Below, one piece after another: positions 1-64,000 of a stretch of 64,000 nucleotides of DNA (within the stretch, counting starts at the first letter, position 1; each line of letters starts with the position of its first letter). The notes below the pieces were generated by a model. The model was not told the DNA's origin, did no database searches, and saw only the letters and a list, made by a program, of their open reading frames with translations. Made by a program: the position numbers and the translations under genes. The stretch is from Desulfobulbus sp. (GTDB lineage Bacteria > Desulfobacterota > Desulfobulbia > Desulfobulbales > Desulfobulbaceae): contig NZ_JAVBXR010000108.1 of assembly GCF_030824455.1 (NCBI RefSeq), forward strand, positions 1 through 64,000, given 5' to 3'.

Positions 1-130
1 TTGTGCTTTTCCCTCAGCCCGCCCATTGCAACGACTTTCGTGCAAAAATGGCGGTTTAAAGGTTCGGCGTTTCCTGATCGTCGACTGTAAACCTTTCATT
101 GACACTATTTTCAAGAATAAGGCGGTCCGC

Positions 131-388
131 ATGGGACAGGTTGAAACTTCAGAATGGTTAAAAATGCTAAGACGTATGATCCGAGCGGCAGGCCGCCGGG
201 TAGCCAACGCCGATGAACATGAACTGGCCGACTTGGTCAGCCTTCGCGATCAACTCGACCAATCAATCAAGCACGCCATTAAAGGGCAACGCTCCGCCGG
301 TCGCTCCTGGGCGCACATTGGCCAAGCTCTCGGCCTGTCCCGCCAGGGTGCTTTTCAACGGTATGGCGACCTCGACAAAGAACAATGA
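131..388 (+). CDS. small DNA-binding-like protein of the integrated element
   Basis: An 85-residue protein if started at the ATG at 131; an in-frame ATG exists at 26, but the residues it adds look unlike the rest. The C-terminal half (SWAHIGQALGLSRQGAFQRYGD) reads as a helix-turn-helix of the kind seen in many small actinobacterial and proteobacterial proteins of unknown role. The N-terminal half is predicted helical (EHELADLVSLRDQLDQSI). Its stop codon overlaps the start of the next small ORF (ATGA at 385-388), suggesting translational coupling. A regulatory role in the element is possible but not shown. Confidence 0.55.
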   Translation: MGQVETSEWLKMLRRMIRAAGRRVANADEHELADLVSLRDQLDQSIKHAIKGQRSAGRSWAHIGQALGLSRQGAFQRYGDLDKEQ

Positions 389-552
389 AAACCAACATCT
401 TCAAGACGCCGCGCCGTGGCTGGCTTGGCAACAAACCGCTCGGCGCTGACTACATGCCCTCCGTGAACGAACGCGCCCGCCGATTGAAAGCCGCCGTTCG
501 CGAGCAGGACCAGCCCGCCGACAAACGGCAACCACGCTTGCCGGGATTTTGA
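385..552 (+). CDS. 55-residue basic hypothetical protein
   Basis: A short ORF starting in the ATGA overlap with the upstream gene and ending 13 bp before the excisionase-like gene. It is rich in Arg, Lys and Pro (MKTNIFKTPRRGWLGNK near the start, ending QPRLPGF) and has no recognisable domain. The overlap with its neighbour and lack of intergenic space support translation, but it could be chance. No function is proposed. Confidence 0.35.
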   Translation: MKTNIFKTPRRGWLGNKPLGADYMPSVNERARRLKAAVREQDQPADKRQPRLPGF

Positions 553-565
553 AAGGATCGAAAAA

Positions 566-889
566 ATGAACTCCGAAATAATGACCCTGCAGGAAGTAAG
601 TGAATATTTCCGAATTGATAAAAGGGTGTTGCGTCGGTATGGTCTCGAAAGGCTTGGAGGGGTACGCCTGGGGCCGCGTTCATGGAGATTTCCACGAAAT
701 GAGGTTATGAAGCATGGCGTACAAGAATTCGAACAAAAACAAGGACAAATTCCCGTGGATGGGTCAACGATTCATCGGGAAAAAGAAGGTAAGGAAGTGC
801 TTCGAGACGAAGAAAGAGGCGCTGTTGTGGGAGTCGGAGCGGCTACCGTCACCTGCCGAGCAAAAGACCCTTACGGTCTCCTTGCTTGA
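566..889 (+). CDS. excisionase-like / MerR-type HTH protein
   Basis: The first 50 or so residues (MTLQEVSEYFRIDKRVLRRYG, then a short wing ending SWRFPRNEV) match the winged-helix fold of phage excisionases and HTH_17 proteins, which bend attachment-site DNA to steer the integrase toward excision. A Shine-Dalgarno-like AAAGGAT lies 8 bp upstream. The ORF runs 176 bp into the integrase gene in a different frame. Residues after about 52 look like out-of-frame integrase sequence, so either the real protein is longer than usual or its end was altered by mutation. Position just before the integrase fits an excisionase role. Confidence 0.55.
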   Translation: MNSEIMTLQEVSEYFRIDKRVLRRYGLERLGGVRLGPRSWRFPRNEVMKHGVQEFEQKQGQIPVDGSTIHREKEGKEVLRDEERGAVVGVGAATVTCRAKDPYGLLA

Positions 890-1802
890 ATGGGCAACGG
901 AATATTTGAAGCACGCCGAGCAGAATTTCACACGAAAGACCTTTGACGAGAAAAGGATAGCCTTCCGTCAGTTTTTTTCGTGCCTCGGTATCCGTCCCAC
1001 AGGATCGGTTCATTTATTGACGGCCTACCAAGCCCAAAAGGCTTTGCAGACTCAAACAACAGCACGATCCGGGAACGCCGCTAACAAAGACAGAAAAAAT
1101 CTTTCCGCTGCCTGGTCCTGGGGAGTCAAGTTTCTCCAGCTTCCAGAGTTGAATCCTTTTTCAAAGGTGGAAAAATTTGCTTCCGAACGGCACGAAAGAC
1201 ATATTCCGACGCTTGATGATTTTTGGAAAGTCTTCCACACCGTTGAGGACGACCAGGACAAGTTGATGCTCTACTGCTATTTGCAGACCGGAGCCCGCCG
1301 AGATGAGGTTTTTCGTCTCACTTGGCCTGATGTCGATTTTTTCAGAAAGAGAATTCGCCTGTCTTGGCGAAAGAACAAAATCGGTGAATGGCGCTCTCAA
1401 TGGGTCAGCGTCAAAGACGATCTGATTGAATGGCTTTTGCGGCACCGGAAGAAATCGAACGCTTCGCTTGACAACGTATTCGTCAGCTATCGAAGCCTGC
1501 CCTATGAATACCGCCAGCACTGGTTGAAAATTTTATGCGAGAAAGCAGGGGTTGAACCGTTTGGTTTCCACGGCATTCGGCACCTTTTCGCGTCAATTCT
1601 TGCCGCAGAAAATGTGCCGCTCGTTGAGATTCAATTCATGCTTCGTCATACCAGCTTGGCGACGACTCAACGGTATATTCACAGGCTAAAAAAAGAAAAC
1701 CGGGAAGTGCTCGCGGCGCTTCCCGGTTTAACTGATTCCGAAAAAAGTACATCAGAAGTACATCAACAACCTTTTCGGAGTGTGGTACATTCAGCTAACT
1801 AG
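714..1802 (+). CDS. tyrosine recombinase / site-specific integrase
   Basis: A 362-residue phage-type integrase that would carry out strand exchange between the tRNA-Glu site and the element. The N-terminal 45 residues are a short Arm-type DNA-binding segment (WMGQRFIGKKKVRKCFETKK), followed by a SAM-like core-binding domain to about residue 145. The catalytic domain carries the expected residues: Arg in TGARRDEVFRLTW, His-x-x-Arg in HGIRHLF, His in LRHTSLATT and nucleophile Tyr in QRYIHRL. The gene appears intact. It ends directly beside the 3' end of tRNA-Glu, the likely attachment site. Confidence 0.9.
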   Translation: MAYKNSNKNKDKFPWMGQRFIGKKKVRKCFETKKEALLWESERLPSPAEQKTLTVSLLEWATEYLKHAEQNFTRKTFDEKRIAFRQFFSCLGIRPTGSVHLLTAYQAQKALQTQTTARSGNAANKDRKNLSAAWSWGVKFLQLPELNPFSKVEKFASERHERHIPTLDDFWKVFHTVEDDQDKLMLYCYLQTGARRDEVFRLTWPDVDFFRKRIRLSWRKNKIGEWRSQWVSVKDDLIEWLLRHRKKSNASLDNVFVSYRSLPYEYRQHWLKILCEKAGVEPFGFHGIRHLFASILAAENVPLVEIQFMLRHTSLATTQRYIHRLKKENREVLAALPGLTDSEKSTSEVHQQPFRSVVHSAN

Positions 1803-1812
1803 CTGAAATATT

Positions 1813-1890
1813 TGGCGTCCCCAACCGGATTTGAACCGGTGTTGCCGGCGTGAAAGGCCGGTGTCCTGGACCTGGCTAGACGATGGGGAC
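1813..1890 (-). tRNA. tRNA-Glu (anticodon TTC)
   Basis: Read on the minus strand, the sequence folds as a cloverleaf with acceptor GTCCCCA/TGGGGAC, anticodon loop CTTTCAC and T-loop GGTTCAAATCC. The discriminator G and an encoded CCA occupy 1816-1813. The 3' end lies 10 bp from the integrase stop codon, so this gene is the probable attachment site of the element on the left. Confidence 0.95.
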
Positions 1891-1908
1891 AAGTCCTGAT
1901 TGCTGTAA

Positions 1909-1984
1909 TGGTGGGTCGTGCGCGATTCGAACGCGCGACTCTCTGCTTAAAAGGCAGATACTCTACCGGCTGAGTTAACGACCC
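1909..1984 (-). tRNA. tRNA-Lys (anticodon TTT)
   Basis: The minus strand gives acceptor GGGTCGT/ACGACCC, anticodon loop CTTTTAA, T-arm GCGCGTTCGAATCGCGC and discriminator A followed by encoded CCA. It lies 18 bp upstream of tRNA-Glu on the same strand, so the two are probably co-transcribed. Confidence 0.96.
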
Positions 1985-2220
1985 TTTGTTTCGAGAGCCC
2001 TTCTCTACCATCCCCGACGTTGATCGTCAAGAGAAAATGTTAGCGCAAAGCATGTTTTTTAACAGAATCAGCGCCACTCATATGCCGCTCCTCCCGGCGA
2101 CGCATGCCAATTTCTCTAAATTCCTTGTGGTCTGCAAGCGGGTTTGCTAGTACAATCCTTCCAAGTTTGATCTGTACAGGACGGATTCTCGTCCGATGAA
2201 CATCTGCCAGTGTGTATATT

Positions 2221-2826
2221 ATGGGTTTGTTGACGGGTTCGGCGTCATTGACGCGTTTTTCGGTTATCGGCGATCTTCCCGATTCTTTTTGGGATTTTGC
2301 CGCTCAGCGGGTTGCGGCGACAAGTTTCAAGGACATTGACGACACCATGGACGAATACTCCATTGGTTGGGTCTCGGTGGCCGATATGTTTGACGCGGGG
2401 TTTGCCTACAGTTCCTACGCCGCCGGCGATTACATCACCCTGACCATGCGCATTGACGAGCGCAAGGTGACGCCTTCGGTGTTGAAGAAATATGTCATGA
2501 AAGAAGAGGAACGGGTCAAACGGGAAAAGCAGATTCCACGTTTGAACCGGGCGGCGCGCCTGGAAATCAAGGAACGCGTTCGCGCCGAACTGATCCGTAA
2601 ATCTCCGCCTGTCCCTTCCACCTATGACCTCTGTTGGAATCTTGCCGACAACACCCTGCTCTTTTTTTCCACCAGTAAAAAAGCGATGGCGCTTCTCGAG
2701 GATCTGTTCAAAGAGACCTTCAACCTGTCGCTGATCCTGCAAATTCCCTGGTTGACCGGGTTGCGCATGGCCGAAGGCGAAGCGTTGGAGAAGTATGAGG
2801 ACATGCGCCCCGCCATTCTGCTGTAA
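2221..2826 (+). CDS. RdgC-like recombination-associated protein (short form)
   Basis: A 201-residue protein from the ATG at 2221; an ATG three codons earlier is possible. The middle section (TLRIDERKVTPSVLKKYV, then a Lys/Glu-rich helix ending ERVRAELIRKSPPVP, then TYDLCWNLADNTLLFFSTSKKAMALLEDLF) follows the RdgC pattern of basic helix, variable linker and beta segment ending at a conserved Ala/Lys helix. RdgC is a DNA-binding ring that limits RecA access in E. coli. This protein is about 100 residues shorter than E. coli RdgC. A protein at 4861-5406 may supply a partner domain. The family call is from pattern recall. Confidence 0.6.
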   Translation: MGLLTGSASLTRFSVIGDLPDSFWDFAAQRVAATSFKDIDDTMDEYSIGWVSVADMFDAGFAYSSYAAGDYITLTMRIDERKVTPSVLKKYVMKEEERVKREKQIPRLNRAARLEIKERVRAELIRKSPPVPSTYDLCWNLADNTLLFFSTSKKAMALLEDLFKETFNLSLILQIPWLTGLRMAEGEALEKYEDMRPAILL

Positions 2827-2870
2827 TCACACGTGGCAACGCCACTCACGCTGAAAACGATGGAGGAGAG

Positions 2871-4820
2871 ATGAACGGCTCTTTGCTTGCGGCTCTCGTT
2901 GTGGTCGCTCTGGTTGTGGTTGTCCTGGCGCTGAAAAACCGGGCTTCGCAAAAGAAAATCAAGGAGCGCGAAACCGACGCCCCCCCTGCAAGCCCAGTGC
3001 TGCCGTCGCAGGAACTCCAGCCGGAGGCGGTCGAAGAGCCGGTCGTCGTTGCAGAGGAAGCCGCGACTGCGGAGGCGAGCATTGCGGCCAGCGCCCTGGA
3101 AACCGAGCTTGCGCCGGAGGTTGAGGAAAAGGAAATTGCCGAAGAAGCGCCCCCGCAATTTGAACTGGAGTTGGAGCAGGAGCCTGAGACCCAACCGGAG
3201 ATAATTGCCGCGGAGGAGTTGACATCGGCGGATCTCGAACTGGAACCAGCCCCCCTTGTTGGCGAGGAGCCTTTGGAGATTGTCGAACTGGAAACAGTTG
3301 ACGTCGAAATCCTGGAGGCTGACACGCTTGAGGTTGCCGAAGAAAGTCTGGTTGCTGCGGAGGAAGCGGAACCAGCTTTTTTTGAGAAGGCAGAAGAGCA
3401 AGAGGCGGTGGAGTTCATCTCGGTCGCCGAGGAGGAGGAACCGCTCGCCATTGCGGAGCCAGAGCCGGAGGAGGCGGAAGACGCACCTCTTGCAAAGCAT
3501 CCCCTGGAGCCGGAACAATCCGAATCGCTGGAGTCTCTGCTTGATGTTTCCGACCTCCTGGCCGAACCGACGCCGGCGGAAGCCGATTTACGCTTGGTCC
3601 GCTTGACCCTGGAAGACTATGCGACCCGGTTGAACCAACTGGAAGAGCAGCAGCGAGCCGCCTTGAGCCAGGCAGTTGCGCGGCGAGACGACAAATTGCG
3701 GGATCAGTTGCAACGTGAGTTGGTCATCATGAATGATCGACTGGCGCTGCTGGCCGACAGTTATGTGGAGGAAATGGCCTGTTATCAACAGGTGTCGGAC
3801 GCGCTCACCCAAGTGCGGGCCAAAGTCGGCGGATCGGACATGGATGCGGCCCTTGAGCAGCTCCAACATGGCGAGCCCCAGACGGCTGAAAAATTGCTGG
3901 CCGGTTTGAGCGAGCAGGCGCACCCCTTTGCCGCTCAGGCCGCCTATTTGAGCGGCCAGTTAGCCGAATGCCGGGTCGATCTGCAACAGGCCATGGCGCT
4001 GTACCGGTCGGCGGTGGAGCGCGAGCCGGAAAATCCGCTCTATCTCCGGGCCGCTGGCCGAACCGCGCGCAGCCTTTATAACTATAAAGAATCGCTGCCG
4101 TGGCTGGAATCCTTCGTGCGCCTCTCCCGAGCCGCACAGACGCCCGAACCGCTGGCGCTGGCCTTGGCCCAACGGGAACTGGCGTACACCTATGTGTTGA
4201 GCGGCCAGTATCAGAAGGCCGGCCCCCTGTATAAGGAGTCCATGACCGTTCTTGCCCAGCGGCTGGGCCAGGACCATCCGGAGATGGCGACCAGTTGGCG
4301 ACAGATCGGCGAATTGCAGGAGACCATGGGCGAATACGACAAGGCGGTTTCCCTCTACCAAAAGGCCCTGCACATCCTGGAGAAAAAACGGGGCGCGGAT
4401 CATCCGGCGCTGGCCGGCATCCTCGACAAGCTGGCGGCCCTGTGCATGGAACTGGAGATGGAGAAACAGGCGGTGCCGCTCTACGAACGGCTGGTGCGCA
4501 TCCGGGAAAAATCTCTGCGCCCGACCCATCCGCAACTGGCGCTCAGCCTCAACAATCTGGCGGAATCGTATCGCCTCCAGGGGCAGTACGCCGAGGCCGA
4601 GGCCTGCTACCAGAAATCGCTCGCCATCAACGAAGCCCTGCACGGCGCCGAACACCCCAGTGTTGCCGCCATCCTTCAGGAACTGGCCAAGCTGTGCCTC
4701 AGTCAGCGCAAGCCGGAGGAGGCCAAGCACTATCAGGAGCGGGCCACCGCCATTTTTCAACAGAGCGTCGAGGCCTCGGAAAGGAAATCCGGGGCGGAAG
4801 CCTTAACGCTGGAACTTTAA
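2871..4820 (+). CDS. membrane-anchored acidic TPR-repeat protein
   Basis: A 649-residue protein with GGAGGAGAG just before the start. Residues 4-22 form one hydrophobic helix (VVVALVVVVLAL), so the protein is probably anchored by its N-terminus. Residues about 30-230 are a low-complexity Glu/Ala/Val-rich acidic stretch. About 240-320 is a coiled-coil-like helix. About 330-640 holds tandem tetratricopeptide repeats, the later ones of the kinesin-light-chain type with about 42-residue spacing (AEACYQKSLAINEALHG, HPSVAAILQELAKL). TPRs bind partner proteins; the partner is unknown. It sits between the two RdgC-related genes, which suggests shared expression. Confidence 0.75.
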   Translation: MNGSLLAALVVVALVVVVLALKNRASQKKIKERETDAPPASPVLPSQELQPEAVEEPVVVAEEAATAEASIAASALETELAPEVEEKEIAEEAPPQFELELEQEPETQPEIIAAEELTSADLELEPAPLVGEEPLEIVELETVDVEILEADTLEVAEESLVAAEEAEPAFFEKAEEQEAVEFISVAEEEEPLAIAEPEPEEAEDAPLAKHPLEPEQSESLESLLDVSDLLAEPTPAEADLRLVRLTLEDYATRLNQLEEQQRAALSQAVARRDDKLRDQLQRELVIMNDRLALLADSYVEEMACYQQVSDALTQVRAKVGGSDMDAALEQLQHGEPQTAEKLLAGLSEQAHPFAAQAAYLSGQLAECRVDLQQAMALYRSAVEREPENPLYLRAAGRTARSLYNYKESLPWLESFVRLSRAAQTPEPLALALAQRELAYTYVLSGQYQKAGPLYKESMTVLAQRLGQDHPEMATSWRQIGELQETMGEYDKAVSLYQKALHILEKKRGADHPALAGILDKLAALCMELEMEKQAVPLYERLVRIREKSLRPTHPQLALSLNNLAESYRLQGQYAEAEACYQKSLAINEALHGAEHPSVAAILQELAKLCLSQRKPEEAKHYQERATAIFQQSVEASERKSGAEALTLEL

Positions 4821-4860
4821 TCCTTGCGGCCTCGCGGCCTGTAAGTGAACGGATTACTTC

Positions 4861-5406
4861 ATGGATCTTGTCGATCTCATTCAGGAAAAAAAATTTCTCG
4901 GTCAGGAGTTCCTTGCCTGGCTGTGGTTTAAATCGGAAGAACGCGGCGGCTATGTCGCCGTGCCCGGACGGGGCGACGTCCTGGTGGTTTTTGAGAAGCA
5001 CATGTTGTTGGAATACGGTGAGGGTGACGCCAGCGAAAAGGTAATCTGTCGCGGTCTGCAGACCGAACTGAAAGAAGCCCGCGCCGGCCTGGGTCTGGCC
5101 AAAAAGCCGGAACAGGCCCGTCTCCGTCTGGCCTACGGCGATTATGAATTCGGCGTGACCCTGGCGGCCGCGATCTTCGAGTTTCGTAACGTACGTCTGC
5201 CCAAAACCGTGGATTCCGCCGACGAGGGCAAAAACGCCGAAAGCATGGAGGGCCGCATCCTGGAGCGGATTGCCCTCTTTGAACAGTTGACCCAGCTGGT
5301 GGGCGATCTGTTCCGCATGTTCATCAACATCAGGGCCTCGCACCTCTGGAACGAGGAACTGGTCAAGATTCGCGCCTGGATCGAATCCGGCGCCCATCAG
5401 GGATAA
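4861..5406 (+). CDS. RdgC-associated conserved protein (possible partner domain)
   Basis: A 181-residue protein beginning [26 protein letters not shown]. The FLGQEFLxWLWF block is, from memory, typical of conserved proteins found next to or within RdgC-type proteins in Desulfobacterota and Geobacter relatives. No enzymatic motif is visible. The gene lies 40 bp after the TPR gene and 22 bp before gatB, so it is probably co-transcribed with them. The link to RdgC is an inference from neighbourhood and recalled family patterns. Confidence 0.5.
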
Positions 5407-5428
5407 ATCTTTAACACTACGCTGCACT

Positions 5429-6856
5429 ATGGAATTTGAAACCGTGATCGGGCTGGAAATCCATGCCCAGATGAAGACCAAGAGCAAGATTTTTTGCGGC
5501 TGTTCCACCGAATTCGGCGCGCCGCCTAACACCCACACCTGCCCGGTCTGCCTGGGCATGCCGGGTTCGCTGCCGGTGCTCAACCGCAAGGTGGTGGAAT
5601 CGGCGATCAAGCTGGGGCTGTCCACCGACTCCACCCTCAACCGGGAAAATCGGTTTGCCCGCAAGAATTATTTTTATCCCGACCTGCCCAAGGGCTACCA
5701 GATCTCCCAGTTCGATCTGCCCATCTGCGAGTACGGCCGGATCGAGATCGAGGTGGAAGGCCAGCCGGCCAGGACCATCGGCATCACCCGCATCCATATG
5801 GAAGAGGACGCCGGCAAACTGGTGCACGACGACCGCGAGCCAGTAAGCTATGTCGATCTCAACCGCACCGGCACGCCGCTTTTGGAAATCGTCAGCGAGC
5901 CCGATCTGCGCTCCCCGGCCGAGGCGGCGGCCTATCTGAAAAAGCTGCACGCCATTGTCCGCTACCTCGACATTTGCGACGGCAACATGCAGGAAGGCAG
6001 TTTTCGCTGCGACGCCAACATCTCGCTGCGCCCGGTGGGCCAGCAGGAATTCGGCACCCGCACCGAACTCAAGAACATGAACTCATTTCGCAACGTCCAA
6101 CTGGCCCTGGAATACGAGGTGCGGCGGCAGCGCGACCTGCTGCTCGAAGGCGGCAAGGTGGTGCAGCAAACGCTCCTCTGGGATGCGGACAGGGGCCGCA
6201 CCGAGTCGATGCGCGGCAAGGAGGAGGCCCATGACTACCGCTATTTTCCGGACCCGGACCTGATCCCGGTGGTGCTGGACGAAGCGTGGATTGAGGCGGT
6301 CCGCAAGCAGTTGCCGGAGCTGCCGGACAAACGCCGGCTGCGCTTTGTCCGCGATTTCGAGCTGAGCGACTATGACGCCGAGATTCTCACCGCCTCCCGC
6401 GAGTTGGCCGACTATTTCGAGGAGGCCTACCGGGCCTTTGGCAACGCCAAGAAACTGGCCAACTTCATCGGCACCGAACTGCTGCGCGACTACGGACCGG
6501 AACGGATCGGCGCCTGCCCGGTGCAGCCGGCGCAGCTGGCCCGCCTGCTGATGATGATCGACGAGGGCAAGATTTCCGGCAAGATCGCCAAGACCGTGTT
6601 TGCCGAGATGCTGGCCACCGGCCACGATCCGGAGCAGATCGTCCAGGACAAGGGCTTGACCCAAATGAGCGACGAGGGCGCGCTGGTCGCCTTGGTGCGC
6701 GAGATCATCAGCGCCAACCCCGAACAACTGCAGCAGTACCGCGAGGGCAAGACCAAGGTGATCGGCTTTTTCGTCGGCCAGCTGATGCAGAAGACCAAGG
6801 GCCAGGCCAACCCGCAGCTGGCCAACCAGCTGTTCCAGCAGGAGTTGAACGCGTAA
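5429..6856 (+). CDS. gatB: aspartyl/glutamyl-tRNA(Asn/Gln) amidotransferase subunit B
   Basis: A 475-residue GatB, the usual length. It phosphorylates and transamidates Glu-tRNA(Gln) or Asp-tRNA(Asn) as part of cytoplasmic GatCAB. The start [13 protein letters not shown], the Cys-containing zinc site region ([10 protein letters not shown] and [14 protein letters not shown]), the catalytic-core segment [20 protein letters not shown] and the C-terminal YqeY-like helical domain ([15 protein letters not shown]) are all present. gatA and gatC are not in the window. Confidence 0.97.
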
Positions 6857-6863
6857 CTCGGCT

Positions 6864-7601
6864 GTGGACAAGAGCGAGTGGCAAGCAAAGGGCGAGGGCC
6901 ATCGCCAGCGGCTCCGCGACAAGTTCCTTGCGCAGGGCATCGAGGCCTTCACCGACAGCGAAATCATTGAACTGCTGTTGACCTTTGGCACGCCGCGCGC
7001 CGACTGCAAGGAAGCGGCGCGCGCCGCCCTGGCTCAGTTCAAAACCCTGCCCGCCGTGCTCGACGCGGCCCCGGTGCAGTTGCAACAGATCAAGGGCATT
7101 GGTCCCAAGAACACCTTTGCCCTGCACTTCATCCAGGGGGTGGCGCGCCGCTACCTCCGGCAGCGCATTGTGGGCAAGCAGTATGTGCATTCCTCCCGCG
7201 AGGTGGCCGATTATCTGATCCACGCCATGCGCGGCCTGCAGCATGAGGTGCTGACCGTGGTCTTTCTCGACGCCGCCCATGGAATCATCGATTCCGTTGT
7301 GGCGGCCGAAGGCACGGTGACCGTCAACACCGTCTATCCGCGCGAACTGGTCAAGGCCGCCCTGGCCCACAACGCCAGCGCCCTGGTCATCGCCCACAAC
7401 CACCCCTCCGGCGCCCTCGCCCCGTCCCGTCAGGACGAAGAACTGACCCGTTCGCTGCACCTGATCTGCTCGTTCATGCACATCAACCTGCTCGACCACC
7501 TGATCATCGGGGCCTCCGATCAGGTCTACAGCTTTGCCGACCAGGGAATCATGGCCAAGATCCGCGACGACTGCCGCCGCATCCTTGAGCGCGCCGGCTG
7601 A
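6864..7601 (+). CDS. radC: RadC/JAB-domain (UPF0758) protein
   Basis: A 245-residue protein, begun at a GTG 5 bp after the gatB stop. The N-terminal part holds a helix-hairpin-helix-like segment (QLQQIKGIGPKNTFAL). The C-terminal JAB/MPN domain has the metal-site motif in AHNHPSGALAPSRQDEELT (His-x-His and a downstream Asp). The family was once called a DNA repair protein; its biochemical role is unsettled. Its stop codon overlaps the hemW start (TGATGG), so the two are translationally coupled. Confidence 0.92.
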   Translation: MDKSEWQAKGEGHRQRLRDKFLAQGIEAFTDSEIIELLLTFGTPRADCKEAARAALAQFKTLPAVLDAAPVQLQQIKGIGPKNTFALHFIQGVARRYLRQRIVGKQYVHSSREVADYLIHAMRGLQHEVLTVVFLDAAHGIIDSVVAAEGTVTVNTVYPRELVKAALAHNASALVIAHNHPSGALAPSRQDEELTRSLHLICSFMHINLLDHLIIGASDQVYSFADQGIMAKIRDDCRRILERAG

Positions 7602-8752
7602 TGGACCTCGCCGCCCAGGCCGGGCTGTATGTGCACGTTCCTTTCTGCCAGAAAAAATGCGAGTACTGCAGCTTTTACTCCTTCACCCCAAAGTCTGAAG
7701 ACATTCGCCGTTACCTTGAGGCCGTTCGCCGGCAGATGCGGCAAATGGCGGCCTTGCCCGAGGTGCAGGGGCTCCGCTTTGCCACCGTGTTTTTTGGCGG
7801 CGGCACCCCTTCCGTCCTGCCGCCGGAAGTCCTGGCCAGCCTGCTTGCCGACTGCCGCGCCCTGTATGCCTTTGCCGCAGGCCAAACCGAAATCACCATC
7901 GAAGTCAATCCCGGAACCATTGATCCAGCCGGCCTGCGCCAGCTGCGCCGGGCCGGATTCAACCGCCTCTCCATCGGCGTGCAATCCCTTGACGACCAGG
8001 AATTGCATCAGCTCGGGCGCATCCACACCGGCGTCGATGCCCTGGCCGCTATTGAGTCCGCCCGTCAGGCCGGCTTTGCCCATTGCAGCTTTGATCTGAT
8101 GTACGGCCTGCCCGGCCAGACCGCCTCCTCCTGGGGGCGCACCCTGGATCGGGCCATGGATTGCGCGCCCCAACATCTCTCGATGTACGAGCTGACCGTG
8201 GAAGAGGGCTCCCCGTTTTTCCTCCATCAGCAGCAGGGACGCTGGACGCTGCCCCACGAGGACGAGGTGCTGGCAATGATGGCGATGATCGAAAACCGCA
8301 TCAGCCGCAGCCCGCTGGCCCGCTACGAAATCTCCAATTACGCGGCGCCCGGCCGGGAATGCCGCCACAACCTCAATTATTGGCGCAACGGCCTCTATCT
8401 TGGCCTGGGTCCGGGGGCGGTCTCGGCCATTGGCGGCCGGCGCCTGGCCACTCTGGCCGATTTCGACCGCTACTGCCGACGGTTGACGGCTGGCGAGTCC
8501 GCTGATCAGGAGGTGGAGCAATTGGAGGCCGAGGCCGCTTTCCGCGAGACCGTGGTCATGGGGCTGCGGCTGCTCGCCGGCGTTTCAATCAGCGGACTGC
8601 GTCGGCGATTTGGCCTGGATCTGCCCGCCTACTACGGCCCGGTGCTCGACCGGCTGCTGACCCAGGACCTGGTCAGGTTAGAGGCCGACTGTCTCCGGCT
8701 TTCTCCGACCGGCCTGCCGCTGGCCAATCTGGTCATGTCCCAACTGGTGTGA
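7601..8752 (+). CDS. hemW: HemW-type radical SAM protein (CPO-like)
   Basis: A 383-residue protein with the radical-SAM cluster motif in PFCQKKCEYCSFYSF (Cys-x3-Cys-x2-Cys) near residue 15. Downstream are the SAM-binding FGGGTPS, EVNPGT, RLSIGVQSLDD and the C-terminal HemW domain starting around residue 300. HemW proteins bind heme and act in heme trafficking; they are usually misnamed oxygen-independent coproporphyrinogen III oxidases. The length and the C-x3-C-x2-C spacing without the extra HemN Cys motif favour HemW. It overlaps radC by one base. Confidence 0.88.
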   Translation: MDLAAQAGLYVHVPFCQKKCEYCSFYSFTPKSEDIRRYLEAVRRQMRQMAALPEVQGLRFATVFFGGGTPSVLPPEVLASLLADCRALYAFAAGQTEITIEVNPGTIDPAGLRQLRRAGFNRLSIGVQSLDDQELHQLGRIHTGVDALAAIESARQAGFAHCSFDLMYGLPGQTASSWGRTLDRAMDCAPQHLSMYELTVEEGSPFFLHQQQGRWTLPHEDEVLAMMAMIENRISRSPLARYEISNYAAPGRECRHNLNYWRNGLYLGLGPGAVSAIGGRRLATLADFDRYCRRLTAGESADQEVEQLEAEAAFRETVVMGLRLLAGVSISGLRRRFGLDLPAYYGPVLDRLLTQDLVRLEADCLRLSPTGLPLANLVMSQLV

Positions 8753-9120
8753 GCGCGATCTTCCAGGTCTGAAATTCCCTGTGCAGCCAGGACCGCCCCT
8801 GCCGCTTTTTGAGCAAATTCACCCATGAATTGCGCCAATTACCCGGATTTCCAGCCTTGCCTTTGTCGGCTTCGCAGGGTAAAAGATACGGTTGAACATT
8901 GGTCCGGCGCGCAATTGCCGCGACCAATGCGAGAATCCCGCAGGCGCGGCGGTTCTGGTGTGGAAGAATGATGAAAGCCCCGAGGCGGGTGGAAGGTGGA
9001 AACCTCCGCGCCATGGGGCGGCACAGCTGGCGAAGTGGTTGTTTGTCTGTCGGATGGTCGGCCCCATTGGCGCGGCCGGTCCCTATACGTCGTCTTTTCA
9101 TTCAAACAAGGAGCAGCATT
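8753..9120. other. intergenic stretch hemW-fumarase with hairpin
   Basis: No convincing gene lies in these 368 bp. A hairpin at 8897-8929 has arms CATTGGTC and GACCAATG enclosing a second CGGC/GCCG pair; it has no U-tract. The fumarase reading frame stays open upstream to 8899, but the family start and a GGAG ribosome site (around 9110) place the start at 9121. Confidence 0.5.
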
Positions 9121-10740
9121 ATGGCAGGTTTTGTGTATCAGGATCCCTTCCCTCTCGGCAAAGATGAGACCAAATTCCGATTGCTGGAGGGTTCCGGCAA
9201 GTATGTTTCCGTGGCGACCTTTGATGGCCAGGAAGTCCTCAAGGTGGCCCCCGAAGGGTTGAAAGTGATGGCCAACCAGGCGATGCGCGAGGTTTCGTTC
9301 CTCCTCCGTCCGGCGCACAATCAGCAGGTGGCGAAAATCTTTGACGATCCCGCGTCTTCCGACAACGACAAGGAAGTGGCGCTGGCCATGCTGCGCAACG
9401 CCGAGGTCTCCGCCAACTTCGTGCTGCCGGTCTGTCAGGACACCGGAACCGCCTGCGTAGTCGCCAAAAAGGGCCAGAACGTCTGGACCGGCTGCGACGA
9501 CGCCGAGCAGATCTCCGCCGGCGTTTACACCACCTACACCGAAGAAAACCTGCGCTATTCCCAGAATGCGGCGCTGACCATGTACGAGGAGGTCAACACC
9601 AAGACCAACCTCCCGGCCCAGATCGACATATACGCCACCCAGGGCAGCGAGTACAAGTTCCTCTTTCTGGCCAAGGGCGGCGGCAGCGCCAATAAAACCT
9701 ACCTCTATCAGGAGACCAAGGCCCTGCTCAATCCCACCACCTTGAAAAAATTCCTGGTGGACAAGATGAAAACCCTGGGCACGGCCGCCTGTCCGCCGTA
9801 CCACATCGCCTTTGTCATCGGCGGCACCTCTGCCGAGACCTGTCTCAAAACCGTTAAGCTGGCGTCCGCTAAATACCTCGACGCCCTGCCCACCAGCGGC
9901 AACGAGATGGGCCGTGCCTTCCGCGACGTCGAGCTGGAGAAGGAACTGCTTGAAGCGGCCGGCAACCTTGGCCTGGGCGCTCAGTTCGGCGGCAAGTATT
10001 TTGCCCACGACATCCGCGTGGTCCGCCTGAGCCGTCACGGCGCCTCCTGCCCGGTGGGCATGGGCGTTTCCTGCTCGGCCGACCGCAACATCAAGGCCAA
10101 AATCAACAAAGACGGCCTGTGGATCGAGCAGATGGACAGCGATCCCGGCAAGCTGATCCCGGCCAAGTACCGCGACCGCAGTTCCGCCCAGGTGGTCAAG
10201 ATTGATCTCAATCAGCCGCTGGACAAAGTGCGGGCCGAATTGACCAAACACCCGGTTTCGACGCCGCTTTCCCTGACCGGCACCATCATCGTTGGCCGCG
10301 ACATTGCCCACGCCAAATGGAAAGAGATCCTCGACGCCGGCAAGCCGCTGCCCGATTATCTCAAACAACACCCGGTATATTACGCTGGTCCGGCCAAGAC
10401 TCCGCCCGGCAAGCCGTCTGGATCGTTCGGACCGACCACCGCCGGCCGCATGGATTCCTATGTCGACCTGTTCCAGAGCAACGGCGGTTCCATGGTGATG
10501 ATCGCCAAGGGCAACCGTTCGCAGCAGGTCACCGACGCCTGCAAAAAGCACGGCGGCTTCTACCTGGGCTCCATCGGCGGTCCGGCCGCTCTGCTGGCCG
10601 AGGAGAACATCAAAAAGGTGGAATGTCTGGATTATCCCGAACTGGGCATGGAAGCGGTCTGGAAGATCGAAGTGGTTGACTTCCCGGCGTTCATCCTGGT
10701 GGACGACAAGGGCAACGACTTCTTCAAAGGATTGCTGTAA
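9121..10740 (+). CDS. fumA: class I fumarate hydratase (iron-sulfur)
   Basis: A 539-residue oxygen-sensitive [4Fe-4S] fumarase of the single-chain FumA/FumB type. It interconverts fumarate and malate in the TCA or reductive branch. The N-terminal catalytic domain has the cluster Cys regions [26 protein letters not shown] and [17 protein letters not shown]. The C-terminal swivel domain has [23 protein letters not shown] Shine-Dalgarno AGGAG sits 8 bp upstream of the chosen ATG. It stands alone, with 368 bp before it and a hairpin after it. Confidence 0.95.
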
Positions 10741-10746
10741 TCCGAT

Positions 10747-10779
10747 GCCGGTTGCCGGCCGTTTGAGGCGGCAACCGGC
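10747..10779 (+). terminator. hairpin after fumarase
   Basis: Perfect 11-bp inverted arms (GCCGGTTGCCG at 10747-10757 and its complement at 10769-10779) with an 11-nt loop, 6 bp after the fumarase stop. There is no T-run, so this may be a processing or Rho-linked hairpin rather than a classical terminator. Confidence 0.5.
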
Positions 10780-10839
10780 CAACCCATCGACAACAGGCGG
10801 GGAGGGGCGACTCTCCCTGCCTTTCGCGTTTTGCTTTCC

Positions 10840-11511
10840 ATGGATGACCTGAAAACTTCCGAGGCCTGGCGGGTCTTCCGCATCCAGGCCGAATTAATCG
10901 ACAGCATCGAATCGCTCAACGATCTGGGCCCTGCGGTGTCCATATTCGGCGGCGCCCGGTTCGGCGAGGGTTCGCCGTACTACGTTGCGGCCCGCGAGAC
11001 CGCGACCCTGCTGTGCAAACAAAACCTGGCGGTGCTGACCGGCGGCGGCCCAGGGATCATGGAAGCCGCCAGCCGCGGCTGTTATGAAGCGGGCGGCGTC
11101 TCGGTGGGTTTGAACATTGTCCTGCCCCGGGAACAGCACCCCAACCCGTATCAAAGCATCAGCCTGACGTTCCGGTATTTTTTTATCCGCAAGCTGATGT
11201 TTGTCCGCCACGCCATGGCCTATGTCATTTTCCCCGGCGGCTTTGGCACCATGGATGAATTTTTCGAGAGCCTGACCCTGATTCAGACCACCAAGATCCG
11301 GCGCTTTCCCATTGTGCTCTTTGGCGCGAGCTACTGGCAAGGCCTGCTCGACTGGATGCGCGCTGAGATGTTGCCGCATGGCTGCATTGCCGACGGCGAC
11401 CTGGATTTGTTCCACCTGGCGGAAACGCCCCAGGCGGTGGCCGACATCATCGGCTGCCACCAGGAGCAATGCCGCCAATTTCCCAACGAGCAACGACGGA
11501 CCACGTCCTGA
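10840..11511 (+). CDS. LOG-family Rossmann-fold protein (TIGR00730)
   Basis: A 223-residue protein starting at the ATG at 10840; a TTG three codons earlier is the alternative. It has SIFGGARFGEGSPYY, the GGGPGIMEAASRG segment and the family signature PGGFGTMDEFFE, which binds nucleotide monophosphate. LOG proteins remove the ribose phosphate from cytokinin- or AMP-like nucleotides (lysine-decarboxylase annotations of this family are wrong). The physiological substrate here is unknown. Confidence 0.88.
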   Translation: MDDLKTSEAWRVFRIQAELIDSIESLNDLGPAVSIFGGARFGEGSPYYVAARETATLLCKQNLAVLTGGGPGIMEAASRGCYEAGGVSVGLNIVLPREQHPNPYQSISLTFRYFFIRKLMFVRHAMAYVIFPGGFGTMDEFFESLTLIQTTKIRRFPIVLFGASYWQGLLDWMRAEMLPHGCIADGDLDLFHLAETPQAVADIIGCHQEQCRQFPNEQRRTTS

Positions 11512-11566
11512 ACAAGCGGCTTTGGCGACAGGCTTTTTTGGCTCACCTTTACCCCAGGAGGACCGC

Positions 11567-12085
11567 ATGAATCCCCAGCTCAACTTTATTTTTTCACGGC
11601 GCAGCATTCGGAAATTCACCCAGCGCGAGATCCCCGAAATCCTGCTGACCGATCTGCTGGAGGCGGCCATGGCGGCCCCCTCGGCGGTGGCCAAAGACCC
11701 CTGGCATTTTATTGTCCTCCGCAACCGCGCCTCCCTGGATCAACTGGCGACCATCCTGCCCAACGGCAAGATGCTGAGCGGGGCGGCCGCTGCACTGGTG
11801 GTCTGCGGCGACCTCAACCAGGCCCACGACCAGGAGCTCTCGTTTCTGCTCCAGGATCTGAGCGCCGCTGTGGAAAACATTCTCCTGGCCGCCAACGCCT
11901 TGGGCCTCGGGGCCTGCTGGCTGGGCATCCATCCCCGCGAGGAGCGGATTGCCGCCGTTGCCCAGCAATTCAGCCTGCCGGAAAACATCCTGCCAATGGC
12001 CGGCATCGCCCTGGGCTGGCCGGCGCAGGAAAGCCCGGCCCGCACCCGATACAATCCAGACTGCGTGCATCTGGAAGGCTGGTAA
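11567..12085 (+). CDS. nitroreductase-family FMN protein
   Basis: A 172-residue protein starting 8 bp after CAGGAGGA. It has the family hallmarks: RRSIRKFTQREIP at the N-terminus for FMN phosphate binding, LLEAAMAAPSAVAKDPWHFIVL, and a C-terminal NALGLGACWLGIHPREER for the dimer/FMN site. Members reduce nitro compounds, quinones or enones with NAD(P)H. The small size matches the anaerobe group with the Ser/Ala-Pro-Ser motif. The substrate cannot be told from sequence. Confidence 0.88.
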   Translation: MNPQLNFIFSRRSIRKFTQREIPEILLTDLLEAAMAAPSAVAKDPWHFIVLRNRASLDQLATILPNGKMLSGAAAALVVCGDLNQAHDQELSFLLQDLSAAVENILLAANALGLGACWLGIHPREERIAAVAQQFSLPENILPMAGIALGWPAQESPARTRYNPDCVHLEGW

Positions 12086-12285
12086 AATTTCCCAAGGCGT
12101 CTCAGATTTCGTCTCGACAACTGCAAACGTCGCTCCCCGGGGCAATCGCGCCGCGCCGGTTGTCCCTGTTTGATCGTGCAATCCCCAAGAATAAAATAGC
12201 GGTCTCCTGATACCGGTCGATAACGGCCCACCAGCAGAAATCTCCAGAGGTCTCATGCTGCATATCTTTGTCGCACATCACCATT

Positions 12286-14040
12286 ATGGCCTACGCAACG
12301 ATCTTGTTTTTTATAATTTTATCAATATGTTCCTCGCCTTTGACGCCAACCCCCGCAGGGGCGGCCACTCAGTCCATCCATGTGGAATGGGGGTACACTC
12401 CGCCGAGCGAACCTGCGGTGGCCGGGTTTAAGCTCTACCAGGAGGGCGTGTTTGCCTGCCAAACGATGACGCCCACGGCGACCTCTTTGGACTGCTCGGT
12501 CTCCTTGACCGGAGCGACCACCGAGTTCACCCTGACTGCGGTTTTTAACGACGGTTCTGAGAGCCCGCACTCCTCGACCTTTGCATTCACCACTGCGGCT
12601 CAAAGCACGACCGGCGCGACTGGCGCGATCAGCACGCCGCCGAAGGCCGTCATCTCATCAAGCGCCGCCGCAGGAGCAAGCCCCTTGCAGGTTTCCTTTG
12701 ACGGCTCGGGCTCAACCGCCGCCAACAAAGGAACCATTGTCTCCTATTTGTGGAATTTTGGCGACGGCGGTTCAGCCACCGGCGCACAAACCACCCACAC
12801 CTTTACCACGGCTGGAACCTACGCCGCCGTTTTGACCATAACGGACGGCAACAGGGTGCAGAGCACGGCGACAACCCCCATTGTGGTCACGACAGGCACG
12901 GCGGCAGCGGGCGCGTCCGCAACAACCATAAACCAGACCGCGTCGTCGTCGAACACCGCCTCCACGGACAGCAGCGGCACGCAAACCACCGCCCCGTTAC
13001 TCGCCGCCCAGAAGAGCGCGCTCAATCTGGAAGCGGGCGAGGTCTCGGTCGCCGACGCCTGGGTGCGCGTCGCCTTTGCCTCCCGCTACACAAACCCCAT
13101 TGTGGTGGCCGGTCCGCCGAAATTCAACAGCAGCGCACCCTGCGTCGTCCGCATCCGCAACGTCAATGCAACGGGTTTTGAAGTTCGCCTTGCAGAATGG
13201 ACCTATCAGGACGGCAGCCATCCCGCTGAAACGATTGGCTACCTGGTTTTGGAAAAAGGCCGTGCGCAGCTTGTCGACGGCTCGTGGATTGAAGCAGGGA
13301 GTTTTACCGGAACAACCAGGCCGAGCGCCGTTGCCTTTGGCGCCGCTTTGAACAAAATTCCGGTGGTGTTGACCAGCATCGTTTCAGTGAACGAGGCGGA
13401 CACCGTTGCCGGCCGGATAAGCGCTGTCGCGCGCAACGGATTTTCCTACGTTTTCAGGGAGCAGGAAAAAAATCCGCTCTACGGGCATGTCAACGAGACG
13501 GTCCATTATGTTGCCTGGGAACCCGGCGCCGGCATGATTGGCGGGGTGCAATTTGCAGCCGCCGCCGCGCCGTCAATCACCAGTTCCTGGAGCGCGGTCC
13601 GTTTTCTAGGCGCGTTCAAGCAACCGCCCATGGTCCTGGCTGATCTGCAAACCAACGCCAACACCGACACGGCAGCCCTGCGCCTGCGACAACAGGCGAC
13701 AACCACTGGATTTGAGGTCAAGGTTGAGGAAGAACAGTCGCTTGATCTCGAGGTGGCGCATCCGGCGGAGCAGGTCGGCTACCTGGCCTTTTCCCAATCG
13801 GCAAGCCAACGGTTGGCCACCTTTTCCTGGGATTTTGACGAGGCGCTTGAAACCGCCATTGCCGGGTTCCAGATTTTGAGCAACGGCCAACCCGTCTGCG
13901 TCACCGACAATGTTGCGGCCCGACAATTGGCGTGCGAAATCTATCTGCCGGCGTCGGCCGCCGCGACGTTTGAGATCCAAACCATTGCCGCAGACGGCGC
14001 AGCCCAGGCGCGTTCAAACGCCGTCACCTACACGCCCTAA
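12286..14040 (+). CDS. secreted modular protein: FnIII-like, PKD and triplicated lectin-like modules
   Basis: A 584-residue protein from ATG 12286; an ATG six codons upstream is also open. Residues 1-27 (MAYATILFFIILSICSSPL...AGAA) form a signal peptide. A FnIII-like domain follows (VEWGYTPPSEPAVAGFKLYQ), then a PKD domain (VSYLWNFGDGGSATGAQTTHTF) and a Thr/Ser/Ala linker. Three related modules then share a pattern P-x-V near the start, a GFEV- or GFSY-like strand, and HPAE/HVNE followed by a YL/YV strand. A second FnIII-like domain closes the protein (AIAGFQILSNGQPVC), resembling the first. The modules recall H-type-lectin-like domains. The protein is probably extracellular; its ligand is unknown. 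Confidence 0.7.
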   Translation: MAYATILFFIILSICSSPLTPTPAGAATQSIHVEWGYTPPSEPAVAGFKLYQEGVFACQTMTPTATSLDCSVSLTGATTEFTLTAVFNDGSESPHSSTFAFTTAAQSTTGATGAISTPPKAVISSSAAAGASPLQVSFDGSGSTAANKGTIVSYLWNFGDGGSATGAQTTHTFTTAGTYAAVLTITDGNRVQSTATTPIVVTTGTAAAGASATTINQTASSSNTASTDSSGTQTTAPLLAAQKSALNLEAGEVSVADAWVRVAFASRYTNPIVVAGPPKFNSSAPCVVRIRNVNATGFEVRLAEWTYQDGSHPAETIGYLVLEKGRAQLVDGSWIEAGSFTGTTRPSAVAFGAALNKIPVVLTSIVSVNEADTVAGRISAVARNGFSYVFREQEKNPLYGHVNETVHYVAWEPGAGMIGGVQFAAAAAPSITSSWSAVRFLGAFKQPPMVLADLQTNANTDTAALRLRQQATTTGFEVKVEEEQSLDLEVAHPAEQVGYLAFSQSASQRLATFSWDFDEALETAIAGFQILSNGQPVCVTDNVAARQLACEIYLPASAAATFEIQTIAADGAAQARSNAVTYTP

Positions 14041-14048
14041 AAAGGGCG
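14033..14048. terminator. short bidirectional hairpin between convergent genes
   Basis: CGCCCT (14033-14038) and AGGGCG (14043-14048) form a 6-bp stem with a short A loop, spanning the stop codon of the secreted-protein gene. The cobJ stop lies just beyond. It is GC-rich but lacks a clear T-run. Confidence 0.4.
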
Positions 14049-14054
14049 GCTTGA

Positions 14055-14825
14055 TTACAGGCCGTATTTCTTGCTGTAGCCCCTTGGGGTGATCATCTTG
14101 TCCCGCCAGACAAAGGTCTGCGAATTGCCGATGAGGACAGTGGTCTGCATGCCGATTTCCTCGTCGAGCATGTGCTCCAGGGTGGTCAGGCGAACCGACT
14201 CGTGCTCGCGGGTGGCGCCGCTGACGATGCCCACCGGGGTGTCGGGGGAGCGGTGGGCGAGCATGATCTCGCGGGCGCGAACGATCTGATCGGTGCGTTT
14301 CTTGGACTTGGGGTTGTAGATCACCACCACGAAATCGGCCGGGGCCACAGCCTCAAGGCGGCGCTCGATCATCTCCCAGGGGGTCATCAGGTCGGACAGG
14401 CTGATGGCTGCAAAATCGTGCATCAGCGGCGCGCCGAGGATGGCGGCGCAGGAGTTGAGGGCCGCGATGCCGGGGATGACGTTAATCGGCGCCTTGGCGT
14501 CAATCGATTGGGCCAATTCAAAGACCAGCCCGGCCATGGCGTAGATGCCGGGATCGCCGCCGCACACCAGCGCCACCCGTTGCCCGGCTTCGGCCAGTTC
14601 CAGCGCCTTGCGGCAGCGGTCGATCTCCTGCATCATCGACGACGAAATCACCTCGCTGGCCGGATTGAGACAATCGCGAACCAGATCAAGATAGGTGCGA
14701 TATCCGACCACCACCTCTGCCTGCTCCAAAGCGGCGCGCGCCCGGGGCGCCATGAGATCGATTGCGCCGGGGCCGAGGCCCACGACCGCGAGAGAGCCAT
14801 TGGTGCTGTCCTGTCCTGTCGTCAT
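14055..14825 (-). CDS. cobJ: precorrin-3B C17-methyltransferase (CobJ/CbiH)
   Basis: A 256-residue tetrapyrrole methylase carrying out the ring-contracting C17 methylation in corrin synthesis. SAM-binding motifs VVGLGPGAIDLM and GGDPGIYAM, VIPGIAALNSCAAILGAPLMHDFAAISLSD and the C-terminal TTVLIGNSQTFVWRDKMITPRGY are typical of CobJ/CbiH. The start at 14825 overlaps the cbiG stop by 4 bp and is preferred over an in-frame ATG at 14900 that would add a basic, unconserved tail. It is the last gene of the cobalamin operon. Confidence 0.95.
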   Translation of the reverse strand: MTTGQDSTNGSLAVVGLGPGAIDLMAPRARAALEQAEVVVGYRTYLDLVRDCLNPASEVISSSMMQEIDRCRKALELAEAGQRVALVCGGDPGIYAMAGLVFELAQSIDAKAPINVIPGIAALNSCAAILGAPLMHDFAAISLSDLMTPWEMIERRLEAVAPADFVVVIYNPKSKKRTDQIVRAREIMLAHRSPDTPVGIVSGATREHESVRLTTLEHMLDEEIGMQTTVLIGNSQTFVWRDKMITPRGYSKKYGL

Positions 14826-15853
14826 TGTTTTGTGTTTCCTTGTCTTGTGATTGCGAAGGGATCGGCGATTTCCGCCACGGCGGTGGTCACGTCGGTCCAT
14901 TTCATTTTGGCGACCAGCAGGACGCCGCCCGGCCCGGCGCTGAGCAGGGCCGCCGGTTCGGCCACGCCCTTGGCCCCGGTGGCGCGCAGCACCGCCTCGG
15001 AGGCGGCGCCGACGCCCTCAACCCGGTTGAGCTGGTCTTTGTCGTAAAAATCGATCGGCAGCCCCAGTTGCCGGGCGTATTCCAGCAAGCCTGCCTCGTC
15101 CTGTTTGAGATCGATGGAGGCCAACCGGACTACCGATTGGATCGCCAGACCATGCGCCCTGCAGGCGGCTTCCACGGCGCGGGCAATGGCCGCCGCCGTC
15201 GCGCCTCGGTTGCAGCCGACGCCCACGACCATAGCCCCAGGATGGAGCAGGGCGGCGTGGGCGGGCGCGTCGGTCCGGCTGTCGACGACCAGATCGGCCC
15301 GGTCGCGCTCCGCAATCGGAATCAGGTCCGGCGGCAGCTCCGGCTGGGCATAGCGGCTCCACAGGGTCAGCGATCCCTGATCCACCAGCCTCCCCATGGC
15401 ACGGGTGAAGGCCGTCTTGTCGGCGGGCGTCAGTCCCAGGTCGCGGCACCAGAGGTCCAGGGCGGTGCGGCCCAGCACGTCCGAGGCGGTGGTGAGCACG
15501 GCCTGACCGCCGGTCTGGGCGGCCACCCGATGCGCCAGCGCGTTGCCGCCGCCGATGTGGCCGGAGAGCAGCGAAATCGCAAAGTTTCCTTTCTCGTCGC
15601 AGACCACCACCGCCGGGTCCTGGAGTTTGTCCCGCAACAGCGGCGCAACGATGCGGACCACGATGCCGGTGGCCATGATGCAGACGATTTCGGCGTAATC
15701 GCGCCACACCCGGGCCATGACCTCGGCCAGTCGTCCCTTGCAGGCAAAGAAATCGCCGCCCAGAGCCTCGGCCAGCCGCCCGCCCAGGTCGCAGCCGCCC
15801 CGGCTGATGGCCAGCACGGCCAGGCGGGGCCGCTCCCCTGCCGGCTCAGCCAT
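14822..15853 (-). CDS. cbiG: cobalt-precorrin-5A hydrolase CbiG
   Basis: A 343-residue CbiG, which opens the delta-lactone of cobalt-precorrin-5A and releases acetaldehyde; it marks the anaerobic (early cobalt) route. Motifs include CIMATGIVVRIVAPLL, the SGHIGGGNALA segment and the C-terminal VGVGCNRGATAAAI and FYDKDQLNRVEG regions. It overlaps cobM by 1 bp and cobJ by 4 bp, so the three are tightly coupled. Confidence 0.95.
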   Translation of the reverse strand: MAEPAGERPRLAVLAISRGGCDLGGRLAEALGGDFFACKGRLAEVMARVWRDYAEIVCIMATGIVVRIVAPLLRDKLQDPAVVVCDEKGNFAISLLSGHIGGGNALAHRVAAQTGGQAVLTTASDVLGRTALDLWCRDLGLTPADKTAFTRAMGRLVDQGSLTLWSRYAQPELPPDLIPIAERDRADLVVDSRTDAPAHAALLHPGAMVVGVGCNRGATAAAIARAVEAACRAHGLAIQSVVRLASIDLKQDEAGLLEYARQLGLPIDFYDKDQLNRVEGVGAASEAVLRATGAKGVAEPAALLSAGPGGVLLVAKMKWTDVTTAVAEIADPFAITRQGNTKQ

Positions 15854-16644
15854 CAGCGGTACTCGTGGGTGAAGGCCGCGTCATAGAGTTTGGAGGCGAT
15901 CCGGCTGTCTTCGGCCAGGGCCGGGCCAACCACGATCATCGCCGTCTTTTTGATCTGCGAGGCCTCGATCTTGGCGGCAATGTCGGCCAGGACGCCGCGC
16001 ACAATCTGCTGATCCGGCCAGCTGGCCCGCTCGACCACCGCAATCGGCGTGTGTGCCGGATAGCCGCCGGCGAGCAGATCCTCGACTACCCGGGCCATCA
16101 TCGACACGCTGAGGAAGATGCACATGGTGGCCTGGACGCGCGCCAGATTGCGCAGCGATTCCGGCTCGGGCACCGGCGTGCGCCCCGCCTGACGGGTGAA
16201 GATCACCGTCTGGGTGACCTCGGGCACGGTCAGTTCTTTCTTCAGGGCGGCGCTGGCGGCAAAGGCCGAGCTGACCCCCGGCACCACCTCATAGGGGATG
16301 GCGACCGCGTCCAGCCACTGCATCTGCTCGCGGATCGCCCCGTAGATGGCCGGGTCGCCGGTGTGCAGCCGCACCACCCGCAATCCTTCGCGGTGCCCCT
16401 TGGCCAGCGTCTGCATGATGGCCTCCAGGTCCATGGCGGCGCTGTCGTAACAGACGGCCTTGATGCCGTCGAGCAGGGCGATGTTGACCAGGCTGCCGGC
16501 ATAGACCACCACGTCGGCCGCGTCGAGCAGGCGGCGGCCCTTGAGGGTGATCAGTTCCGGGTCGCCGGGACCGGCGCCGAGAAAAACGACCGGATGGCGG
16601 GTTGCCCCGGCCTGCGCCTCAGAGAGCGATTGCGTGCGTTCCAT
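15853..16644 (-). CDS. cobM: precorrin-4 C11-methyltransferase (CobM/CbiF)
   Basis: A 263-residue tetrapyrrole methylase. It has FLGAGPGDPELITLKGRRLL, YAGSLV, RLHTGDPAIYGAIREQM, EVVPGVSSAFAA and TVIFTRQAGRTPVPE, all features of CobM/CbiF, which methylates C11 of (cobalt-)precorrin-4. The gene begins inside the cobI coding region (26-bp overlap) and ends with a 1-bp overlap with cbiG. Confidence 0.95.
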   Translation of the reverse strand: MERTQSLSEAQAGATRHPVVFLGAGPGDPELITLKGRRLLDAADVVVYAGSLVNIALLDGIKAVCYDSAAMDLEAIMQTLAKGHREGLRVVRLHTGDPAIYGAIREQMQWLDAVAIPYEVVPGVSSAFAASAALKKELTVPEVTQTVIFTRQAGRTPVPEPESLRNLARVQATMCIFLSVSMMARVVEDLLAGGYPAHTPIAVVERASWPDQQIVRGVLADIAAKIEASQIKKTAMIVVGPALAEDSRIASKLYDAAFTHEYR

Positions 16645-17407
16645 TGGACACCTGTACCTTTTTTTTGCGGATCACCATGGTGGAAAAATAGTGCAGCTTA
16701 CGGCCCCTGGCCTCGCGGATGTCGGTGTAGACCCGCTCGCCGTCCATGCCCGAGCGTTCGATCAGCACCGCGTGCGGCGTTAGTTCGAGTTCCTCAAGGA
16801 TGTCGATAAGGGCGTCGATCCGTTTGTGCACCTTCATCAGCACCACTGAATCCAGGGTGGTGAGGATCTGGCGCAAGCGGTCGTCCTCGAAGGCGGCGGG
16901 CACCACGGCCAGGACGTCGTCGCCCAGGGCCAGCGGGCTGGACTGGGAGGCGGCGCAGGCGGCCATGGCGGTGATGCCGGGCACCACGGTCACAGGGACG
17001 TTCGGCCGCTGCTCCTGAATCATGGCCAGGAGATAGAAGGCGGTGGAGTAGAGGGTGGCGTCGCCCAGGGTGGGAAAGGCCACGTCCTCGCCCTGGTCAA
17101 GATGGCGGATCACCTCGTCGGCCGACTTGCGCCAGGCCATGAGCAGTTGATCGTCGGTTTCCTGGCCAAGGAAGACTTTTTTCATCGGAAAGCAGAGCGA
17201 AAGAATGGTCCGCCCCTTGTCGGCAATCATCTGGCCGGCGATCTGCTGGGCACTGCTGACGCCGTTTTCCCTGGCCGTGGGCACTGCCCAGATTTTGGCT
17301 TCGGTCAGGATGCGCACCGCCTTGTAGGTCATGAGTTCCGGATCGCCGGGGCCCACACCGACCAGATAGAGATGGCCGGTCCGGGTGGGAGAGTTGTCGC
17401 TGCTCAT
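16619..17407 (-). CDS. cobI: precorrin-2 C20-methyltransferase (CobI/CbiL)
   Basis: A 262-residue SAM-dependent methylase that methylates C20 of (cobalt-)precorrin-2, the committed step toward corrins. Motifs YLVGVGPGDPELMTYKAVRIL, FPTLGDATLYSTAFYLL and VVPGITAMAACAASQSSPLA fit CobI/CbiL. The start at 17407 overlaps the cobL stop by 4 bp. The open frame extends further upstream, but that extension is the cobL gene read out of frame. Confidence 0.94.
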   Translation of the reverse strand: MSSDNSPTRTGHLYLVGVGPGDPELMTYKAVRILTEAKIWAVPTARENGVSSAQQIAGQMIADKGRTILSLCFPMKKVFLGQETDDQLLMAWRKSADEVIRHLDQGEDVAFPTLGDATLYSTAFYLLAMIQEQRPNVPVTVVPGITAMAACAASQSSPLALGDDVLAVVPAAFEDDRLRQILTTLDSVVLMKVHKRIDALIDILEELELTPHAVLIERSGMDGERVYTDIREARGRKLHYFSTMVIRKKKVQVSNGTHAIAL

Positions 17408-18621
17408 TTGTCGCCTGTGATAAGGGTTATGGGGTTGAAGACGCGGGATTCGCCGTCGGGATGGCGTCGCCGGGTCACGGCCAGGGTGCTGCTTTCCACG
17501 CGCAGGCCAAGTCGCTGCAAACAGGCCAGGGCAAGGGTTTCGGTTTGGGGGAGCACGGCGTTGATCACAATCCGGCCGCCTGGGCTGAGGCGGGCCGTTG
17601 CCGCTTCGATGATCGCCTCCAGCCGCCTGCCGCTGCCGCCGATGAAGACCCGGTCCGGCGCGGGCAGACCGTCCAGGGCTTCCGGGGCCTCGCCGCCGGT
17701 CAGACGGATGTTGTAGGCGCCGTAAGCGCGGATGTTGGCGCGGATGTTGGCCTGCTCCTCGGTTTTTTTCTCGATGGTGTGGACGGCGAGTTCCGGACAG
17801 AGCCGGGCCGCCTCCAGGGAGACGCTTCCCGAGCCGCCGCCGATGTCCCACAGCACGCCGCTTGCCGGCAACCGCAGCCGGTGCAGAGTGGCGGCGCGGA
17901 CCTCGTCCTTGGTGATCAGGCCCCGCGAATGCTGGATCTCGGTTTCGGTGAGGCCGAAACGGATTATTTCCGGCTGCTGCGGCTGCGGCGGTTGCTCGAT
18001 CAGGACCATGTTCAGCGGGCTGAACCGGGCGGCGGCAATCTCCTGGAGACTGCCGCTGGTCAGTCGTTCGTCGGCCAGGCCCAGGTTTTCCGCCACCCGG
18101 ACGCGCACGGAGGCGATGCGTTCGGCGTCGCCGCAGGCGGCAAGCGCCTCCAGCAGACAGGCGGCGATCCGGTCCGGGCTGCTGTCGCCGTCGGTGAGCA
18201 GCATGGCCCGGGAGTGGCGAAGGATGCGGCCGGGGATGTCCTGGTTGGGACGTCCGTGCAAACTGACCAGGGCGAGATCGTCCCAGGAGGCGCGGAAGCG
18301 GGCGCAGGCCAGTTGCAGGGCCGACAGGGCCGGGTGGATGCTGATCCGCTCCGGGCCGAACTGCTTGATCAGGGTGCGGCCGACGCCAAAAAATAAGGGG
18401 TCGCCGCTGGCCAGCACGGCAACGTCGCCGGTGATCAGGGCCTCTTCCACCCTGGCGACCATGGCCGGAACCGGGGCAATGTCGATCAGCGGATGGAGCA
18501 AGCTGGCGACCAGCGGCCGGTGGCGGCGGGAGACGACAATGGCGGCGCAACGGCGCAGCAGCGGCCATTGCTCGGCGGTCAGGCCTTTGCCGCTGACCCC
18601 AATCAGTTCAATCCGTGACAT
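17404..18621 (-). CDS. cobL: bifunctional precorrin-6Y methyltransferase/decarboxylase CobL (CbiE-CbiT fusion)
   Basis: A 405-residue fusion. Residues 1-205 are the CbiE-type methylase (VLASGDPLFFGVGRTLI, LALVSLHGRP). Residues 215-405 are a CbiT-type SAM methyltransferase and decarboxylase (GVLWDIGGGSGSVSLEAARL, DRVFIGGSGRRL, RIVINAVLPQ). Together they methylate C5 and C15 and decarboxylate the C12 acetate side chain. The start is 14 bp inside the cbiD 3' end. Confidence 0.95.
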   Translation of the reverse strand: MSRIELIGVSGKGLTAEQWPLLRRCAAIVVSRRHRPLVASLLHPLIDIAPVPAMVARVEEALITGDVAVLASGDPLFFGVGRTLIKQFGPERISIHPALSALQLACARFRASWDDLALVSLHGRPNQDIPGRILRHSRAMLLTDGDSSPDRIAACLLEALAACGDAERIASVRVRVAENLGLADERLTSGSLQEIAAARFSPLNMVLIEQPPQPQQPEIIRFGLTETEIQHSRGLITKDEVRAATLHRLRLPASGVLWDIGGGSGSVSLEAARLCPELAVHTIEKKTEEQANIRANIRAYGAYNIRLTGGEAPEALDGLPAPDRVFIGGSGRRLEAIIEAATARLSPGGRIVINAVLPQTETLALACLQRLGLRVESSTLAVTRRRHPDGESRVFNPITLITGDK

Positions 18622-19723
18622 GCACGACTCCCTCCTCGGAGGTGACCAGATAGACCCGCACCGGCAGGCCGGACCATTGCTCGGCCTGTTGTTTGGCCCG
18701 CTCGCAGACCGCCGCGATCAGGTCGTCGCGTTGCAGCGCCTTGAGCCGGTCGTATATTTCCCGCGCCGTATTGGCGGCGCGAAACTGCTCGGCCGTCGGT
18801 TGGTCCAGGCCCAGCTCGGCCAGCAGATCCGCCGCCTGCCGGGTTTCCAGTGCCCCGTTGCGCACATGGGTCTGGGGCACGGCCAGGGCGGCCTTGACCA
18901 GCTTGGCCCACATCCCGGCCAGATGGATGCGGCTGAACCCTTGGCGCTTGGCCGCCTCCAGCCCGTACAGCAGATAATCGCCCATCATCACCTGGGCCTC
19001 TTCCGGCAGGCCGAGCAAACGCTGCACCGCCGCCTCTGAGGTCCGGCCGGTGGCCAGAATCGCCGAAGTCAGTCCGGCGGCGCGGGCCACCTGCATCGAG
19101 GCCTCGATGGTGTCGGTCCAGGCCTTGGCCGAGATCGGGCGGACAATTCCGGTGGTGCCGAGGATCGACAAACCGCCGACGACGCCCAGCCGCCGGTTCA
19201 GGGTCTTTTCCGCCAGGGCCTCGCCGTCGCGGACAAAGATCTGCACCTCCAGGCGCGCGTGCGGGGGATCCCCTTCGCCGGGAGTCGCAGCCAGGGCTTC
19301 CGCAGCCGCGGTTCGGATCATCTGCCGGGGCACGGGGTTGATCGCTGGTTCGCCCACCGCCACCGGCAGGCCCGGTTTGGTCGCCCGACCAACGCCGAGG
19401 CCGTTCACCAGGACAATCCGCTCCTCGCCGTCTTGAGGGTTTTCCTCCAGCCAGCGGACCACCGCGCCGATCTCGGCCCCGTTGGTGACGTCCGGGTCGT
19501 CGCCCGCATCCTTGACCACCGTGGCCATGGCGCGATCATCTTCGGTTGGTCCAAACCGGCAGAGGGCAAAGCCGTGGCGCGAACCGTCGGGAAAGGGAAT
19601 CTCCACCATGCCCGGATTGTCCTGCCCCAGCAGGCACAGCACCGCCGCCTTGGCCGCCGCAGCGGCGCAGGCCCCGGTGGTGTAGCCGCTGCGCAGCGGT
19701 TTGCGCTCCGATGGCCGGGTCAT
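18608..19723 (-). CDS. cbiD: cobalt-precorrin-5B C1-methyltransferase CbiD
   Basis: A 371-residue CbiD, the C1 methyltransferase of the anaerobic corrin pathway. The signature LRSGYTTGACAAAAAKAA is near the N-terminus, with NGLGVGRATKPGLPV, INPVPRQMI and LGTTGIVRPIS downstream. The ATG at 19723 is preferred to an in-frame ATG at 19858, because that extension overlaps cbiC and is unconserved. It starts 8 bp after the cbiC stop. Confidence 0.95.
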   Translation of the reverse strand: MTRPSERKPLRSGYTTGACAAAAAKAAVLCLLGQDNPGMVEIPFPDGSRHGFALCRFGPTEDDRAMATVVKDAGDDPDVTNGAEIGAVVRWLEENPQDGEERIVLVNGLGVGRATKPGLPVAVGEPAINPVPRQMIRTAAAEALAATPGEGDPPHARLEVQIFVRDGEALAEKTLNRRLGVVGGLSILGTTGIVRPISAKAWTDTIEASMQVARAAGLTSAILATGRTSEAAVQRLLGLPEEAQVMMGDYLLYGLEAAKRQGFSRIHLAGMWAKLVKAALAVPQTHVRNGALETRQAADLLAELGLDQPTAEQFRAANTAREIYDRLKALQRDDLIAAVCERAKQQAEQWSGLPVRVYLVTSEEGVVHVTD

Positions 19724-19730
19724 GGGGTGG

Positions 19731-20351
19731 TTACGCCAGCCGCAGCAGGGCGTTGACTGCGGCCACCGCGACCGGCGTGCCGCCTTTGCGTCCGAGTGCG
19801 GCGATGAAGGGGTAGTCTTTTTCGACCAGCAGCTGCTTGGACTCGGCCGCGTTGACAAAGCCCACCGGCACGCCGATCACCAGATCCGGGGCAAAGAGCC
19901 CCAACTCAATCAACGACATCACCTTGAGCAGGGCAGTGGGAGCGTTGCCGACGGCGACGATGCCGATGTTGTCGCCAATGCTCCTGGCCATGGCCGCATC
20001 GGAGCGGGTGGTTCCGTTGACCTTGGCCATGGCCGCGGTCTCCGGCTCGGCCACCCGGCAGATCACCCGTCCGCCGAAGCGGGCCAGCAGGGCAGCGGAG
20101 ACGCCGCTGGCCGCCATGTTGACGTCCACCAGGATGTTTTTCCCCGCCCGGATGGCGGCCAATCCGGCCGCTATCGCCTGCGGGTGAAAACGCAGATTTT
20201 CGGCAAAGCTGAAGTCGCCGGTGGCGTGGATGGACCGGCGGACCACGGCGAATTCCTCGGGTGAAAATCCGGTGGGGCCAAGTTCGCGCTCGATAATGCG
20301 GAAACTCTCGGCTTCAATTTCCAGGGGGGCGATCTGCTGCAAGGTAACCAT
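19731..20351 (-). CDS. cbiC: precorrin-8X methylmutase CbiC/CobH
   Basis: A 206-residue protein that moves the C11 methyl group to C12, giving (cobalt-)hydrogenobyrinate. The catalytic His sits in RRSIHATGDFSFAENLRF, with VDVNMAASGVS, GNAPTALLKVM and VGFVNAAESKQLL downstream. The length is normal. It lies 9 bp after cbiA in the operon. Confidence 0.96.
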   Translation of the reverse strand: MVTLQQIAPLEIEAESFRIIERELGPTGFSPEEFAVVRRSIHATGDFSFAENLRFHPQAIAAGLAAIRAGKNILVDVNMAASGVSAALLARFGGRVICRVAEPETAAMAKVNGTTRSDAAMARSIGDNIGIVAVGNAPTALLKVMSLIELGLFAPDLVIGVPVGFVNAAESKQLLVEKDYPFIAALGRKGGTPVAVAAVNALLRLA

Positions 20352-20360
20352 GATGTGCTC

Positions 20361-21710
20361 TCAGCGTGATTGTCGGCAGGCCTGAACAAAGCGGGCGGCA
20401 GCTTCAGGCGTGCGGCCCCAGTGCAGATGGATGTACCCTGCCAGGGTGTTGTCAAGGAGGTAGCCTTCCGGCCGCCCGTCTTCCAGACGATAGGCCGCGT
20501 CAACTCCGGCGCCGTCGTCGTCGATGGTTGAATAGTGGAACTCGTGGCCATGGAGGGTCACGCCGGCAGGCGCAAGCAGGCAGTCCCGCTCGGTGGTCGG
20601 CCTCCGGTAGCCCAGGCTGCGCAGCCGGGTCTGCATCCGCGCTCGAAAGGGGTAGAGGCCGACCATGGGGGCGATGCGGTCTTCCTGATCGCGGATCGAT
20701 TGGCACAGGTACATAAACCCGCCGCACTCGGCGTAAACCGGCCGGCCGCTGGCGGCAAAGGCGCGGATCTGCTCGCGCAGGGCCACGTTTTCGCTCAACT
20801 GTTGGGCATGGAGTTCCGGATAGCCGCCGCCGAGATAGAGCCCGGCAAGATCCGGCGGCAGCGCCCCGTCCGCCAGCGGGCTGAAAAAAAACAACTCTGC
20901 TCCGGCCTCGCGCAACAAATCGAGGTTGTCCTCGTAGTAAAAACAGAAGGCCGCGTCCCTGGCCACGCCGAGGCGAACCGGCGTCCCGCCGGCAACCAGG
21001 GGCAGGGACGCTGCCGCCGCATCGTCGACTCCCCGACGCTCGCCGGCTATCCGCAGCAGCAGGTCCAGGTCGAGATGGGTCTCAATGAGCTGCGCCAGTT
21101 GCTCCAATCCCTCGCCCTGCAACGGATGCTCCTCGCCCATGTGCAGGCCGAGATGGCGGGAAGGGATGCTGATTGCTTCGCGACGCGGCAGAAAACCGAT
21201 GACCGGCGCGCTGCAGTGGGCCCGGATGGCCTCGCCCACCATGGCTTGGTGTTTGTCCGAGCCGACCCGGTTGCAGATCACGCCGGCCAGGGGGAGTTCA
21301 GGGTCCAGGGTGGCAAAGCCGTGGGCCACGGCGGCCACGCTTTCCGCCGCCGAACGGACGTCGATCACCAGGAGCACCGGCAGGTTCAGGGTCTTGGCCA
21401 GGACCGCCGCCGAGCCTTCGCCGCCGTCAAACAGGCCCATCACCCCTTCAACCACCGAACAGCAGTGGGCCGGGCTGTTGCGGGCAAAACTGCGGCGGAC
21501 GAACTCCGCCCCGCACATCCGGACGTCCAGGTTGCGCGACACCCGGCCGGTCACCATCCGGTGCAGGCTGGGGTCGATGAAGTCCGGGCCGCACTTGAAG
21601 GGCGCAACCGTTGTCCCGCGTCGGGCCAGGGCCGCCATCACCCCCAGGGTGACCGTGGTCTTGCCGCAGCCCGAATGGGTCCCGGCGATGAGCAGGGCCG
21701 GCCGGTTCAT
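20361..21710 (-). CDS. cbiA: cobyrinate a,c-diamide synthase CbiA/CobB
   Basis: A 449-residue amidotransferase that converts the a and c carboxylates of cobyrinate to amides with glutamine and ATP. The N-terminal ATPase domain starts IAGTHSGCGKTTVTLG. The C-terminal class I glutaminase domain has LGGGYPELHAQQLS and the nucleophile Cys in YAECGGFMYL; HLHWG near the end supplies the His. It overlaps the upstream binding-protein gene by 4 bp. Confidence 0.96.
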   Translation of the reverse strand: MNRPALLIAGTHSGCGKTTVTLGVMAALARRGTTVAPFKCGPDFIDPSLHRMVTGRVSRNLDVRMCGAEFVRRSFARNSPAHCCSVVEGVMGLFDGGEGSAAVLAKTLNLPVLLVIDVRSAAESVAAVAHGFATLDPELPLAGVICNRVGSDKHQAMVGEAIRAHCSAPVIGFLPRREAISIPSRHLGLHMGEEHPLQGEGLEQLAQLIETHLDLDLLLRIAGERRGVDDAAAASLPLVAGGTPVRLGVARDAAFCFYYEDNLDLLREAGAELFFFSPLADGALPPDLAGLYLGGGYPELHAQQLSENVALREQIRAFAASGRPVYAECGGFMYLCQSIRDQEDRIAPMVGLYPFRARMQTRLRSLGYRRPTTERDCLLAPAGVTLHGHEFHYSTIDDDGAGVDAAYRLEDGRPEGYLLDNTLAGYIHLHWGRTPEAAARFVQACRQSR

Positions 21711-22627
21711 AGCCGGGCGACGCCTTCCTGGCCGTAATCGGGATAGAGCAACGAGCGAACAAAGGCAATGCCGTCGATCAGTCCCAGGGTCGGCCGGCTG
21801 ATCATTTCCTCGTCTACCAGAAAAACCTGCCGCTCGCGCACCGCCTTGATCACCGAAAAACCGGGCTCCCGGATGATGTCGTCGACGCTCACCGGGTTCA
21901 TCCGGCCGCTCTGGGCCAGGTACAGATCGATCTGGTCGGCCTTGGCGAGGATGCGTTCCTTGCCGTATGCGGCGATGTTGGTCTCGCGCATCTGCTCGGC
22001 GTCGGTGGCGATGTTGATCCCGCCGGCCGATTCCAGGGCAAACATGGCGATCGAACCCGGGGCAAAGGTCTTCATCTGTTTGTGGATGGCCTCAAAATAG
22101 ACGTGTTTGCGTTTTTCCTGGGGAATCTCCTGGAGCGAGGCGGCAATTTTCGCCAGCCTCTTGCCAAAGGTTGCCACCATCTCCTTGGCCTGCGCCTCCC
22201 GGCCGGTGAGCTTGCCCAGGTCTTCCCAGTACGGAAACAGCTCCGAGGCCTCGGAAGGTTGCAGGGACACCACCCGGACGTTGTTTTTTTCGAGAATCCG
22301 CACCAGATTGGGGTATCCCCGGCTGATCATCGGCCGGATCAGCACCAGGTCGGGTTTGAGGGCCAGGATGCGTTCGGGATCGTCCTGGAATTGGACACGG
22401 GGCCGGTCCGGCAGTTGATTGTCGCTGGTGCCGCAGGCGATGATTTCCTTGTTCAGCCCGAGTTCGATCAGGTTGGTGGTGTGGGCCGGGTAGAGCGAAA
22501 TGATCCGCTGAAAGGGTTGGGAAAAAACCAGGGTCCGTTTCTCGCTGTCGGTGATCGAGGCGGCGGAGGCCAGGGAGACAAGGAAAAGAACAAGACACTG
22601 GGCGAAAAAAAGAACGTTGATGCGCAT
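21707..22627 (-). CDS. periplasmic binding protein of a corrinoid- or metal-chelate-type ABC transporter (BtuF-like)
   Basis: A 306-residue exported protein: MRINVLFFAQCLVLFLVSLASA is a signal peptide cleaved near ASA-ASI. The BtuF/FecB-like fold shows in FQRIISLYPAHTTNLIELGL, ILALKPDLVLIRP and VREREVFLV-like endings. Together with the adjacent permease and ATPase it forms a complete importer. Its place inside the B12 operon under the riboswitch points to corrinoid uptake, but a cobalt or iron chelate remains possible. An in-frame ATG at 22642 is a less likely start. Confidence 0.85.
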   Translation of the reverse strand: MRINVLFFAQCLVLFLVSLASAASITDSEKRTLVFSQPFQRIISLYPAHTTNLIELGLNKEIIACGTSDNQLPDRPRVQFQDDPERILALKPDLVLIRPMISRGYPNLVRILEKNNVRVVSLQPSEASELFPYWEDLGKLTGREAQAKEMVATFGKRLAKIAASLQEIPQEKRKHVYFEAIHKQMKTFAPGSIAMFALESAGGINIATDAEQMRETNIAAYGKERILAKADQIDLYLAQSGRMNPVSVDDIIREPGFSVIKAVRERQVFLVDEEMISRPTLGLIDGIAFVRSLLYPDYGQEGVARL

Positions 22628-22646
22628 GATTCCGTGGTGCAAAGGG

Positions 22647-23465
22647 TTAAGGGGCGACCGGCAGACGAAAACTCACCTGCCGGCTGTTGGTAAAGGCGCT
22701 GACGGTTACTTCCGCCTCGACGCCGTACACGGCCTCGATGGTTTCCGGGGTCAGCGTTTCCTCGGTGCGGCCCTGGCAAACCACCTGGCCCTGTTTGAGG
22801 AAAATCAGCCGGTCGCAGAAAAACGAGGCCAGATTGAGGTCGTGCATGACGGCCACCACCTGCATTCCCTGCTGTTCAAAGCGGTTGCGGATGAGGTGAA
22901 GAATCTCCAGGCTGTGGTGGATGTCGAGGTTGGAGGTGGCCTCGTCAAGGAGCAGCGCCGCCGGTCGCTGGGCCAGGGCGCGCGCCACCGCCACCCGCTG
23001 CTTTTCGCCGCCGGAGAGCCGGGTCACCGGGCGGTCGGCCAGGGCGGCAATGCCGGTGATCTCCAGGGCCTCGTCGACCAGGGCCTGATCCTGCTCGCTG
23101 GGCGCGGCAAAGCGATGCAGGTGCGGATGCAGCCCCATCTCCACCACTTCGCGCACCGAATAGCCGAAGCGGACCATGAAATCCTGGGGCACCAGGGCCA
23201 GTTGTCTGGCCAGCTGCTTTTTCGGCCAGGCGTCCAGCGGCCGGTTTTTGAACTCGACGGTTCCGGATTGCGGCGACTGCAGACCGCCCATCAGATCAAG
23301 CAGGGTGGTCTTGCCGCTGCCGTTGGGCCCGAGGATGCCGTAGCAGCACCCGCAGCGGAGCTCCAGGTTGACGTCGCGCAGCACCGGCGTGCCGTTGTAG
23401 CCGAAGTTGACTCCCCTGATCGACCAGAGCAGGTCGTCTGCCTGTTCAGAAATCGGTTTTGCCAT
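22647..23465 (-). CDS. ABC transporter ATP-binding protein (BtuD/FecE-like)
   Basis: A 272-residue ATPase with Walker A in GILGPNGSGKTTLLDLMGG, Q-loop LVPQDF, signature LSGGEKQRVAVARALAQRP, Walker B LLLDEATSNLD and the switch His in VMHDLNLASFF. It belongs to the FepC/BtuD group that powers uptake of cobalamin, heme and siderophores. The gene overlaps the permease gene by 20 bp, consistent with one transcript and one complex. Confidence 0.93.
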   Translation of the reverse strand: MAKPISEQADDLLWSIRGVNFGYNGTPVLRDVNLELRCGCCYGILGPNGSGKTTLLDLMGGLQSPQSGTVEFKNRPLDAWPKKQLARQLALVPQDFMVRFGYSVREVVEMGLHPHLHRFAAPSEQDQALVDEALEITGIAALADRPVTRLSGGEKQRVAVARALAQRPAALLLDEATSNLDIHHSLEILHLIRNRFEQQGMQVVAVMHDLNLASFFCDRLIFLKQGQVVCQGRTEETLTPETIEAVYGVEAEVTVSAFTNSRQVSFRLPVAP

Positions 23466-24483
23466 CCCGCTGCCGTCGTTTGAAGAGGATGCAGAAAAAG
23501 GGTCCGCCGAGGAGCGCGGTGAGCACGCCGATCGGCACCTCGACCGGCAGCACCGCCCGGGTCAGGGTGTCGGCAATCAGCAGCAGCAGGCCGCCGGTGA
23601 AGAAGGAGAGCGGGATCAGCAGCCGGTTGTCCGGGCCGACGATATGGCGCAGCATGTGCGGCACGATCAATCCGACGAAGCCAATGATTCCGGACACCGA
23701 CACCGCCAGCGCGGTCATCAGGGTGGAGACGGTGAGCAGGACGGTGCGGAGGCGAACGGTGTTGATCCCCAGCGAAGTCGCGGCCCGGTCGCCGGTGGCC
23801 ATGATGTTGAGATCGCGGCTGTAGAACACCCCCACCAGGGTCCCGAACAGCGCTGTGGGGGCAAGGAGGAGGATGTTTGGCCAGGAGGCCCCGGCCAGGC
23901 TGCCCATCAGCCAGAAGATGATCAGCCCCACCTGCTCGTCGGCGAGGAATTTGAGAAACCCGATGGCTGCCGACAGGATGGCGGCGACAATGACCCCGGC
24001 CAGGATCAGGCTGGTCGAGGAGAGCCGCCGGTCGCCGGCGGCAAGGTACAGCACCACCGCCAAGGTGCCCACGCCGCCGATGAAGGCAAAGACCGGAATG
24101 GTTACTCCCGAGGGCAGGGCCAGGCCGAAAATTTGCAGCACGATCACCAGCGATGCTCCAAAGGCGGCGCCGGTGGAGATGCCCAGGGTGTAGGAGTCGG
24201 CCAGCGGGTTGAGCAGGATCGCCTGAAAGACCGCGCCGCTGACCCCCAGCAGCCCGCCCACCAGCACGGCGCCCAGGATGCGGGGCATGCGCACGTCGGC
24301 GACCACGGTGGCGGCCACCGGATCAATACCCGTTGGCTGGCCTTGGCCGCTGAGTTTGGCCCAGAGGATGATGAACACGTCGGGAATTGACACCTGCAGG
24401 AAGCCCAGGGTGGCCGACAGGGCCACCGCGAGAATCAGCACAGCGGTCAGCGGCAGCAGCAATGCGGCGGCGCGACCGTGCAT
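23446..24483 (-). CDS. FecCD/BtuC-type ABC transporter permease
   Basis: A 345-residue integral membrane protein with about ten hydrophobic segments, starting at residue 7 (AALLLPLTAVLILAVALSATLG). Family motifs include RMPRILGAVLVGGLLGVSGAVFQAILLNPLADSYTLG split over residues 75-115 and GIIGFVGLIVPHMLRHIVGPD, the ATPase-contact loop. Its start overlaps the cbiK stop. Confidence 0.93.
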   Translation of the reverse strand: MHGRAAALLLPLTAVLILAVALSATLGFLQVSIPDVFIILWAKLSGQGQPTGIDPVAATVVADVRMPRILGAVLVGGLLGVSGAVFQAILLNPLADSYTLGISTGAAFGASLVIVLQIFGLALPSGVTIPVFAFIGGVGTLAVVLYLAAGDRRLSSTSLILAGVIVAAILSAAIGFLKFLADEQVGLIIFWLMGSLAGASWPNILLLAPTALFGTLVGVFYSRDLNIMATGDRAATSLGINTVRLRTVLLTVSTLMTALAVSVSGIIGFVGLIVPHMLRHIVGPDNRLLIPLSFFTGGLLLLIADTLTRAVLPVEVPIGVLTALLGGPFFCILFKRRQRDGKTDF

Positions 24484-25385
24484 CAGCGCAGTTCCATCCC
24501 GGCGTCGGCGGCGGCGTCGGCGGCGTGATCCACGAAGATCTGCGCCAGGGCCGGTTGTTCGCCCAGTCCCCGGATTGCCGGGATCACCTCAAACCCTTCG
24601 CGGCTGAGGATCGACAGCCAGGAATCCTCCTGCGGGCCGATCAGGTCGCGGGTGGCGTGCTCGCCGGCCACGATGAGCAAAGGCTTGAGCACCACCCGTT
24701 GCACGCCGTGCAACCGCAGGCTGGAGAGCACCTCGGCGAAATCGGGGAAACCCTCGACCGTGCCGATCAGGGTGAGGGTGTCGGGATAGAGACTCCGCAT
24801 GCGGGCGGCGAATTCCAGGTAGAGGCCGCCGGAGGGAAAGTAGTGGTTGCCGTGCCCCATGTACACCAGGGCGGCGGAGTGGCTGTGGGCCAATGCGGCG
24901 TCGTCGGCCAGGGCGCGGGCGGCGATGAGAATGTCGTCGGCATAGGGACGCTCGGGGCTGTAGGCGCCAAGCAGCGGCCGGCCCAGGGCAATGGCTTTGA
25001 ACGGCCGCCAGCGCGGCTTCATGGTGCGGATCGAGCTCAGGCCGCGCACGTAGGCGGCGAGATCGTGGAATTCTTCGGCAGGGGCAATGTGGGTCGGCTG
25101 CACAACCAGGGCGTCAAACCCCTGATCCTGGAGATTGGCGATGGCGGCGAGCACGCCCTGAACCTCAAGGATTTCCCGGGGAATATCCGGATGAGCGGCC
25201 TGGTAGGCCGGGTCGGCGGCGCGCTTGCGCCAGATGCGGCGGATCTGATTGGAGGTGAAGGCCAGACGCACCGGCGTCTGCGGATACGCGGCTTCCATGG
25301 CGGCTTTGATCGCCAGCAGTCCCTGCAGAGCCGGTTCCACCGTGGTCCCGAACATGGCCAGGACAATTGCCTTGCTCTGTTGCAC
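24483..25385 (-). CDS. cbiK: sirohydrochlorin cobaltochelatase CbiK
   Basis: A 300-residue class II chelatase that inserts cobalt into sirohydrochlorin at the start of the anaerobic B12 route. Motifs AIVLAMFGTTVEPALQGL, QPTHIAPAEEFHDL and YMGHGNHYFPSGGLYLEF carry the metal-binding His residues; VKPLLIVAGEHATRDL follows. There is no signal peptide, so it is probably cytoplasmic, unlike the exported CbiK proteins known in some sulfate reducers. It is the first gene after the riboswitch. Confidence 0.95.
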   Translation of the reverse strand: MQQSKAIVLAMFGTTVEPALQGLLAIKAAMEAAYPQTPVRLAFTSNQIRRIWRKRAADPAYQAAHPDIPREILEVQGVLAAIANLQDQGFDALVVQPTHIAPAEEFHDLAAYVRGLSSIRTMKPRWRPFKAIALGRPLLGAYSPERPYADDILIAARALADDAALAHSHSAALVYMGHGNHYFPSGGLYLEFAARMRSLYPDTLTLIGTVEGFPDFAEVLSSLRLHGVQRVVLKPLLIVAGEHATRDLIGPQEDSWLSILSREGFEVIPAIRGLGEQPALAQIFVDHAADAAADAGMELR

Positions 25386-25463
25386 CCTTGCTCCCCCGGT
25401 CGGTGGGAAAAGGCTGGACCATTGCTGCGAGGGCCGCCGTTTTCCCGAGGTTCCGGCCCGAAA

Positions 25464-25500
25464 TAAAAAAATCCCGGACCAATAATCTTGATCCAGGATG
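25464..25500 (-). terminator. Rho-independent terminator between B12 riboswitch and cbiK
   Basis: On the minus strand ATCCTGGATC (25500-25491) pairs with GGTCCGGGAT (25480-25471) around a 10-nt loop and is followed by a run of seven T (25470-25464, one A). It sits 66 bp after the riboswitch aptamer and 78 bp before cbiK, where a transcription-termination expression platform is expected. Confidence 0.85.
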
Positions 25501-25565
25501 TCCCTTTTTTACCGCTGGAGTCTGTAGCCCGCCTCTCTAGCCGGAAAGGTCGGGGTGGTACTGTT

Positions 25566-25735
25566 CAGGCAGGTCTTCTGACTTCCGGATCACTCGCCTT
25601 CCGCGCCTTCCCGTTCCGTCACGGAACAGTGGCCATTCTGCGGAATTTGTCCCCGGTTACAGCGGCGGGCCCGTTCCGGCATTGAACCGGATTCCCTTTT
25701 CATCCGTTGATACGGACACCTGAACCACAATGCGG
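25566..25735 (-). promoter_or_regulatory. cobalamin riboswitch (B12 element)
   Basis: The minus strand carries the B12 aptamer core in order: GGTTCAGGTGTCCG near 25727, AAAAGGGAATCCGG near 25700, GCCGCTGTAACCGG-type P6 region near 25660, GAATGGCCACTG near 25635, CGGGAAGGCGCGGAAGGCGAGT near 25600, and the final GTCAGAAGACCTGCC near 25570. The following terminator suggests that adenosylcobalamin binding turns off the 12-gene operon. Confidence 0.95.
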
Positions 25736-25825
25736 CCCCATCGTACCTGCAGCCCCGGTTGAAGTCAAGCCGCGAATGGCGCTTTGCCTGGAAAAACCAG
25801 CCGCCGCAAGCCGTTGGCGAGTGGC

Positions 25826-26659
25826 CTACAGGGAACCGGCGCCAAACGGACCGCGCAATGGATCGACCACCAGAGCCGGCAACAGGGTTTGCACCTCCAG
25901 GATGGTCCATAGCGGCTGGCCGGACAGGGTGGCCACGTTGATCTGATTGAGCCCGCGCGCGATCTCTTCGTAACTCTTGCCTTTTTGCCGCAGACGGGCG
26001 ATGGACGTCGAGAGTTGATCCCGGGAGAAGATTTTTTGGTTCGCAACCTGCTGCGACGTGGTTGACGCGGTCTGCGCCTCAAGCGTTGCCGAGTTTGCAG
26101 CAGTTGGGATCGGTTGGGGGATTTCGACCATCTCGTAGAGGTCATCGCTGGCTTGCCCGGAAAAACCAACGGAAACGGCGACCGGCCCCTGGATGGTCTC
26201 CGCGTCGGTGCGGGTCTCGACCGGCATGGGTTTGTATTCCAGTTGCAGGCCAACCATCAGCCGCATCAGATCGTCGATTTGGCGGTCGCGGCGCGCCAAC
26301 TGCTCGCGCATGTCTTCCAACTGCTCGCGAAGCAGCTCAATCTGATCCTTGTAGGCAACCAGCAGGTCGTTGAGGAAACTGTTGCTCAACTCAGGCGGAG
26401 CTGCACTGCGGACGGAACCAACTGCTTTGGCATCGCTGGCCTGCTCGCCGTCGCGGGGGTAGGCCGCCAGCAACTGCCGGCCTTCGTCCCACCGCTCCAG
26501 ATCGGCGTAGCGGAAGCGGACCTCCTGCTTACCGGTCACCGGATTGAGAATCAGTTTGTGCGGCAACCCTCGCTTGCGATATCGGCTGATGGATTTGGTG
26601 GAGACGTTGAGAAAGTCCGCCGCCTCTTTCTGGGTTACCGTGTATTCGTTGTCGCTCAT
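25826..26659 (-). CDS. helix-turn-helix protein with central coiled coil
   Basis: A 277-residue protein. Residues 7-30 (TQKEAADFLNVSTKSISRYRKRG) are a MerR/excisionase-type helix-turn-helix, followed by a wing ending RFRYADLERW. Residues about 95-140 are a Leu/Glu/Arg-rich coiled coil (LLREQLEDMREQLARRDRQ). The C-terminal third has a second helical segment, LSTSIARLRQKGKSYEEIARGL, resembling another helix-turn-helix. It overlaps the decarboxylase stop by 4 bp (ATGA), so it is coupled to that gene. Its regulatory target is unknown. Confidence 0.7.
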   Translation of the reverse strand: MSDNEYTVTQKEAADFLNVSTKSISRYRKRGLPHKLILNPVTGKQEVRFRYADLERWDEGRQLLAAYPRDGEQASDAKAVGSVRSAAPPELSNSFLNDLLVAYKDQIELLREQLEDMREQLARRDRQIDDLMRLMVGLQLEYKPMPVETRTDAETIQGPVAVSVGFSGQASDDLYEMVEIPQPIPTAANSATLEAQTASTTSQQVANQKIFSRDQLSTSIARLRQKGKSYEEIARGLNQINVATLSGQPLWTILEVQTLLPALVVDPLRGPFGAGSL

Positions 26660-28104
26660 GCCTGCCTCGTTGGTGATGCTTGGTTCCGGCTGCTCCTTTC
26701 AGCCAGCAGCTCTCGGCCGGTGTCGATCACGGCCTGGAAAAATGTGTCGATCTCGGGTGTTTCGACGTTGACGTTGGTAATCAAAAGCCGCAGCACCAGT
26801 TCGCCGTTGACGACGCCGGTGCCGACCAGGCTGCGGCCGGTGCGGTGCATGCGCTCGCGCAGCTCCCGGTTGAATTCCGCCGGCGGGATGGACGGGGGCG
26901 TGCGAAAGCGAAAACAGATGTTAAACGACTCCCGGGGCACGACCATCTCCAGCTCGTCCCGTTGGTTGACCTGGCTTTCTGCGTATTCGCACAACTCCAG
27001 ATAGTGCTCCACCCGCGCCGCCAGCCCGGCCTGCCCGTAAAATTTCCAGTCGAGAAACCACTTGAGGCTGTCGACCCGGCGGCCGCATTGCAGCGATTGG
27101 GTGCCGAGATCGCGAATTTCGCCGTCTTCACCGTCGCGGAAGATGTAGCTCTCGTCGCCGGCGCTGCACACCTGGCGGAGGATGTCGGGCCGCTGGTTGA
27201 ACAGCAGCACATTGCACATCAGGGCCGTGCCCAGCATCTTGTGGAAATCCAGGGTGAACGAGTCTGCCTGGGCCAGATCGGGCAGGTACTGACCACGCAG
27301 CCGGTCGCTGAAAATGACCGCCCCGCCCCAGGCCCCGTCCACATGGAGCCAGAAGTTGTAGCGCTCGCGCAGGGCCAGCAGCGGCGGCAGGGGGTCGTAG
27401 GAGCCCCGCACCGTGGTGCCGGCGGTGGCGGCGACAAAAAAAGGCGAGCCGCCGGCGGCGACCACCGTTGCCAGACGCTGCTCCAGCTGCGCCACGTCCA
27501 TCCGGCCATGTTCGTCCACCGGGATTTTGATCAGATGATCCGCGCCCAGGCCAAGGATGTTGGCGGCCCTGTCCATGGAATAGTGGGCGTCGGCGTTGAC
27601 AAAGGCAAACAATTCCGGGCGGCCGAACAGCCCGCTTTGCTTGACTGCGGGATCAACGCTGTTGCGGGCGGCCATCATCGCAATCATGTTGGCGTTGCTC
27701 GACCCCGTGGTCATCTGGCCGGAACCGTTGGCAAAACCGACCAGCTCCAGCATGGTGCGCAACAGGTATTTCTCCATCAGAGTGGAGACCGGCGCGGTTT
27801 CAAAGGTGCAGGCCGAGGTGTTGGTCGCGGCAGCCACCATTTCCCCGATCACCGAGGGCAGATTGGCCCCGGCCCACATCCGGTTGAGATAGCCGGGATG
27901 GTCGGTCTTGACCGCGTGCGCCAGGTATTTTTCCACCCAGTCGAACACCTGCTCCCAGTCGCCTCCGGGTCCGGCGTGGTCCAGGTCCAGCTGACGCCGG
28001 AGCTCGCCGGGATCAAGATAATCGACAAAGGTTCCGGCGGTCCGGTGGCTATAATGACGGCTGAGAAGCTGTAGCAGCCGCTCAAAGATTTTTTCCTGCT
28101 CCAT
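26656..28104 (-). CDS. group II pyridoxal-phosphate amino-acid decarboxylase
   Basis: A 482-residue PLP enzyme of the glutamate/aspartate/aromatic decarboxylase group. Features are GYLNRMWAGANLPSVIGEMVAAATNTSACTFE-like substrate entry (split over residues 70-105), TTGSSNANMIAMMAARN, the cofactor-binding HVDGAWGGAV and the Schiff-base Lys in LDFHKMLGTALMCN. The closest pattern is the bacterial GadB/cysteine-sulfinate/aspartate decarboxylase branch, so the product could be beta-alanine, GABA or an aromatic amine. It is followed by an overlapping HTH gene. Confidence 0.88.
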   Translation of the reverse strand: MEQEKIFERLLQLLSRHYSHRTAGTFVDYLDPGELRRQLDLDHAGPGGDWEQVFDWVEKYLAHAVKTDHPGYLNRMWAGANLPSVIGEMVAAATNTSACTFETAPVSTLMEKYLLRTMLELVGFANGSGQMTTGSSNANMIAMMAARNSVDPAVKQSGLFGRPELFAFVNADAHYSMDRAANILGLGADHLIKIPVDEHGRMDVAQLEQRLATVVAAGGSPFFVAATAGTTVRGSYDPLPPLLALRERYNFWLHVDGAWGGAVIFSDRLRGQYLPDLAQADSFTLDFHKMLGTALMCNVLLFNQRPDILRQVCSAGDESYIFRDGEDGEIRDLGTQSLQCGRRVDSLKWFLDWKFYGQAGLAARVEHYLELCEYAESQVNQRDELEMVVPRESFNICFRFRTPPSIPPAEFNRELRERMHRTGRSLVGTGVVNGELVLRLLITNVNVETPEIDTFFQAVIDTGRELLAERSSRNQASPTRQA

Positions 28105-28432
28105 ACGTCCTGTGAATGCTCCCTGTGGTCAGTAAAGATTCAAAACAAACGCAACCTGAAGGCGCCCCGGCGGGGGTGACAAGTCGCCGAGGGGAAACTA
28201 TCTATTCCTGCTGCTTTTGCAAGGCCGTTTCTGGGAAATTTTGGCCTGATCGGCGAGGCGTCGCCGATTTGTCGAAGACCCGAAAAATGTGCAAAAGCGA
28301 TTGCTCTATACTACAAGGGAGGCGGATAATCGAATAGAAAGTAGAGAGAGGGCGCGACGAACACCAGCGTCAAATACAAGCGCCGGTCGCATTTTCCCAG
28401 CTTGTGGAGCACCATGGCCTTTTTGGCTCCTC

Positions 28433-28484
28433 GTCGTTTTGTGTGGATTTGATTTTCCGAGGGATCAAACCCACACAAAACGAC
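28433..28484. repeat. 21-bp near-perfect inverted repeat
   Basis: Arm 28433-28453 begins GTCGTTTTGTGTGG and is matched with one mismatch by the complement of 28464-28484, around the loop TTTCCGAGGG. No T-run follows on either strand, so it is not a standard terminator. It could be a small-RNA hairpin or the remnant of a miniature repeat. Confidence 0.7.
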
Positions 28485-28836
28485 AAAAATAACAACAAAA
28501 CAGCTCGTGGGTTCAAGATGGCTGCAAATACAGCGAAAAGACCAATTCCCCAGGAGGCAGCCCTCTGCGCATTGCAAGAACAGAGAGATAGATAGCGCCG
28601 CTGAGATATTGCGCCTTGAGCGGCATCATAATCTCTGCCCATTCGGCCAGCCATTTCCTGGCAAATTCCACTCGAAATGTCGAGGAGCCGCCTTTTTCAG
28701 GTGCCTGCGCGCCGTCTTGCTGGTTTTATGAAATGGGGTTTGTGTTTTTGGATTTTGCGGAGCTGGCAATATTGAATATTCTATCCCGACCGGTTGCTTG
28801 GCTTTTACTCGAAAAAGGTCGATTTAGAAGTTGTCA

Positions 28837-28861
28837 AACCTCCGGTATTTTGCCGGAGGTT
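28837..28861 (+). terminator. hairpin upstream of chemoreceptor gene
   Basis: Perfect 9-bp arms AACCTCCGG and CCGGAGGTT around TATTTTG, followed by CCTTGATTT. It is 102 bp before the chemoreceptor start. It could be a weak terminator insulating that gene or a leader structure. Confidence 0.4.
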
Positions 28862-28963
28862 CCTTGATTTCCATACTTGTTTATGATAGCGTTTGAGTAA
28901 CGTTGAAAAAGAATAGTTTTGCCATCTAATTCCTCTTAAACTACAAATGTTATTCAAAAAATT

Positions 28964-30969
28964 ATGAATAAAATAAATGTGAAATCCATATCTTTCAAAC
29001 TTGTCGCGGGTGGTTGCGTTGCTGTTATTCTTCCCTTGCTGATTGTTATGTACATCGCCACCGCGAAATCTTTCGATGCATTAGAAGCTATCTCCAAGAC
29101 TAACGCATTGGGATTGGCAAAAAGTGTGGCGACCGCTGTTGACTCTAGTTTCGAATTTCAGACAAAGATCGTCAATGTTTTATCCTCAGACGAAATGATA
29201 TCGGAAATTGCCCAGATTGTTAAAAATAAGGGAACCGGTGGGGCAATTGAAGATATAGACAGGTTGCGTTTGGTCATGAAGAAAAAAGTTGGGCAATTGG
29301 GAGACAAATACGATGGGGTATTTTTAGTCGACCAAAATGGTCTTTATGTGGCCGGAGCAAAGAGCAACGGGGAAGAGTATAAACCAATGGACCTTGGTGA
29401 TCGCCAGTATTTTAAAGATGTCAAAACTACAGGGAAAACTGTTCTCAGTGATATTGTTCGCGCTAGAGATACCAATCAACTGGTATATGTTGCTTGTGCC
29501 CCAGTAAAAAATGCGCGAGGAGAATTCCTTGGTGCAATTCTTATAGGGGTCAAAGGCGCCAATCTTGTCGATATGGTTTTACAGGTAAAAACGGGAAAGA
29601 CCGGTTATGCTTTTATGGTAAACCAAAAAGGTATTGTTAATGCTCACCCAGATGAGAAACTCATCTTAACTACAGACATAAATACTCTAAAAGGATTGGA
29701 GGCAATCTCAAAAACAATGCTAGGCGGCCAAGAGGGCGTGGAAGAGTATGTCTTTAATGGTGTTAGGAAAGTTGGTGGATTCGCACCCGTAAAGAGCAAC
29801 GGAGGGAGCATTGTTTTTGCTCAGAATTATGATGAATTTATCGCAAGCAGCATCGAAACAAGAAACAAAATAGTAATTGTTTCCATTGTCGCCATGATCA
29901 GCATCAGCATATTTATATATTTTGCATCGCTTCGAATAACCAAACCAATAAATAGTGCAGTTGAAGGCCTTAAAGATATTGCCGAGGGTGAAGGTGACCT
30001 TACAAAACGGCTTGCAGTAGTTAGTAATGACGAAGTAGGTGAAATGGCAATGTGGCTTAATATTTTTATAGAAAAATTGCAAAAAATAATCAAAGAAATA
30101 TCTGCCAATGCTGGCAATGTTAACGGAAGCTCATCGATGCTTTCAGAAATTTCTCACAATTTAATGACCGATGCAGAAGATACGTCCGGACTTGCCAATA
30201 ACGTTGCAACCGCAGCGGAAGAGATGAGTGCAAATCTCAACAATGTTGCGGCATCCATGGAGCAGTCGTCTACCAACACGAACATGGTAGCCTCGGCAGC
30301 GGAAGAGATGAGTGCAACTATCAATGAGATAGCCGAAAATGCTGAAAAAGCAAGAAGTGTTTCCAGTGATGCTGTAGATCAAGCCATTCTGGCTTCAAGC
30401 AAGATGGAGGAACTTGGCCAAGCAGCGAATAAAATAGACAAAGTAACTGAGACTATCACCGAAATTTCCGAGCAAACCAACCTTTTGGCTCTTAATGCCA
30501 CAATTGAGGCTGCTAGGGCTGGCGAAGCTGGTAAAGGGTTTGCCGTTGTAGCTAACGAAATCAAGGAACTGGCCAAACAGACGGCAACAGCCACCATGGA
30601 CATAAAAAACTCATTGAAAATGTCCAGTCTACAACCACCACAGCTGGAGCCGTTATAGGAAAAATAACCTCAGTAATTGGCGGGGTCAACGATATCGTAA
30701 CTATAATTGCCACTGCAGTGGAAGAACAGTCAGCAGCTACCAAGGAAATAGCCAATAATATCTCTCAGGTAAGCCAAGGACTGCAGGAGGTAAATGAAAA
30801 CATTAACAATAGTTCCATTGTCGCAGAAGATATCTCTAAAAATATAGCAAAAGTTTCAGTTGCATCAGGAAATATATCTAATAGTAGCACGGGTGTTAAA
30901 AACAATTCCAATGATTTATTGGAGCAAGCAACTGCACTAAATCATATAGTTAGCAGGTTTAAGGTGTGA
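28964..30969 (+). pseudogene. methyl-accepting chemotaxis protein, interrupted by a -1 frame change
   Basis: The frame begun at 28964 runs 564 codons to a stop at 30658. It encodes TM1 (about residues 13-34), a dCache-type sensor ([29 protein letters not shown]), TM2 (about 302-323), HAMP, and a signalling domain with the tip [19 protein letters not shown]. At 30604-30609 lies A AAA AAC; moving back one base there continues into an open frame ([13 protein letters not shown] then AVEEQSAATKEIANNISQ) to 30969. One added base would give 668 residues. It may be a true pseudogene, a sequencing error in the A-run, or programmed -1 frameshifting. The lower GC than its neighbours suggests transfer. 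Confidence 0.8.
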
Positions 30970-31076
30970 TGGATTCTTACTCGAATCAGTGACGCTTCAA
31001 ACTTTAGATGCATTGTTCGGGGTTAAGCAGGAAACATCACCATCCTCGGCGGGCGTTCGTGGACAGTTTCCCCAAC

Positions 31077-31742
31077 TCAAACCCCAGCCAAGCTTCCCTT
31101 AGGACCCGGTTTTTGCGGTCGTAAAACGCGGCCGAGGGCTGTCTCCAGGTCGTCGATAAAGCTGTCGCTTCCCAGCGGCCGGCCGGTTCGTTCATGGCGT
31201 TGCATCGTTTCAACTTCCTCGGGCGAGGTCATCTGCAGGAAATCGGCCCAATTCGGAACCAGTTCAAGTAAGGGCTCCACTTTGACAAGCCGGTCGTCGA
31301 CCCCGGCAAGATGCGCTCCGGCGCTGCTCCATGGGTAATCGCCAGGATGGCTCACCAGTTGCGCGGCCACGGGGTTCATTTCAATGTATCGGGCTGCGGC
31401 CAAAAGGTAGTTTTCATCCATGGGGCAGGAGGCAAACCGTTCCTGCCAGAGATGGCCGCGCCACTGCTCGCGGCTGTTGATGCGAAGCGTGTACCGCCGG
31501 TGGGCTTCGCCGATGGCTCGGGCAAGGCCGCTTTCATTGCTCGGCACGGCGATGAGGTGCACATGATTGGGCATCAGGCACCAAGCCCAGATGGCCACGC
31601 CATAGCGTTGGCACCATTCTGCCGTCAGGTCGATGTAGGCGTGGTAGTCGTCGTCGCAGAAAAACGTCTGCTGCCGACGATTGCCGCGCTGGGTGATGTG
31701 ATGCGGATAGCCTGGGGCTATCACTCGTGCCATTCTTGCCAT
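31077..31742 (-). CDS. REP-associated tyrosine transposase (RAYT, Y1_Tnp)
   Basis: A 221-residue protein from the Met at 31742; the ATG at 31751 is equally open. It begins MARMARVIAPGYPHHITQRGNRRQ, has the metal-binding HUH-type motif in CLMPNHVHLIAVP and the catalytic Tyr region AARYIEMNPVAA. RAYTs are single-copy, domesticated relatives of IS200/IS605 transposases and are thought to spread REP palindromes. A REP-like palindrome lies 2.7 kb away at 34451. No flanking insertion-sequence ends are apparent. Confidence 0.92.
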   Translation of the reverse strand: MARMARVIAPGYPHHITQRGNRRQQTFFCDDDYHAYIDLTAEWCQRYGVAIWAWCLMPNHVHLIAVPSNESGLARAIGEAHRRYTLRINSREQWRGHLWQERFASCPMDENYLLAAARYIEMNPVAAQLVSHPGDYPWSSAGAHLAGVDDRLVKVEPLLELVPNWADFLQMTSPEEVETMQRHERTGRPLGSDSFIDDLETALGRVLRPQKPGPKGSLAGV

Positions 31743-31897
31743 GATCAACAATCTATCAGGAGCCGCCGGCGGGCGTCAACATTTAATATACTGTCCCCAA
31801 ATTTATTATGGTTGCGGCAACTTGCTGTTTTTATCCAATCGTCCTATAGTAAGCGCTTTGCGGCGAACCTGAAGGCCCTTACCTGTGAGAATGCGCT

Positions 31898-33091
31898 ATG
31901 ACCAAGACCTACGCGGAAATTAACGATAAAATTGCATCCGGCAAGGCCGTGGTGCTCACCGCCGAAGAGGTGATCGATTACGTCGACAAGCGCGGCCTGG
32001 AAGCCGCCGCCCAGGAGGTGGACGTGGTGACCACCGCCACCTTCGGGCCGATGTGCTCCTCCGGTTGCTTCCTCAATTTCGGCCACAGCACGCCCAAGAT
32101 GCGCATCTCCGAGGCCTGGATCAACGACGTCATGGCCTATTGCGGCATTGCCGCGGTCGACGTGTACATGGGCGCCACCCAGCTGCGCCACAACGACCCG
32201 GCCAACATGTACCACCCCGGCGAATTCCGCTACGGCGGCGGCCATGTGATCGAGGATCTGGTGGCCGGCAAGAAGCTGCAGCTCTTTGGCCTCTCCTACG
32301 GCACCGACGATTATCCCCGCCGCGAGATCCGCACCCTGTTCGACATTCATGATCTCAACCAGGCGATCATGGTCAACCCGCGCAACTGCTACCAGAACTA
32401 CAATGTGGCGGTCAACTGCTCGGACAAACGGATTTACACCTACCTAGGCATCCTCCGCGCCAAGATGCGCAACATGACCTACTGCTCGGCCGGGCAGTTG
32501 TCGCCGCTGCTCAACGACCCGCTGTACGAGACCATCGGCGTGGGCACGGCCATCTGGCTGGCCGGGGCGCGCGGCATTGTCTATTCGCAGGGCACCCAGC
32601 ACTGTTCGCTGGCGGAGCGCGGCGACAACGACGTGCCGGTGGAAGGCGCAGGCACCCTGGCGCTGACCGGCAACATGAAGGAGATGCTGCCCGAGTTCGT
32701 GCGCGGGACCAGCTTCAAGGGCTACGGGGTGTCGCTGGCTCTGGGCGTCGGCATTCCGATCCCGATTCTGAACCACGAAATCCTCCGCCGCGCCACGGTG
32801 CGCGACCGCGACATCCAGGCCTGCGTCATCGATTATTCCACGGACTATCCGCAGAAGACCGGCAAGGTCCTGGCCCGCTACAACTACGAGCAGCTGCGCT
32901 CCGGCGAGGTTGAGCTGAACGGCAAAAAGATCCCGGTCACCTCGCTCTCCTCGTACAACAAGGCGCTCAAGATCTGCAACCTGCTCAAGGCCGAAATCGA
33001 GGCGGGCCGTTTCCTGCTCGCCGAACCCAGCCAGCGCCTGCCCCTGAATCAGGGCATGCAATCATTGAACATCACAGGACCGGCGCGATGA
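31898..33091 (+). CDS. homocysteine biosynthesis protein, DUF39 family (aspartate-semialdehyde sulfurtransferase)
   Basis: A 397-residue DUF39 (COG1900) protein. The family makes homocysteine from aspartate semialdehyde and sulfide in methanogens and anaerobic bacteria. Conserved Cys residues appear in TFGPMCSSGCFLNFGHS and in NPRNCYQNYNVAVNCSD; SQGTQHCSL holds a third. The architecture lacks the CBS pair found in some archaeal forms. It overlaps the NIL-ferredoxin gene by 4 bp, and a UPF0280 gene follows: the complete known trio. Confidence 0.9.
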   Translation: MTKTYAEINDKIASGKAVVLTAEEVIDYVDKRGLEAAAQEVDVVTTATFGPMCSSGCFLNFGHSTPKMRISEAWINDVMAYCGIAAVDVYMGATQLRHNDPANMYHPGEFRYGGGHVIEDLVAGKKLQLFGLSYGTDDYPRREIRTLFDIHDLNQAIMVNPRNCYQNYNVAVNCSDKRIYTYLGILRAKMRNMTYCSAGQLSPLLNDPLYETIGVGTAIWLAGARGIVYSQGTQHCSLAERGDNDVPVEGAGTLALTGNMKEMLPEFVRGTSFKGYGVSLALGVGIPIPILNHEILRRATVRDRDIQACVIDYSTDYPQKTGKVLARYNYEQLRSGEVELNGKKIPVTSLSSYNKALKICNLLKAEIEAGRFLLAEPSQRLPLNQGMQSLNITGPAR

Positions 33092-33498
33092 TCACCAAAA
33101 AAATCTATCTCTATTTTCCCAAGAGCGAAACCGAGAAACCGATCGTCTATCAGCTGGTCAAACAGTTCGACCTGATCGTCAACATCTTCCGCGCCAAGGT
33201 GACCTCCGAGGAGGAGGGCTATCTCAGCCTTGAGGTGACCGGAACCCAGGAAAACATCGACCGGGCCTTTGGCTTTCTGGGCACCTTTGACGTGGACATC
33301 CACGCCGGCAACAAGGGGATGCTCTGGGATGCGGGCCGCTGCGGCCAGTGCGGGGCCTGTGTGGTCCACTGTCCCACCGGGGCGCTGTCGATCATCGACC
33401 GGGCCACCCGCACCATCGGCTTTTGCGAGGAAAACTGCATCGAGTGCCTGGCCTGCGTGGCCGCCTGTCCCTTTGGCGCCTGCTCCTCAAACTTCTGA
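33088..33498 (+). CDS. NIL-domain 4Fe-4S ferredoxin, partner of the DUF39 protein
   Basis: A 136-residue fusion of an N-terminal NIL domain (residues 1-75, VYQLVKQFDLIVNIFRAKV) and a two-cluster ferredoxin (residues 85-136). The ferredoxin has CGQCGACVVHCPTGAL and CIECLACVAACPFGAC, each a C-x2-C-x2-C-x3-C motif. It corresponds to the methanogen protein needed with DUF39 for sulfide-dependent homocysteine synthesis, probably delivering electrons or sulfur. It overlaps DUF39 by 4 bp. Confidence 0.92.
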   Translation: MITKKIYLYFPKSETEKPIVYQLVKQFDLIVNIFRAKVTSEEEGYLSLEVTGTQENIDRAFGFLGTFDVDIHAGNKGMLWDAGRCGQCGACVVHCPTGALSIIDRATRTIGFCEENCIECLACVAACPFGACSSNF

Positions 33499-33526
33499 GG
33501 CAGGGCGCGGCGACGCCTGATCTCCG

Positions 33527-34264
33527 ATGCGCGTCTATCGCTCCTTTTCCTGGAAGGACACCAACCTTCGGGTCGCCTGCCCGGCCTTTGAGCTGGTCAC
33601 CCGAACCGTGGTCGAGCACCGCCGACAGCTCGAACGCTACATCAGCCGTCACCCCGAGTTCCTGACCGCGCTGGTTCCGGTTGTCCTCCTCGAGGACGCG
33701 CCCGAGGCGGCGTTGCGCATGGCCGCAGCCAGCGCGCTCACCGGGCTTGGCCCCATGGCCTCGGTGGCCGGGACGCTCGCCCAGCTGGGCGTTGAAGCGG
33801 CCCTGGCGGCGGGTTGCCGCGAGGCCATTGTCGAAAACGGCGGCGACATCTTTATCCACTCCGACCAACCGGTCGTCATCGGCATCTACGCCGGCGACAA
33901 CGCCATTGCCGGCAAACTGGCCTTCCGCATCGATCCGCAGGACCTTCCCCTCGCCCTCTGTTCCTCCTCCAGCAAAATGGGCCATTCCTTGAGTTTCGGC
34001 AGGTGCGATCTGGCCACCGTGACCGCCAAGGACGGCGCGCTGGCCGATTCCGCCGTCACCCTGGTCTGCAATCGCATCCAATCGGAACACGATTTGACCC
34101 CGGTGCTGGACGACGTCGGCGCCATCCCCGGCGTTGACGGCGTCTTCGCGGTCAAAAACGGCAAAATCGGCATGTGGGGCAAGCTGCCGCAATTGGTTCG
34201 CAACGACGACGCCGGGGCGCAGGCAAAAATCACCCGCGATCTGCGGTCCGACTTTCAGGGATAA
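33527..34264 (+). CDS. UPF0280 (COG2122) protein, ApbE-like, homocysteine pathway
   Basis: A 245-residue UPF0280 protein. Typical segments are MRVYRSFSWKDTNLRVA, MAAASALTGLGPMASVAG, the ENGGDIFI strand and SSSKMGHSLSFG. The family is distantly related to ApbE flavin transferases and has been linked genetically to homocysteine synthesis with DUF39 and NIL-ferredoxin. It lies 28 bp after the ferredoxin, so the three form one operon. Its exact reaction is not known. Confidence 0.88.
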   Translation: MRVYRSFSWKDTNLRVACPAFELVTRTVVEHRRQLERYISRHPEFLTALVPVVLLEDAPEAALRMAAASALTGLGPMASVAGTLAQLGVEAALAAGCREAIVENGGDIFIHSDQPVVIGIYAGDNAIAGKLAFRIDPQDLPLALCSSSSKMGHSLSFGRCDLATVTAKDGALADSAVTLVCNRIQSEHDLTPVLDDVGAIPGVDGVFAVKNGKIGMWGKLPQLVRNDDAGAQAKITRDLRSDFQG

Positions 34265-34337
34265 TTCCATTTCCAAATCAAGCGAAACATCTTGCACAGC
34301 GCAAAACATCGCCGACGAAAGTCTGTCATATAAAGGC

Positions 34338-34627
34338 GAGATCTCTCCCTCTGGTCGAGATGACAAAAAGCGAAGCTATTCGTGGGGTTCGGAGACGCGG
34401 CCCAACGCAGCCCTTGTCGGAATGAGGGCGCTGGAGCGCCCAGGACTGCATTCCCACGCTGGAGCGTGGGAACGATCACACCAGGGGAGATCGTCGTGAA
34501 TGCGACAGACTTCCTTTGCCCCGGAGATTTCTCGCTGCGCCCGAAATGACCAAGGGCAGGCGCATAGCCGTGGATTTTGGAGCAAATGCCTTCCGCGTCG
34601 GTCATTTCGAATGAAGTGAGAAATCTC
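34338..34627. repeat. three-copy 27-bp BIME-like dispersed repeat
   Basis: Copies at 34338-34364 and 34524-34550 read GAGAT(C/T)TCT...GA(G/A)ATGAC. The third, at 34601-34627, is the reverse complement form (GTCATTTCGAATGAAGTGAG then AAATCTC). Outer blocks are conserved and the centres vary, as in paired REP/BIME elements. From memory, this family (GTCATTTCGAxxxxAGTGAGAAATCTC) is dispersed in several Desulfobacterota and related genomes. Confidence 0.75.
34451..34472. repeat. REP-like palindrome
   Basis: Ten-base perfect arms TTCCCACGCT and AGCGTGGGAA around a GG centre. This palindrome type is widespread in proteobacterial intergenic regions and is the kind of substrate proposed for RAYT transposases such as the one at 31077-31742. 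Confidence 0.8.
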
Positions 34628-34744
34628 GCGCCATAATGAAATAGCTCATCGCTGTGCTCGTCGATGACGAAGCAGCGTGCTTCACTTTTGAAAGAGAAAT
34701 GGAATAAAACGGGCGAGGCGGGCACCTGGCGGGCAGGCGGGCGG

Positions 34745-34796
34745 AAAAAGGTTCGGGATCGTCCACGGCCGTTCAACCGGCGCGGACGATCCCGAA
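34745..34796 (-). terminator. terminator after recA
   Basis: Thirteen-base perfect arms TTCGGGATCGTCC (34752-34764) and GGACGATCCCGAA (34784-34796), with further inner pairing. On the minus strand it is followed by CCTTTTTCC and lies 24 bp after the recA stop. An A-run on the other side (34795-34800) would also let it work on the + strand. Confidence 0.85.
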
Positions 34797-34820
34797 AAAA
34801 CGAGGCGGTCTGAAAACTGC

Positions 34821-35867
34821 TTATTCGGCGGCCGGAGTTGGCGTCGGCGCGTCGTTGTCCACCGGCATGCCCAGCGCCAAACGCAGTTTGCGCTCGATGT
34901 CGGCAAGGGTTTCCGGGTGTTCCTTGAGGAATTTCTTGGCGTTTTCCCGACCCTGGCCGATGCGCTCGTCCTGATAGGAGTACCAGGCGCCGCTCTTGTC
35001 GACAATCTCGTTGGCCACGCCAAGATCCAGCACGTCGCCGGTCCGGGACACGCCCTCGCCATAGATGATGTCCACATCCGCCTGTTTGAAGGGCGGGGCC
35101 ACCTTGTTTTTGACGATTTTGATCTTGGTCAGGTTGCCGATGACGTCCTGGCCTTCCTTGATCTGGGTGGTTTTGCGGATGTCGATGCGGATCGAGCTGT
35201 AGAACTTCAGGGCATTGCCGCCGGTTGTGGTCTCGGGGTTGCCGAACATCACCCCGATTTTCATTCGGATCTGGTTGATGAAAATAAGCACGGTGTTGGT
35301 GCGGCTGAGCACGCCGGTGAATTTGCGCATCGCATGCGACATCAGCCGGGCCTGGAGGCCGACGTGCTGATCGCCGACGTTGCCGTCGATCTCAGCCCGG
35401 GGCACCAGCGCCGCCACCGAGTCGACCACCACGACGTCAATGCCGCCGCTGCGGATCAGAATTTCGGCGATCTCCAGGGCCTGTTCGCCGAAATCCGGCT
35501 GGGAAATCAGCAGGTTGTCGGTGTCCACTCCCAACCGCTCGGCGTAGTTGGTGTCCAGGGCATGCTCGGCGTCGATAAAGGCCACGTTGCCGCCCCGGCG
35601 CTGCGCCTCGGCAATCACGTGCAGGGCCAGGGTGGTTTTGCCCGAGGACTCCGGGCCGTAGATCTCGGTTACCCGGCCGCGCGGCAAACCGCCGACGCCC
35701 AGGGCCAGATCGACCGAAAGAATGCCGGTGGGTATGACCGGGATCAACTCCCGCTCCGTGGTTCCCAGCCGCATAATCGAGCCCTTGCCGAACTGGCGGT
35801 GGATCTGGGTGATGGCGTTGTCGACGCTTTTTAAACGGCCTTCACTGATATCATTGGACACTGTCAT
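34821..35867 (-). CDS. recA: recombinase RecA
   Basis: A 348-residue RecA, normal length. It forms ATP-dependent filaments on single-stranded DNA for homologous recombination and the SOS response. Walker A is in [14 protein letters not shown], with [24 protein letters not shown]2-region [16 protein letters not shown] and the acidic C-terminal tail. AAGGAG precedes the start by 6 bp. It lies 24 bp after cinA, a common pairing. No recX follows. Confidence 0.98.
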
Positions 35868-35891
35868 CGAATTCTCCTTATCTGACCTGTA

Positions 35892-37127
35892 TTAACTCGC
35901 AAGTAACGCCCGGCGCACCATGTCCACTGCCGTTTGCGCGGTTTTTTCCTGAATTTGTCGGCGAGAGCCGTTGAATCGGCACAACCGGTCAACCACCGTG
36001 TTGTGATATGAAAGCCCGAGGTAGACCGTGCCCACCGGCTTTTCCGCTGTGCCGCCGCCGGGCCCGGCAATGCCGGTGGCCGAGACGGCGATGTCGCAGC
36101 CGAGGCGCTGCGCCGCCCCGCTGGCCATGGCCCGGGCGGTTTCGCCGCTCACCGCGCCGTATTGGGCAAGCAGATCGGCCTCAATGCCAAGCAAGCCCTC
36201 TTTCAAGGCGTTGGAATAGACAATCACCCCGCCCTTGAACCATCGTGAACTGCCCGCCGCCTCGGTGATCAACCCCCCGATCAGGCCGCCGGTGCAGGAT
36301 TCGGCCACCCCGAGCATCAATCCCCGCTCCTGCAGCAGTCGGCCCGTTGCCGAGGCTAGGGTCTCCTGATCAACGCCGTAGATGTTCTCCCCCAGGGCCT
36401 CGCGAATGACCGCGTCCGCCGTCCGGAACCCGGGATCGTCGACGCCGCGCTCGAGGTTGCGGGCGGTCAGGCTGACATGGACCTCGGCCCCGACCGGGTA
36501 ATACCCGATCTGCACCCCATTCTGCTCCAGGGCGTGCAGCCGTTTGTTGATCTCGATTTCAAACAGACCACAGGTGCGGTAAACCCGCTGGCTCACCGGC
36601 ACGGCGCGCGAAGCGTCAAAGGTTTGCATGCCGGGCAGCACCTTGTCGCGCAGCAGCATTTCCATCTGCGGCGGCACGCCGGGCAGGAAATAGATGGGCT
36701 TGCCCTGATAACGGAGCAGGTAGCCGGCCATCCGGCAGTCGTCGTCCAGCACCTCGGCCCCTTCGGGCAGTTGCGCCAGCTTGGCCAGCGACACCGCCGC
36801 CTTGCCGTCGTCTTTGCCCATGCGCGACTCGATGTTGGCCTGCACGCAGGGATGGGTGGCAACCTTCAGCTCCAGGGCTTGGATCACCGCCTCGTTGGTC
36901 AGGTCGTCGGTGGTGGCGCCCAGGCCGCCGGTCACCAGGACAAAATCGGAACGCGTGATCGCCGCCTTGAGGGTCGAGCCGATCAGCTCCGGGTCGTCGC
37001 CGATGGTGTGCATGGCCTGGACGGCATGGCCCAGCAGAAACAGTTGCCGGGCCGCATAGCCGCTGGTGGTGTTGCTGATGCGGCCCGAGGTCAGCTCGTC
37101 GCCAATCGCAATTATTTCTCCAATCAT
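35892..37127 (-). CDS. cinA: CinA: competence/damage-inducible protein with C-terminal nicotinamide-nucleotide amidase
   Basis: A 411-residue protein. Residues 1-170 form the MoCF/COG1058 domain (IIAIGDELTSGRISNTTSGY, VTGGLGATTDDLTNEA), linked to ADP-ribose or NMN-cycle hydrolysis. Residues about 255-411 are the PncC-type NMN amidase domain (GVAESCTGGLIGGLITEAAGSS split by residue 270, SATGIAGPGGGTAEKPVGTV). The start at 37127 is the conserved MIGEIIAIG; an upstream ATG at 37238 overlaps mtaB and is rejected. Confidence 0.95.
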   Translation of the reverse strand: MIGEIIAIGDELTSGRISNTTSGYAARQLFLLGHAVQAMHTIGDDPELIGSTLKAAITRSDFVLVTGGLGATTDDLTNEAVIQALELKVATHPCVQANIESRMGKDDGKAAVSLAKLAQLPEGAEVLDDDCRMAGYLLRYQGKPIYFLPGVPPQMEMLLRDKVLPGMQTFDASRAVPVSQRVYRTCGLFEIEINKRLHALEQNGVQIGYYPVGAEVHVSLTARNLERGVDDPGFRTADAVIREALGENIYGVDQETLASATGRLLQERGLMLGVAESCTGGLIGGLITEAAGSSRWFKGGVIVYSNALKEGLLGIEADLLAQYGAVSGETARAMASGAAQRLGCDIAVSATGIAGPGGGTAEKPVGTVYLGLSYHNTVVDRLCRFNGSRRQIQEKTAQTAVDMVRRALLAS

Positions 37128-37170
37128 TCCGTCGTCCTCACAGGTCACAGGCCAAGGTTGAAGCGCCAGC

Positions 37171-38514
37171 TTACCTGTTTTGGCGACTTTCCTCAAGCAG
37201 GTCCTCGGCCAGCAGACCCATCGGTTGCCCGTCCTCAACTGCGACCAGCCGCACCGGAACCACCTTGCGGATCAGCCCGGAGCCGCCAGGAAACAGGATC
37301 GGCAGATAATTTTCGGAAAAACCCTGCAACAGCCCGGTCTTGCTCTGCCGCCGCTCCACCAGCACCTGATGAACCCGGCCAATATTGTTTGCGTACATGG
37401 CCTGTCGTTTTTCCGCATCCAGCGCCCGCAATCGCCGCACCCGCGCCTCTTTCACCGGGCCGGGCAGTTGCTCTCGCATGGAGGCGGCCAGGGTGGAAGG
37501 TCGGCGGGAATAGGGAAAGACATGGAGATAACTGACTGGCAGATCGGCCAGCAAACGGTAAGTGTTCTCCGCCTCCTCCTCGGTTTCGCCGGGAAAACCG
37601 CCAAGCACGTCGCAACCGATGGCGGCGGCGGGCAGGGTGTGCCGCACCCGATGGATGACCTCGGCAAATTCGGCGCGGTCGTAGCGTCGGTTCATCCGCG
37701 CCAGCACCTGGTCGTCGCCGCTCTGCAGCGGGATGTGCAGATGGGGCATGAAATTGGCGTGCCGGCCCATCAGCTCCAGCAAATGCTCGTTGACCTCGGT
37801 CGGTTCGATCGAACTGAGCCGCAGGCGGAGACCGGGAAAGTCGCGGCAGAGCCGGTCGAGCAGGCTGTAGATGGTCTCGCCCTCGCTCAGATCCAGGCCG
37901 TACTTGCCGACGTTGATGCCGGTGATCACCAACTCGCGGTAGCCCTGCTCGCTGAAAACCGCCGCCTGCTCAAGCACCCCGGCCATGGGCAGGCTGCGGC
38001 TGCGGCCTCTGGTGTAGGGCACGATGCAGTAGGAGCAAAAGTTATCGCAGCCGTCCTGAATGCGGAGATAGGCGCGGGTGCGGCCCCGAAAGCGTTTAAC
38101 CGGCAGGTCGCAGATCTCCTTTTTTTCGCGGATCTTGCCCATCAGCATGACCAGATCGCGCGCGTGCTCGGACAGGGCCGCCTCCACCAGCAGATGCTTG
38201 TTGCCGTTGCCGACGATGGTCACCGGAGCCGCCGGTTGTTCGGCCAGATTGAGCACGGATTCCGGGTCCATCTGGGCGTAGCAGCCGGTGACCACGACCC
38301 GGGCGTCGGGATGCTCGTGGAGCACCCGGCGGATCAGTTGCCGCGACTGCTGGCCGGCCTTGGCCGTGACTGTGCAGGTGTTGATAACGTACACGTCCGC
38401 AGCGGCCTGGAAAGGGACCATTTCGCAGCCCAGGTCCTCAAAGCGGCTGGCGAAAGCGGCGGACTCGAACTGGTTGACCTTGCAGCCCAGGGTGGTGATG
38501 GCGATCCGTTTCAT
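37171..38514 (-). CDS. mtaB: tRNA t6A37 methylthiotransferase MtaB
   Basis: A 447-residue radical-SAM methylthiotransferase that converts t6A37 to ms2t6A in ANN-decoding tRNAs. The N-terminal UPF0004 domain binds a cluster through TLGCKVNQFES, NTCTVTAKA and VVTGCYAQMDPE. The radical-SAM cluster is in IQDGCDNFCSYCIVPYTRGRSRS. A C-terminal TRAM domain follows. The sequence pattern TLGCKVNQ favours MtaB over MiaB or RimO. It overlaps mnmA by 4 bp. Confidence 0.94.
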   Translation of the reverse strand: MKRIAITTLGCKVNQFESAAFASRFEDLGCEMVPFQAAADVYVINTCTVTAKAGQQSRQLIRRVLHEHPDARVVVTGCYAQMDPESVLNLAEQPAAPVTIVGNGNKHLLVEAALSEHARDLVMLMGKIREKKEICDLPVKRFRGRTRAYLRIQDGCDNFCSYCIVPYTRGRSRSLPMAGVLEQAAVFSEQGYRELVITGINVGKYGLDLSEGETIYSLLDRLCRDFPGLRLRLSSIEPTEVNEHLLELMGRHANFMPHLHIPLQSGDDQVLARMNRRYDRAEFAEVIHRVRHTLPAAAIGCDVLGGFPGETEEEAENTYRLLADLPVSYLHVFPYSRRPSTLAASMREQLPGPVKEARVRRLRALDAEKRQAMYANNIGRVHQVLVERRQSKTGLLQGFSENYLPILFPGGSGLIRKVVPVRLVAVEDGQPMGLLAEDLLEESRQNR

Positions 38515-39563
38515 GCCTGCTCCTCTGCGGTTGGGCCGGCGGCGATCACCGCGCTGCCGAGAACCCGGTCGTCCGCATAGAACACCGCGAACTGGCCGGG
38601 GGTGACTGCGCGCTGCGGAGCGTCAAAGACCAGCCGCCATTGCTCGGGCCCGGTCCGGGTCAATTCGGCCGTGGCCGGGGTGTGGCGCGAGCGCAACTGC
38701 ACCAGGCCGCGCCAGGGCAGGGTGGGCGGCGTCTGCGTCCAGGCAAGCGATTGCAGGGTGCAATCAACGCGCAGGAGGTCCTGATTTTTGCCGACAATCA
38801 GCCGGTTGCCGGCGCCGTCCAACTCCACCACATACCAGGGTGTGGAGTCGGGCAACCCCAGACCGCGGCGCTGACCAATGGTGTAATGCCACACGCCCTG
38901 GTGCTCACCGATCTGCCGGCCGTCGCGGGTCAGCACCGGGCCGACGGCATCGCCTAGGCCCTGTCCGGCAAGAAAAGCCGGCAGTCCCTGGTCGAGAAAG
39001 CAGACGTCCTGGCTCTCCTCGCCGCCGAACTGAAAGCCCAGCGCGGCGGCCCGCTCGCGGACCTGCGCCTTGGTCCAGTCGCCCAGGGGAAACAGCAGGG
39101 GGCGCAACTGTGCGGCGGAAAGCCGGGCTAGGAAATAGGATTGATCCTTGCCGGGGTCAGCGCCGCGGCCCACCCATTGCTGCGCGCCGTCAGAGTGGAT
39201 GCGGGCGTAATGGCCGGTGGCGACGCGTTCCATCCCCGCCGCCAGCATGGCCTCGGCCAGCAGGCCGAACTTAACGGCGCGATTGCAGCGGATGCAGGGA
39301 TTGGGCGTCAAACCGGTGTGATAGCTCTGGGTGAAATACCCGATGACCTGCTCGGTGAACGGCTGGCGTAGATCGATCAGGGTCAGCGGCAGCGACAGTC
39401 GCTCGGCCGCTTCCCGGACCCGATGCTGCTGGGCTTCCAGATCGGCCAACGGCAAGATCATGAAAAATCCGTGGACCATGTGGCCTTGCTCCTGCAACAG
39501 CGAGGCGGCCATGGTGGAATCGACCCCGCCGCTCATGGCGACGCCGACCTTGAGTGCAGTCAT
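38511..39563 (-). CDS. mnmA: tRNA-specific 2-thiouridylase MnmA
   Basis: A 350-residue MnmA, which thiolates U34 of Lys, Glu and Gln tRNAs. It begins ALKVGVAMSGGVDSTMAASLL (PP-loop ATP site). Catalytic Cys residues lie in NPCIRCNRAVKFG and ESQDVCFLD, and the target-tRNA barrel follows (HYTIGQRRGLG). The start at 39563 is preferred to an in-frame ATG at 39608. It is the first gene of mnmA-mtaB-cinA-recA; the window also contains tRNA-Lys and tRNA-Glu, which are its substrates. Confidence 0.95.
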   Translation of the reverse strand: MTALKVGVAMSGGVDSTMAASLLQEQGHMVHGFFMILPLADLEAQQHRVREAAERLSLPLTLIDLRQPFTEQVIGYFTQSYHTGLTPNPCIRCNRAVKFGLLAEAMLAAGMERVATGHYARIHSDGAQQWVGRGADPGKDQSYFLARLSAAQLRPLLFPLGDWTKAQVRERAAALGFQFGGEESQDVCFLDQGLPAFLAGQGLGDAVGPVLTRDGRQIGEHQGVWHYTIGQRRGLGLPDSTPWYVVELDGAGNRLIVGKNQDLLRVDCTLQSLAWTQTPPTLPWRGLVQLRSRHTPATAELTRTGPEQWRLVFDAPQRAVTPGQFAVFYADDRVLGSAVIAAGPTAEEQA

Positions 39564-39645
39564 GCGCACTGATCCTGGGGAGAGACGAAACGGTACCGGC
39601 GGCGCCAACAGCCAAAGGCGGCGCCCGGCAAACAGGCAGGCAGAC

Positions 39646-40017
39646 TCACAGCAGCGACGTCAACACCTCGCAGTCGCGGCAGATTTCCATCTTTTCCTTC
39701 CAATTTTTGTCCGCCGCGCACTCGCAACGGGTGCCGCTGAGGAACCAGCAAAGATGGCCCGCCTGAAATTCCCAGGCCGGACATTCCTTTTTCCGGTCGC
39801 ATTTTTTGATTGTCCAACAGTCCTTGCGCTTGGCCTGGTCGTCGCCCCGCTGATTGACTGCCAGAAAATAAAGCTGGCGTTCCACGTGAATGGGAATGGC
39901 GCGCCAGCCCTGTTCGTAACTCTGCACGGCTTTGAGAGAAACTCCGAGCAATCCGGCCAGCGCTTTTTGGGTTTTCCCCAGTTTTGCCCGTAAATGAGAG
40001 AATGTTTCACGATTCAT
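39646..40017 (-). CDS. helix-turn-helix protein with two-CW cysteine domain
   Basis: A 123-residue protein from the ATG at 40017. Residues 1-60 are an XRE-like helix-turn-helix (KTQKALAGLLGVSLKAVQSYEQGWRAIP). Residues 70-123 have paired Cys-Trp motifs (CWTIKKCDRKKECPAWEF, LCWFLSGTRCECA, ICRDCEVL) typical of the two-CW domain found in Desulfobacterota regulators and sensors, probably binding metal. The frame is open further upstream to 40185, but the homologous start is MNRETFSHLR. Its targets are unknown. Confidence 0.82.
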   Translation of the reverse strand: MNRETFSHLRAKLGKTQKALAGLLGVSLKAVQSYEQGWRAIPIHVERQLYFLAVNQRGDDQAKRKDCWTIKKCDRKKECPAWEFQAGHLCWFLSGTRCECAADKNWKEKMEICRDCEVLTSLL

Positions 40018-40269
40018 AATTCCGCCCAGGATAAAAGAATGCCTAAGCCAAGAGATACCACAAGGTGCGGAGGCCGGCAATCCATTTTCCCGGTCGCCGG
40101 GCATCCGGCGATGGTTGCGGGCGGCACGGCAGGGAGACGGAAAAGTCCCTGGAAAAGTGGAAAATAATAGTGTATTTTCCGTCATACAGAAAGGATTGGC
40201 GGCGTTTTCCGCGCCGTCCTTGCACGAGACACGATTTGACTACCCAACCGGGACAAGAGAGCGGCACAC

Positions 40270-40641
40270 ATGACCGAACAGCAGAAATTGAACGGCACCG
40301 GAATATCGAGATTGAAACGGGCAATAACCTGCTCGTCTGCGGGCATGTCCGCCGCCTTTCGCAATGAGGAGGCCTTTCGTCAGGAGGTGCTACTGTGCTT
40401 GGTGCTGCTGCCCCTGGCCTGCTGGCTCGGCGCCGACAATGTGGAACGGGCACTGCTCGCCGGCAGCGTGCTCCTGGTGCTGATTGTCGAACTGATCAAC
40501 ACCGCCGTTGAAGTGGTGGTCAACCGCATCAGCATCGACCGGCACGAACTGTCCGGCCTGGCCAAGGACCTCGGCTCGGCCGCCGTCACCATGGCAATCC
40601 TCACCACCACCGTCATCTGGGGCTTGGTGCTGTTCACCTGA
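40270..40641 (+). CDS. dgkA: diacylglycerol kinase DgkA
   Basis: A 123-residue membrane enzyme that phosphorylates diacylglycerol at the inner membrane for lipid recycling. It has an N-terminal amphipathic helix, a conserved FRNEEAFRQEVLL block and three hydrophobic helices, with the catalytic Glu/Asn in VELINTAVEVVVNRI. Length matches the bacterial family (about 120 residues). Confidence 0.95.
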   Translation: MTEQQKLNGTGISRLKRAITCSSAGMSAAFRNEEAFRQEVLLCLVLLPLACWLGADNVERALLAGSVLLVLIVELINTAVEVVVNRISIDRHELSGLAKDLGSAAVTMAILTTTVIWGLVLFT

Positions 40642-40973
40642 AGGGTGGGCACGGCAGCATCGCGCCCACCAACAACACTCATTCATTACGATTTTTTTTT
40701 AACCGTCTGGTTGCAATCTCCACCCTCCGTCTCCCTACGGGAGGGGCATTCTTTTGCTTGCCCAAAGAAAAGAAGCAAAAGAAAGGGCCGCCCTGCCGCT
40801 GAGACGACCCCGGTCGCCCACCGTGGCCACCAGAGCCAGTTCGCAGCAGTTCACCACGCCGCCGCCCCGCCCCTTCTTCCCATTATTTCCGTTTAATTTC
40901 AGCCAATTAAAAAAACTTTCACCCTCCTTGGCAGGGTGTCGTTTGCAACGCAACCGTTCTCTCCCTCTCGATG

Positions 40974-40998
40974 ATTTTCTGTTTGACACACAGAAAAT
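40974..40998. promoter_or_regulatory. inverted repeat, candidate operator or hairpin upstream of metal transporter
   Basis: Perfect 9-bp arms ATTTTCTGT (40974-40982) and ACAGAAAAT (40990-40998) with a 7-bp centre, 128 bp before the cbiM start. A single GTAACAC half-site (41005-41011), like the NikR half-site described for sulfate reducers, follows; its partner is not convincing. Confidence 0.35.
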
Positions 40999-41092
40999 GA
41001 TTTTGTAACACTTCCCATTGCCAGATATTACTGACGCAAAATTTGTATTACTTCGTTGTCCATGCTTTCGCGCTCTGGATGAAACGATAGAC

Positions 41093-41109
41093 TACGATGC
41101 AGCATCGTA
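41093..41109. promoter_or_regulatory. palindrome immediately upstream of cbiM ribosome site
   Basis: Arms TACGATGC (41093-41100) and GCATCGTA (41102-41109) around one A, directly before AAGGAGGAA and 17 bp before the start codon. A protein bound here, or a hairpin in the mRNA leader, would affect expression. No known regulator site is matched. Confidence 0.4.
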
Positions 41110-41125
41110 ACAAGGAGGAACCTTC

Positions 41126-42163
41126 ATGCACATGGCTGACGCGCTTCTTTCACCCGCCGTTGGCGGCGTCATGTGGGCAACCACCGCCGCAACCATCGCC
41201 TTTTGCGCCAGGAAAACGCAACGGGATCTTGACGACCGCAAAGTCCCCCTGATGGGCGTGCTTGGCGCGTTTATCTTTGCCGCCCAGATGATCAACTTCA
41301 CCATCCCGGCCACCGGTTCCTCCGGTCACCTCGGCGGCGGCATGATCCTGGCCATCCTGCTTGGCCCCTATGCGGCCCTCCTGGTGATTGCCTCGGTGCT
41401 GACCGTGCAGGCCCTGTTTTTTGCCGACGGCGGCTTGCTGGCCTTGGGCTGCAACATCTTCAACCTCGGCGTCTTTCCCTGTTTTATCGCCTATCCCTTG
41501 ATCTACAAGCCCGTCGCCGGCGACGGCTCAAGCCCGAAGCGCCTGGCCTTCGGGGCCACGCTCGCCGCGATTGTCAGCCTCCAACTGGGGGCGCTGGGGG
41601 TGGTGCTTGAAACCGTTGCCTCCGGGATTTCGGCCTTGCCGCTGGGCGACTTCCTCGCCGCCATGCTGCCGATCCATTTCGCCATCGGGCTAGTGGAGGG
41701 TCTGGTCACTACGGCGGTGATTTCCTTTGTCTGGAAGGCGCGCCCCGAAATCCTTGCGTACAGCGCCGTCTCCCGCCCCTTGGGCAACCTGTCCATCGCC
41801 AAGGTGCTGGTCGGGCTGGGCCTTGCGGCGATTGTCACCGGCGGGGCGCTGTCCTGGTTTGCCTCCTCGTTCCCCGACGGCCTGGAATGGTCCATGGCCA
41901 AAACCTCGGGACAGGAAGAACTCGAAGCCCCGCACCAGGGAATTCACCATTTGCTCGCCGGCATCCAGGAAAAAACCGCGTTTCTGCCAGATTACGCCTT
42001 CCAGAGCAACGAACCCCAAGCGAGCGCCCCGGAAGCGTCGGCGCCGTCCTGGCCGGCGGTGGACGCAGGCACAACCACCTCAGGCCTGGTGGGCGGCGGG
42101 CTCACCCTGTTCCTAGCCGTTGCCGTCGGTTTTCTGTTGCGACGACGAACGCAGTTCCGATAA
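41126..42163 (+). CDS. cbiM: cobalt/nickel ECF transporter S component, CbiM-CbiN (PDGLE) fusion
   Basis: A 345-residue membrane protein. Residues 1-205 are CbiM/NikM: the N-terminus MHMADALLSPAVGGVMW holds the metal-binding His at position 2, followed by FTIPATGSSGHLGGGMILAILLGPY-like helices (residues 53-78). The C-terminal part, with FASSFPDGLEWSMAK and a final helix, is the CbiN/PDGLE module. It gives metal specificity to the CbiQO motor encoded next. Cobalt is likely given the cobalamin operon, but nickel cannot be excluded. AAGGAGG precedes the start. Confidence 0.9.
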   Translation: MHMADALLSPAVGGVMWATTAATIAFCARKTQRDLDDRKVPLMGVLGAFIFAAQMINFTIPATGSSGHLGGGMILAILLGPYAALLVIASVLTVQALFFADGGLLALGCNIFNLGVFPCFIAYPLIYKPVAGDGSSPKRLAFGATLAAIVSLQLGALGVVLETVASGISALPLGDFLAAMLPIHFAIGLVEGLVTTAVISFVWKARPEILAYSAVSRPLGNLSIAKVLVGLGLAAIVTGGALSWFASSFPDGLEWSMAKTSGQEELEAPHQGIHHLLAGIQEKTAFLPDYAFQSNEPQASAPEASAPSWPAVDAGTTTSGLVGGGLTLFLAVAVGFLLRRRTQFR

Positions 42164-42261
42164 CCCTTTTTCCTGCTGCAGCGTGCGTTGTTCAAGCAGC
42201 GGTGGTTTCGCGCCATCGCTGCTTTTTTTCATGTGTCGAGGCTGCGCCCGGAGGCGCGTGC

Positions 42262-43074
42262 ATGGCCAACATCGAATCCGCTTTTGTTGATCTGGGGATT
42301 CTGGACGCGCTTGCCGCCCGGGATTCGATCGTCCACCGGCTCGATCCCCGGGTCAAGGTGCTGACCGCGGCAGTATTTGTGCTCTGCGTGGTTTCCTTCG
42401 ACAAGTACGTTATTGCCGCGATGCTGCCGTTTGCCCTGTTTCTGAGCCTGATCCTGGGGCTGGCCGGCATCCCGGCCCGGTTTGTCCTCAAACGCCTGGT
42501 CCTGGTTGCGCCCTTTGCCGTGCTGCTTGGCCTGTTCAATCCATTTTTTGACCGACAGATCCTGCTGCACCTCGGTCCTGTCGCCGTTTCCGGCGGCTGG
42601 TTGTCGTTTCTTTCCATCCTGTTGCGCTTTGGCCTGACTGTCGGCGCCATGCTGACCCTGATTGCGGTCACCGGCTTCAACGGTGTCTGCATGGCCATGG
42701 AAAAAATGGGCATGCCCAAAATCTTTGCGGTGCAGTTGCTGCTGCTCTATCGCTATATTTTTGTGTTGGCGGACGAAGGCCAGCGGATGCACCGGGCCAG
42801 GGCGCTGCGTTCGTTTGACGGCCGGGGAACGGGAATCACGACCTATGGCCATCTGATCGGCGGCCTGCTGCTGCGCACCCTGGATCGGGCCCAGCGCATC
42901 CATCTGGCCATGCTCTGCCGTGGTTTTGACGGCACGATCCGCACCAGCCGGCCGCCCCGGCTGGTCGCCCGCGACGTCCTGCTGTTCGCCCTCTCCTGTC
43001 TGCTCCTCATCGCCATGCGCCGCTACGATTGCTCGTTGCTGCTGGGGCAGTTTCTCACCGGACTTGTCCCATGA
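42262..43074 (+). CDS. cbiQ: cobalt/nickel ECF transporter T component CbiQ
   Basis: A 270-residue membrane protein from the ATG at 42262. It has about five hydrophobic helices and the two Ala-Arg-Gly-type coupling motifs (MHRARALRSFDGRG and LAMLCRGFDG) that contact the ATPase. The frame is open upstream but the added residues are unconserved. It follows cbiM by 98 bp and precedes cbiO by 10 bp. Confidence 0.92.
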   Translation: MANIESAFVDLGILDALAARDSIVHRLDPRVKVLTAAVFVLCVVSFDKYVIAAMLPFALFLSLILGLAGIPARFVLKRLVLVAPFAVLLGLFNPFFDRQILLHLGPVAVSGGWLSFLSILLRFGLTVGAMLTLIAVTGFNGVCMAMEKMGMPKIFAVQLLLLYRYIFVLADEGQRMHRARALRSFDGRGTGITTYGHLIGGLLLRTLDRAQRIHLAMLCRGFDGTIRTSRPPRLVARDVLLFALSCLLLIAMRRYDCSLLLGQFLTGLVP

Positions 43075-43084
43075 GCCGCGTTCC

Positions 43085-43879
43085 ATGAGTCATCACATCG
43101 TTGAAGTCCAGGATCTGAGCTACACCTATCCCGACGGCGCCGCCGCGGTGCGCGGCATCTCCTTTCGCATCCACCACGGCGAGTCGGTGGCCGTGGTCGG
43201 GGCCAACGGGGCCGGCAAATCGACCCTGTTGCTCCATCTCAACGGCGCGCTCACGCCCCAGCGCGGCACAGTGCGCATCGGCGATTTTCCCCTCACTAAG
43301 GCAACCCTCAGGGACATCCGCCGCACGGTTGGGATGATTTTCCAGGACCCGGACGACCAATTATTCATGCCAACGGTGTTTGAGGACGTCGCCTTTGGTC
43401 CGCTCAACCTTGGCCTTCCGCCCGAAGAGGTGGAGCAGCGGGTGCTCGCCTCCCTTGCTCGGGTCGGGGTGGAACATCTCCGCGACCGGCCGCCCTATAA
43501 GTTGTCCGGCGGCGAAAAACGGGCGGTCTCCATTGCCGCGGTGCTGGCGATGTCGCCCGACATCCTGGTCATGGACGAGCCCTCCGCCAACCTGGACCCG
43601 CGCGCCCGCAGAACCCTGATCGAACTCCTGGCCGGTTTTCACCACACCAAGATCATCGCCACCCATGACCTCGACCTGGTGCTCGATCTCTGCCCGCGCA
43701 CCATCGTCATCCGGGAAGGCCAGATCATGGCCGACGGACCCACCCGTGATATTTTCACCAACGACCGGCTGCTTGAAGAAAGCCATCTGGAAAAACCGTT
43801 GCGGATGCAGGCCTGTCCGGTCTGCAGTGGGAGTATGGCGCGGAAGACGGAGGACGCCGGCTCAGTTCACGAGCACTGA
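43085..43879 (+). CDS. cbiO: cobalt/nickel ECF transporter ATPase CbiO
   Basis: A 264-residue ABC ATPase with Walker A in VVGANGAGKSTLLLHLNGAL, Q-loop MIFQDPDDQLFMPTVFEDVAFGP (the ECF-type QDPDDQ block), signature LSGGEKRAVSIAAVLAMSP and Walker B ILVMDEPSANLDP. It powers the CbiMNQ transporter. The C-terminus overlaps the end of the convergent sbcC gene by 13 bp. Confidence 0.95.
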   Translation: MSHHIVEVQDLSYTYPDGAAAVRGISFRIHHGESVAVVGANGAGKSTLLLHLNGALTPQRGTVRIGDFPLTKATLRDIRRTVGMIFQDPDDQLFMPTVFEDVAFGPLNLGLPPEEVEQRVLASLARVGVEHLRDRPPYKLSGGEKRAVSIAAVLAMSPDILVMDEPSANLDPRARRTLIELLAGFHHTKIIATHDLDLVLDLCPRTIVIREGQIMADGPTRDIFTNDRLLEESHLEKPLRMQACPVCSGSMARKTEDAGSVHEH

Positions 43880-46800
43880 GCGCAGCCCGGCCCGACCAGC
43901 CGGCTGCAGCCGCCGGGTCCCGGCAGCACCTGGATGCGGAGGTCGATGCGGTCCTTGAGCATCGGCACGTGGGAAATGACCCCGATCAGCTTGCCGTCCT
44001 GCTGCAGTTCGGCCAGGGTCTGGAGGGCGACGTCCAGGGCCTCTTCGTCGAGGGCGCCAAACCCCTCGTCAAGGAACAGGGAATCGACCCGGACATTGTG
44101 GCTGGCCATGGCCGACAGCCCCAACGCGAGGGCCAGACTGACCAGAAAGCTCTCGCCGCCGGAGAGATTGCGGGTCGAGCGGATCTCGCCGGCCTGGTAG
44201 TTGTCGATCACCAGCAGGGCCAGAGGCTCCTTGGGATCGCGGAGCAGGATGTAGCGGTCGCTCATCTTGCGCAACTGGCGGTTGGCATGGCTGATCATCA
44301 CCTCAAAGGTCAGCCCTTGGGCAAACACCCGGAATTTCTTGCCGTCGGCCGAGCCGATCAGCAGGTGCAGCAGTTCCCACCGCTCCAGCTCCTTCTCCTG
44401 GGCGGCCAGGGCCAACCGCTGGGTTTCAAACTGGATCGCGTGGCGACGGTTGACCGCCAGTCGTTCCCGGTCGGCGCCGATCCGCTGCTGCAGGGTTTCC
44501 AATTCCTGGGCGCGCGCCGCCTGCTCAATCAGCAATTCCGGCTGCTCCTGCTCGCCCTGACGCTGCTCCTCTTCCCGGGCCAGCGCCGCCTGGGCTTCCG
44601 CCCTGCGGGCGATGAGCACCGCCTGTTCCTGTTCCAGCCCCTGCTTGATTGCATCCAGTTCCGCCATAGTCTCAGGGGGCAACAGGGCCGTGCAAAAAGC
44701 GCCCAGGTTGTCAAATCCGGCCGCAGGCAGACGACCGAGCAATGCCGCCTCCAGGTCCCGGCTTTGCGGCAGCAGAATTGCGGTTTCCTCGGCCCCGACC
44801 CGCAGCTGTTCGCTCTGGGCGTGCAGGGTTTTGTCGATAACGGCGAGGCGGGTGCGGACGGCCAGCTCCCGCTTTTCCGCTTGCTGCACCAGGGTTTTGA
44901 GCTTCTGTTCTTCGAGATTGGGGTCCCGGTCGCCGTAGAGCTCAAACCGCTCTCCCCGCAAGCGGCCCTCTTCCCGGCGCGCCTCCTCAAGCTCGGTGGC
45001 CTGGCGGGCCAGGGTCGTGTCGATGGCGGCCAGCAGCAGGTCGGCCTTGTCCTGTTCCGCCTGCAACTGGACCTGGAGCCGCAGTAATTCCTCTCGCTGC
45101 TGCTGTTGGGCCTTCCAGACCTGCTGCCGGGCTTCCAACTGATTCAACAATTGCCCGGCCTGCTGCGACGGGCAATCACCAATCCCAAGCGGTTGCAACT
45201 GGGCCAGCAGTTCGGCGCGACCGGCGGCGATCAGCCCGCGTTCCTCCTCGGCCTGCCCCGCCAGTCGGCCCATCTCGTGTTCAATCGCCTCGCCGGCGTG
45301 ACGGGCCGCCTCCGCCTGCCGAAGCACATCAGCGTGGCGGGCTGCGGCCTGCTCCAGCGCGGCGGCCACGGCCTGCAGGCTGCCTTCCGCCGCTTCGACG
45401 GCCTGGATGCGTTGCCGCAGGGCCGCCGTCTCCCCTCCTTGCTTGTGTCTGGCCTCCAGCAACTCGGCCGGCGAATCCGCACCAGCGGCGTCTCCCAACA
45501 GCTCGCGCATTGCGGTCAGCTGTTCGGCAACCTCCCCGAGTCGCAGCCGTCCGGCTTCGATGCTGCGCCGGGCGTGTTCGCTGTCCTTGTTGAGGCCAAC
45601 CAGCGATTCGCGCTGCTCGGCAATCAGCAACTGGGTCCGTGCCAGCTCGGCCTGGGCCTGGGCAAGGGGCTCGTCCGTGCCTGCGGCGATAGGCCGCTCA
45701 ACAGCCCAGGGGTGTTCAATCGCGCCGCACAGGGGGCAGGGATCGCCCTCGGCCAGCCGGGCGCGCTCCTCCTCGTAGCTGCGGATGCGCAACGCCAGGA
45801 GATGGTTGCGCTCGCACTGCGCCGCCAGTTGCTGCTGGAGTTGCCGTTTGTCCTCCAAAACCTGCAAGGCGCTGGTGTGTTGCCGCGTGGTCTCCTGCAA
45901 GACGGCAAGCCCGCCGGCCAACCCGGCCAGCTCCTCTTCCAGGGCCTTGCCCCGGGTCAGGAGTTCGCCGGCCTGTTCCAGCCGCCGCAGCCGTTGTTCT
46001 CCCTGCTCGATCCGGCCCCGCCAGAACGAAGCGGGCTGGCCCTCCAGAAGGTTCTGGATGTGCGCCTGCGCTTCCTGCCGCCGTTGTTGCAACTCCGCCG
46101 CCGCCTGGGCCGCCTGCGCCTCGGCCTGACTGAGGCGAGCGACAGTCGAAGCCGCCTCTTTGCGGGCGACCTGCTGGTGCGCGTGGCTCTGCGTCAACCG
46201 AACCAGCTCGTTTTCCCGTGTCCCGAGCTGCTGGAGTTGCTGACGAAAACCGGCCAAATGCTCCACCAGCAGCCCGTCGGCGGCATGGTCGCGCAAAAAG
46301 GCGTCGACCAGATGCAGGCGGCCGGCGGTCTCGGCAGCGGCCTGCGCCTGCTCCCGTCGGCGAAGCAGCGCCTGTTCGCGTTCCTGCCCGGTTTGCCGCT
46401 GACTAGCGCTCACCTGGGCAATGATCTTTTTCTTCTCGTGAATATGAAGATCCAGCGCCCGCACGATTTTGATTGTTTCATGCTCCCGGCCCTGAAGCGC
46501 CGCCGCCTCCTGCACCTGTTCGCAGGCTCGGACATGCTCCTCGGCCACCTGGCGGTGCTCCTGCTGCATCCGGTCGCTCGCTGCGCGCAACTCTTCGCCC
46601 CGGACGCGCAAAGCGCTCATCCGCTCCTGCACCTGGGTCAGCCGGGCGTACTCGGCAAACAGCGTCTGGGCGCGCTGGCCCAGGTCCAGTCTGGCCAGAT
46701 CAGGCCCGGCCAACTGGCGGCGCTGCTCCAGATCGAGCAGCTGCCCGTCAATGGTCGCCAGCTGCGTCTTGAGCGCCTTGATGGCGGCAAGCCGGTGCAA

Positions 46801-47535
46801 GGACTGGCCGATCCGGGCCAACTGCTCTTGCAGGCCGGTCGCCGCCGCGGCGCCTTCATTGATCGCGGTCACAAGCGCCTGTTCCTGCTCCTCGTCGAGC
46901 AGCGCGACATTGCCCATCGCCTCCTGCAGCAGGCCGACCTTGCGCCGTTCCTCGCTGGTGCGCTCATGCACCGCCACGGAGATGCGCGAGTACACCGACG
47001 AGCCGGTGATCTGCTCCAGGATCGGGGCGCGCTGATCGGCGTCGGCTTCGAGAAAGGCGGCGAAGTCGCCCTGGGCCAGGAGGATCGAGCGGGTGAACCG
47101 GTCGTAATCCATGCCGGTCGTCTGCTCCACCAGCCGGCCGACCTCTCGGCTTCGGCTCTCCAGCACCTTGCCGCTCGCGGCGTCGACCATCTCGTGCCGG
47201 GGCGGTTGCAGATCGCCCTCTGGACTGCGGCGGGCGCGGTGCTGACCCCAGTGGCAGCGGTAGCGCCCCTGGCGGGTTTCGAATTCCACCTCGGCAAAGC
47301 AGTCGCCGGCCCGGCGGGACATAATCTCGTTGCTGCCCTTGCTGATGTGACCCAGGCGCGGCGTGCGCGCAAACAGGGCCAGACAGATGGCGTCGAGGAT
47401 GGTGGATTTGCCGGCGCCGGTAGGGCCGGTGATCGCGAAGATACCCGAAGCCGCGTACTCGGGCGCGGTGAAGTCGATGGCCCAGGAACCGGCCAGCGAA
47501 TTGAGGTTGCGCAGCCGGACGGCAAGAATTCTCAT
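43867..47535 (-). CDS. sbcC: exonuclease subunit SbcC (Rad50-like ATPase)
   Basis: A 1222-residue SMC-like ATPase. The N-terminal lobe has FAITGPTGAGKSTILDAICLALF. Two long coiled coils flank a zinc hook at about residue 600 (CPLCGAIEHP). The C-terminal lobe has RNLSGGESFLVSLALALGLS and LFLDEGFGALDEEAL. With SbcD it cleaves hairpin and protein-blocked DNA ends. The start overlaps the sbcD stop by 4 bp. Confidence 0.96.
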   Translation of the reverse strand: MRILAVRLRNLNSLAGSWAIDFTAPEYAASGIFAITGPTGAGKSTILDAICLALFARTPRLGHISKGSNEIMSRRAGDCFAEVEFETRQGRYRCHWGQHRARRSPEGDLQPPRHEMVDAASGKVLESRSREVGRLVEQTTGMDYDRFTRSILLAQGDFAAFLEADADQRAPILEQITGSSVYSRISVAVHERTSEERRKVGLLQEAMGNVALLDEEQEQALVTAINEGAAAATGLQEQLARIGQSLHRLAAIKALKTQLATIDGQLLDLEQRRQLAGPDLARLDLGQRAQTLFAEYARLTQVQERMSALRVRGEELRAASDRMQQEHRQVAEEHVRACEQVQEAAALQGREHETIKIVRALDLHIHEKKKIIAQVSASQRQTGQEREQALLRRREQAQAAAETAGRLHLVDAFLRDHAADGLLVEHLAGFRQQLQQLGTRENELVRLTQSHAHQQVARKEAASTVARLSQAEAQAAQAAAELQQRRQEAQAHIQNLLEGQPASFWRGRIEQGEQRLRRLEQAGELLTRGKALEEELAGLAGGLAVLQETTRQHTSALQVLEDKRQLQQQLAAQCERNHLLALRIRSYEEERARLAEGDPCPLCGAIEHPWAVERPIAAGTDEPLAQAQAELARTQLLIAEQRESLVGLNKDSEHARRSIEAGRLRLGEVAEQLTAMRELLGDAAGADSPAELLEARHKQGGETAALRQRIQAVEAAEGSLQAVAAALEQAAARHADVLRQAEAARHAGEAIEHEMGRLAGQAEEERGLIAAGRAELLAQLQPLGIGDCPSQQAGQLLNQLEARQQVWKAQQQQREELLRLQVQLQAEQDKADLLLAAIDTTLARQATELEEARREEGRLRGERFELYGDRDPNLEEQKLKTLVQQAEKRELAVRTRLAVIDKTLHAQSEQLRVGAEETAILLPQSRDLEAALLGRLPAAGFDNLGAFCTALLPPETMAELDAIKQGLEQEQAVLIARRAEAQAALAREEEQRQGEQEQPELLIEQAARAQELETLQQRIGADRERLAVNRRHAIQFETQRLALAAQEKELERWELLHLLIGSADGKKFRVFAQGLTFEVMISHANRQLRKMSDRYILLRDPKEPLALLVIDNYQAGEIRSTRNLSGGESFLVSLALALGLSAMASHNVRVDSLFLDEGFGALDEEALDVALQTLAELQQDGKLIGVISHVPMLKDRIDLRIQVLPGPGGCSRLVGPGCAQCS

Positions 47536-48770
47536 ACCCCGCCCTCCGCCTCGTTGTCTTGTTGGGCTAAAGCCTCGGTGATCTCACAAAAGGCGCCGCG
47601 CAGCAGGCGCCGCTGGCCCTCTTCGATCTGCTCGCCCTCCAGACGGCGTTCAAAGACTTGGTCGACGGTGAGATCATCAAGCGATTCCGCCTCCTGGCCC
47701 TGCTGCAGCGCATAATCGTAGATGCGGTTGTTGCGGATGCGCAGCACCACCAGCTCCGAGCCTTCAACCGCCGCCAGCATCTGTTCCCGCAGATTGGCAA
47801 CAACCGCCTCGCCGTCGTAATGGAGTTCAATCCAGGCGGTGGAGCCCTCGGCCTTGAGTTGCGCAAGGCCGGCCAGCAGCTGGTCCAGATCGCCGCGCAG
47901 GGTGGCCAGCGCCTGAAAGGCGGGTACAACGACGGGCTCGGCCGCAATGTCCCGACCCTCGGCAACGAGGAGAAGCACCGCCTTGCCCTGACCGGCCTCG
48001 GCAAAGCTCATCGGCAGCGGCGCGCCGCTGTAGCGCCGGGTTGTGGAGCCGGCGACCAACTGGCCGATGTGCAGATGGCCCAGGGCCAGATAATCGATGC
48101 AGTCCGGGAAGCTGGCCCCTTCGATCCGGTCCAGGCCGCCGATGCTCAGCTCGCGCACGCCGTCGCCGTCCCTGGTTTGCCCGCCGGCGACAAACAGATG
48201 CCCCAGGGCGATCAGCGGCAGGTCGGGATCGATCTCCCGGCGCAGCAGGTCGGCCTCGGCGCAGACCTGCTGGTAATGGGCCCGGACGCCCTCGCGCAGC
48301 TGCCGCCCTTTTTCCTCCAGGGTTTCGCCGGCCGCAGCAAGGCGGATGTCCCGGTCGCGGAGAAAAGGCACGGCGCAGACCACAAGCTCAGGCGTTCCAT
48401 GGCGGTCCCGCAGCAGCAGGATCTCCTTGTCGGGCTGATCGCCGGCCATGCCCACCACATGGATGTCGAGCTGGCGCAGCAGTTCGCGCGGGGCCTCCAG
48501 CAGGGCGGGCGAGTCGTGGTTGCCGCCAATCACCACCACATGGCGGCAGGCCGACCCGGCCAGTCGATGGAGGAACCGGTAATAGAGCGACTGGGCGCGG
48601 CTGCCCGGCGCGGTGGTGTCAAAGACGTCGCCCGCCACCAGCAGCGCGTCAATCCCCTGCGCCTCAATCAGCCCGGCCAGCCAGTCGAGAAACCGGCCCT
48701 GCTCTTCGTGGCGCCGTCGACCGTGGAACCGATGGCCCAGGTGCCAGTCCGAGGTGTGGATCAAACGCAT
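47532..48770 (-). CDS. sbcD: exonuclease subunit SbcD (Mre11-like)
   Basis: A 412-residue nuclease if begun at the conserved MRLIHTSDWHLGHRF; two more ATGs lie 6 and 12 bp upstream. Calcineurin-type phosphoesterase motifs are present: SDWHLGH, VAGDVFDT, VIGGNHDSPA and LALGHLHIGQ, which bind two manganese ions. No clear Shine-Dalgarno is visible. It is coupled to sbcC by a 4-bp overlap. Confidence 0.95.
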   Translation of the reverse strand: MRLIHTSDWHLGHRFHGRRRHEEQGRFLDWLAGLIEAQGIDALLVAGDVFDTTAPGSRAQSLYYRFLHRLAGSACRHVVVIGGNHDSPALLEAPRELLRQLDIHVVGMAGDQPDKEILLLRDRHGTPELVVCAVPFLRDRDIRLAAAGETLEEKGRQLREGVRAHYQQVCAEADLLRREIDPDLPLIALGHLFVAGGQTRDGDGVRELSIGGLDRIEGASFPDCIDYLALGHLHIGQLVAGSTTRRYSGAPLPMSFAEAGQGKAVLLLVAEGRDIAAEPVVVPAFQALATLRGDLDQLLAGLAQLKAEGSTAWIELHYDGEAVVANLREQMLAAVEGSELVVLRIRNNRIYDYALQQGQEAESLDDLTVDQVFERRLEGEQIEEGQRRLLRGAFCEITEALAQQDNEAEGGV

Positions 48771-48798
48771 GGGCATGGGCAAATGCAGTTCAATGCGG

Positions 48799-48999
48799 TT
48801 AATAAGCGCTGATCTTGACGTCCATGGTGAAGACCTCGCCTTCCACCTCTTTGACCAGGGCCTGGCCGGCGATCACCGTCTTGCCGTCATAGGTCAGGGT
48901 GGGGCCGCCGTGGAGCTGCCAGCCGCGGTTGAGCTTGTCGGAAACGCGCTTGCAGAAGGTTTCGTCGTCGGGTCCGGTAATACAGCTGTACAGTTGCAT
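48799..48999 (-). CDS. DUF1737 protein
   Basis: A 66-residue protein, MQLYSCITGPDDETFCKR...LNRGWQLHGGPTLTYDGKTVIAGQALVKEV. The pattern of a short variable start, a KLNRGWQLHGGP core and a C-terminal strand matches DUF1737. The function is not known. It lies 16-28 bp upstream of sbcD on the same strand and may be co-transcribed with it. Confidence 0.75.
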   Translation of the reverse strand: MQLYSCITGPDDETFCKRVSDKLNRGWQLHGGPTLTYDGKTVIAGQALVKEVEGEVFTMDVKISAY

Positions 49000-49102
49000 G
49001 TTCTCGCCTTATGAAATGAATGATGTGAAGGAAGGCGCGCCGCTCCCCGGTGCGGGGCGTGGACGCGCGCGCACTATACTAGATCGGACCGGAGATCGAC
49101 AA

Positions 49103-49222
49103 ATGATTCATCGCCCTTTTGATCCGTTCCGCGACCGACTGAGCCGGGACATCCGCAACCAGCTGTCCGAATCCCTGCTGGTCTGTTTGCGCGAGCGTCG
49201 ACTCGCCCCCGCCCAAGAGTAG
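49103..49222 (+). pseudogene. DUF309 gene, 5' fragment (cut by Mu-like element)
   Basis: ATG at 49103 with GGAG 8 bp upstream encodes MIHRPFDPFRDRLSRDIRNQ and about 18 more residues before a stop at 49220-49222 that lies inside the inserted element. The FDPFRDRxSRDIRNxLSE pattern is the DUF309 N-terminus. The host part ends at 49217. The rest of the gene is at 62341-62759; joined, the two give 534 bp, or 177 codons plus stop, in one frame. DUF309 is a small helical protein of unknown function. Confidence 0.85.
49215..49217. other. left copy of target-site duplication (AAG)
   Basis: AAG here is repeated at 62338-62340 on the other side of the element. If one C-to-T change is allowed, the duplication is 5 bp (CCAAG at 49213-49217 versus CTAAG at 62336-62340), the size made by Mu. 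The 3-bp reading gives perfectly symmetric element ends. Confidence 0.6.
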
Positions 49223-49260
49223 AGAAACAGGATAATGAAACGGGTGGAATCGGGATAAAA
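49218..49260 (+). promoter_or_regulatory. left transposon end with two transposase-site motifs
   Basis: AGTAG at the tip, GGATAAT at 49230-49236, and AATCGGGATAA with GGATAA at 49253. Further ACGGG-type motifs follow to about 49290. The spacing of 12 bp from the tip and 23 bp between motifs is the same at the right end. Confidence 0.75.
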
Positions 49261-49393
49261 CGGGGGCAAACGGGATCGAATGGGAATGGAAAGGTAGATG
49301 AATTTGGCGAAAATCAAAAACCATCTTGACTGTGTCAAAATGGTTTTTTTGGTGAAAAAACTTGAACGGTGAGACTCAGACCACTTGCTTACC

Positions 49394-49816
49394 TCACAGG
49401 GAAGAATCTTGAGAGACGGATTGTCTTTTCATTCCCTGTAAAAATCTTCCAATAGCGCTCTTTGATGGTGCCCGGTTTTTGCCGAATTTTTTTACAAGCT
49501 CTTCGTGCCACTCTTTAAGCGATAGGTACCGGTCAATCCCGAGGATGTAGGCTTTTATCTCTTGGTCCTTGTTGATTGTACTTATGCCTCCTCGCCGTCG
49601 ACGAATCAAATTCGAATTGAACCCGAGGCATGAATGATCAATAACGTCTTCCGGTGGATTATGCCCTGAAGCGATGATATAAATTCCTGCCGAAAGAATT
49701 GCTACGGCATCGTTCTTATGTAACCCTATCAGGCCTTGTACGATGGCCTCAGCCTGCTGGACGATCTGATCTGGATTCCAGGCCTTGTCCTGGTTGGATG
49801 AGGTATCTTTGGTCAT
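49394..49816 (-). CDS. hypothetical protein, last gene of the early operon
   Basis: A 140-residue protein of unknown family. Residues 15-50 are hydrophobic-helical (AIVQGLIGLHKNDAVAILSA). The C-terminal part, LSLKEWHEELVKKFGKNRAPSKSAIGRFLQGMKRQ, looks like a helix-turn-helix (SKSAIGRFL as recognition helix). It overlaps the GemA-like gene by 4 bp and is the gene nearest the left end, about 170 bp from the tip. Confidence 0.6.
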   Translation of the reverse strand: MTKDTSSNQDKAWNPDQIVQQAEAIVQGLIGLHKNDAVAILSAGIYIIASGHNPPEDVIDHSCLGFNSNLIRRRRGGISTINKDQEIKAYILGIDRYLSLKEWHEELVKKFGKNRAPSKSAIGRFLQGMKRQSVSQDSSL

Positions 49817-50379
49817 GCTATTCCCCCTGCTGCGCCTGTAGCGCGCGGTTCATTTTTCTTGTTGCCACCATTACGCTTCCGGCTGGCAACCCGTCCTTTC
49901 AAAACCTCGATCAAGTGATGCGCCATATCAGCGGTCATCCATTGCCAAGAGGCCACTTTCACCTCTGGGCCGCCCCGACCATTCTCCAGGAAATGATTCA
50001 AGGTGGCTTCCATCTGCTTGTCGGCTCCTTTCGACCATTCATCCCGGAGAGACCACCAGAGCCCGAAAATGAACTCAAGCTGGCCCATGCTGGGGCGGCC
50101 TTTCCTTGCCGCCACCTTGCCGGCCCTGGCCAGGAGTTGGGCGCCTTCTGGAAGATCTTCCCACCTCCAAGCAGCAACGCTCTTCCGGACCTTCTTTTCA
50201 GCCTTGTCGGCAAGGTTGCACAGATGGCCGATAACGGCTTGAATCTGGCGCGGGCTGCGGAGATCCTTGCAACTGTTGACACCGGCCCGGTTCCGCAGAA
50301 TATCGCGGTACGTGTCGTCATCCAGACCGCAAACCCGCTGCAAGGTCTTTATTCTCTTGATCTCGGTGTTGGTGATCAT
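49813..50379 (-). CDS. GemA-like regulatory protein (DUF1018)
   Basis: A 188-residue protein. The opening MITNTEIKRIKTLQRVCGLDDDTYRDIL followed by SCKDLRSPRQIQAVIGHL is the GemA/Gp16 (DUF1018) pattern of Mu-like phages. A central RPSMGQLEFIFGLWWSLRDEW and a final basic tail follow. In Mu, gemA affects host gene expression and DNA gyrase. It follows the B-type ATPase by 10 bp. Confidence 0.82.
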   Translation of the reverse strand: MITNTEIKRIKTLQRVCGLDDDTYRDILRNRAGVNSCKDLRSPRQIQAVIGHLCNLADKAEKKVRKSVAAWRWEDLPEGAQLLARAGKVAARKGRPSMGQLEFIFGLWWSLRDEWSKGADKQMEATLNHFLENGRGGPEVKVASWQWMTADMAHHLIEVLKGRVASRKRNGGNKKNEPRATGAAGGIA

Positions 50380-50389
50380 AACGGCGCTC

Positions 50390-51316
50390 TCAACCTGCGG
50401 CCGCCCGCTGCAGCTCTTCCTCTTGGCTCAGCAAATCGCGCAAAGACGTTTTCCCGGCCTTCGCCGTCTGTTCCTGTTGTAGGGGCGTCTTTGTCGCGAC
50501 GGCCGCCCTTGCCTTGCCGTGCTGCTTTCCCTGCTTCTCGTGCTCAGAGGGAAACAGCGCCTCAACATCATCAAGCAGCACCTGCCGCCGTCCGGAAAGC
50601 AAAGCCTGTTCCATCAGGCAGAATAGCATATTCTTGAGATCTTCGAAATTATGGCTCCCGGGAAGGCCCGCTATCACCTTCACGGCATCAGCGGCCACAC
50701 TGGATTTCATCGCCCTTGTGACAAAGTACTCAACCTCATCGGGTGATAACCCCTTCATCTGCACAGCATCAGCACGGAGCTTGACTTCAGAAACGCCCGG
50801 TTTGTTCATCGGATCTGACTGACCAACCAGAATGACAGAGAACAACTCTGATTTTCCCATCCAGTCCATTTCCCTGATTCTCTTCAAGGAACGAAGCGTC
50901 ATGCCGTGCAGGTGGTGCGCCTCTTCAATGATCAGGACAACATCCGTTCCGGTTGAGGCTTCTCCAAGTATGCGCCGAAGCTGCCGAGCGCGGATCTCCC
51001 TGCCTCGCTTCGGCTTCTCATTGCTCAGATCAAGGATCAGCGCCTGCTCGATATCGCCGATGAGCAACTTGTGGATGTCGTTTGCCAGCGCCGCAGCCCG
51101 CCGGACATTCTTCAGTTTGTCCAGCGCGGACCGGACTGCATTGCTTTTGCCAATTCCCCGCTCGCCGATCACGGCCACCATTGATCGGCTCTTGACGGCC
51201 ATGCTCACGACTTTCCCTATTTTGACATGATCCTGGCTCTTGATGCCGACCTGTTTGAAGGGATCATTCGAGAAACCAAATTCGGCCAAAAGCTCCAGCT
51301 TTGAAACCTTAACCAT
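50390..51316 (-). CDS. MuB/TnsC-like AAA ATPase (transposition protein B)
   Basis: A 308-residue ATPase. AGGAGG is placed best for the ATG at 51316 (MVKVSKLELL); further upstream ATGs exist. Walker A is in AVIGERGIGKSNAVRSAL, Walker B in DVVLIIEEAHHLHG and sensor-like VILVGQSDPMN. AAA proteins of this group bind target DNA and stimulate the DDE transposase. It overlaps the transposase gene by 8 bp, the A-B pairing of Mu-like elements. Confidence 0.88.
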   Translation of the reverse strand: MVKVSKLELLAEFGFSNDPFKQVGIKSQDHVKIGKVVSMAVKSRSMVAVIGERGIGKSNAVRSALDKLKNVRRAAALANDIHKLLIGDIEQALILDLSNEKPKRGREIRARQLRRILGEASTGTDVVLIIEEAHHLHGMTLRSLKRIREMDWMGKSELFSVILVGQSDPMNKPGVSEVKLRADAVQMKGLSPDEVEYFVTRAMKSSVAADAVKVIAGLPGSHNFEDLKNMLFCLMEQALLSGRRQVLLDDVEALFPSEHEKQGKQHGKARAAVATKTPLQQEQTAKAGKTSLRDLLSQEEELQRAAAG

Positions 51317-52922
51317 GTGCATACCTCCTTTTTTCTTGCTCCCTTTTATCAAGGATCTTCCCCGTAAGTTCTTCAACAAATGCTCGACTCAGCCCGTGTT
51401 CCGTGAATTGCTGCTCAAGCCATGTCCAATCCTCGTCTCCTTTCTTGGGATATTCCCCCGTTCTCTCCATGAAGCAGCCCATGGCCTCTTCCAGGGAGCC
51501 AAAGGTATCCGTCCTGGTGATGAATACTCGGTCAAACGGCCGTTCTTCCTGCGCCTTGACAGGAAAGTTGATGATCTTCTCATCCACATTTTTTTCCTGG
51601 AACAGGGTTGCCGTGATCTGCAAATCTTGGCCAGCCTTGACGTTCTTCTGGTGTTCAGTATGGGGGTGGGCTGTAAAGGTGCCGACAGGGTTGGGCTTGA
51701 ACGGGATAACCTCATATTTCTGCCCGGTTTTTACATCCTGGACGATGATGTCATCGGTGTGTGCGCCTTTGATTACCCACACCCAAGCGTCGTGCAGGCC
51801 CTTGACTTCAAAGAGTTCTGTATCGAGCCTAAATGTGCCGTCACGTTCAACCTTTCTCTTTTCCCGTGTGTTGATCGTTGCAATGGCACCGGCTGGCAAC
51901 GGTCGAACGCCGCCGAACTGGGAAAGGCCTATCCTTTTCCACATCTGTTCACGGGTCACCCTTTTTTCATAGCGGTGGTCCCTGCGGTTGTATTCTGTGT
52001 CCAGAAAAATCAAAAACTGTCTGTTGAGTTCGCTGAGAGTGATTTCAAATTTTTTCCGGTCATCAACCACCAAGAACTGTTTCTCGAAGCGCTGCCAAAG
52101 AGTACGCCAAGGTCGTTCTATCTTACCGTGGGCATCCTTGGCTCCGGGCTCGCTGGGGTCTATGGCTACATCCAGGCGTGCAAAAAAATCTTCGGCCATC
52201 TTGCCCCGCATCATCGGCCCCTTGTCGCCTTTGATGCTCTCCGGCAGGCCGTGGAACGTTTTATCTTCCGTTTTACTCCAGGCCCATACCAGGAATTCCA
52301 GATTTTCAGCTGCTGTTTCACCGGTAGCCGCCATATACCGCGCCGCCAAACAGCCGGAGTAGTCATCGACAACTCCGTATATCCAGAGCTTCATCTTGAT
52401 TGGAAGAGGTTTGTTCTTGTAATTCTGGGACGATCCTTCATGCAGTTTCAACAGGTAGTCGCCATCCGGAAGGGCTTTGACCACATGGAGGAATTGTGAG
52501 GTTGAGGCGTCGACATGGTGCAGCTGGTTCGGCCGTTCAGCCTGGAAACGCTGTAGCCGGCGGCGGGTCTTGTTGAGCTGGAGTTCCCGTGCGCACCGGT
52601 TGAGACTGCCAACAGTAAATAGTGGCGCGTCCTCCGGCAGCAGGTTGTTTTTGCGGGCCACGGCATAGGCCTGATCTGTTGAGAGTGGCGTGGTGCTGTC
52701 GGGCACCCTGAATTTAACCTGGTAGACGATCCTGGTGATATCCTCCAAAGAGGAATTGCCGCTCTTTCCCCGCACCCTGTCCGTTTGCTGAAGTGCCCAA
52801 ATTTTCTTAACAGAGCACTCCAGCACCGACGCCCACCTGGTGATAATAGCCGTTTTGGTCCCTCTCGGCGCCCGCTGCAATTCCGCCTTGATCTGCAGTT
52901 CTATCTCAGGGGTGAATGCCAT
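51309..52922 (-). CDS. Mu-type (rve) DDE transposase A
   Basis: A 537-residue transposase from the ATG at 52922. N-terminal helix-turn-helix regions (residues 10-45 and 95-130) precede an rve integrase core. The catalytic triad is D138 (HHVDAST), D233 (IKGDKGPM) and E269 (AHGKIERPWRT); VVDDYSG at 186 is the usual core strand. A Mu-type C-terminal beta-barrel and tail follow. It does not carry the classic MuA winged-helix start. The gene appears intact and forms the A-B pair with the ATPase. Confidence 0.9.
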   Translation of the reverse strand: MAFTPEIELQIKAELQRAPRGTKTAIITRWASVLECSVKKIWALQQTDRVRGKSGNSSLEDITRIVYQVKFRVPDSTTPLSTDQAYAVARKNNLLPEDAPLFTVGSLNRCARELQLNKTRRRLQRFQAERPNQLHHVDASTSQFLHVVKALPDGDYLLKLHEGSSQNYKNKPLPIKMKLWIYGVVDDYSGCLAARYMAATGETAAENLEFLVWAWSKTEDKTFHGLPESIKGDKGPMMRGKMAEDFFARLDVAIDPSEPGAKDAHGKIERPWRTLWQRFEKQFLVVDDRKKFEITLSELNRQFLIFLDTEYNRRDHRYEKRVTREQMWKRIGLSQFGGVRPLPAGAIATINTREKRKVERDGTFRLDTELFEVKGLHDAWVWVIKGAHTDDIIVQDVKTGQKYEVIPFKPNPVGTFTAHPHTEHQKNVKAGQDLQITATLFQEKNVDEKIINFPVKAQEERPFDRVFITRTDTFGSLEEAMGCFMERTGEYPKKGDEDWTWLEQQFTEHGLSRAFVEELTGKILDKREQEKRRYAHG

Positions 52923-52926
52923 GCTC

Positions 52927-53796
52927 TCATATCTCCGGGTTAAAGGCGTCAATCCATTCCCGGTAAAATTTGTCGAGCGTATTTCGGGCCAAATTGATAT
53001 TGCCGTCGATTTTGTTCCGTGTGACCATATCGCAGTTGAGTCTTTCATCATTCAAGAACTGTTGAGCCAAGGAGACCACAACCAAAGTCGCTTTGGTGAG
53101 TTCTGTAACTTGGCTTAACGCCCATTCTGGGGTGGCGTCATCGACCGGAGCGAATTTTTGCAGGTCTTTGCATTGTTTCACCAGGGCGGCATTCTCAGCC
53201 TTCAATCCTTTGGTTTCCTCGGCAATGATTTTGTCCCGGTTCTTCTTCTCCTTTGCGAGATCGGCCGCCAATTCCTTGGCGCTCTTGAGCTGCCAATCTT
53301 CCAACGGCGTGCCGTAGATGGTGCCCTCCTCCTTGAACTCCTCAAGATCATCTTCTGGCAGATCGAGCAGACAAAGCGCTTTGGTGATGCCGCCCTTGGC
53401 CAAGGCCTGGAGCTTCGGATCACTCTCCAGTCTCAGGGCAACCTTCATGAATTTTCTGGCCTGTTGGGCGGATAATGGAAAATTTGCCTCCAGCCATTTT
53501 GTGAAATTCCCATGTCCTTCGACTTCCTTGATGATTAGGAGCTTGCGACCAATCTCAATATAGGCCGTGGTGATAAACCCAACTTGCACTTGAATTTCTG
53601 CCGTAAGTCGTTGAATATCGTATTCCTGGCCACCGAGATACTTTTCCACCATCTTCAGGGCTGTCTCCCTGATCGCTTCATCGGCATTGTGCTGGTCGAT
53701 CACCTGGAGGTCGTTTCGAAGCTTCCGATGCCCTTCGCCGATCTGCACTTCAGCGTCATCGGTAACCGCTTTTGCATGTCCTGTTTCTTCCGTCAT
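52927..53796 (-). CDS. DUF3102 protein of the element
   Basis: A 289-residue protein begun at the ATG at 53796, with AGGTGAG upstream. Residues 70-135 have the DUF3102 pattern, a helical block reading IGRKLLIIKEVEGHGNFTKWLE followed by FPLSAQQARKFMKVA. Residues 180-225 are a Lys/Glu-rich coiled coil. DUF3102 proteins occur in phages and plasmids; their role is unknown. It lies 4 bp before the transposase start. Confidence 0.75.
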   Translation of the reverse strand: MTEETGHAKAVTDDAEVQIGEGHRKLRNDLQVIDQHNADEAIRETALKMVEKYLGGQEYDIQRLTAEIQVQVGFITTAYIEIGRKLLIIKEVEGHGNFTKWLEANFPLSAQQARKFMKVALRLESDPKLQALAKGGITKALCLLDLPEDDLEEFKEEGTIYGTPLEDWQLKSAKELAADLAKEKKNRDKIIAEETKGLKAENAALVKQCKDLQKFAPVDDATPEWALSQVTELTKATLVVVSLAQQFLNDERLNCDMVTRNKIDGNINLARNTLDKFYREWIDAFNPEI

Positions 53797-53810
53797 GAAT
53801 CTCACCTCTA

Positions 53811-54011
53811 TCATTGAGCTTGAAGCAGATTTGATGCTTGCATAAGGCCTTCGTTTACCTGTTCGAGAATCCGCGACAATCCTTCGAACCCATCTATTGT
53901 CACATCTTCTTTAATAGAAGGGGAACCCGTCACATCGCGAAGAAATGCCACAATCTCCCGCTGGCTCCCTATAATATCTACGGCCATTATCACCTTGTTC
54001 CGTTCAGCCAT
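53811..54011 (-). CDS. 66-residue hypothetical protein
   Basis: From the ATG at 54011 (GAGGAAAAG upstream) it reads MAERNKVIMAVDIIGSQREI and ends VNEGLMQASNLLQAQ. An in-frame ATG at 54071 would add 20 residues. No domain is recognised. It is placed between two small early genes on the same strand. Confidence 0.5.
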   Translation of the reverse strand: MAERNKVIMAVDIIGSQREIVAFLRDVTGSPSIKEDVTIDGFEGLSRILEQVNEGLMQASNLLQAQ

Positions 54012-54031
54012 TTGCTTTTCCTCTTCAATGT

Positions 54032-54310
54032 TCAGTTTGATGCCTTCGGCTGCAAATTGGCCTCGCAACAACTCGATATTTTACCCAGTTCATCGAAAAC
54101 GCTGCGCAGGATAAAGGTCAGCCCGATTTCACCCTCTGGCGAGATACCCAACCCATTGTCACGGCTGAAAGCCCCTGTGCAGCCAACATCGATCAGAAAC
54201 GCGATTACCCCTTTCATCATTTCGATGTCTTCGACGACATCATTGACATTTATAGGGCGCTGATCCTTTACTTGAGCAACAAGGCTTGTTCTTGGCGCTG
54301 CGGTCTCCAT
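54032..54310 (-). CDS. 92-residue hypothetical protein
   Basis: Begins METAAPRTSLVAQVKDQ after GGGGGAAAGGA. The core (MMKGVIAFLIDVGCTGAFSR, then GEIGLTFILRSVFDELG) resembles no family I know, but its helical pattern is like the 66-residue protein next to it, so the two may be related or interact. Confidence 0.5.
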   Translation of the reverse strand: METAAPRTSLVAQVKDQRPINVNDVVEDIEMMKGVIAFLIDVGCTGAFSRDNGLGISPEGEIGLTFILRSVFDELGKISSCCEANLQPKASN

Positions 54311-54351
54311 TTTTCCTTTCCCCCGGGTCTCGTTTTGGTTGAATGAATCAA

Positions 54352-54648
54352 TCAGCCAAGATATTCACGCTCTTGGGCTTCTATTTCTGCTCGTTTTTGT
54401 GCAACATTGCGTCTGTAGCCGTCTGCTATCCTGACAATGCCGGGAGAGCACTCCCACCGTTCGCCCACCTTCCGGACCATGTTCTTGTGCTCCAGAGTTT
54501 TGAGATAGCGGTAGACCTTGTCCGCCTTGAATCCTGATTCGGTTTCAATCTCTTTTGCGGTTAATCCCCTGAAAATAGGATCACAAAGGGAAAAAAAGAG
54601 AGAGAGGCATTCGCACGTTCCCCGATTGATGTATTTCTCTTCCGGCAT
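54352..54648 (-). CDS. winged-helix DNA-binding protein
   Basis: A 98-residue protein. LTAKEIETESGFKADKVYRYLKTLEHKNMVRKVGERWECS is an IclR/MarR-like winged helix: helix, recognition helix (ADKVYRYLKTL) and wing. It is probably a regulator or an accessory DNA-binding protein of the early operon. Confidence 0.65.
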   Translation of the reverse strand: MPEEKYINRGTCECLSLFFSLCDPIFRGLTAKEIETESGFKADKVYRYLKTLEHKNMVRKVGERWECSPGIVRIADGYRRNVAQKRAEIEAQEREYLG

Positions 54649-54656
54649 GGCAATTC

Positions 54657-55202
54657 CTATTTTTTGATGCCTTTTTTCTTCAGCTCTCGCTTGAGCTGCT
54701 GCATTTCCGATATGTTCTTCTCCAATTTTCCCAGGGCCAGCATGGCGAGATCCTCTTTTGTGGTCACCTCGGCCCCCTCGGCTGCCACAATAGCCCGCGC
54801 CGGCTCCAGGGATTGGGTGATACGGTGGATGGCAAAGAGGAAATAGGCCTTGACCGGGTACTCCACCGGCTTAGAGAGGTAGTGATTGAACATCTCATAC
54901 GAGAGCGGCCGCTGGCACTGGCCGTTCTTGTGCCCATCTTCAGTACGGCCCCAGTAGGTGTTCATGGCGTCGCAGACCTGCTCACGACTCAGACCGGATT
55001 CGCGAATGCTCCGTTTGATGGCTGCCGCGATTTCAATGCAGTCCTCGGCCTCGCTGGCCGATTCGCGGGTAACTTGCGGTTGCGATGAGCTGCACTGTTC
55101 GGCAATCTCTTCCTTAGCTGCTGTGTAGGTGGCAAGAGCATCAAAGATGTTCAATTGCCCGGCTTCTGCAGCTTTTTTTGACTTGTTTGAACGTGGTGTC
55201 AT
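54657..55202 (-). CDS. 181-residue phage-type hypothetical protein
   Basis: Begins MTPRSNKSKKAAEAGQLNIF. The middle, IAAAIKRSIRESGLSREQVCDAMNTYWGR, is helix-turn-helix-like and is followed by LSYEMFNHYLSKPVEYPVKAYFLFA. The C-terminus is a charged helix. It resembles phage proteins of unknown role carried by Mu-like elements next to the transposase. It lies 8 bp upstream of the winged-helix gene. Confidence 0.6.
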   Translation of the reverse strand: MTPRSNKSKKAAEAGQLNIFDALATYTAAKEEIAEQCSSSQPQVTRESASEAEDCIEIAAAIKRSIRESGLSREQVCDAMNTYWGRTEDGHKNGQCQRPLSYEMFNHYLSKPVEYPVKAYFLFAIHRITQSLEPARAIVAAEGAEVTTKEDLAMLALGKLEKNISEMQQLKRELKKKGIKK

Positions 55203-55300
55203 GCGTCTATTCCTTGTTCGTATTTAGACGGTGACGACTCGCACCCGATATGCTACTTTCTCTACAAAAGCCTTGTTGATGGATATTTTCCTAACCATCA

Positions 55301-55588
55301 TCAGCTCTGAGGGTGACGAATATTGCGGGAAGATGAACGCTGCCGCTTTCTCAGCGGTTGGTGAAACTCATCGTACCGGGAGGGCCAGATCACCCACGGT
55401 TCAACACCGATAATATTGGCGATGATTCGTTCCATGGCTGGCCAGGATTTGCGGAGGGCGTCGAACGGGGAAACCTTATGGTAGCCGTTTTCCAACCCAA
55501 CACGGGTCATGCTGTAGCCTTTCTTGCCCAAGGCAGCTTTGATGTCCCAGGGGTGCCAGTCACCTGGTGAAGGTGTTTGCATTGGCAT
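55301..55588 (-). CDS. Ner/Nlp-type DNA-binding regulator
   Basis: A 95-residue protein, preceded by AGGAGG. DWHPWDIKAALGKKGYSMTRVGLENGYHK then ANIIGVEPWVIWPSRY is the Ner/Nlp pattern: in Mu, Ner is the negative regulator of early transcription and lies divergent to the c repressor. The same divergent arrangement is seen here (repressor at 55865). It would start the leftward early operon. Confidence 0.85.
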   Translation of the reverse strand: MPMQTPSPGDWHPWDIKAALGKKGYSMTRVGLENGYHKVSPFDALRKSWPAMERIIANIIGVEPWVIWPSRYDEFHQPLRKRQRSSSRNIRHPQS

Positions 55589-55864
55589 GTATGTCCTCCT
55601 ACCTCTTGATTTAGGACTGATTTTCGTCGACCTTGAAACCTGTCCTGGTTTTATGATTCACTTAGAAATAACACAATTGGGTTCGTAGTCAAGGGAAAAT
55701 AAAACCCGATATGGTTCTTTTTTTGTTTGAATGGTCTCGGCGACAATGCTGAATGGGTGCCTAGCTGCGATAAACGGCCCTTTTGTTATCTGAAATCACA
55801 AAGGTGAAAACCTAATCGGGTCTCATGCTTGTTAACCCGGCAGCTATAAAAAGTAGGCGAAGGT
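55589..55864. promoter_or_regulatory. divergent control region between ner-like and repressor genes
   Basis: A 276-bp AT-rich intergenic stretch that must carry the early promoter (leftward) and the repressor promoter (rightward). ACCCGAT (55704-55710) and its inverse ATCGGGT (55814-55820) plus nearby GGGTT and AACCC forms are candidate operators. No promoter is certain. Confidence 0.5.
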
Positions 55865-56416
55865 ATGAATGATTTTGGGGAAAGGTTGAAATTGGTGAGG
55901 GGTAACATTCCTCAAAAGGAGTTTGCCGAAAAAGTTGGATTCCATTTCAATACAATTGGAAGGTGGGAAAGAGGTGAAAAATATCCTACCCAACCAGATA
56001 TATGTAAAATCCTTTCCAATTATCCTGAGATTAATCCTTCTTGGTTGTTAACTGGAAATGGCGCTCAACTAGTGGTCGATGATTTGGAGATCAGGAAGAT
56101 GGCTTTACTTGAACCAATCGATCACGATCAGTGTGATTGCCAATCGGAAAAAAGACTTGAGCGCAGGAGGCAGCTTCTACAGAGAAGTCCAAAGGAATTG
56201 TATGATGAAGATTTCGAACTTCTAGAGCATGTTTTTGGCAAAATAATTGAATTTAGAGAAAAATATCCTGATGCGCTCAAGCAGGAGGATTACGCTGAAG
56301 CCTCTACAATAGCATACAGCCTGTGCCAAAAAGAAAACCTCGCTTCAGGCGCTTTGATTTGTTCGGTTGTTCTGGAGTGGTTAAAAAAAAAGGACGAAAC
56401 TTTTAAGCTGGTATAG
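55865..56416 (+). CDS. XRE-family repressor (c-like)
   Basis: A 183-residue protein. Residues 5-55 (FGERLKLVRGNIPQKEFAEK then HFNTIGRWERGEKYPTQPDICKIL) are a Cro/CI helix-turn-helix, followed by SWLLTGNG, typical of phage repressors. The remaining 120 residues are helical without a visible LexA-type peptidase motif. It is divergent from the ner-like gene and is probably the element's repressor. Confidence 0.85.
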   Translation: MNDFGERLKLVRGNIPQKEFAEKVGFHFNTIGRWERGEKYPTQPDICKILSNYPEINPSWLLTGNGAQLVVDDLEIRKMALLEPIDHDQCDCQSEKRLERRRQLLQRSPKELYDEDFELLEHVFGKIIEFREKYPDALKQEDYAEASTIAYSLCQKENLASGALICSVVLEWLKKKDETFKLV

Positions 56417-57138
56417 CTGCCCCCCCTGGCAACCTCATCAGGTTCCATTACCTTAAAGATGAACTGATTCGCTTTTCCACTGCCACTATCCTTGGCCCAA
56501 AACGAAACAAGTTTCGTTTTACCTAGCCGCCCCCATCAAAACGGAAACCGGTTTCCGGTTTCCCTCGCCCCTTGGATTAAAAACAAACTAATTCGTTTTT
56601 GAACGCCCCCCGTCGCCGCCGCCCCAAAGCTTCCAAGCCAATAGCGTTAGAACCTTGTTTAAAATTCTCTGTATTTGACAGGACATGTGCGGCCCATACC
56701 TTGGGCCGCGCTGCATTAAAAATTCACCAGAGGGCGTTTTTACGCTTCCCATCCTCTGGCTCTCTGCTCTCCTATCTGTAGAGCGGCAGACATCCTGCCC
56801 GCCCGCCCATGAAACAGGTTGGTCTCTCTACTATTTCTAATGGGGGTGACCTGTTTTCGTTCGAAAAACGGAATTGCCTGCGTTGCCCTAAAAAAATCGA
56901 CAACCGGTTTCTGTTTTGGCCTCCAACTGACACCCCACAATCCGCAAAAACGCTCTCCTTCCCCTGCTGCCAGAAGAACCCGGCGCATCGATTTTCAAAT
57001 CCTACATTATGGATTTTATTAAAAAAAATCAGCATAGCGGTCTCGTTTGCAATTGAAAAAGCCGTGTTTATTTGTTCGAATGCGTTCGGGTGAATTCATA
57101 AAGCTGGAAATTAAAGCAATAGCGTTGAGGCTAAAACT
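56417..57138. other. 722-bp intergenic region with an array of AT-rich dyads
   Basis: No ORF here has family resemblance. Between 56431 and 56601 dyad symmetries recur at roughly 40-bp steps, separated by C-rich spacers. The rest holds scattered short inverted motifs (such as CCGGTTT and GTTCGAA) and a possible TTGACA at 56675. It separates the repressor from the Mor-like genes. Confidence 0.55.
56431..56601. repeat. five dyad-symmetric motifs spaced about 40 bp apart
   Basis: Dyads are AACCTcatcAGGTT (near 56431), AACTGATTCGCTTTT (56462), AAAACGAAAC/GTTTCGTTTT (56499-56520), GGAAACCGGTTTCC (56543-56556) and AACAAACTAATTCGTTTTT (56582). Spacers are C-rich (GCCGCCCCCATC, CTCGCCCCTT, GAACGCCCCCC). 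The arrangement suggests operators or a structured leader. Confidence 0.6.
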
Positions 57139-57417
57139 ATGAAGGGCGAGAGGGCATCTGATCGGCTTCCCGATATGGAACACCTTACGGGATCGCTGAA
57201 GAAGATCGCGGAAGTCATAGGCGTAGAGAAAACCGTCGCGCTGTCGAAAATTCTCGGGGGGAGATGGTTCTATATTTGCGGGATTGATTCTCTCGAAAGA
57301 AAAATTAGAAATCGCCGCATTCGTGATGAATACGACCGTGGAGGTGTGACTGCTGTTGATCTTGCCCGGCAATTTGGCCTGTCTCAAAGCATGATCCAAA
57401 AAATACTGAGTGAGTGA
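57139..57417 (+). CDS. Mor-like transcription activator
   Basis: A 92-residue protein. LKKIAEVIGVEKTVALSKILGGRWFYI is the Mor/C dimerisation region, and GGVTAVDLARQFGLSQSMIQKIL is a helix-turn-helix at the C-terminus. In Mu, Mor activates middle transcription after early expression. Here it precedes a second Mor-like protein and the second transposase. Confidence 0.82.
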   Translation: MKGERASDRLPDMEHLTGSLKKIAEVIGVEKTVALSKILGGRWFYICGIDSLERKIRNRRIRDEYDRGGVTAVDLARQFGLSQSMIQKILSE

Positions 57418-57418
57418 T

Positions 57419-57661
57419 ATGACGACTGCGAGCAAAACGATGGCGCCAATCCCGCCGGAATATATGCCCAAACCGGAAGAACTTCCCGGCGATTTGGAAA
57501 TAATTGCTGAAGTGATTGGGGTTGAAAGCGCAATAGCGCTTTCCCGTGAGTTTCGGGGTTGCAAACTTTACGTCGCGTTTATCGACCGAGCGATGCGAAA
57601 AAGCGCGGAACAGGAAAAGGATGTGTCGTGTCATCCTGACACAAATCAACCGGATTCTTGA
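57419..57661 (+). CDS. Mor-like protein without the DNA-binding helix-turn-helix
   Basis: An 80-residue protein from ATG 57419; a GTG three codons earlier is also possible. PKPEELPGDLEIIAEVIGVESAIALSREFRGCKLYV matches the Mor dimerisation region closely, but after IDRAMRKSAEQEKDV the sequence ends with no helix-turn-helix. It could be a truncated copy or an inhibitor that forms dimers with the full-length Mor. Confidence 0.65.
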   Translation: MTTASKTMAPIPPEYMPKPEELPGDLEIIAEVIGVESAIALSREFRGCKLYVAFIDRAMRKSAEQEKDVSCHPDTNQPDS

Positions 57662-57716
57662 TCGACCTTCGGCAGGAATACGGTGACTCGAAATATTTTC
57701 AACAAAAGGAGCAGTT

Positions 57717-58736
57717 ATGCAGACGCAGCAAATGATTGAAAAAAGAAGAGCCTTGCTTAAAGAGATCCAGCAAACAAAATCAAAATTGCATCATCTTCCA
57801 TACCTTGATGGAATTCAGCGGGAAAGATGGGATGCACATTCACGCATGGAAAACATAATGTCCCGGTATGGAACCAATAAGGAAGCGTGGCCAGGGCATA
57901 TACCTGCTGAATACAACAGAGCCAAGGCAACGGTCGAAAGTGCCGATTCCAAAGTGAAGGCCGCTAAAGACGAAAAAGCGCAGATTGATGCACGACTGGA
58001 AGACCTTCAGGCGCAGTTTGACGCCCTTTGTCAGCAGATTTCGGCCGCTGACCTCTTGCCCATGCAGGCCACCGTCACGGATTTGTCGCAGAAGATTGAA
58101 AATCTGAAGGTACTGGTTGCCGAGGAAGAAGGGTGCGGGGCCGAAGATGGCCAGGGGAATAACCATCCGCTGGTACAATTGAACAAAGAAAAAGAAGATT
58201 TACTTGCCGCCATTGCTTGCGGAGAATCCAGCGATGAAGAACGTCTAGCGGATCTTTCCCAGGAAATATCAAAAGAAGAAGAGTTGCAAGATAACCATGT
58301 CAATGCCCTGATTACATCATCTCAGAAAATTGCGGGCCTCAACCGGAAGATTAAGCAAGCAGAGCAAGAGCTTGCCCTTGCCCAACGGAACTACCTCGAC
58401 GGCTTGACCATGTTTCTTGATCAGGAGTTGGAAAAGGCAGGCGGCAATTATGTCAAAGACGCCGGCAACCTTGCGGCGGCATATTCCAAAGTGATTGCGC
58501 TTGCCGCAATTCTCGAGAAGTGCGGGATGACCAAGAATGTATTTGGCACATATACCCGCCAGTTTAAAATCCCTTCCTTCCTCTTGGACACTTGCATGGC
58601 GCATGAAATCTCGGACAAAAACGGCGTGCTTTTTCAGTTCGACGGGAGCGACGTTCAGGAAAAGATTGATGCCGAAATCGAACGGATTGGTCGTCTTGGA
58701 ATCAATATCCCCGTGGGAGTTACAGCTTCCCTGTAA
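57717..58736 (+). CDS. coiled-coil hypothetical protein
   Basis: A 339-residue protein after AAAAGGAGCAG. Most of the first 240 residues are heptad-rich helices (IEKRRALLKEIQQTKSKL, VKAAKDEKAQIDARLEDLQAQF, INRKIKQAEQELALAQRNY-like). The C-terminal 80 residues look globular (YTRQFKIPSFLLDTCMAHEI then NGVLFQFDGSDVQEKI). No family is recognised. Position between Mor genes and the second transposase suggests an element-specific function. Confidence 0.6.
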   Translation: MQTQQMIEKRRALLKEIQQTKSKLHHLPYLDGIQRERWDAHSRMENIMSRYGTNKEAWPGHIPAEYNRAKATVESADSKVKAAKDEKAQIDARLEDLQAQFDALCQQISAADLLPMQATVTDLSQKIENLKVLVAEEEGCGAEDGQGNNHPLVQLNKEKEDLLAAIACGESSDEERLADLSQEISKEEELQDNHVNALITSSQKIAGLNRKIKQAEQELALAQRNYLDGLTMFLDQELEKAGGNYVKDAGNLAAAYSKVIALAAILEKCGMTKNVFGTYTRQFKIPSFLLDTCMAHEISDKNGVLFQFDGSDVQEKIDAEIERIGRLGINIPVGVTASL

Positions 58737-58762
58737 AGGGAAAAGCGGCAGCAACCGGCCTT

Positions 58763-58843
58763 GCTGATTGTTCACCGACGAAAGAATGGAGATCGCCACT
58801 TCCTCCGGCGCTCCGGCTCGTGGTGCGTCGGTGAACAATCAGC
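58763..58843. repeat. 18-bp perfect inverted repeat with 45-bp centre
   Basis: GCTGATTGTTCACCGACG (58763-58780) and its complement at 58826-58843. The right arm is followed by CTTTTGAGC. It could be a hairpin terminator for the coiled-coil gene, an RNA structure, or a binding site. It lies 103 bp before the second transposase. Confidence 0.75.
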
Positions 58844-58945
58844 CTTTTGAGCAACCCCTGAGGCTGATACAATTCAAGGTGCCACATCCATTCAACCTGA
58901 ATATCCCGACCATATCGAACCGAACCTTGTAGATCAGGAGGGAAC

Positions 58946-61018
58946 ATGGCGACGGTAACAATATCGGAGATAGCGCAAGCGCTCAATATGAGTTGGATAG
59001 CGGCCGGAAGGAAAGCAATACGTGAAAAATGGATTGCCGAAAGATATTCCAACAGCTCAGGGAACAAACGAAAATTCCCTGTAGAGCGGTTACCGATCAT
59101 GGTCAGGTTGGCTGTGCTGAAACATGAAGCCCTGCAAATTGATCATCGGCTTGAACTGCAACCTGCTCCCCCGGCAAAGCTGACCAGGAAAGACAAAGAG
59201 AAATATCCTGATCAGACGCTTATGCTGAAAGATTGGCAATGGGATGTGTTCGAAGCCAGAATCGCATTGTTGCGGGAATTCGAACAGCTCAAAGCCAAAA
59301 ATGGAACCAACAACGCCATAAAAGCGATGTTGGCCATGATTGAACAAAATCTTTTGCCGACGCCACTCAAACAATTTGTCTATCGGGCGAATGCCAGGCG
59401 TGGCGGAGAAAGGAATCTGTCCAGGTCAATGATATTGGGGTGGCAGCGGACTGTAAAAAAACACGGCATCTTGGGCTTGATTCCACGGGCTGTCAAAAAG
59501 AAGAAAAATCAGGTGTGGCGGCCCTATTTCCAAGAAATAATCAATGTTTCGCCAGAAATTTCCATCCCAAAAGCACAAGAAAAATTGAAGTCGATTCTTC
59601 CGGTGGGAATGAAGCGGCCGTCCTACCACCAGCTTCTCAGAGCACTGAAAAAGGACTCCCTTGTTGAGAAAGTATACAGGGTCAATGGCTCATTCATTCC
59701 GATCAATCCAACGAGTAAAACCAAAGACGTATTTTATGTCACCCTGAAAATCGATCTCGAGAAACCTTTCGTCAGCCTGAACCGCCTACAAGAAATAATT
59801 GCCCAGCGACCCGAGATTGACAAGGACATCAGGACCTCTTTTTCGCAAGCCGTCAAACATATTATTCCCTTGTTGACTCGTCACACTCCGCTCCGACTGC
59901 AGTCTCCACTCACAGAAGAGGAGATTGCCCAACTCAATCGATACAAATTCGGCACGCATAAAAAGGACAGCGCAAAAGCGAAAGGTATTTTGATGATCGA
60001 CCAGAATGCGACTTTGCTTGACATCGGCATCGCCACGAATGCGTCCAAAGGCAATATTTATCGGTGGTTGAGAGAATTCAACGCCAAACGAGTAGCGTCT
60101 ATTGAAGTAACGGTGGACTGCCCAGAACGGGAAGAGCAGAGGGAACGTCGAAAAACCAGGGTAATCGACATCATTCACAACCAGCCTGAAACCTATGGCA
60201 TCAACAGGACATCATGGACTTACGGGACTATCTCCAAGGCCTATGCTCAGACATACGGAGAAGAATGTTCCCCGAGTATAATCCAGACCATCGTCAAACG
60301 TACAGGATATACCTGGAGGCGAGCAAGGAAGGTTTGGACAAGTCCTGATCCCAAATACAAAGAGAAAATCAGCAAAGTCCTAGATACGCTGCACGACTTG
60401 CAAGAGGGGGAACTGTTCTTTTTTATCGATGAAGCCGGACCATATCAAGTGAAGCAATACGGCGGGGTTTCGTTGGTGGAAAAAGGCCAGAATCCGGAGG
60501 TTCCCGAACATCAAAAATCGAAAGGAAGCATTCAGCTCATTGCAGCCCTTGAGGCTCGGACAAACCAGGTGGTCTGGTCTTATATTCGCAGCAAAGGCAC
60601 AAATAACATCATCTTCATGCTTGCTCAACTGTGTGACCTCTATCCAACGGCTCCACGGATTTTTGTGACTTGGGATTCAATATCCTCCCATGGGAGCAAA
60701 GACCTCCTTTCGTGGAAAGACAGTCACAACAGATCGACAAAAGAAAAAGGGTCAGGGCCGCTTGTTGAAATCGTTCCCTTACCCTCAAGGTCCCAATTTT
60801 TAAACGTGGTTGAAGCCGTATTCAGCGGCATGAAACGAGCCGTCATTCATAACAGCAACTATGGCTCCAAAAAGGAAATGGAAGCGGCCATTTCTCGCCA
60901 CTTCGAAGAAAGAAACCTGTTCTACAAGAACAACCCTAAACGAGCAGGCAGTAAAATTTGGGATCGGGAATCGTTCGATCTCGAGAAACTGCCCGGCGGG
61001 CTTTACAGGAAGATGTGA
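58946..61018 (+). CDS. chimeric transposase: MuA-type DNA-binding domains fused to an IS630-type DDE domain
   Basis: A 690-residue protein with AGGAGG upstream. Residues 3-58 (TISEIAQALNMSWIAAGRKAIREKWIAERY, then RKFPVERLP) match the MuA N-terminal winged helix. Residues 95-180 (LPTPLKQFVYRANARRGGER then LSRSMILGWQRTVKKHGILGLIP) and 195-240 (ISIPKAQEKLKSILP then KRPSYHQLLRALKK) match the other MuA end-binding domains. From about 325 comes an IS630-type transposase: HTH (LLDIGIATNASKGNIYRWLREF), winged helix (420-460), and DDE at D495 (FFIDEAGP), D577 (VTWDSISSHGS) and E623 (LNVVEAVFSGMKR). It appears intact. The catalytic core is unrelated to the rve core of the A protein. Confidence 0.75.
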   Translation: MATVTISEIAQALNMSWIAAGRKAIREKWIAERYSNSSGNKRKFPVERLPIMVRLAVLKHEALQIDHRLELQPAPPAKLTRKDKEKYPDQTLMLKDWQWDVFEARIALLREFEQLKAKNGTNNAIKAMLAMIEQNLLPTPLKQFVYRANARRGGERNLSRSMILGWQRTVKKHGILGLIPRAVKKKKNQVWRPYFQEIINVSPEISIPKAQEKLKSILPVGMKRPSYHQLLRALKKDSLVEKVYRVNGSFIPINPTSKTKDVFYVTLKIDLEKPFVSLNRLQEIIAQRPEIDKDIRTSFSQAVKHIIPLLTRHTPLRLQSPLTEEEIAQLNRYKFGTHKKDSAKAKGILMIDQNATLLDIGIATNASKGNIYRWLREFNAKRVASIEVTVDCPEREEQRERRKTRVIDIIHNQPETYGINRTSWTYGTISKAYAQTYGEECSPSIIQTIVKRTGYTWRRARKVWTSPDPKYKEKISKVLDTLHDLQEGELFFFIDEAGPYQVKQYGGVSLVEKGQNPEVPEHQKSKGSIQLIAALEARTNQVVWSYIRSKGTNNIIFMLAQLCDLYPTAPRIFVTWDSISSHGSKDLLSWKDSHNRSTKEKGSGPLVEIVPLPSRSQFLNVVEAVFSGMKRAVIHNSNYGSKKEMEAAISRHFEERNLFYKNNPKRAGSKIWDRESFDLEKLPGGLYRKM

Positions 61019-61077
61019 CCGTTGTTTATGGCAAACTTCTTTTCTTCTAAGCTTGCTGTCCTAGTCGCTCACGTCTA

Positions 61078-61608
61078 ATGGCCGGAGAACAATCACCTGT
61101 CTCTCGGCAATATCGAATTTACAATAGACCAAAGGAGATCCACGTGTGGAATTCAACAGCGGCAACGCTCAGGCCGACTGAAATCAATCCTATCGAGAAT
61201 CAAGTACCGGAGTGGGTTGAGCTAATCCCCTCCGGAGCGGTTATCGGGCGCGATGGCCGACGCTGGATGAATAGCGACCCACTTGGCATTATTCAGGCCT
61301 TTATTGCCCGTTGCTTGGACTTGCCGGTTGACATCGAACACTCTACTGAATTGAAGGCTCCCAAGGGAGAGGCCGCGCCGGCAGTGGGTTGGGTTAGAGA
61401 ACTGAAAGAAATTGCTGGGGCAATATGGGGAAGGATTGAATGGAATGAGGCTGGCCGGCAGATTGTCGCCACCAAACAATATCGATATTTGAGCCCTGTT
61501 ATTCGATATGGACGAACCAATGGGGATATCCTCGATCTGACCTCCGTAGGTCTCACCAACATGCCAAATTTGCACCTCCCGGGGCTTAACCAAAGCGTAT
61601 GGCAGTGA
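61078..61608 (+). pseudogene. Mu I-type phage protease, truncated remnant
   Basis: The ORF encodes the protease domain of Mu gpI-like proteins: VELIPSGAVIGRDGRRWMNSDP, LDLPVDIEHSTELKAPKGEAAPAVGWVRE and YLSPVIRYGRTNGDILDLTSVGLTNMPNLHLPGLNQ. In phages this is followed by a long scaffold region; here it ends after LNQSVWQ. The frame then restarts at 61610 with a repeated segment of the scaffold C-terminus. No capsid gene follows. An in-frame start near 61144 may be the true one. Confidence 0.78.
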
Positions 61609-61609
61609 C

Positions 61610-62026
61610 TTGGCGATCAGCACCAGGGCACTGAATGCCACTGAACGAGCCGTCTGTTCCATGATGGGTGTCACGGAAGAGGAATATTTAAAAACGGCCA
61701 TGCATACGAATGACCAGGCGGTGGCCACCTCGGCACTGAATGCCACTGAACGAGCCGTCTGTTCCATGATGGGAGTCACGGAAGAGGAATATTTGAAAAC
61801 GGCCAGGCATACGAATGACCAGGCGGTGGCCACCAGGGCACTGAACGCCACTGAACGGGCCGTCTGTACCATGATGGGGGTCACGGAAGAGGAATATTTG
61901 AAAACGGCCAGGCATACGAATGACCAGGCGGTGGCCACCTCGGCGCTGAATGCCACTGAACGGGCCATCTGTTCCATGATGGGAGTCACGGAAGAGGAAT
62001 ATTTGAAAACGGCCAGGAGTGAGTAA
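61610..62026 (+). pseudogene. repeat-expanded scaffold C-terminus of the Mu I-type protein
   Basis: A 138-residue frame starting at TTG 61610, 1 bp after the protease stop. It consists of four units of a 35-residue repeat (ALNATERAVCSMMGVTEEEY then LKTARHTNDQAVATS). ALNATERAVCxMMGVTEEEYLK is the C-terminal motif of Mu-like gpI scaffold proteins, normally present once. A deletion of the centre plus amplification of the end explains the pattern. Confidence 0.65.
61627..62026 (+). repeat. 105-bp tandem repeat, four units (last partial)
   Basis: Units begin at 61627, 61732, 61837 and 61942 with GGC(A/G)CTGAA(T/C)GCCACTGAAC. They differ by only a few bases. The period is 105 bp, or 35 codons, so the frame is kept. 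The last unit stops after 85 bp at the TAA. Confidence 0.95.
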
Positions 62027-62295
62027 TTTTTTATTTTTGGAGGCTACGATGAAATCGATGCTAAAAAGGAAAGGAAAGACTTTTAAAGCAAGAATGAAGA
62101 TAACCAAAAGGGGGGGATGTTTTTCAGGCCTCCAATCACTCCCCGCAATTCAAAAATTCGGTGCAGGAAACATGAGGCATGTCTACACCGAACCCCTATT
62201 GGCTTATCCGGCATCAAAAACCAACCTAAAATTTGACAACCCGCGTTCAAACTTTCAAGATTCATCTTGGCTCTGTCAAGATCGCGATTTTTCCG

Positions 62296-62337
62296 ATTAT
62301 CCCGATTTTTGCGCTTCAATTATCCCGCGCCGCTACT
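62296..62337 (-). promoter_or_regulatory. right transposon end with two transposase-site motifs
   Basis: Read inward on the minus strand: AGTAG at the tip (62337), GGATAAT from 62325 and GGATAAT from 62302, the latter within AATCGGGATAATCGG. Distances of 12 and 35 bp from the tip equal those at the left end. Confidence 0.75.
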
Positions 62338-62340
62338 AAG
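62338..62340. other. right copy of target-site duplication (AAG)
   Basis: AAG matches 49215-49217. Joining GCCCAAG to CGACAGCGG restores the DUF309 frame. Confidence 0.6.
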
Positions 62341-62759
62341 CGACAGCGGACCGTTTTCTGGCCGCCGCTCCCGGCCCTGAGCAGGCGGCCTACATCGGCA
62401 ACCGCTTGGCGCGGTATGCACGGTTTCTTGAGCTGGTCGAGACAGGTCCGCCCGATGTGCTGTGGCAGGGCTTGGCGCTGTGGGATCTGGGCCTGCACTT
62501 CGAGGTGCACGAGATTCTGGAGCACGCCTGGCTGCGCGCCCACGGGGAGGAAAAGGTCGTGCTCCAGGCCATGATCCGAGCGGCCGGGGTGTACATCAAA
62601 GGGGAATATGGATTTGCTGACGGAGTAGGCAAGCTGGCCGCCAAGGCCCTACCGGCGCTGGCGGCCAATCGGGCGCGGCTGGCCGCCTACACTGACCCTG
62701 ATCGCCTGCTCAACGCCCTGCGCAACCTCGAAGAACCGTCGCCGCTCCTGCTTGCCTGA
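62341..62759 (+). pseudogene. DUF309 gene, 3' fragment
   Basis: In the frame of the 5' fragment this reads through RFLAAAPGPEQAAYIGNRLA to ARYARFLELVETGPPDVLWQ, then the DUF309 core GLALWDLGLHFEVHEILEHAWLRA and MIRAAGVYIKGEYG, ending SPLLLA. An ATG at 62406 could allow a shortened protein of 117 residues to be made. Confidence 0.85.
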
Positions 62760-62904
62760 ACAATTTTTCCTCGGTTCTGCGCTGCGGCAGGGTTGACGCC
62801 GCCGCGTGTTTCCGAGTAAGGTGGCGATCCGATGATGGCCGCCCCTGCGACGATCATTGAAAAGGAACCAGCCTTTTCAGGTTCCGCACACCGCACGCAA
62901 CGCT

Positions 62905-62981
62905 GCGCCCGTAGCTCAGCTGGATAGAGCACCGGACTTCGAATCCGGGTGTCGGGGGTTCGAATCCCTCCGGGCGTACCA
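62905..62981 (+). tRNA. tRNA-Arg (anticodon TCG)
   Basis: Cloverleaf with acceptor GCGCCCG/CGGGCGT, D-arm AGCTCAGCTGGATAGAGCA, anticodon loop CTTCGAA flanked by CCGGA/TCCGG, T-arm GGGGGTTCGAATCCCTC and encoded ACCA end. Confidence 0.97.
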
Positions 62982-62989
62982 AATATCAA

Positions 62990-63021
62990 GGGGTTAGAGA
63001 TTTTTCTCTAACCCCTTTTTT
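62990..63021 (+). terminator. terminator after tRNA-Arg
   Basis: Eleven-base perfect arms GGGGTTAGAGA (62990-63000) and TCTCTAACCCC (63005-63015) around TTTT, followed by six T. A classical Rho-independent terminator. Confidence 0.95.
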
Positions 63022-63336
63022 GCGTTTTCCGGTACTTCTCCGGTCGGTGCTCGAGATTCCTTGTTCGAATAGGAGTTTTTCTACCTTGCTTTTCACGCCC
63101 CTTTTCGGCGTAGTGTCTCACGCACAAGGGTAAGGTATTCGGATTTTATCAGAGAACAACCCTGAGCATCAACGGAGTCATTATTGATAGGAACAATCAA
63201 ATTCTCAAGGAACCTGCTCATCTGGTTAACTCATTTTTTATTTAAGAAGCCGGCAGATGGTCCGAAAAGAACTATTGAACATGTAAAGTTCAGTGAACGC
63301 AGGCCAACCAGGAATCAGCAACCTCAAGGAGCAACG
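63022..63336. other. intergenic stretch after tRNA-Arg
   Basis: No gene recognised. The frame of the next gene is open back to an upstream ATG at 63184, but the added residues look unconserved. Several AT-rich segments (around 63140 and 63230) could serve as a promoter. Confidence 0.45.
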
Positions 63337-63864
63337 ATGCAGGTCGGTAACGCTACAACTCCCACCACGATATTTTTCCGAAACAACGTATCCGTCAAAG
63401 CGACATTGTTTGAACCGGATACCCCCATCGTCCATGAGGAACTGGATTTGCCCAGTCAGAAGGCGCTAAGCGGTAGGTCGGCATCCTCTTTGCAAAATTC
63501 GTTCTCCATGCCCGGCATCAGCGAGTTCCAAAACCAACTCGAAAAGCAGGGGCAGATGGAACAGTCCATAGTAATTAAGAAAGGTGATCAGGTGGTAGGT
63601 ACGGTCGGCCGCAATGGCTGGGCTATGTTGCAGGAATCCTCGATTCAAGGGGTATGGGAGAAAGCAAACAACAACCCTGCCAACTTTGCCCAAATGCTCA
63701 AGCAGCAGGGGTACGAGGTTGAGACCTATCAACCGGGTAATGGGCCAACCTATGCCGAGGTTCATGAAATGATCCACCACGAGAGCTATAGTACACTGAT
63801 AGCCCGGCAGTCGGTTGAATACTGCCGTGAGTTGTCCAGTTTATCAGGCGGTTCCGTTTACTGA
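63337..63864 (+). CDS. unrecognised 175-residue protein
   Basis: Begins MQVGNATTPTTIFFRNNVSV after AAGGAG (7 bp upstream). No signal peptide, membrane segment or known domain is visible. The middle holds IVIKKGDQVVGTVGRNGWAM, and the end reads THxIHH-like YAEVHEMIHHESYSTLIARQ. The lower GC and position next to tRNA-Arg hint at an accessory origin, but no function is proposed. Confidence 0.6.
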   Translation: MQVGNATTPTTIFFRNNVSVKATLFEPDTPIVHEELDLPSQKALSGRSASSLQNSFSMPGISEFQNQLEKQGQMEQSIVIKKGDQVVGTVGRNGWAMLQESSIQGVWEKANNNPANFAQMLKQQGYEVETYQPGNGPTYAEVHEMIHHESYSTLIARQSVEYCRELSSLSGGSVY

Positions 63865-64000
63865 GTTGCGAGCACGGAATGCATAGTATGACATTTTCAG
63901 GCAACGTTATATTGCTCCTGATTCGGTGAAAAAAGATCAATAAAATTCCCGCAAATTTAAAATCAATATTTTGAAATTTCAGTAAAAAAATTGCAACATG

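Follow-up and report, generated by a model that had tools for sequence, protein, structure and literature searches.

Positions 58946-61018 of a 64,000-nt stretch of Desulfobulbus sp. DNA, hereafter the window, raise the question of whether one protein joins the end-binding domains of a MuA-type transposase to the catalytic domain of another DDE family, and what such a protein might do inside a Mu-like element. An earlier note, made from the letters alone, had proposed exactly this chimera; sequence and profile comparisons confirm it, and predicted folds do so for the Ialpha domain and the C-terminal half. As judged from its sequence, a MuA-type DNA-binding region is fused in frame to an IS630-family DDE transposase. 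The MuA-type module is made up of an enhancer-binding-type winged helix and two end-binding domains. The parts of the protein are the following.

58946..61018, plus strand: chimeric transposase (P0001), 690 aa, one uninterrupted ORF with NCBIfam and PHROGs matches
58946..59671, plus strand: MuA-type end-binding region, residues 1-242 (phrog_310, MuA N-half alignments, 1tns), with approximate sub-borders, by alignment with MuA rows, of Ialpha ~3-88, Ibeta ~91-181 and Igamma ~190-242
59672..59896, plus strand: linker and clade-specific domain, residues 243-317 (alignment with P0008 and the proteins of L050, L051 and L060-L062)
59897..61015, plus strand: IS630-type transposase, residues 318-690 (NF033545; Mos1 as top fold match)
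60428..60430, plus strand: catalytic D495 codon, invariant column
60674..60676, plus strand: catalytic D577 codon, invariant column
60812..60814, plus strand: catalytic E623 codon, invariant column

The MuA domain order had been proposed for residues 3-240. In PHROGs, positions 9-252 of the MuA-transposase family profile phrog_310 match residues 3-246 of the chimera (E 6.6e-19), collinear with MuA of phage Mu in the order Ialpha-Ibeta-Igamma, and the homology stops at the Igamma border; unlike MuA, the chimera has neither the rve core nor the Mu-type C-terminus and carries an IS630-type core instead. At E up to 1, Pfam lists neither rve nor Mu-transpos_C for P0001, and both for P0004. When the chimera N-half was combined with ten MuA rows, the resulting profile hit two PDB sequences of interest, 1tns (MuA Ialpha, E 4.4e-8) and 1g4d (DNA-binding domain of the Mu repressor, E 7e-6); the single chimera protein matched none at E up to 10. 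HTH_Tnp_Mu_1 is called by Pfam in 7 of the 11 members of the N-half alignment, the window copy not being one of them. MuA N-halves are 31-50% identical to that of the chimera, which rules out a generic helix-turn-helix, rather than a Mu one, for the window copy.

Where the likeness ends is consistent across proteins. In a first comparison, which used the ORFs at 13 loci of other genomes, residue 242 is the end point of 11 alignments; L022 and L023 align over residues 4-62 only. A later comparison of 19 proteins, which adds eight viral loci and leaves out L022 and L023, reaches residue 242 in every case (19/19), with alignments that start mostly at residue 4-22 or later and, for L006, L016, L028, L034, L081 and L082, only from 63-94; L034 is cut by its contig end, and L081 and L082 are identical. 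All 19 other proteins continue with an rve core after the shared N-half, and only the chimera continues as IS630. In MuA of phage Mu, the Igamma structure comprises residues 178-242 and the core residues 258-560 (PMC3362531). Because the alignments stop at 242, and by these MuA borders, the switch in the chimera falls between end-binding region and core.

Structure prediction divides the MuA-type region more finely. The AlphaFold model of residues 1-260 (mean pLDDT 79, pTM 0.45) was matched by Foldseek to 1tns (probability 1.00, E 0.08, TM 0.69 by target) and to the Mu repressor structure 1qpm (probability 1.00, E 0.27); no PDB match reached E 0.001, and none of the best 50 of 352 matches is a separate Ibeta or Igamma structure. 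The predicted models thus support a MuA-like fold for Ialpha, while Ibeta and Igamma rest on the phrog_310 and MuA alignments, so that of the proposed domain order the sequence part stands throughout and the fold part for Ialpha. An absence of MuA-like folds, which would have spoken against the chimera, was not borne out. The model of residues 243-690 (pLDDT 74, pTM 0.47) has Mos1 mariner transpososomes as its top PDB matches (E 2e-7, probability 1.00), followed by IstA, TnsB and Sleeping Beauty.

The C-terminal half resembles the IS630 family of the Tc1/mariner superfamily in its model match, its DDE triad and its Mos1-like fold. The NCBIfam model NF033545 matches residues 348-657 with 152 bits against a cut-off of 100 (E 2.3e-44), and Pfam places DDE_3 at residues 492-645 (E 2.7e-11). 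The proposed catalytic residues D495, D577 and E623 hold up, being invariant in 15 of 15 aligned rows. The chimera differs from that family in its N-terminal extension of ~317 residues, of MuA type up to 242, and in lying within a Mu-like element, where no clear IS inverted repeats were found around the gene. In a test for terminal inverted repeats around the window gene, 11 of 300 shuffles reach its score. IS-type repeats were clearly found at none of six Mu-borne loci and at all five ordinary IS630 copies compared (of 7 in genome G009), a weak test, as none of 10 other long IS630 genes shows them either. The motif TGATTGTTC(A/T)CCG occurs at 58765, 58833 and ~61085, in inverted orientation on the two sides of the chimera; its score is reached by 11 of 300 shuffles, and it is possibly due to chance. 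Shuffles for end similarities and inverted repeats kept base composition alone.

The N-half sits on a long branch (3.79) and is far diverged from all donors found, which would fit an old capture or relaxed constraint. Some Mu-like prophages in bacteria of this genus have MuA of the donor type. The host genome assembly (127 contigs, 92% complete, in which absence is not proof) contains no donor-type MuA gene besides the chimera, and neither half of the chimera occurs elsewhere in it. BLASTP gives no similarity between the N-half and the TnpA of the element itself (best E 10). In a correction to the earlier note, the end-binding part belongs to another MuA lineage than that of the element's own transposase. 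Fusion of a full MuA N-half to IS630 was seen in one genome only among the collections searched, and a search of phage records with P0001 gave two matches, both to the N-half only.

G+C content is 0.471, 0.458 and 0.476 in the N-half, linker and C-half, and 0.529, 0.547 and 0.539 at third positions. A recent IS630 insertion into a MuA gene was considered and rejected: the chimera is followed by a gpI remnant and not by the rest of an rve gene, clear IS inverted repeats and a G+C step were not found, the genome showed no donor MuA, and the IS630 part groups within a Mu-borne clade.

The chimera lies in a Mu-like element with these features.

49220..62337, no strand: the complete Mu-like element of 13,118 bp, interrupting a host gene with flanks 49103-49219 and 62338 onward
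49220..49290, plus strand: left end with AAACGGG repeats, like the left end of the G022 Mu-like prophage
50390..51379, minus strand: MuB-like ATPase (phrog_296 DNA transposition protein, E 4.1e-18)
51309..53051, minus strand: the element's own rve transposase TnpA, ORF of 580 aa (phrog_310 positions 269-508, E 5.6e-24)
52927..53814, minus strand: DUF3102 protein of the early region (Pfam E 2.3e-11)
55304-55588: phrog_769 transcriptional repressor (PHROGs)
55865..56416, plus strand: HTH repressor-like protein (HTH_3, Pfam E 1.6e-8)
57139..57417, plus strand: Mor-type activator (PF08765, E 3.4e-10)
57717..58736, plus strand: coiled-coil-like protein, 339 aa, the name being a reading of weak Pfam matches
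58763..58843, no strand: 18-bp perfect inverted repeat (58763-58780 / 58826-58843), from the sequence, between coiled-coil gene and chimera
61078..61608, plus strand: Mu gpI head-maturation protease remnant, first half (phrog_328 13-158 of 339, E 1.1e-46)
61610..62026, plus strand: repeated gpI C-terminal segment (phrog_328 297-336 of 339, four stretches)
62260..62337, minus strand: right end with CGGGATAA repeats, like the right end of L038

A separate rve transposase with an ATPase, as the earlier note had claimed, is borne out by phrog_310 and phrog_296; the Pfam rve match of TnpA is weak (E 0.0043, below the cut-off). TnpA is 52% identical to that of L038. The ends had been placed at 49218-49260 and 62296-62337, and the borders of the element are refined here to 49220-62337: joining the flanks across this interval gives a single reading frame of 177 aa, which we take to be a DUF309 gene. 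A check for a 5-bp target duplication gives AAG at 49217-49219 and 62338-62340 or, alternatively, CCAAG/CTAAG with one mismatch. Among window ORFs scanned with Pfam and PHROGs for phage head, packaging and tail genes, only the gpI protease remnants appeared. Roughly four tandem copies coding for the gpI C-terminus occupy 61610-62026, between chimera and right end, and short related segments occur in L050 and L062. Like Mu-like phages and laboratory mini-Mu, the window element has TnpA, a MuB-like ATPase, a repressor-like gene, a Mor-type activator and terminal repeats; it differs in its extra IS630-type gene and in having no terminase large subunit, portal or capsid in the parts scanned.

The two ends point to different relatives. 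At the left end, 33 of 46 positions match the left end of the G022 prophage without gaps (300 shuffles give at most 27), and the gapped alignment scores 54 (200 shuffles, at most 31); the MuA of this prophage is of the donor type, the same type as the chimera N-half. The presumed end regions of L018, L019, L020 and L021, which have donor-type MuA, gave no alignment to the left end; L018 may lack its end. The right end aligns to that of L038 with a score of 52 (200 shuffles, at most 27), and the L038 TnpA is of another type than donor-type MuA. Both element ends are single copy in the host genome and no product of movement is visible in it (92% complete, 127 contigs; absence is not proof). Elsewhere, genome G014 contains two 96% identical Mu-like elements (L022 and L023), and a 245-bp copy of their end lies at 13806-14050 of L021 beside a third Mu-like prophage.

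Relatives were searched for with the whole protein in 257 genomes of the order, and with residues 257-690 in 257 genomes of the class and 395 of the phylum. These searches gave one close relative, in G224 (locus L038), with 45% identity over 257-690, and strong matches of a second kind in G442, G470 and G499, with a partial one in G064. A collection of genome contigs gave nine loci, the close kind being represented by L051 (Geobacteraceae GWC2_53_11) and by L052, which is the exact reverse complement of L038. Viral contigs contributed L050, L060, L061 and L062 of the close kind and a fifth locus, L067, of the second. Single-sequence peptide patterns gave no confirmed relative, and the L050 protein had no match in phage records. 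From about residue 255 the alignment of the chimera is common to a Mu-borne IS630 clade: its IS630 half shares 45-51% identity with six proteins encoded by other small Mu-like elements, and these six are 42-71% identical to one another. In a tree of 23 IS630 rows, the seven Mu-borne proteins form one group (support 90/97; 86% of 200 bootstrap trees; none of 500 shuffles as low), and they do so again in a 25-row tree with L048, L058 and L067 (93/96; 95% of bootstrap trees). The larger tree leaves out the long-branched short row L008; L026 (the partial G064 relative) and L031 (a G160 fragment) are in neither. In both trees the program, following its rule, leaves the fork of the Mu-borne group open.

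The relatives carry a shorter N-terminal extension. Positions ~93-190 of phrog_310 are matched by P0008 (L038) and by the proteins of L050, L051, L061 and L060 (E 1e-5, 2e-5, 5e-6, 3e-7 and 1e-4, respectively), with no match at 0.01 for L062, and hhalign gives this Mu signature a probability of 85% over 81 columns. A Mu Ibeta-like N-terminus is therefore found in six of the seven Mu-borne proteins, window copy included; only in the window copy is it joined by Ialpha and Igamma. The search for homologues keeping both halves, which the earlier note had suggested, found none with the full N-half in the collections covered, and the Ibeta-like extension in all relatives but L062.

Gene neighbourhoods agree with this grouping. 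We queried loci with TnpA, ATPase, Mor, coiled-coil, hub, gpI and DUF3102 proteins from the family of the window element: Mu-element genes adjoin the IS630-type gene in all six Mu-borne relatives and in none of 15 other long IS630 loci (E 1e-4), three of which are only about 4 kb long; in one of the 15, L044, an annotated Mu transposase C-terminal protein lies about 4 kb away, unmatched by these queries. An rve-type TnpA accompanies the IS630-type gene in five of six relatives (none was seen in L051), and TnpA falls into three types, namely window/L038, L050/L060/L061 and L062. No gene was seen between the IS630-type gene and the right end or contig end in L038, L050, L051, L060, L061 or L062, the L061 contig ending at the stop codon of this gene and L062 showing ~200 bp beyond. 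The gene follows a baseplate-hub gene in L050 and L060 and the fused 3' end of a hub gene in L051; in L061 and L062 its predecessor encodes a tape-measure protein with a match to part of its family only. Upstream of it, in the window as in L060, L061 and L062, lies a coiled-coil-like gene of ~340 aa (BLASTP of the window protein against the latter three, E 2e-9, 1e-15 and 2e-21).

These elements look like internal-deletion derivatives of Mu-like phages. No strong family match to terminase large subunit, portal or capsid was found among the ORFs scanned in the window and in L061 (10), L062 (10), L050 (6) and L060 (4); for L038 and L051 gene content was read from lists of ORFs, and the four viral contigs were covered from 0.6-5 kb inward of their left ends. 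TnpA, ATPase and the IS630-type gene are retained, except that TnpA and ATPase were not seen in L051, which keeps the IS630-type gene. The IS630-type ORF is open in all seven members, beside phage late genes that match only part of their families. At L051:1699-2142, one fused ORF combines an early regulator with the 3' end of the gene for the baseplate hub. In L060 (~9625-9671) and L061 (~9808-9854), a TATAAT is succeeded by a GCCTC...GAGGC hairpin and by a T run that reaches the ATG of the IS630-type gene, which looks like a terminator or a leader hiding the ribosome site. Only part of the relatives show the hairpin clearly (z over 60 nt of -8.5 in L050, with the start set 6 nt before the ATG, and -4.3 in L051; by eye in L060-L062). 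As a general device insulating the gene from late transcription it was rejected, with z -0.1 in the window and -1.0 in L038.

Other long IS630 proteins place the Mu-type extension in context. Those of Alphaproteobacteria, Bacteroidota and others (for example Microvirga WP_173948948.1) are the nearest other rows in the tree and share the presence of extra N-terminal modules; unlike the Mu-borne proteins, their N-termini match IS21, IS3, IS481 or other transposase families, or none, and phrog_310 matches 0 of 15. In ten proteins scanned against NCBIfam, the IS21 (IstA) model matches the N-termini of P0006, P0007, L044, L049, L055 and L059, IS3 that of L053 and IS481 that of L056, all partial and below cut-off; the N-terminal regions of L043, L048, L057 and L058 have no PHROGs match. 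The partly IS21 (IstA)-like N-terminus seen at L042:7227-8873 (a Microvirga plasmid), L041, L044, L049, L055 and L059 is possibly a second kind of natural DDE chimera. L067:9326-10873 (IMG/VR 3300047160_033669) is a long IS630 gene in a tailed-phage-like contig without Mu-element genes, and its N-terminus matches another phage transposase family, phrog_8463 (E 1e-19). L048:1450-3690 (G499) encodes a 747-aa IS630 protein whose N-terminus resembles, by eye, two tandem copies of an HTH module. The earlier note had allowed for an N-terminal extension unrelated to Mu; this case did not turn up in the Mu-borne clade but does so in the 15 other long proteins. N-terminal modules, as predicted from these matches, vary across this part of IS630, and the Mu-borne clade has a Mu-type one.

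As possible functions the earlier note had put forward the element's real recombinase, a targeting factor or an excision enzyme. The chimera is the most elaborate of a seven-member IS630 clade in small Mu-like elements, located at or near the right end. Because the triad is intact, the gene keeps its right-end place, the N-termini are of Mu type and the frames are open beside incomplete phage genes, we read it as a functional DNA-cutting protein for Mu-type sites. Our main hypothesis, with a probability of about 0.5, is that it would give small Mu-like elements a second DDE recombinase, one directed to their ends. Beyond the fusion, triad, clade, position and Mu-like N-termini, which are observed, we infer Mu-end binding, cleavage and movement: the Mu-type module would recognise Mu-end-like sites and the IS630 core would then cut there. 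Tc1/mariner enzymes move by cut-and-paste, as the abstract of PMC5481204 also states. A Mu-end-directed version of this would let the element leave its site cleanly, and an element in which neither capsid nor packaging genes were found could in this way excise or move without replicative MuA transposition. The resemblance of the window left end to a prophage with donor-type MuA favors this hypothesis. Against it, that likeness extends to one phage only, four others with the same MuA type being unmatched; the right end matches L038, whose TnpA is of the other type; the long-branched N-half may have drifted in specificity; gpI remnants lie between chimera and right end; both ends are single copy in the genome, where no product of movement is visible; and the relatives show only a weak Mu signature, with E from 1e-4 to 3e-7 and no match for L062 at 0.01. 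Binding of the N-half to the ends of its own element is only partly supported by these comparisons. The relatives share the general plan, which suggests that small Mu-like elements acquired a second cutting enzyme. That there is a whole class of capsid-less natural mini-Mu elements with a dedicated second recombinase, in which a captured MuA region steers an IS630 core to Mu ends, we consider a tentative and rather doubtful extension; if true, the same ends could be moved in two independent ways, replicatively by MuA and conservatively by the chimera.

Among other explanations, the protein may be a passenger that does not move: an IS630 copy inserted long ago close to a Mu-like phage's right end and kept by chance, with a neutral swap of N-terminus and no present role for the window copy. 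The varied N-termini of other long IS630 proteins (IS21-, IS3- and IS481-type, by partial, below-cut-off matches), the deletion-derivative look of the elements, the long N-half branch and the L067 gene, which demonstrates that such genes do land in non-Mu phages, would agree with this; yet all seven ORFs are open beside incomplete late genes, and the near-right-end place is similar despite 42-71% protein identity among the six relatives. The inverted-repeat counts (found in 0/6, against 5/5 for ordinary IS630) also speak against it, weakly given 0/10 in other long IS630, and overall we regard a passenger as unlikely, if still to be taken seriously. Somewhat less probable again is an interference factor, in which the DNA-binding region of another MuA lineage from the same genus would block or cleave the ends or operator of rival Mu-like phages and protect element or host. 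That the N-half lineage is unlike the element's TnpA and present in prophages of the genus, with no donor-type MuA found in the host genome apart from the chimera, would agree with this, but the six relatives carry an Ibeta-like module only, with no evident donor phage, and all seven keep the IS630 triad, which simple occupation would not need. Finally, a draft genome in 127 contigs, and a full fusion seen in one genome only, raise the issue of an assembly artefact joining two genes, which we hold to be very improbable: neither half is found elsewhere in the genome, G+C is even across N-half, linker and C-half, and the N-half is far diverged from every donor found.

A literature search for MuA-IS630 fusions or Mu-borne IS630 genes gave none among the matches listed, in open-access text with most subscription papers outside it. 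The earlier note knew of no Mu-like element with two transposases of different DDE families, and none was listed in the open-access literature either; the element is not unique, however, having six relatives, five of them with the gene beside an rve TnpA. The new aspect is the combination of known parts and the clade, for which we could not find a description. The end-directed recombinase hypothesis aside, two DDE superfamilies have here exchanged domains in nature, with a clean border between the domains, and this has happened where IS630 lineages differ in their N-terminal module (Mu, IS21, IS3 or IS481 type). The chimera makes the modularity of transposon-end recognition directly testable, supplies naturally occurring templates from which transposases might be retargeted, and draws attention to small Mu-like elements that have two transposases, a class for which no description turned up.
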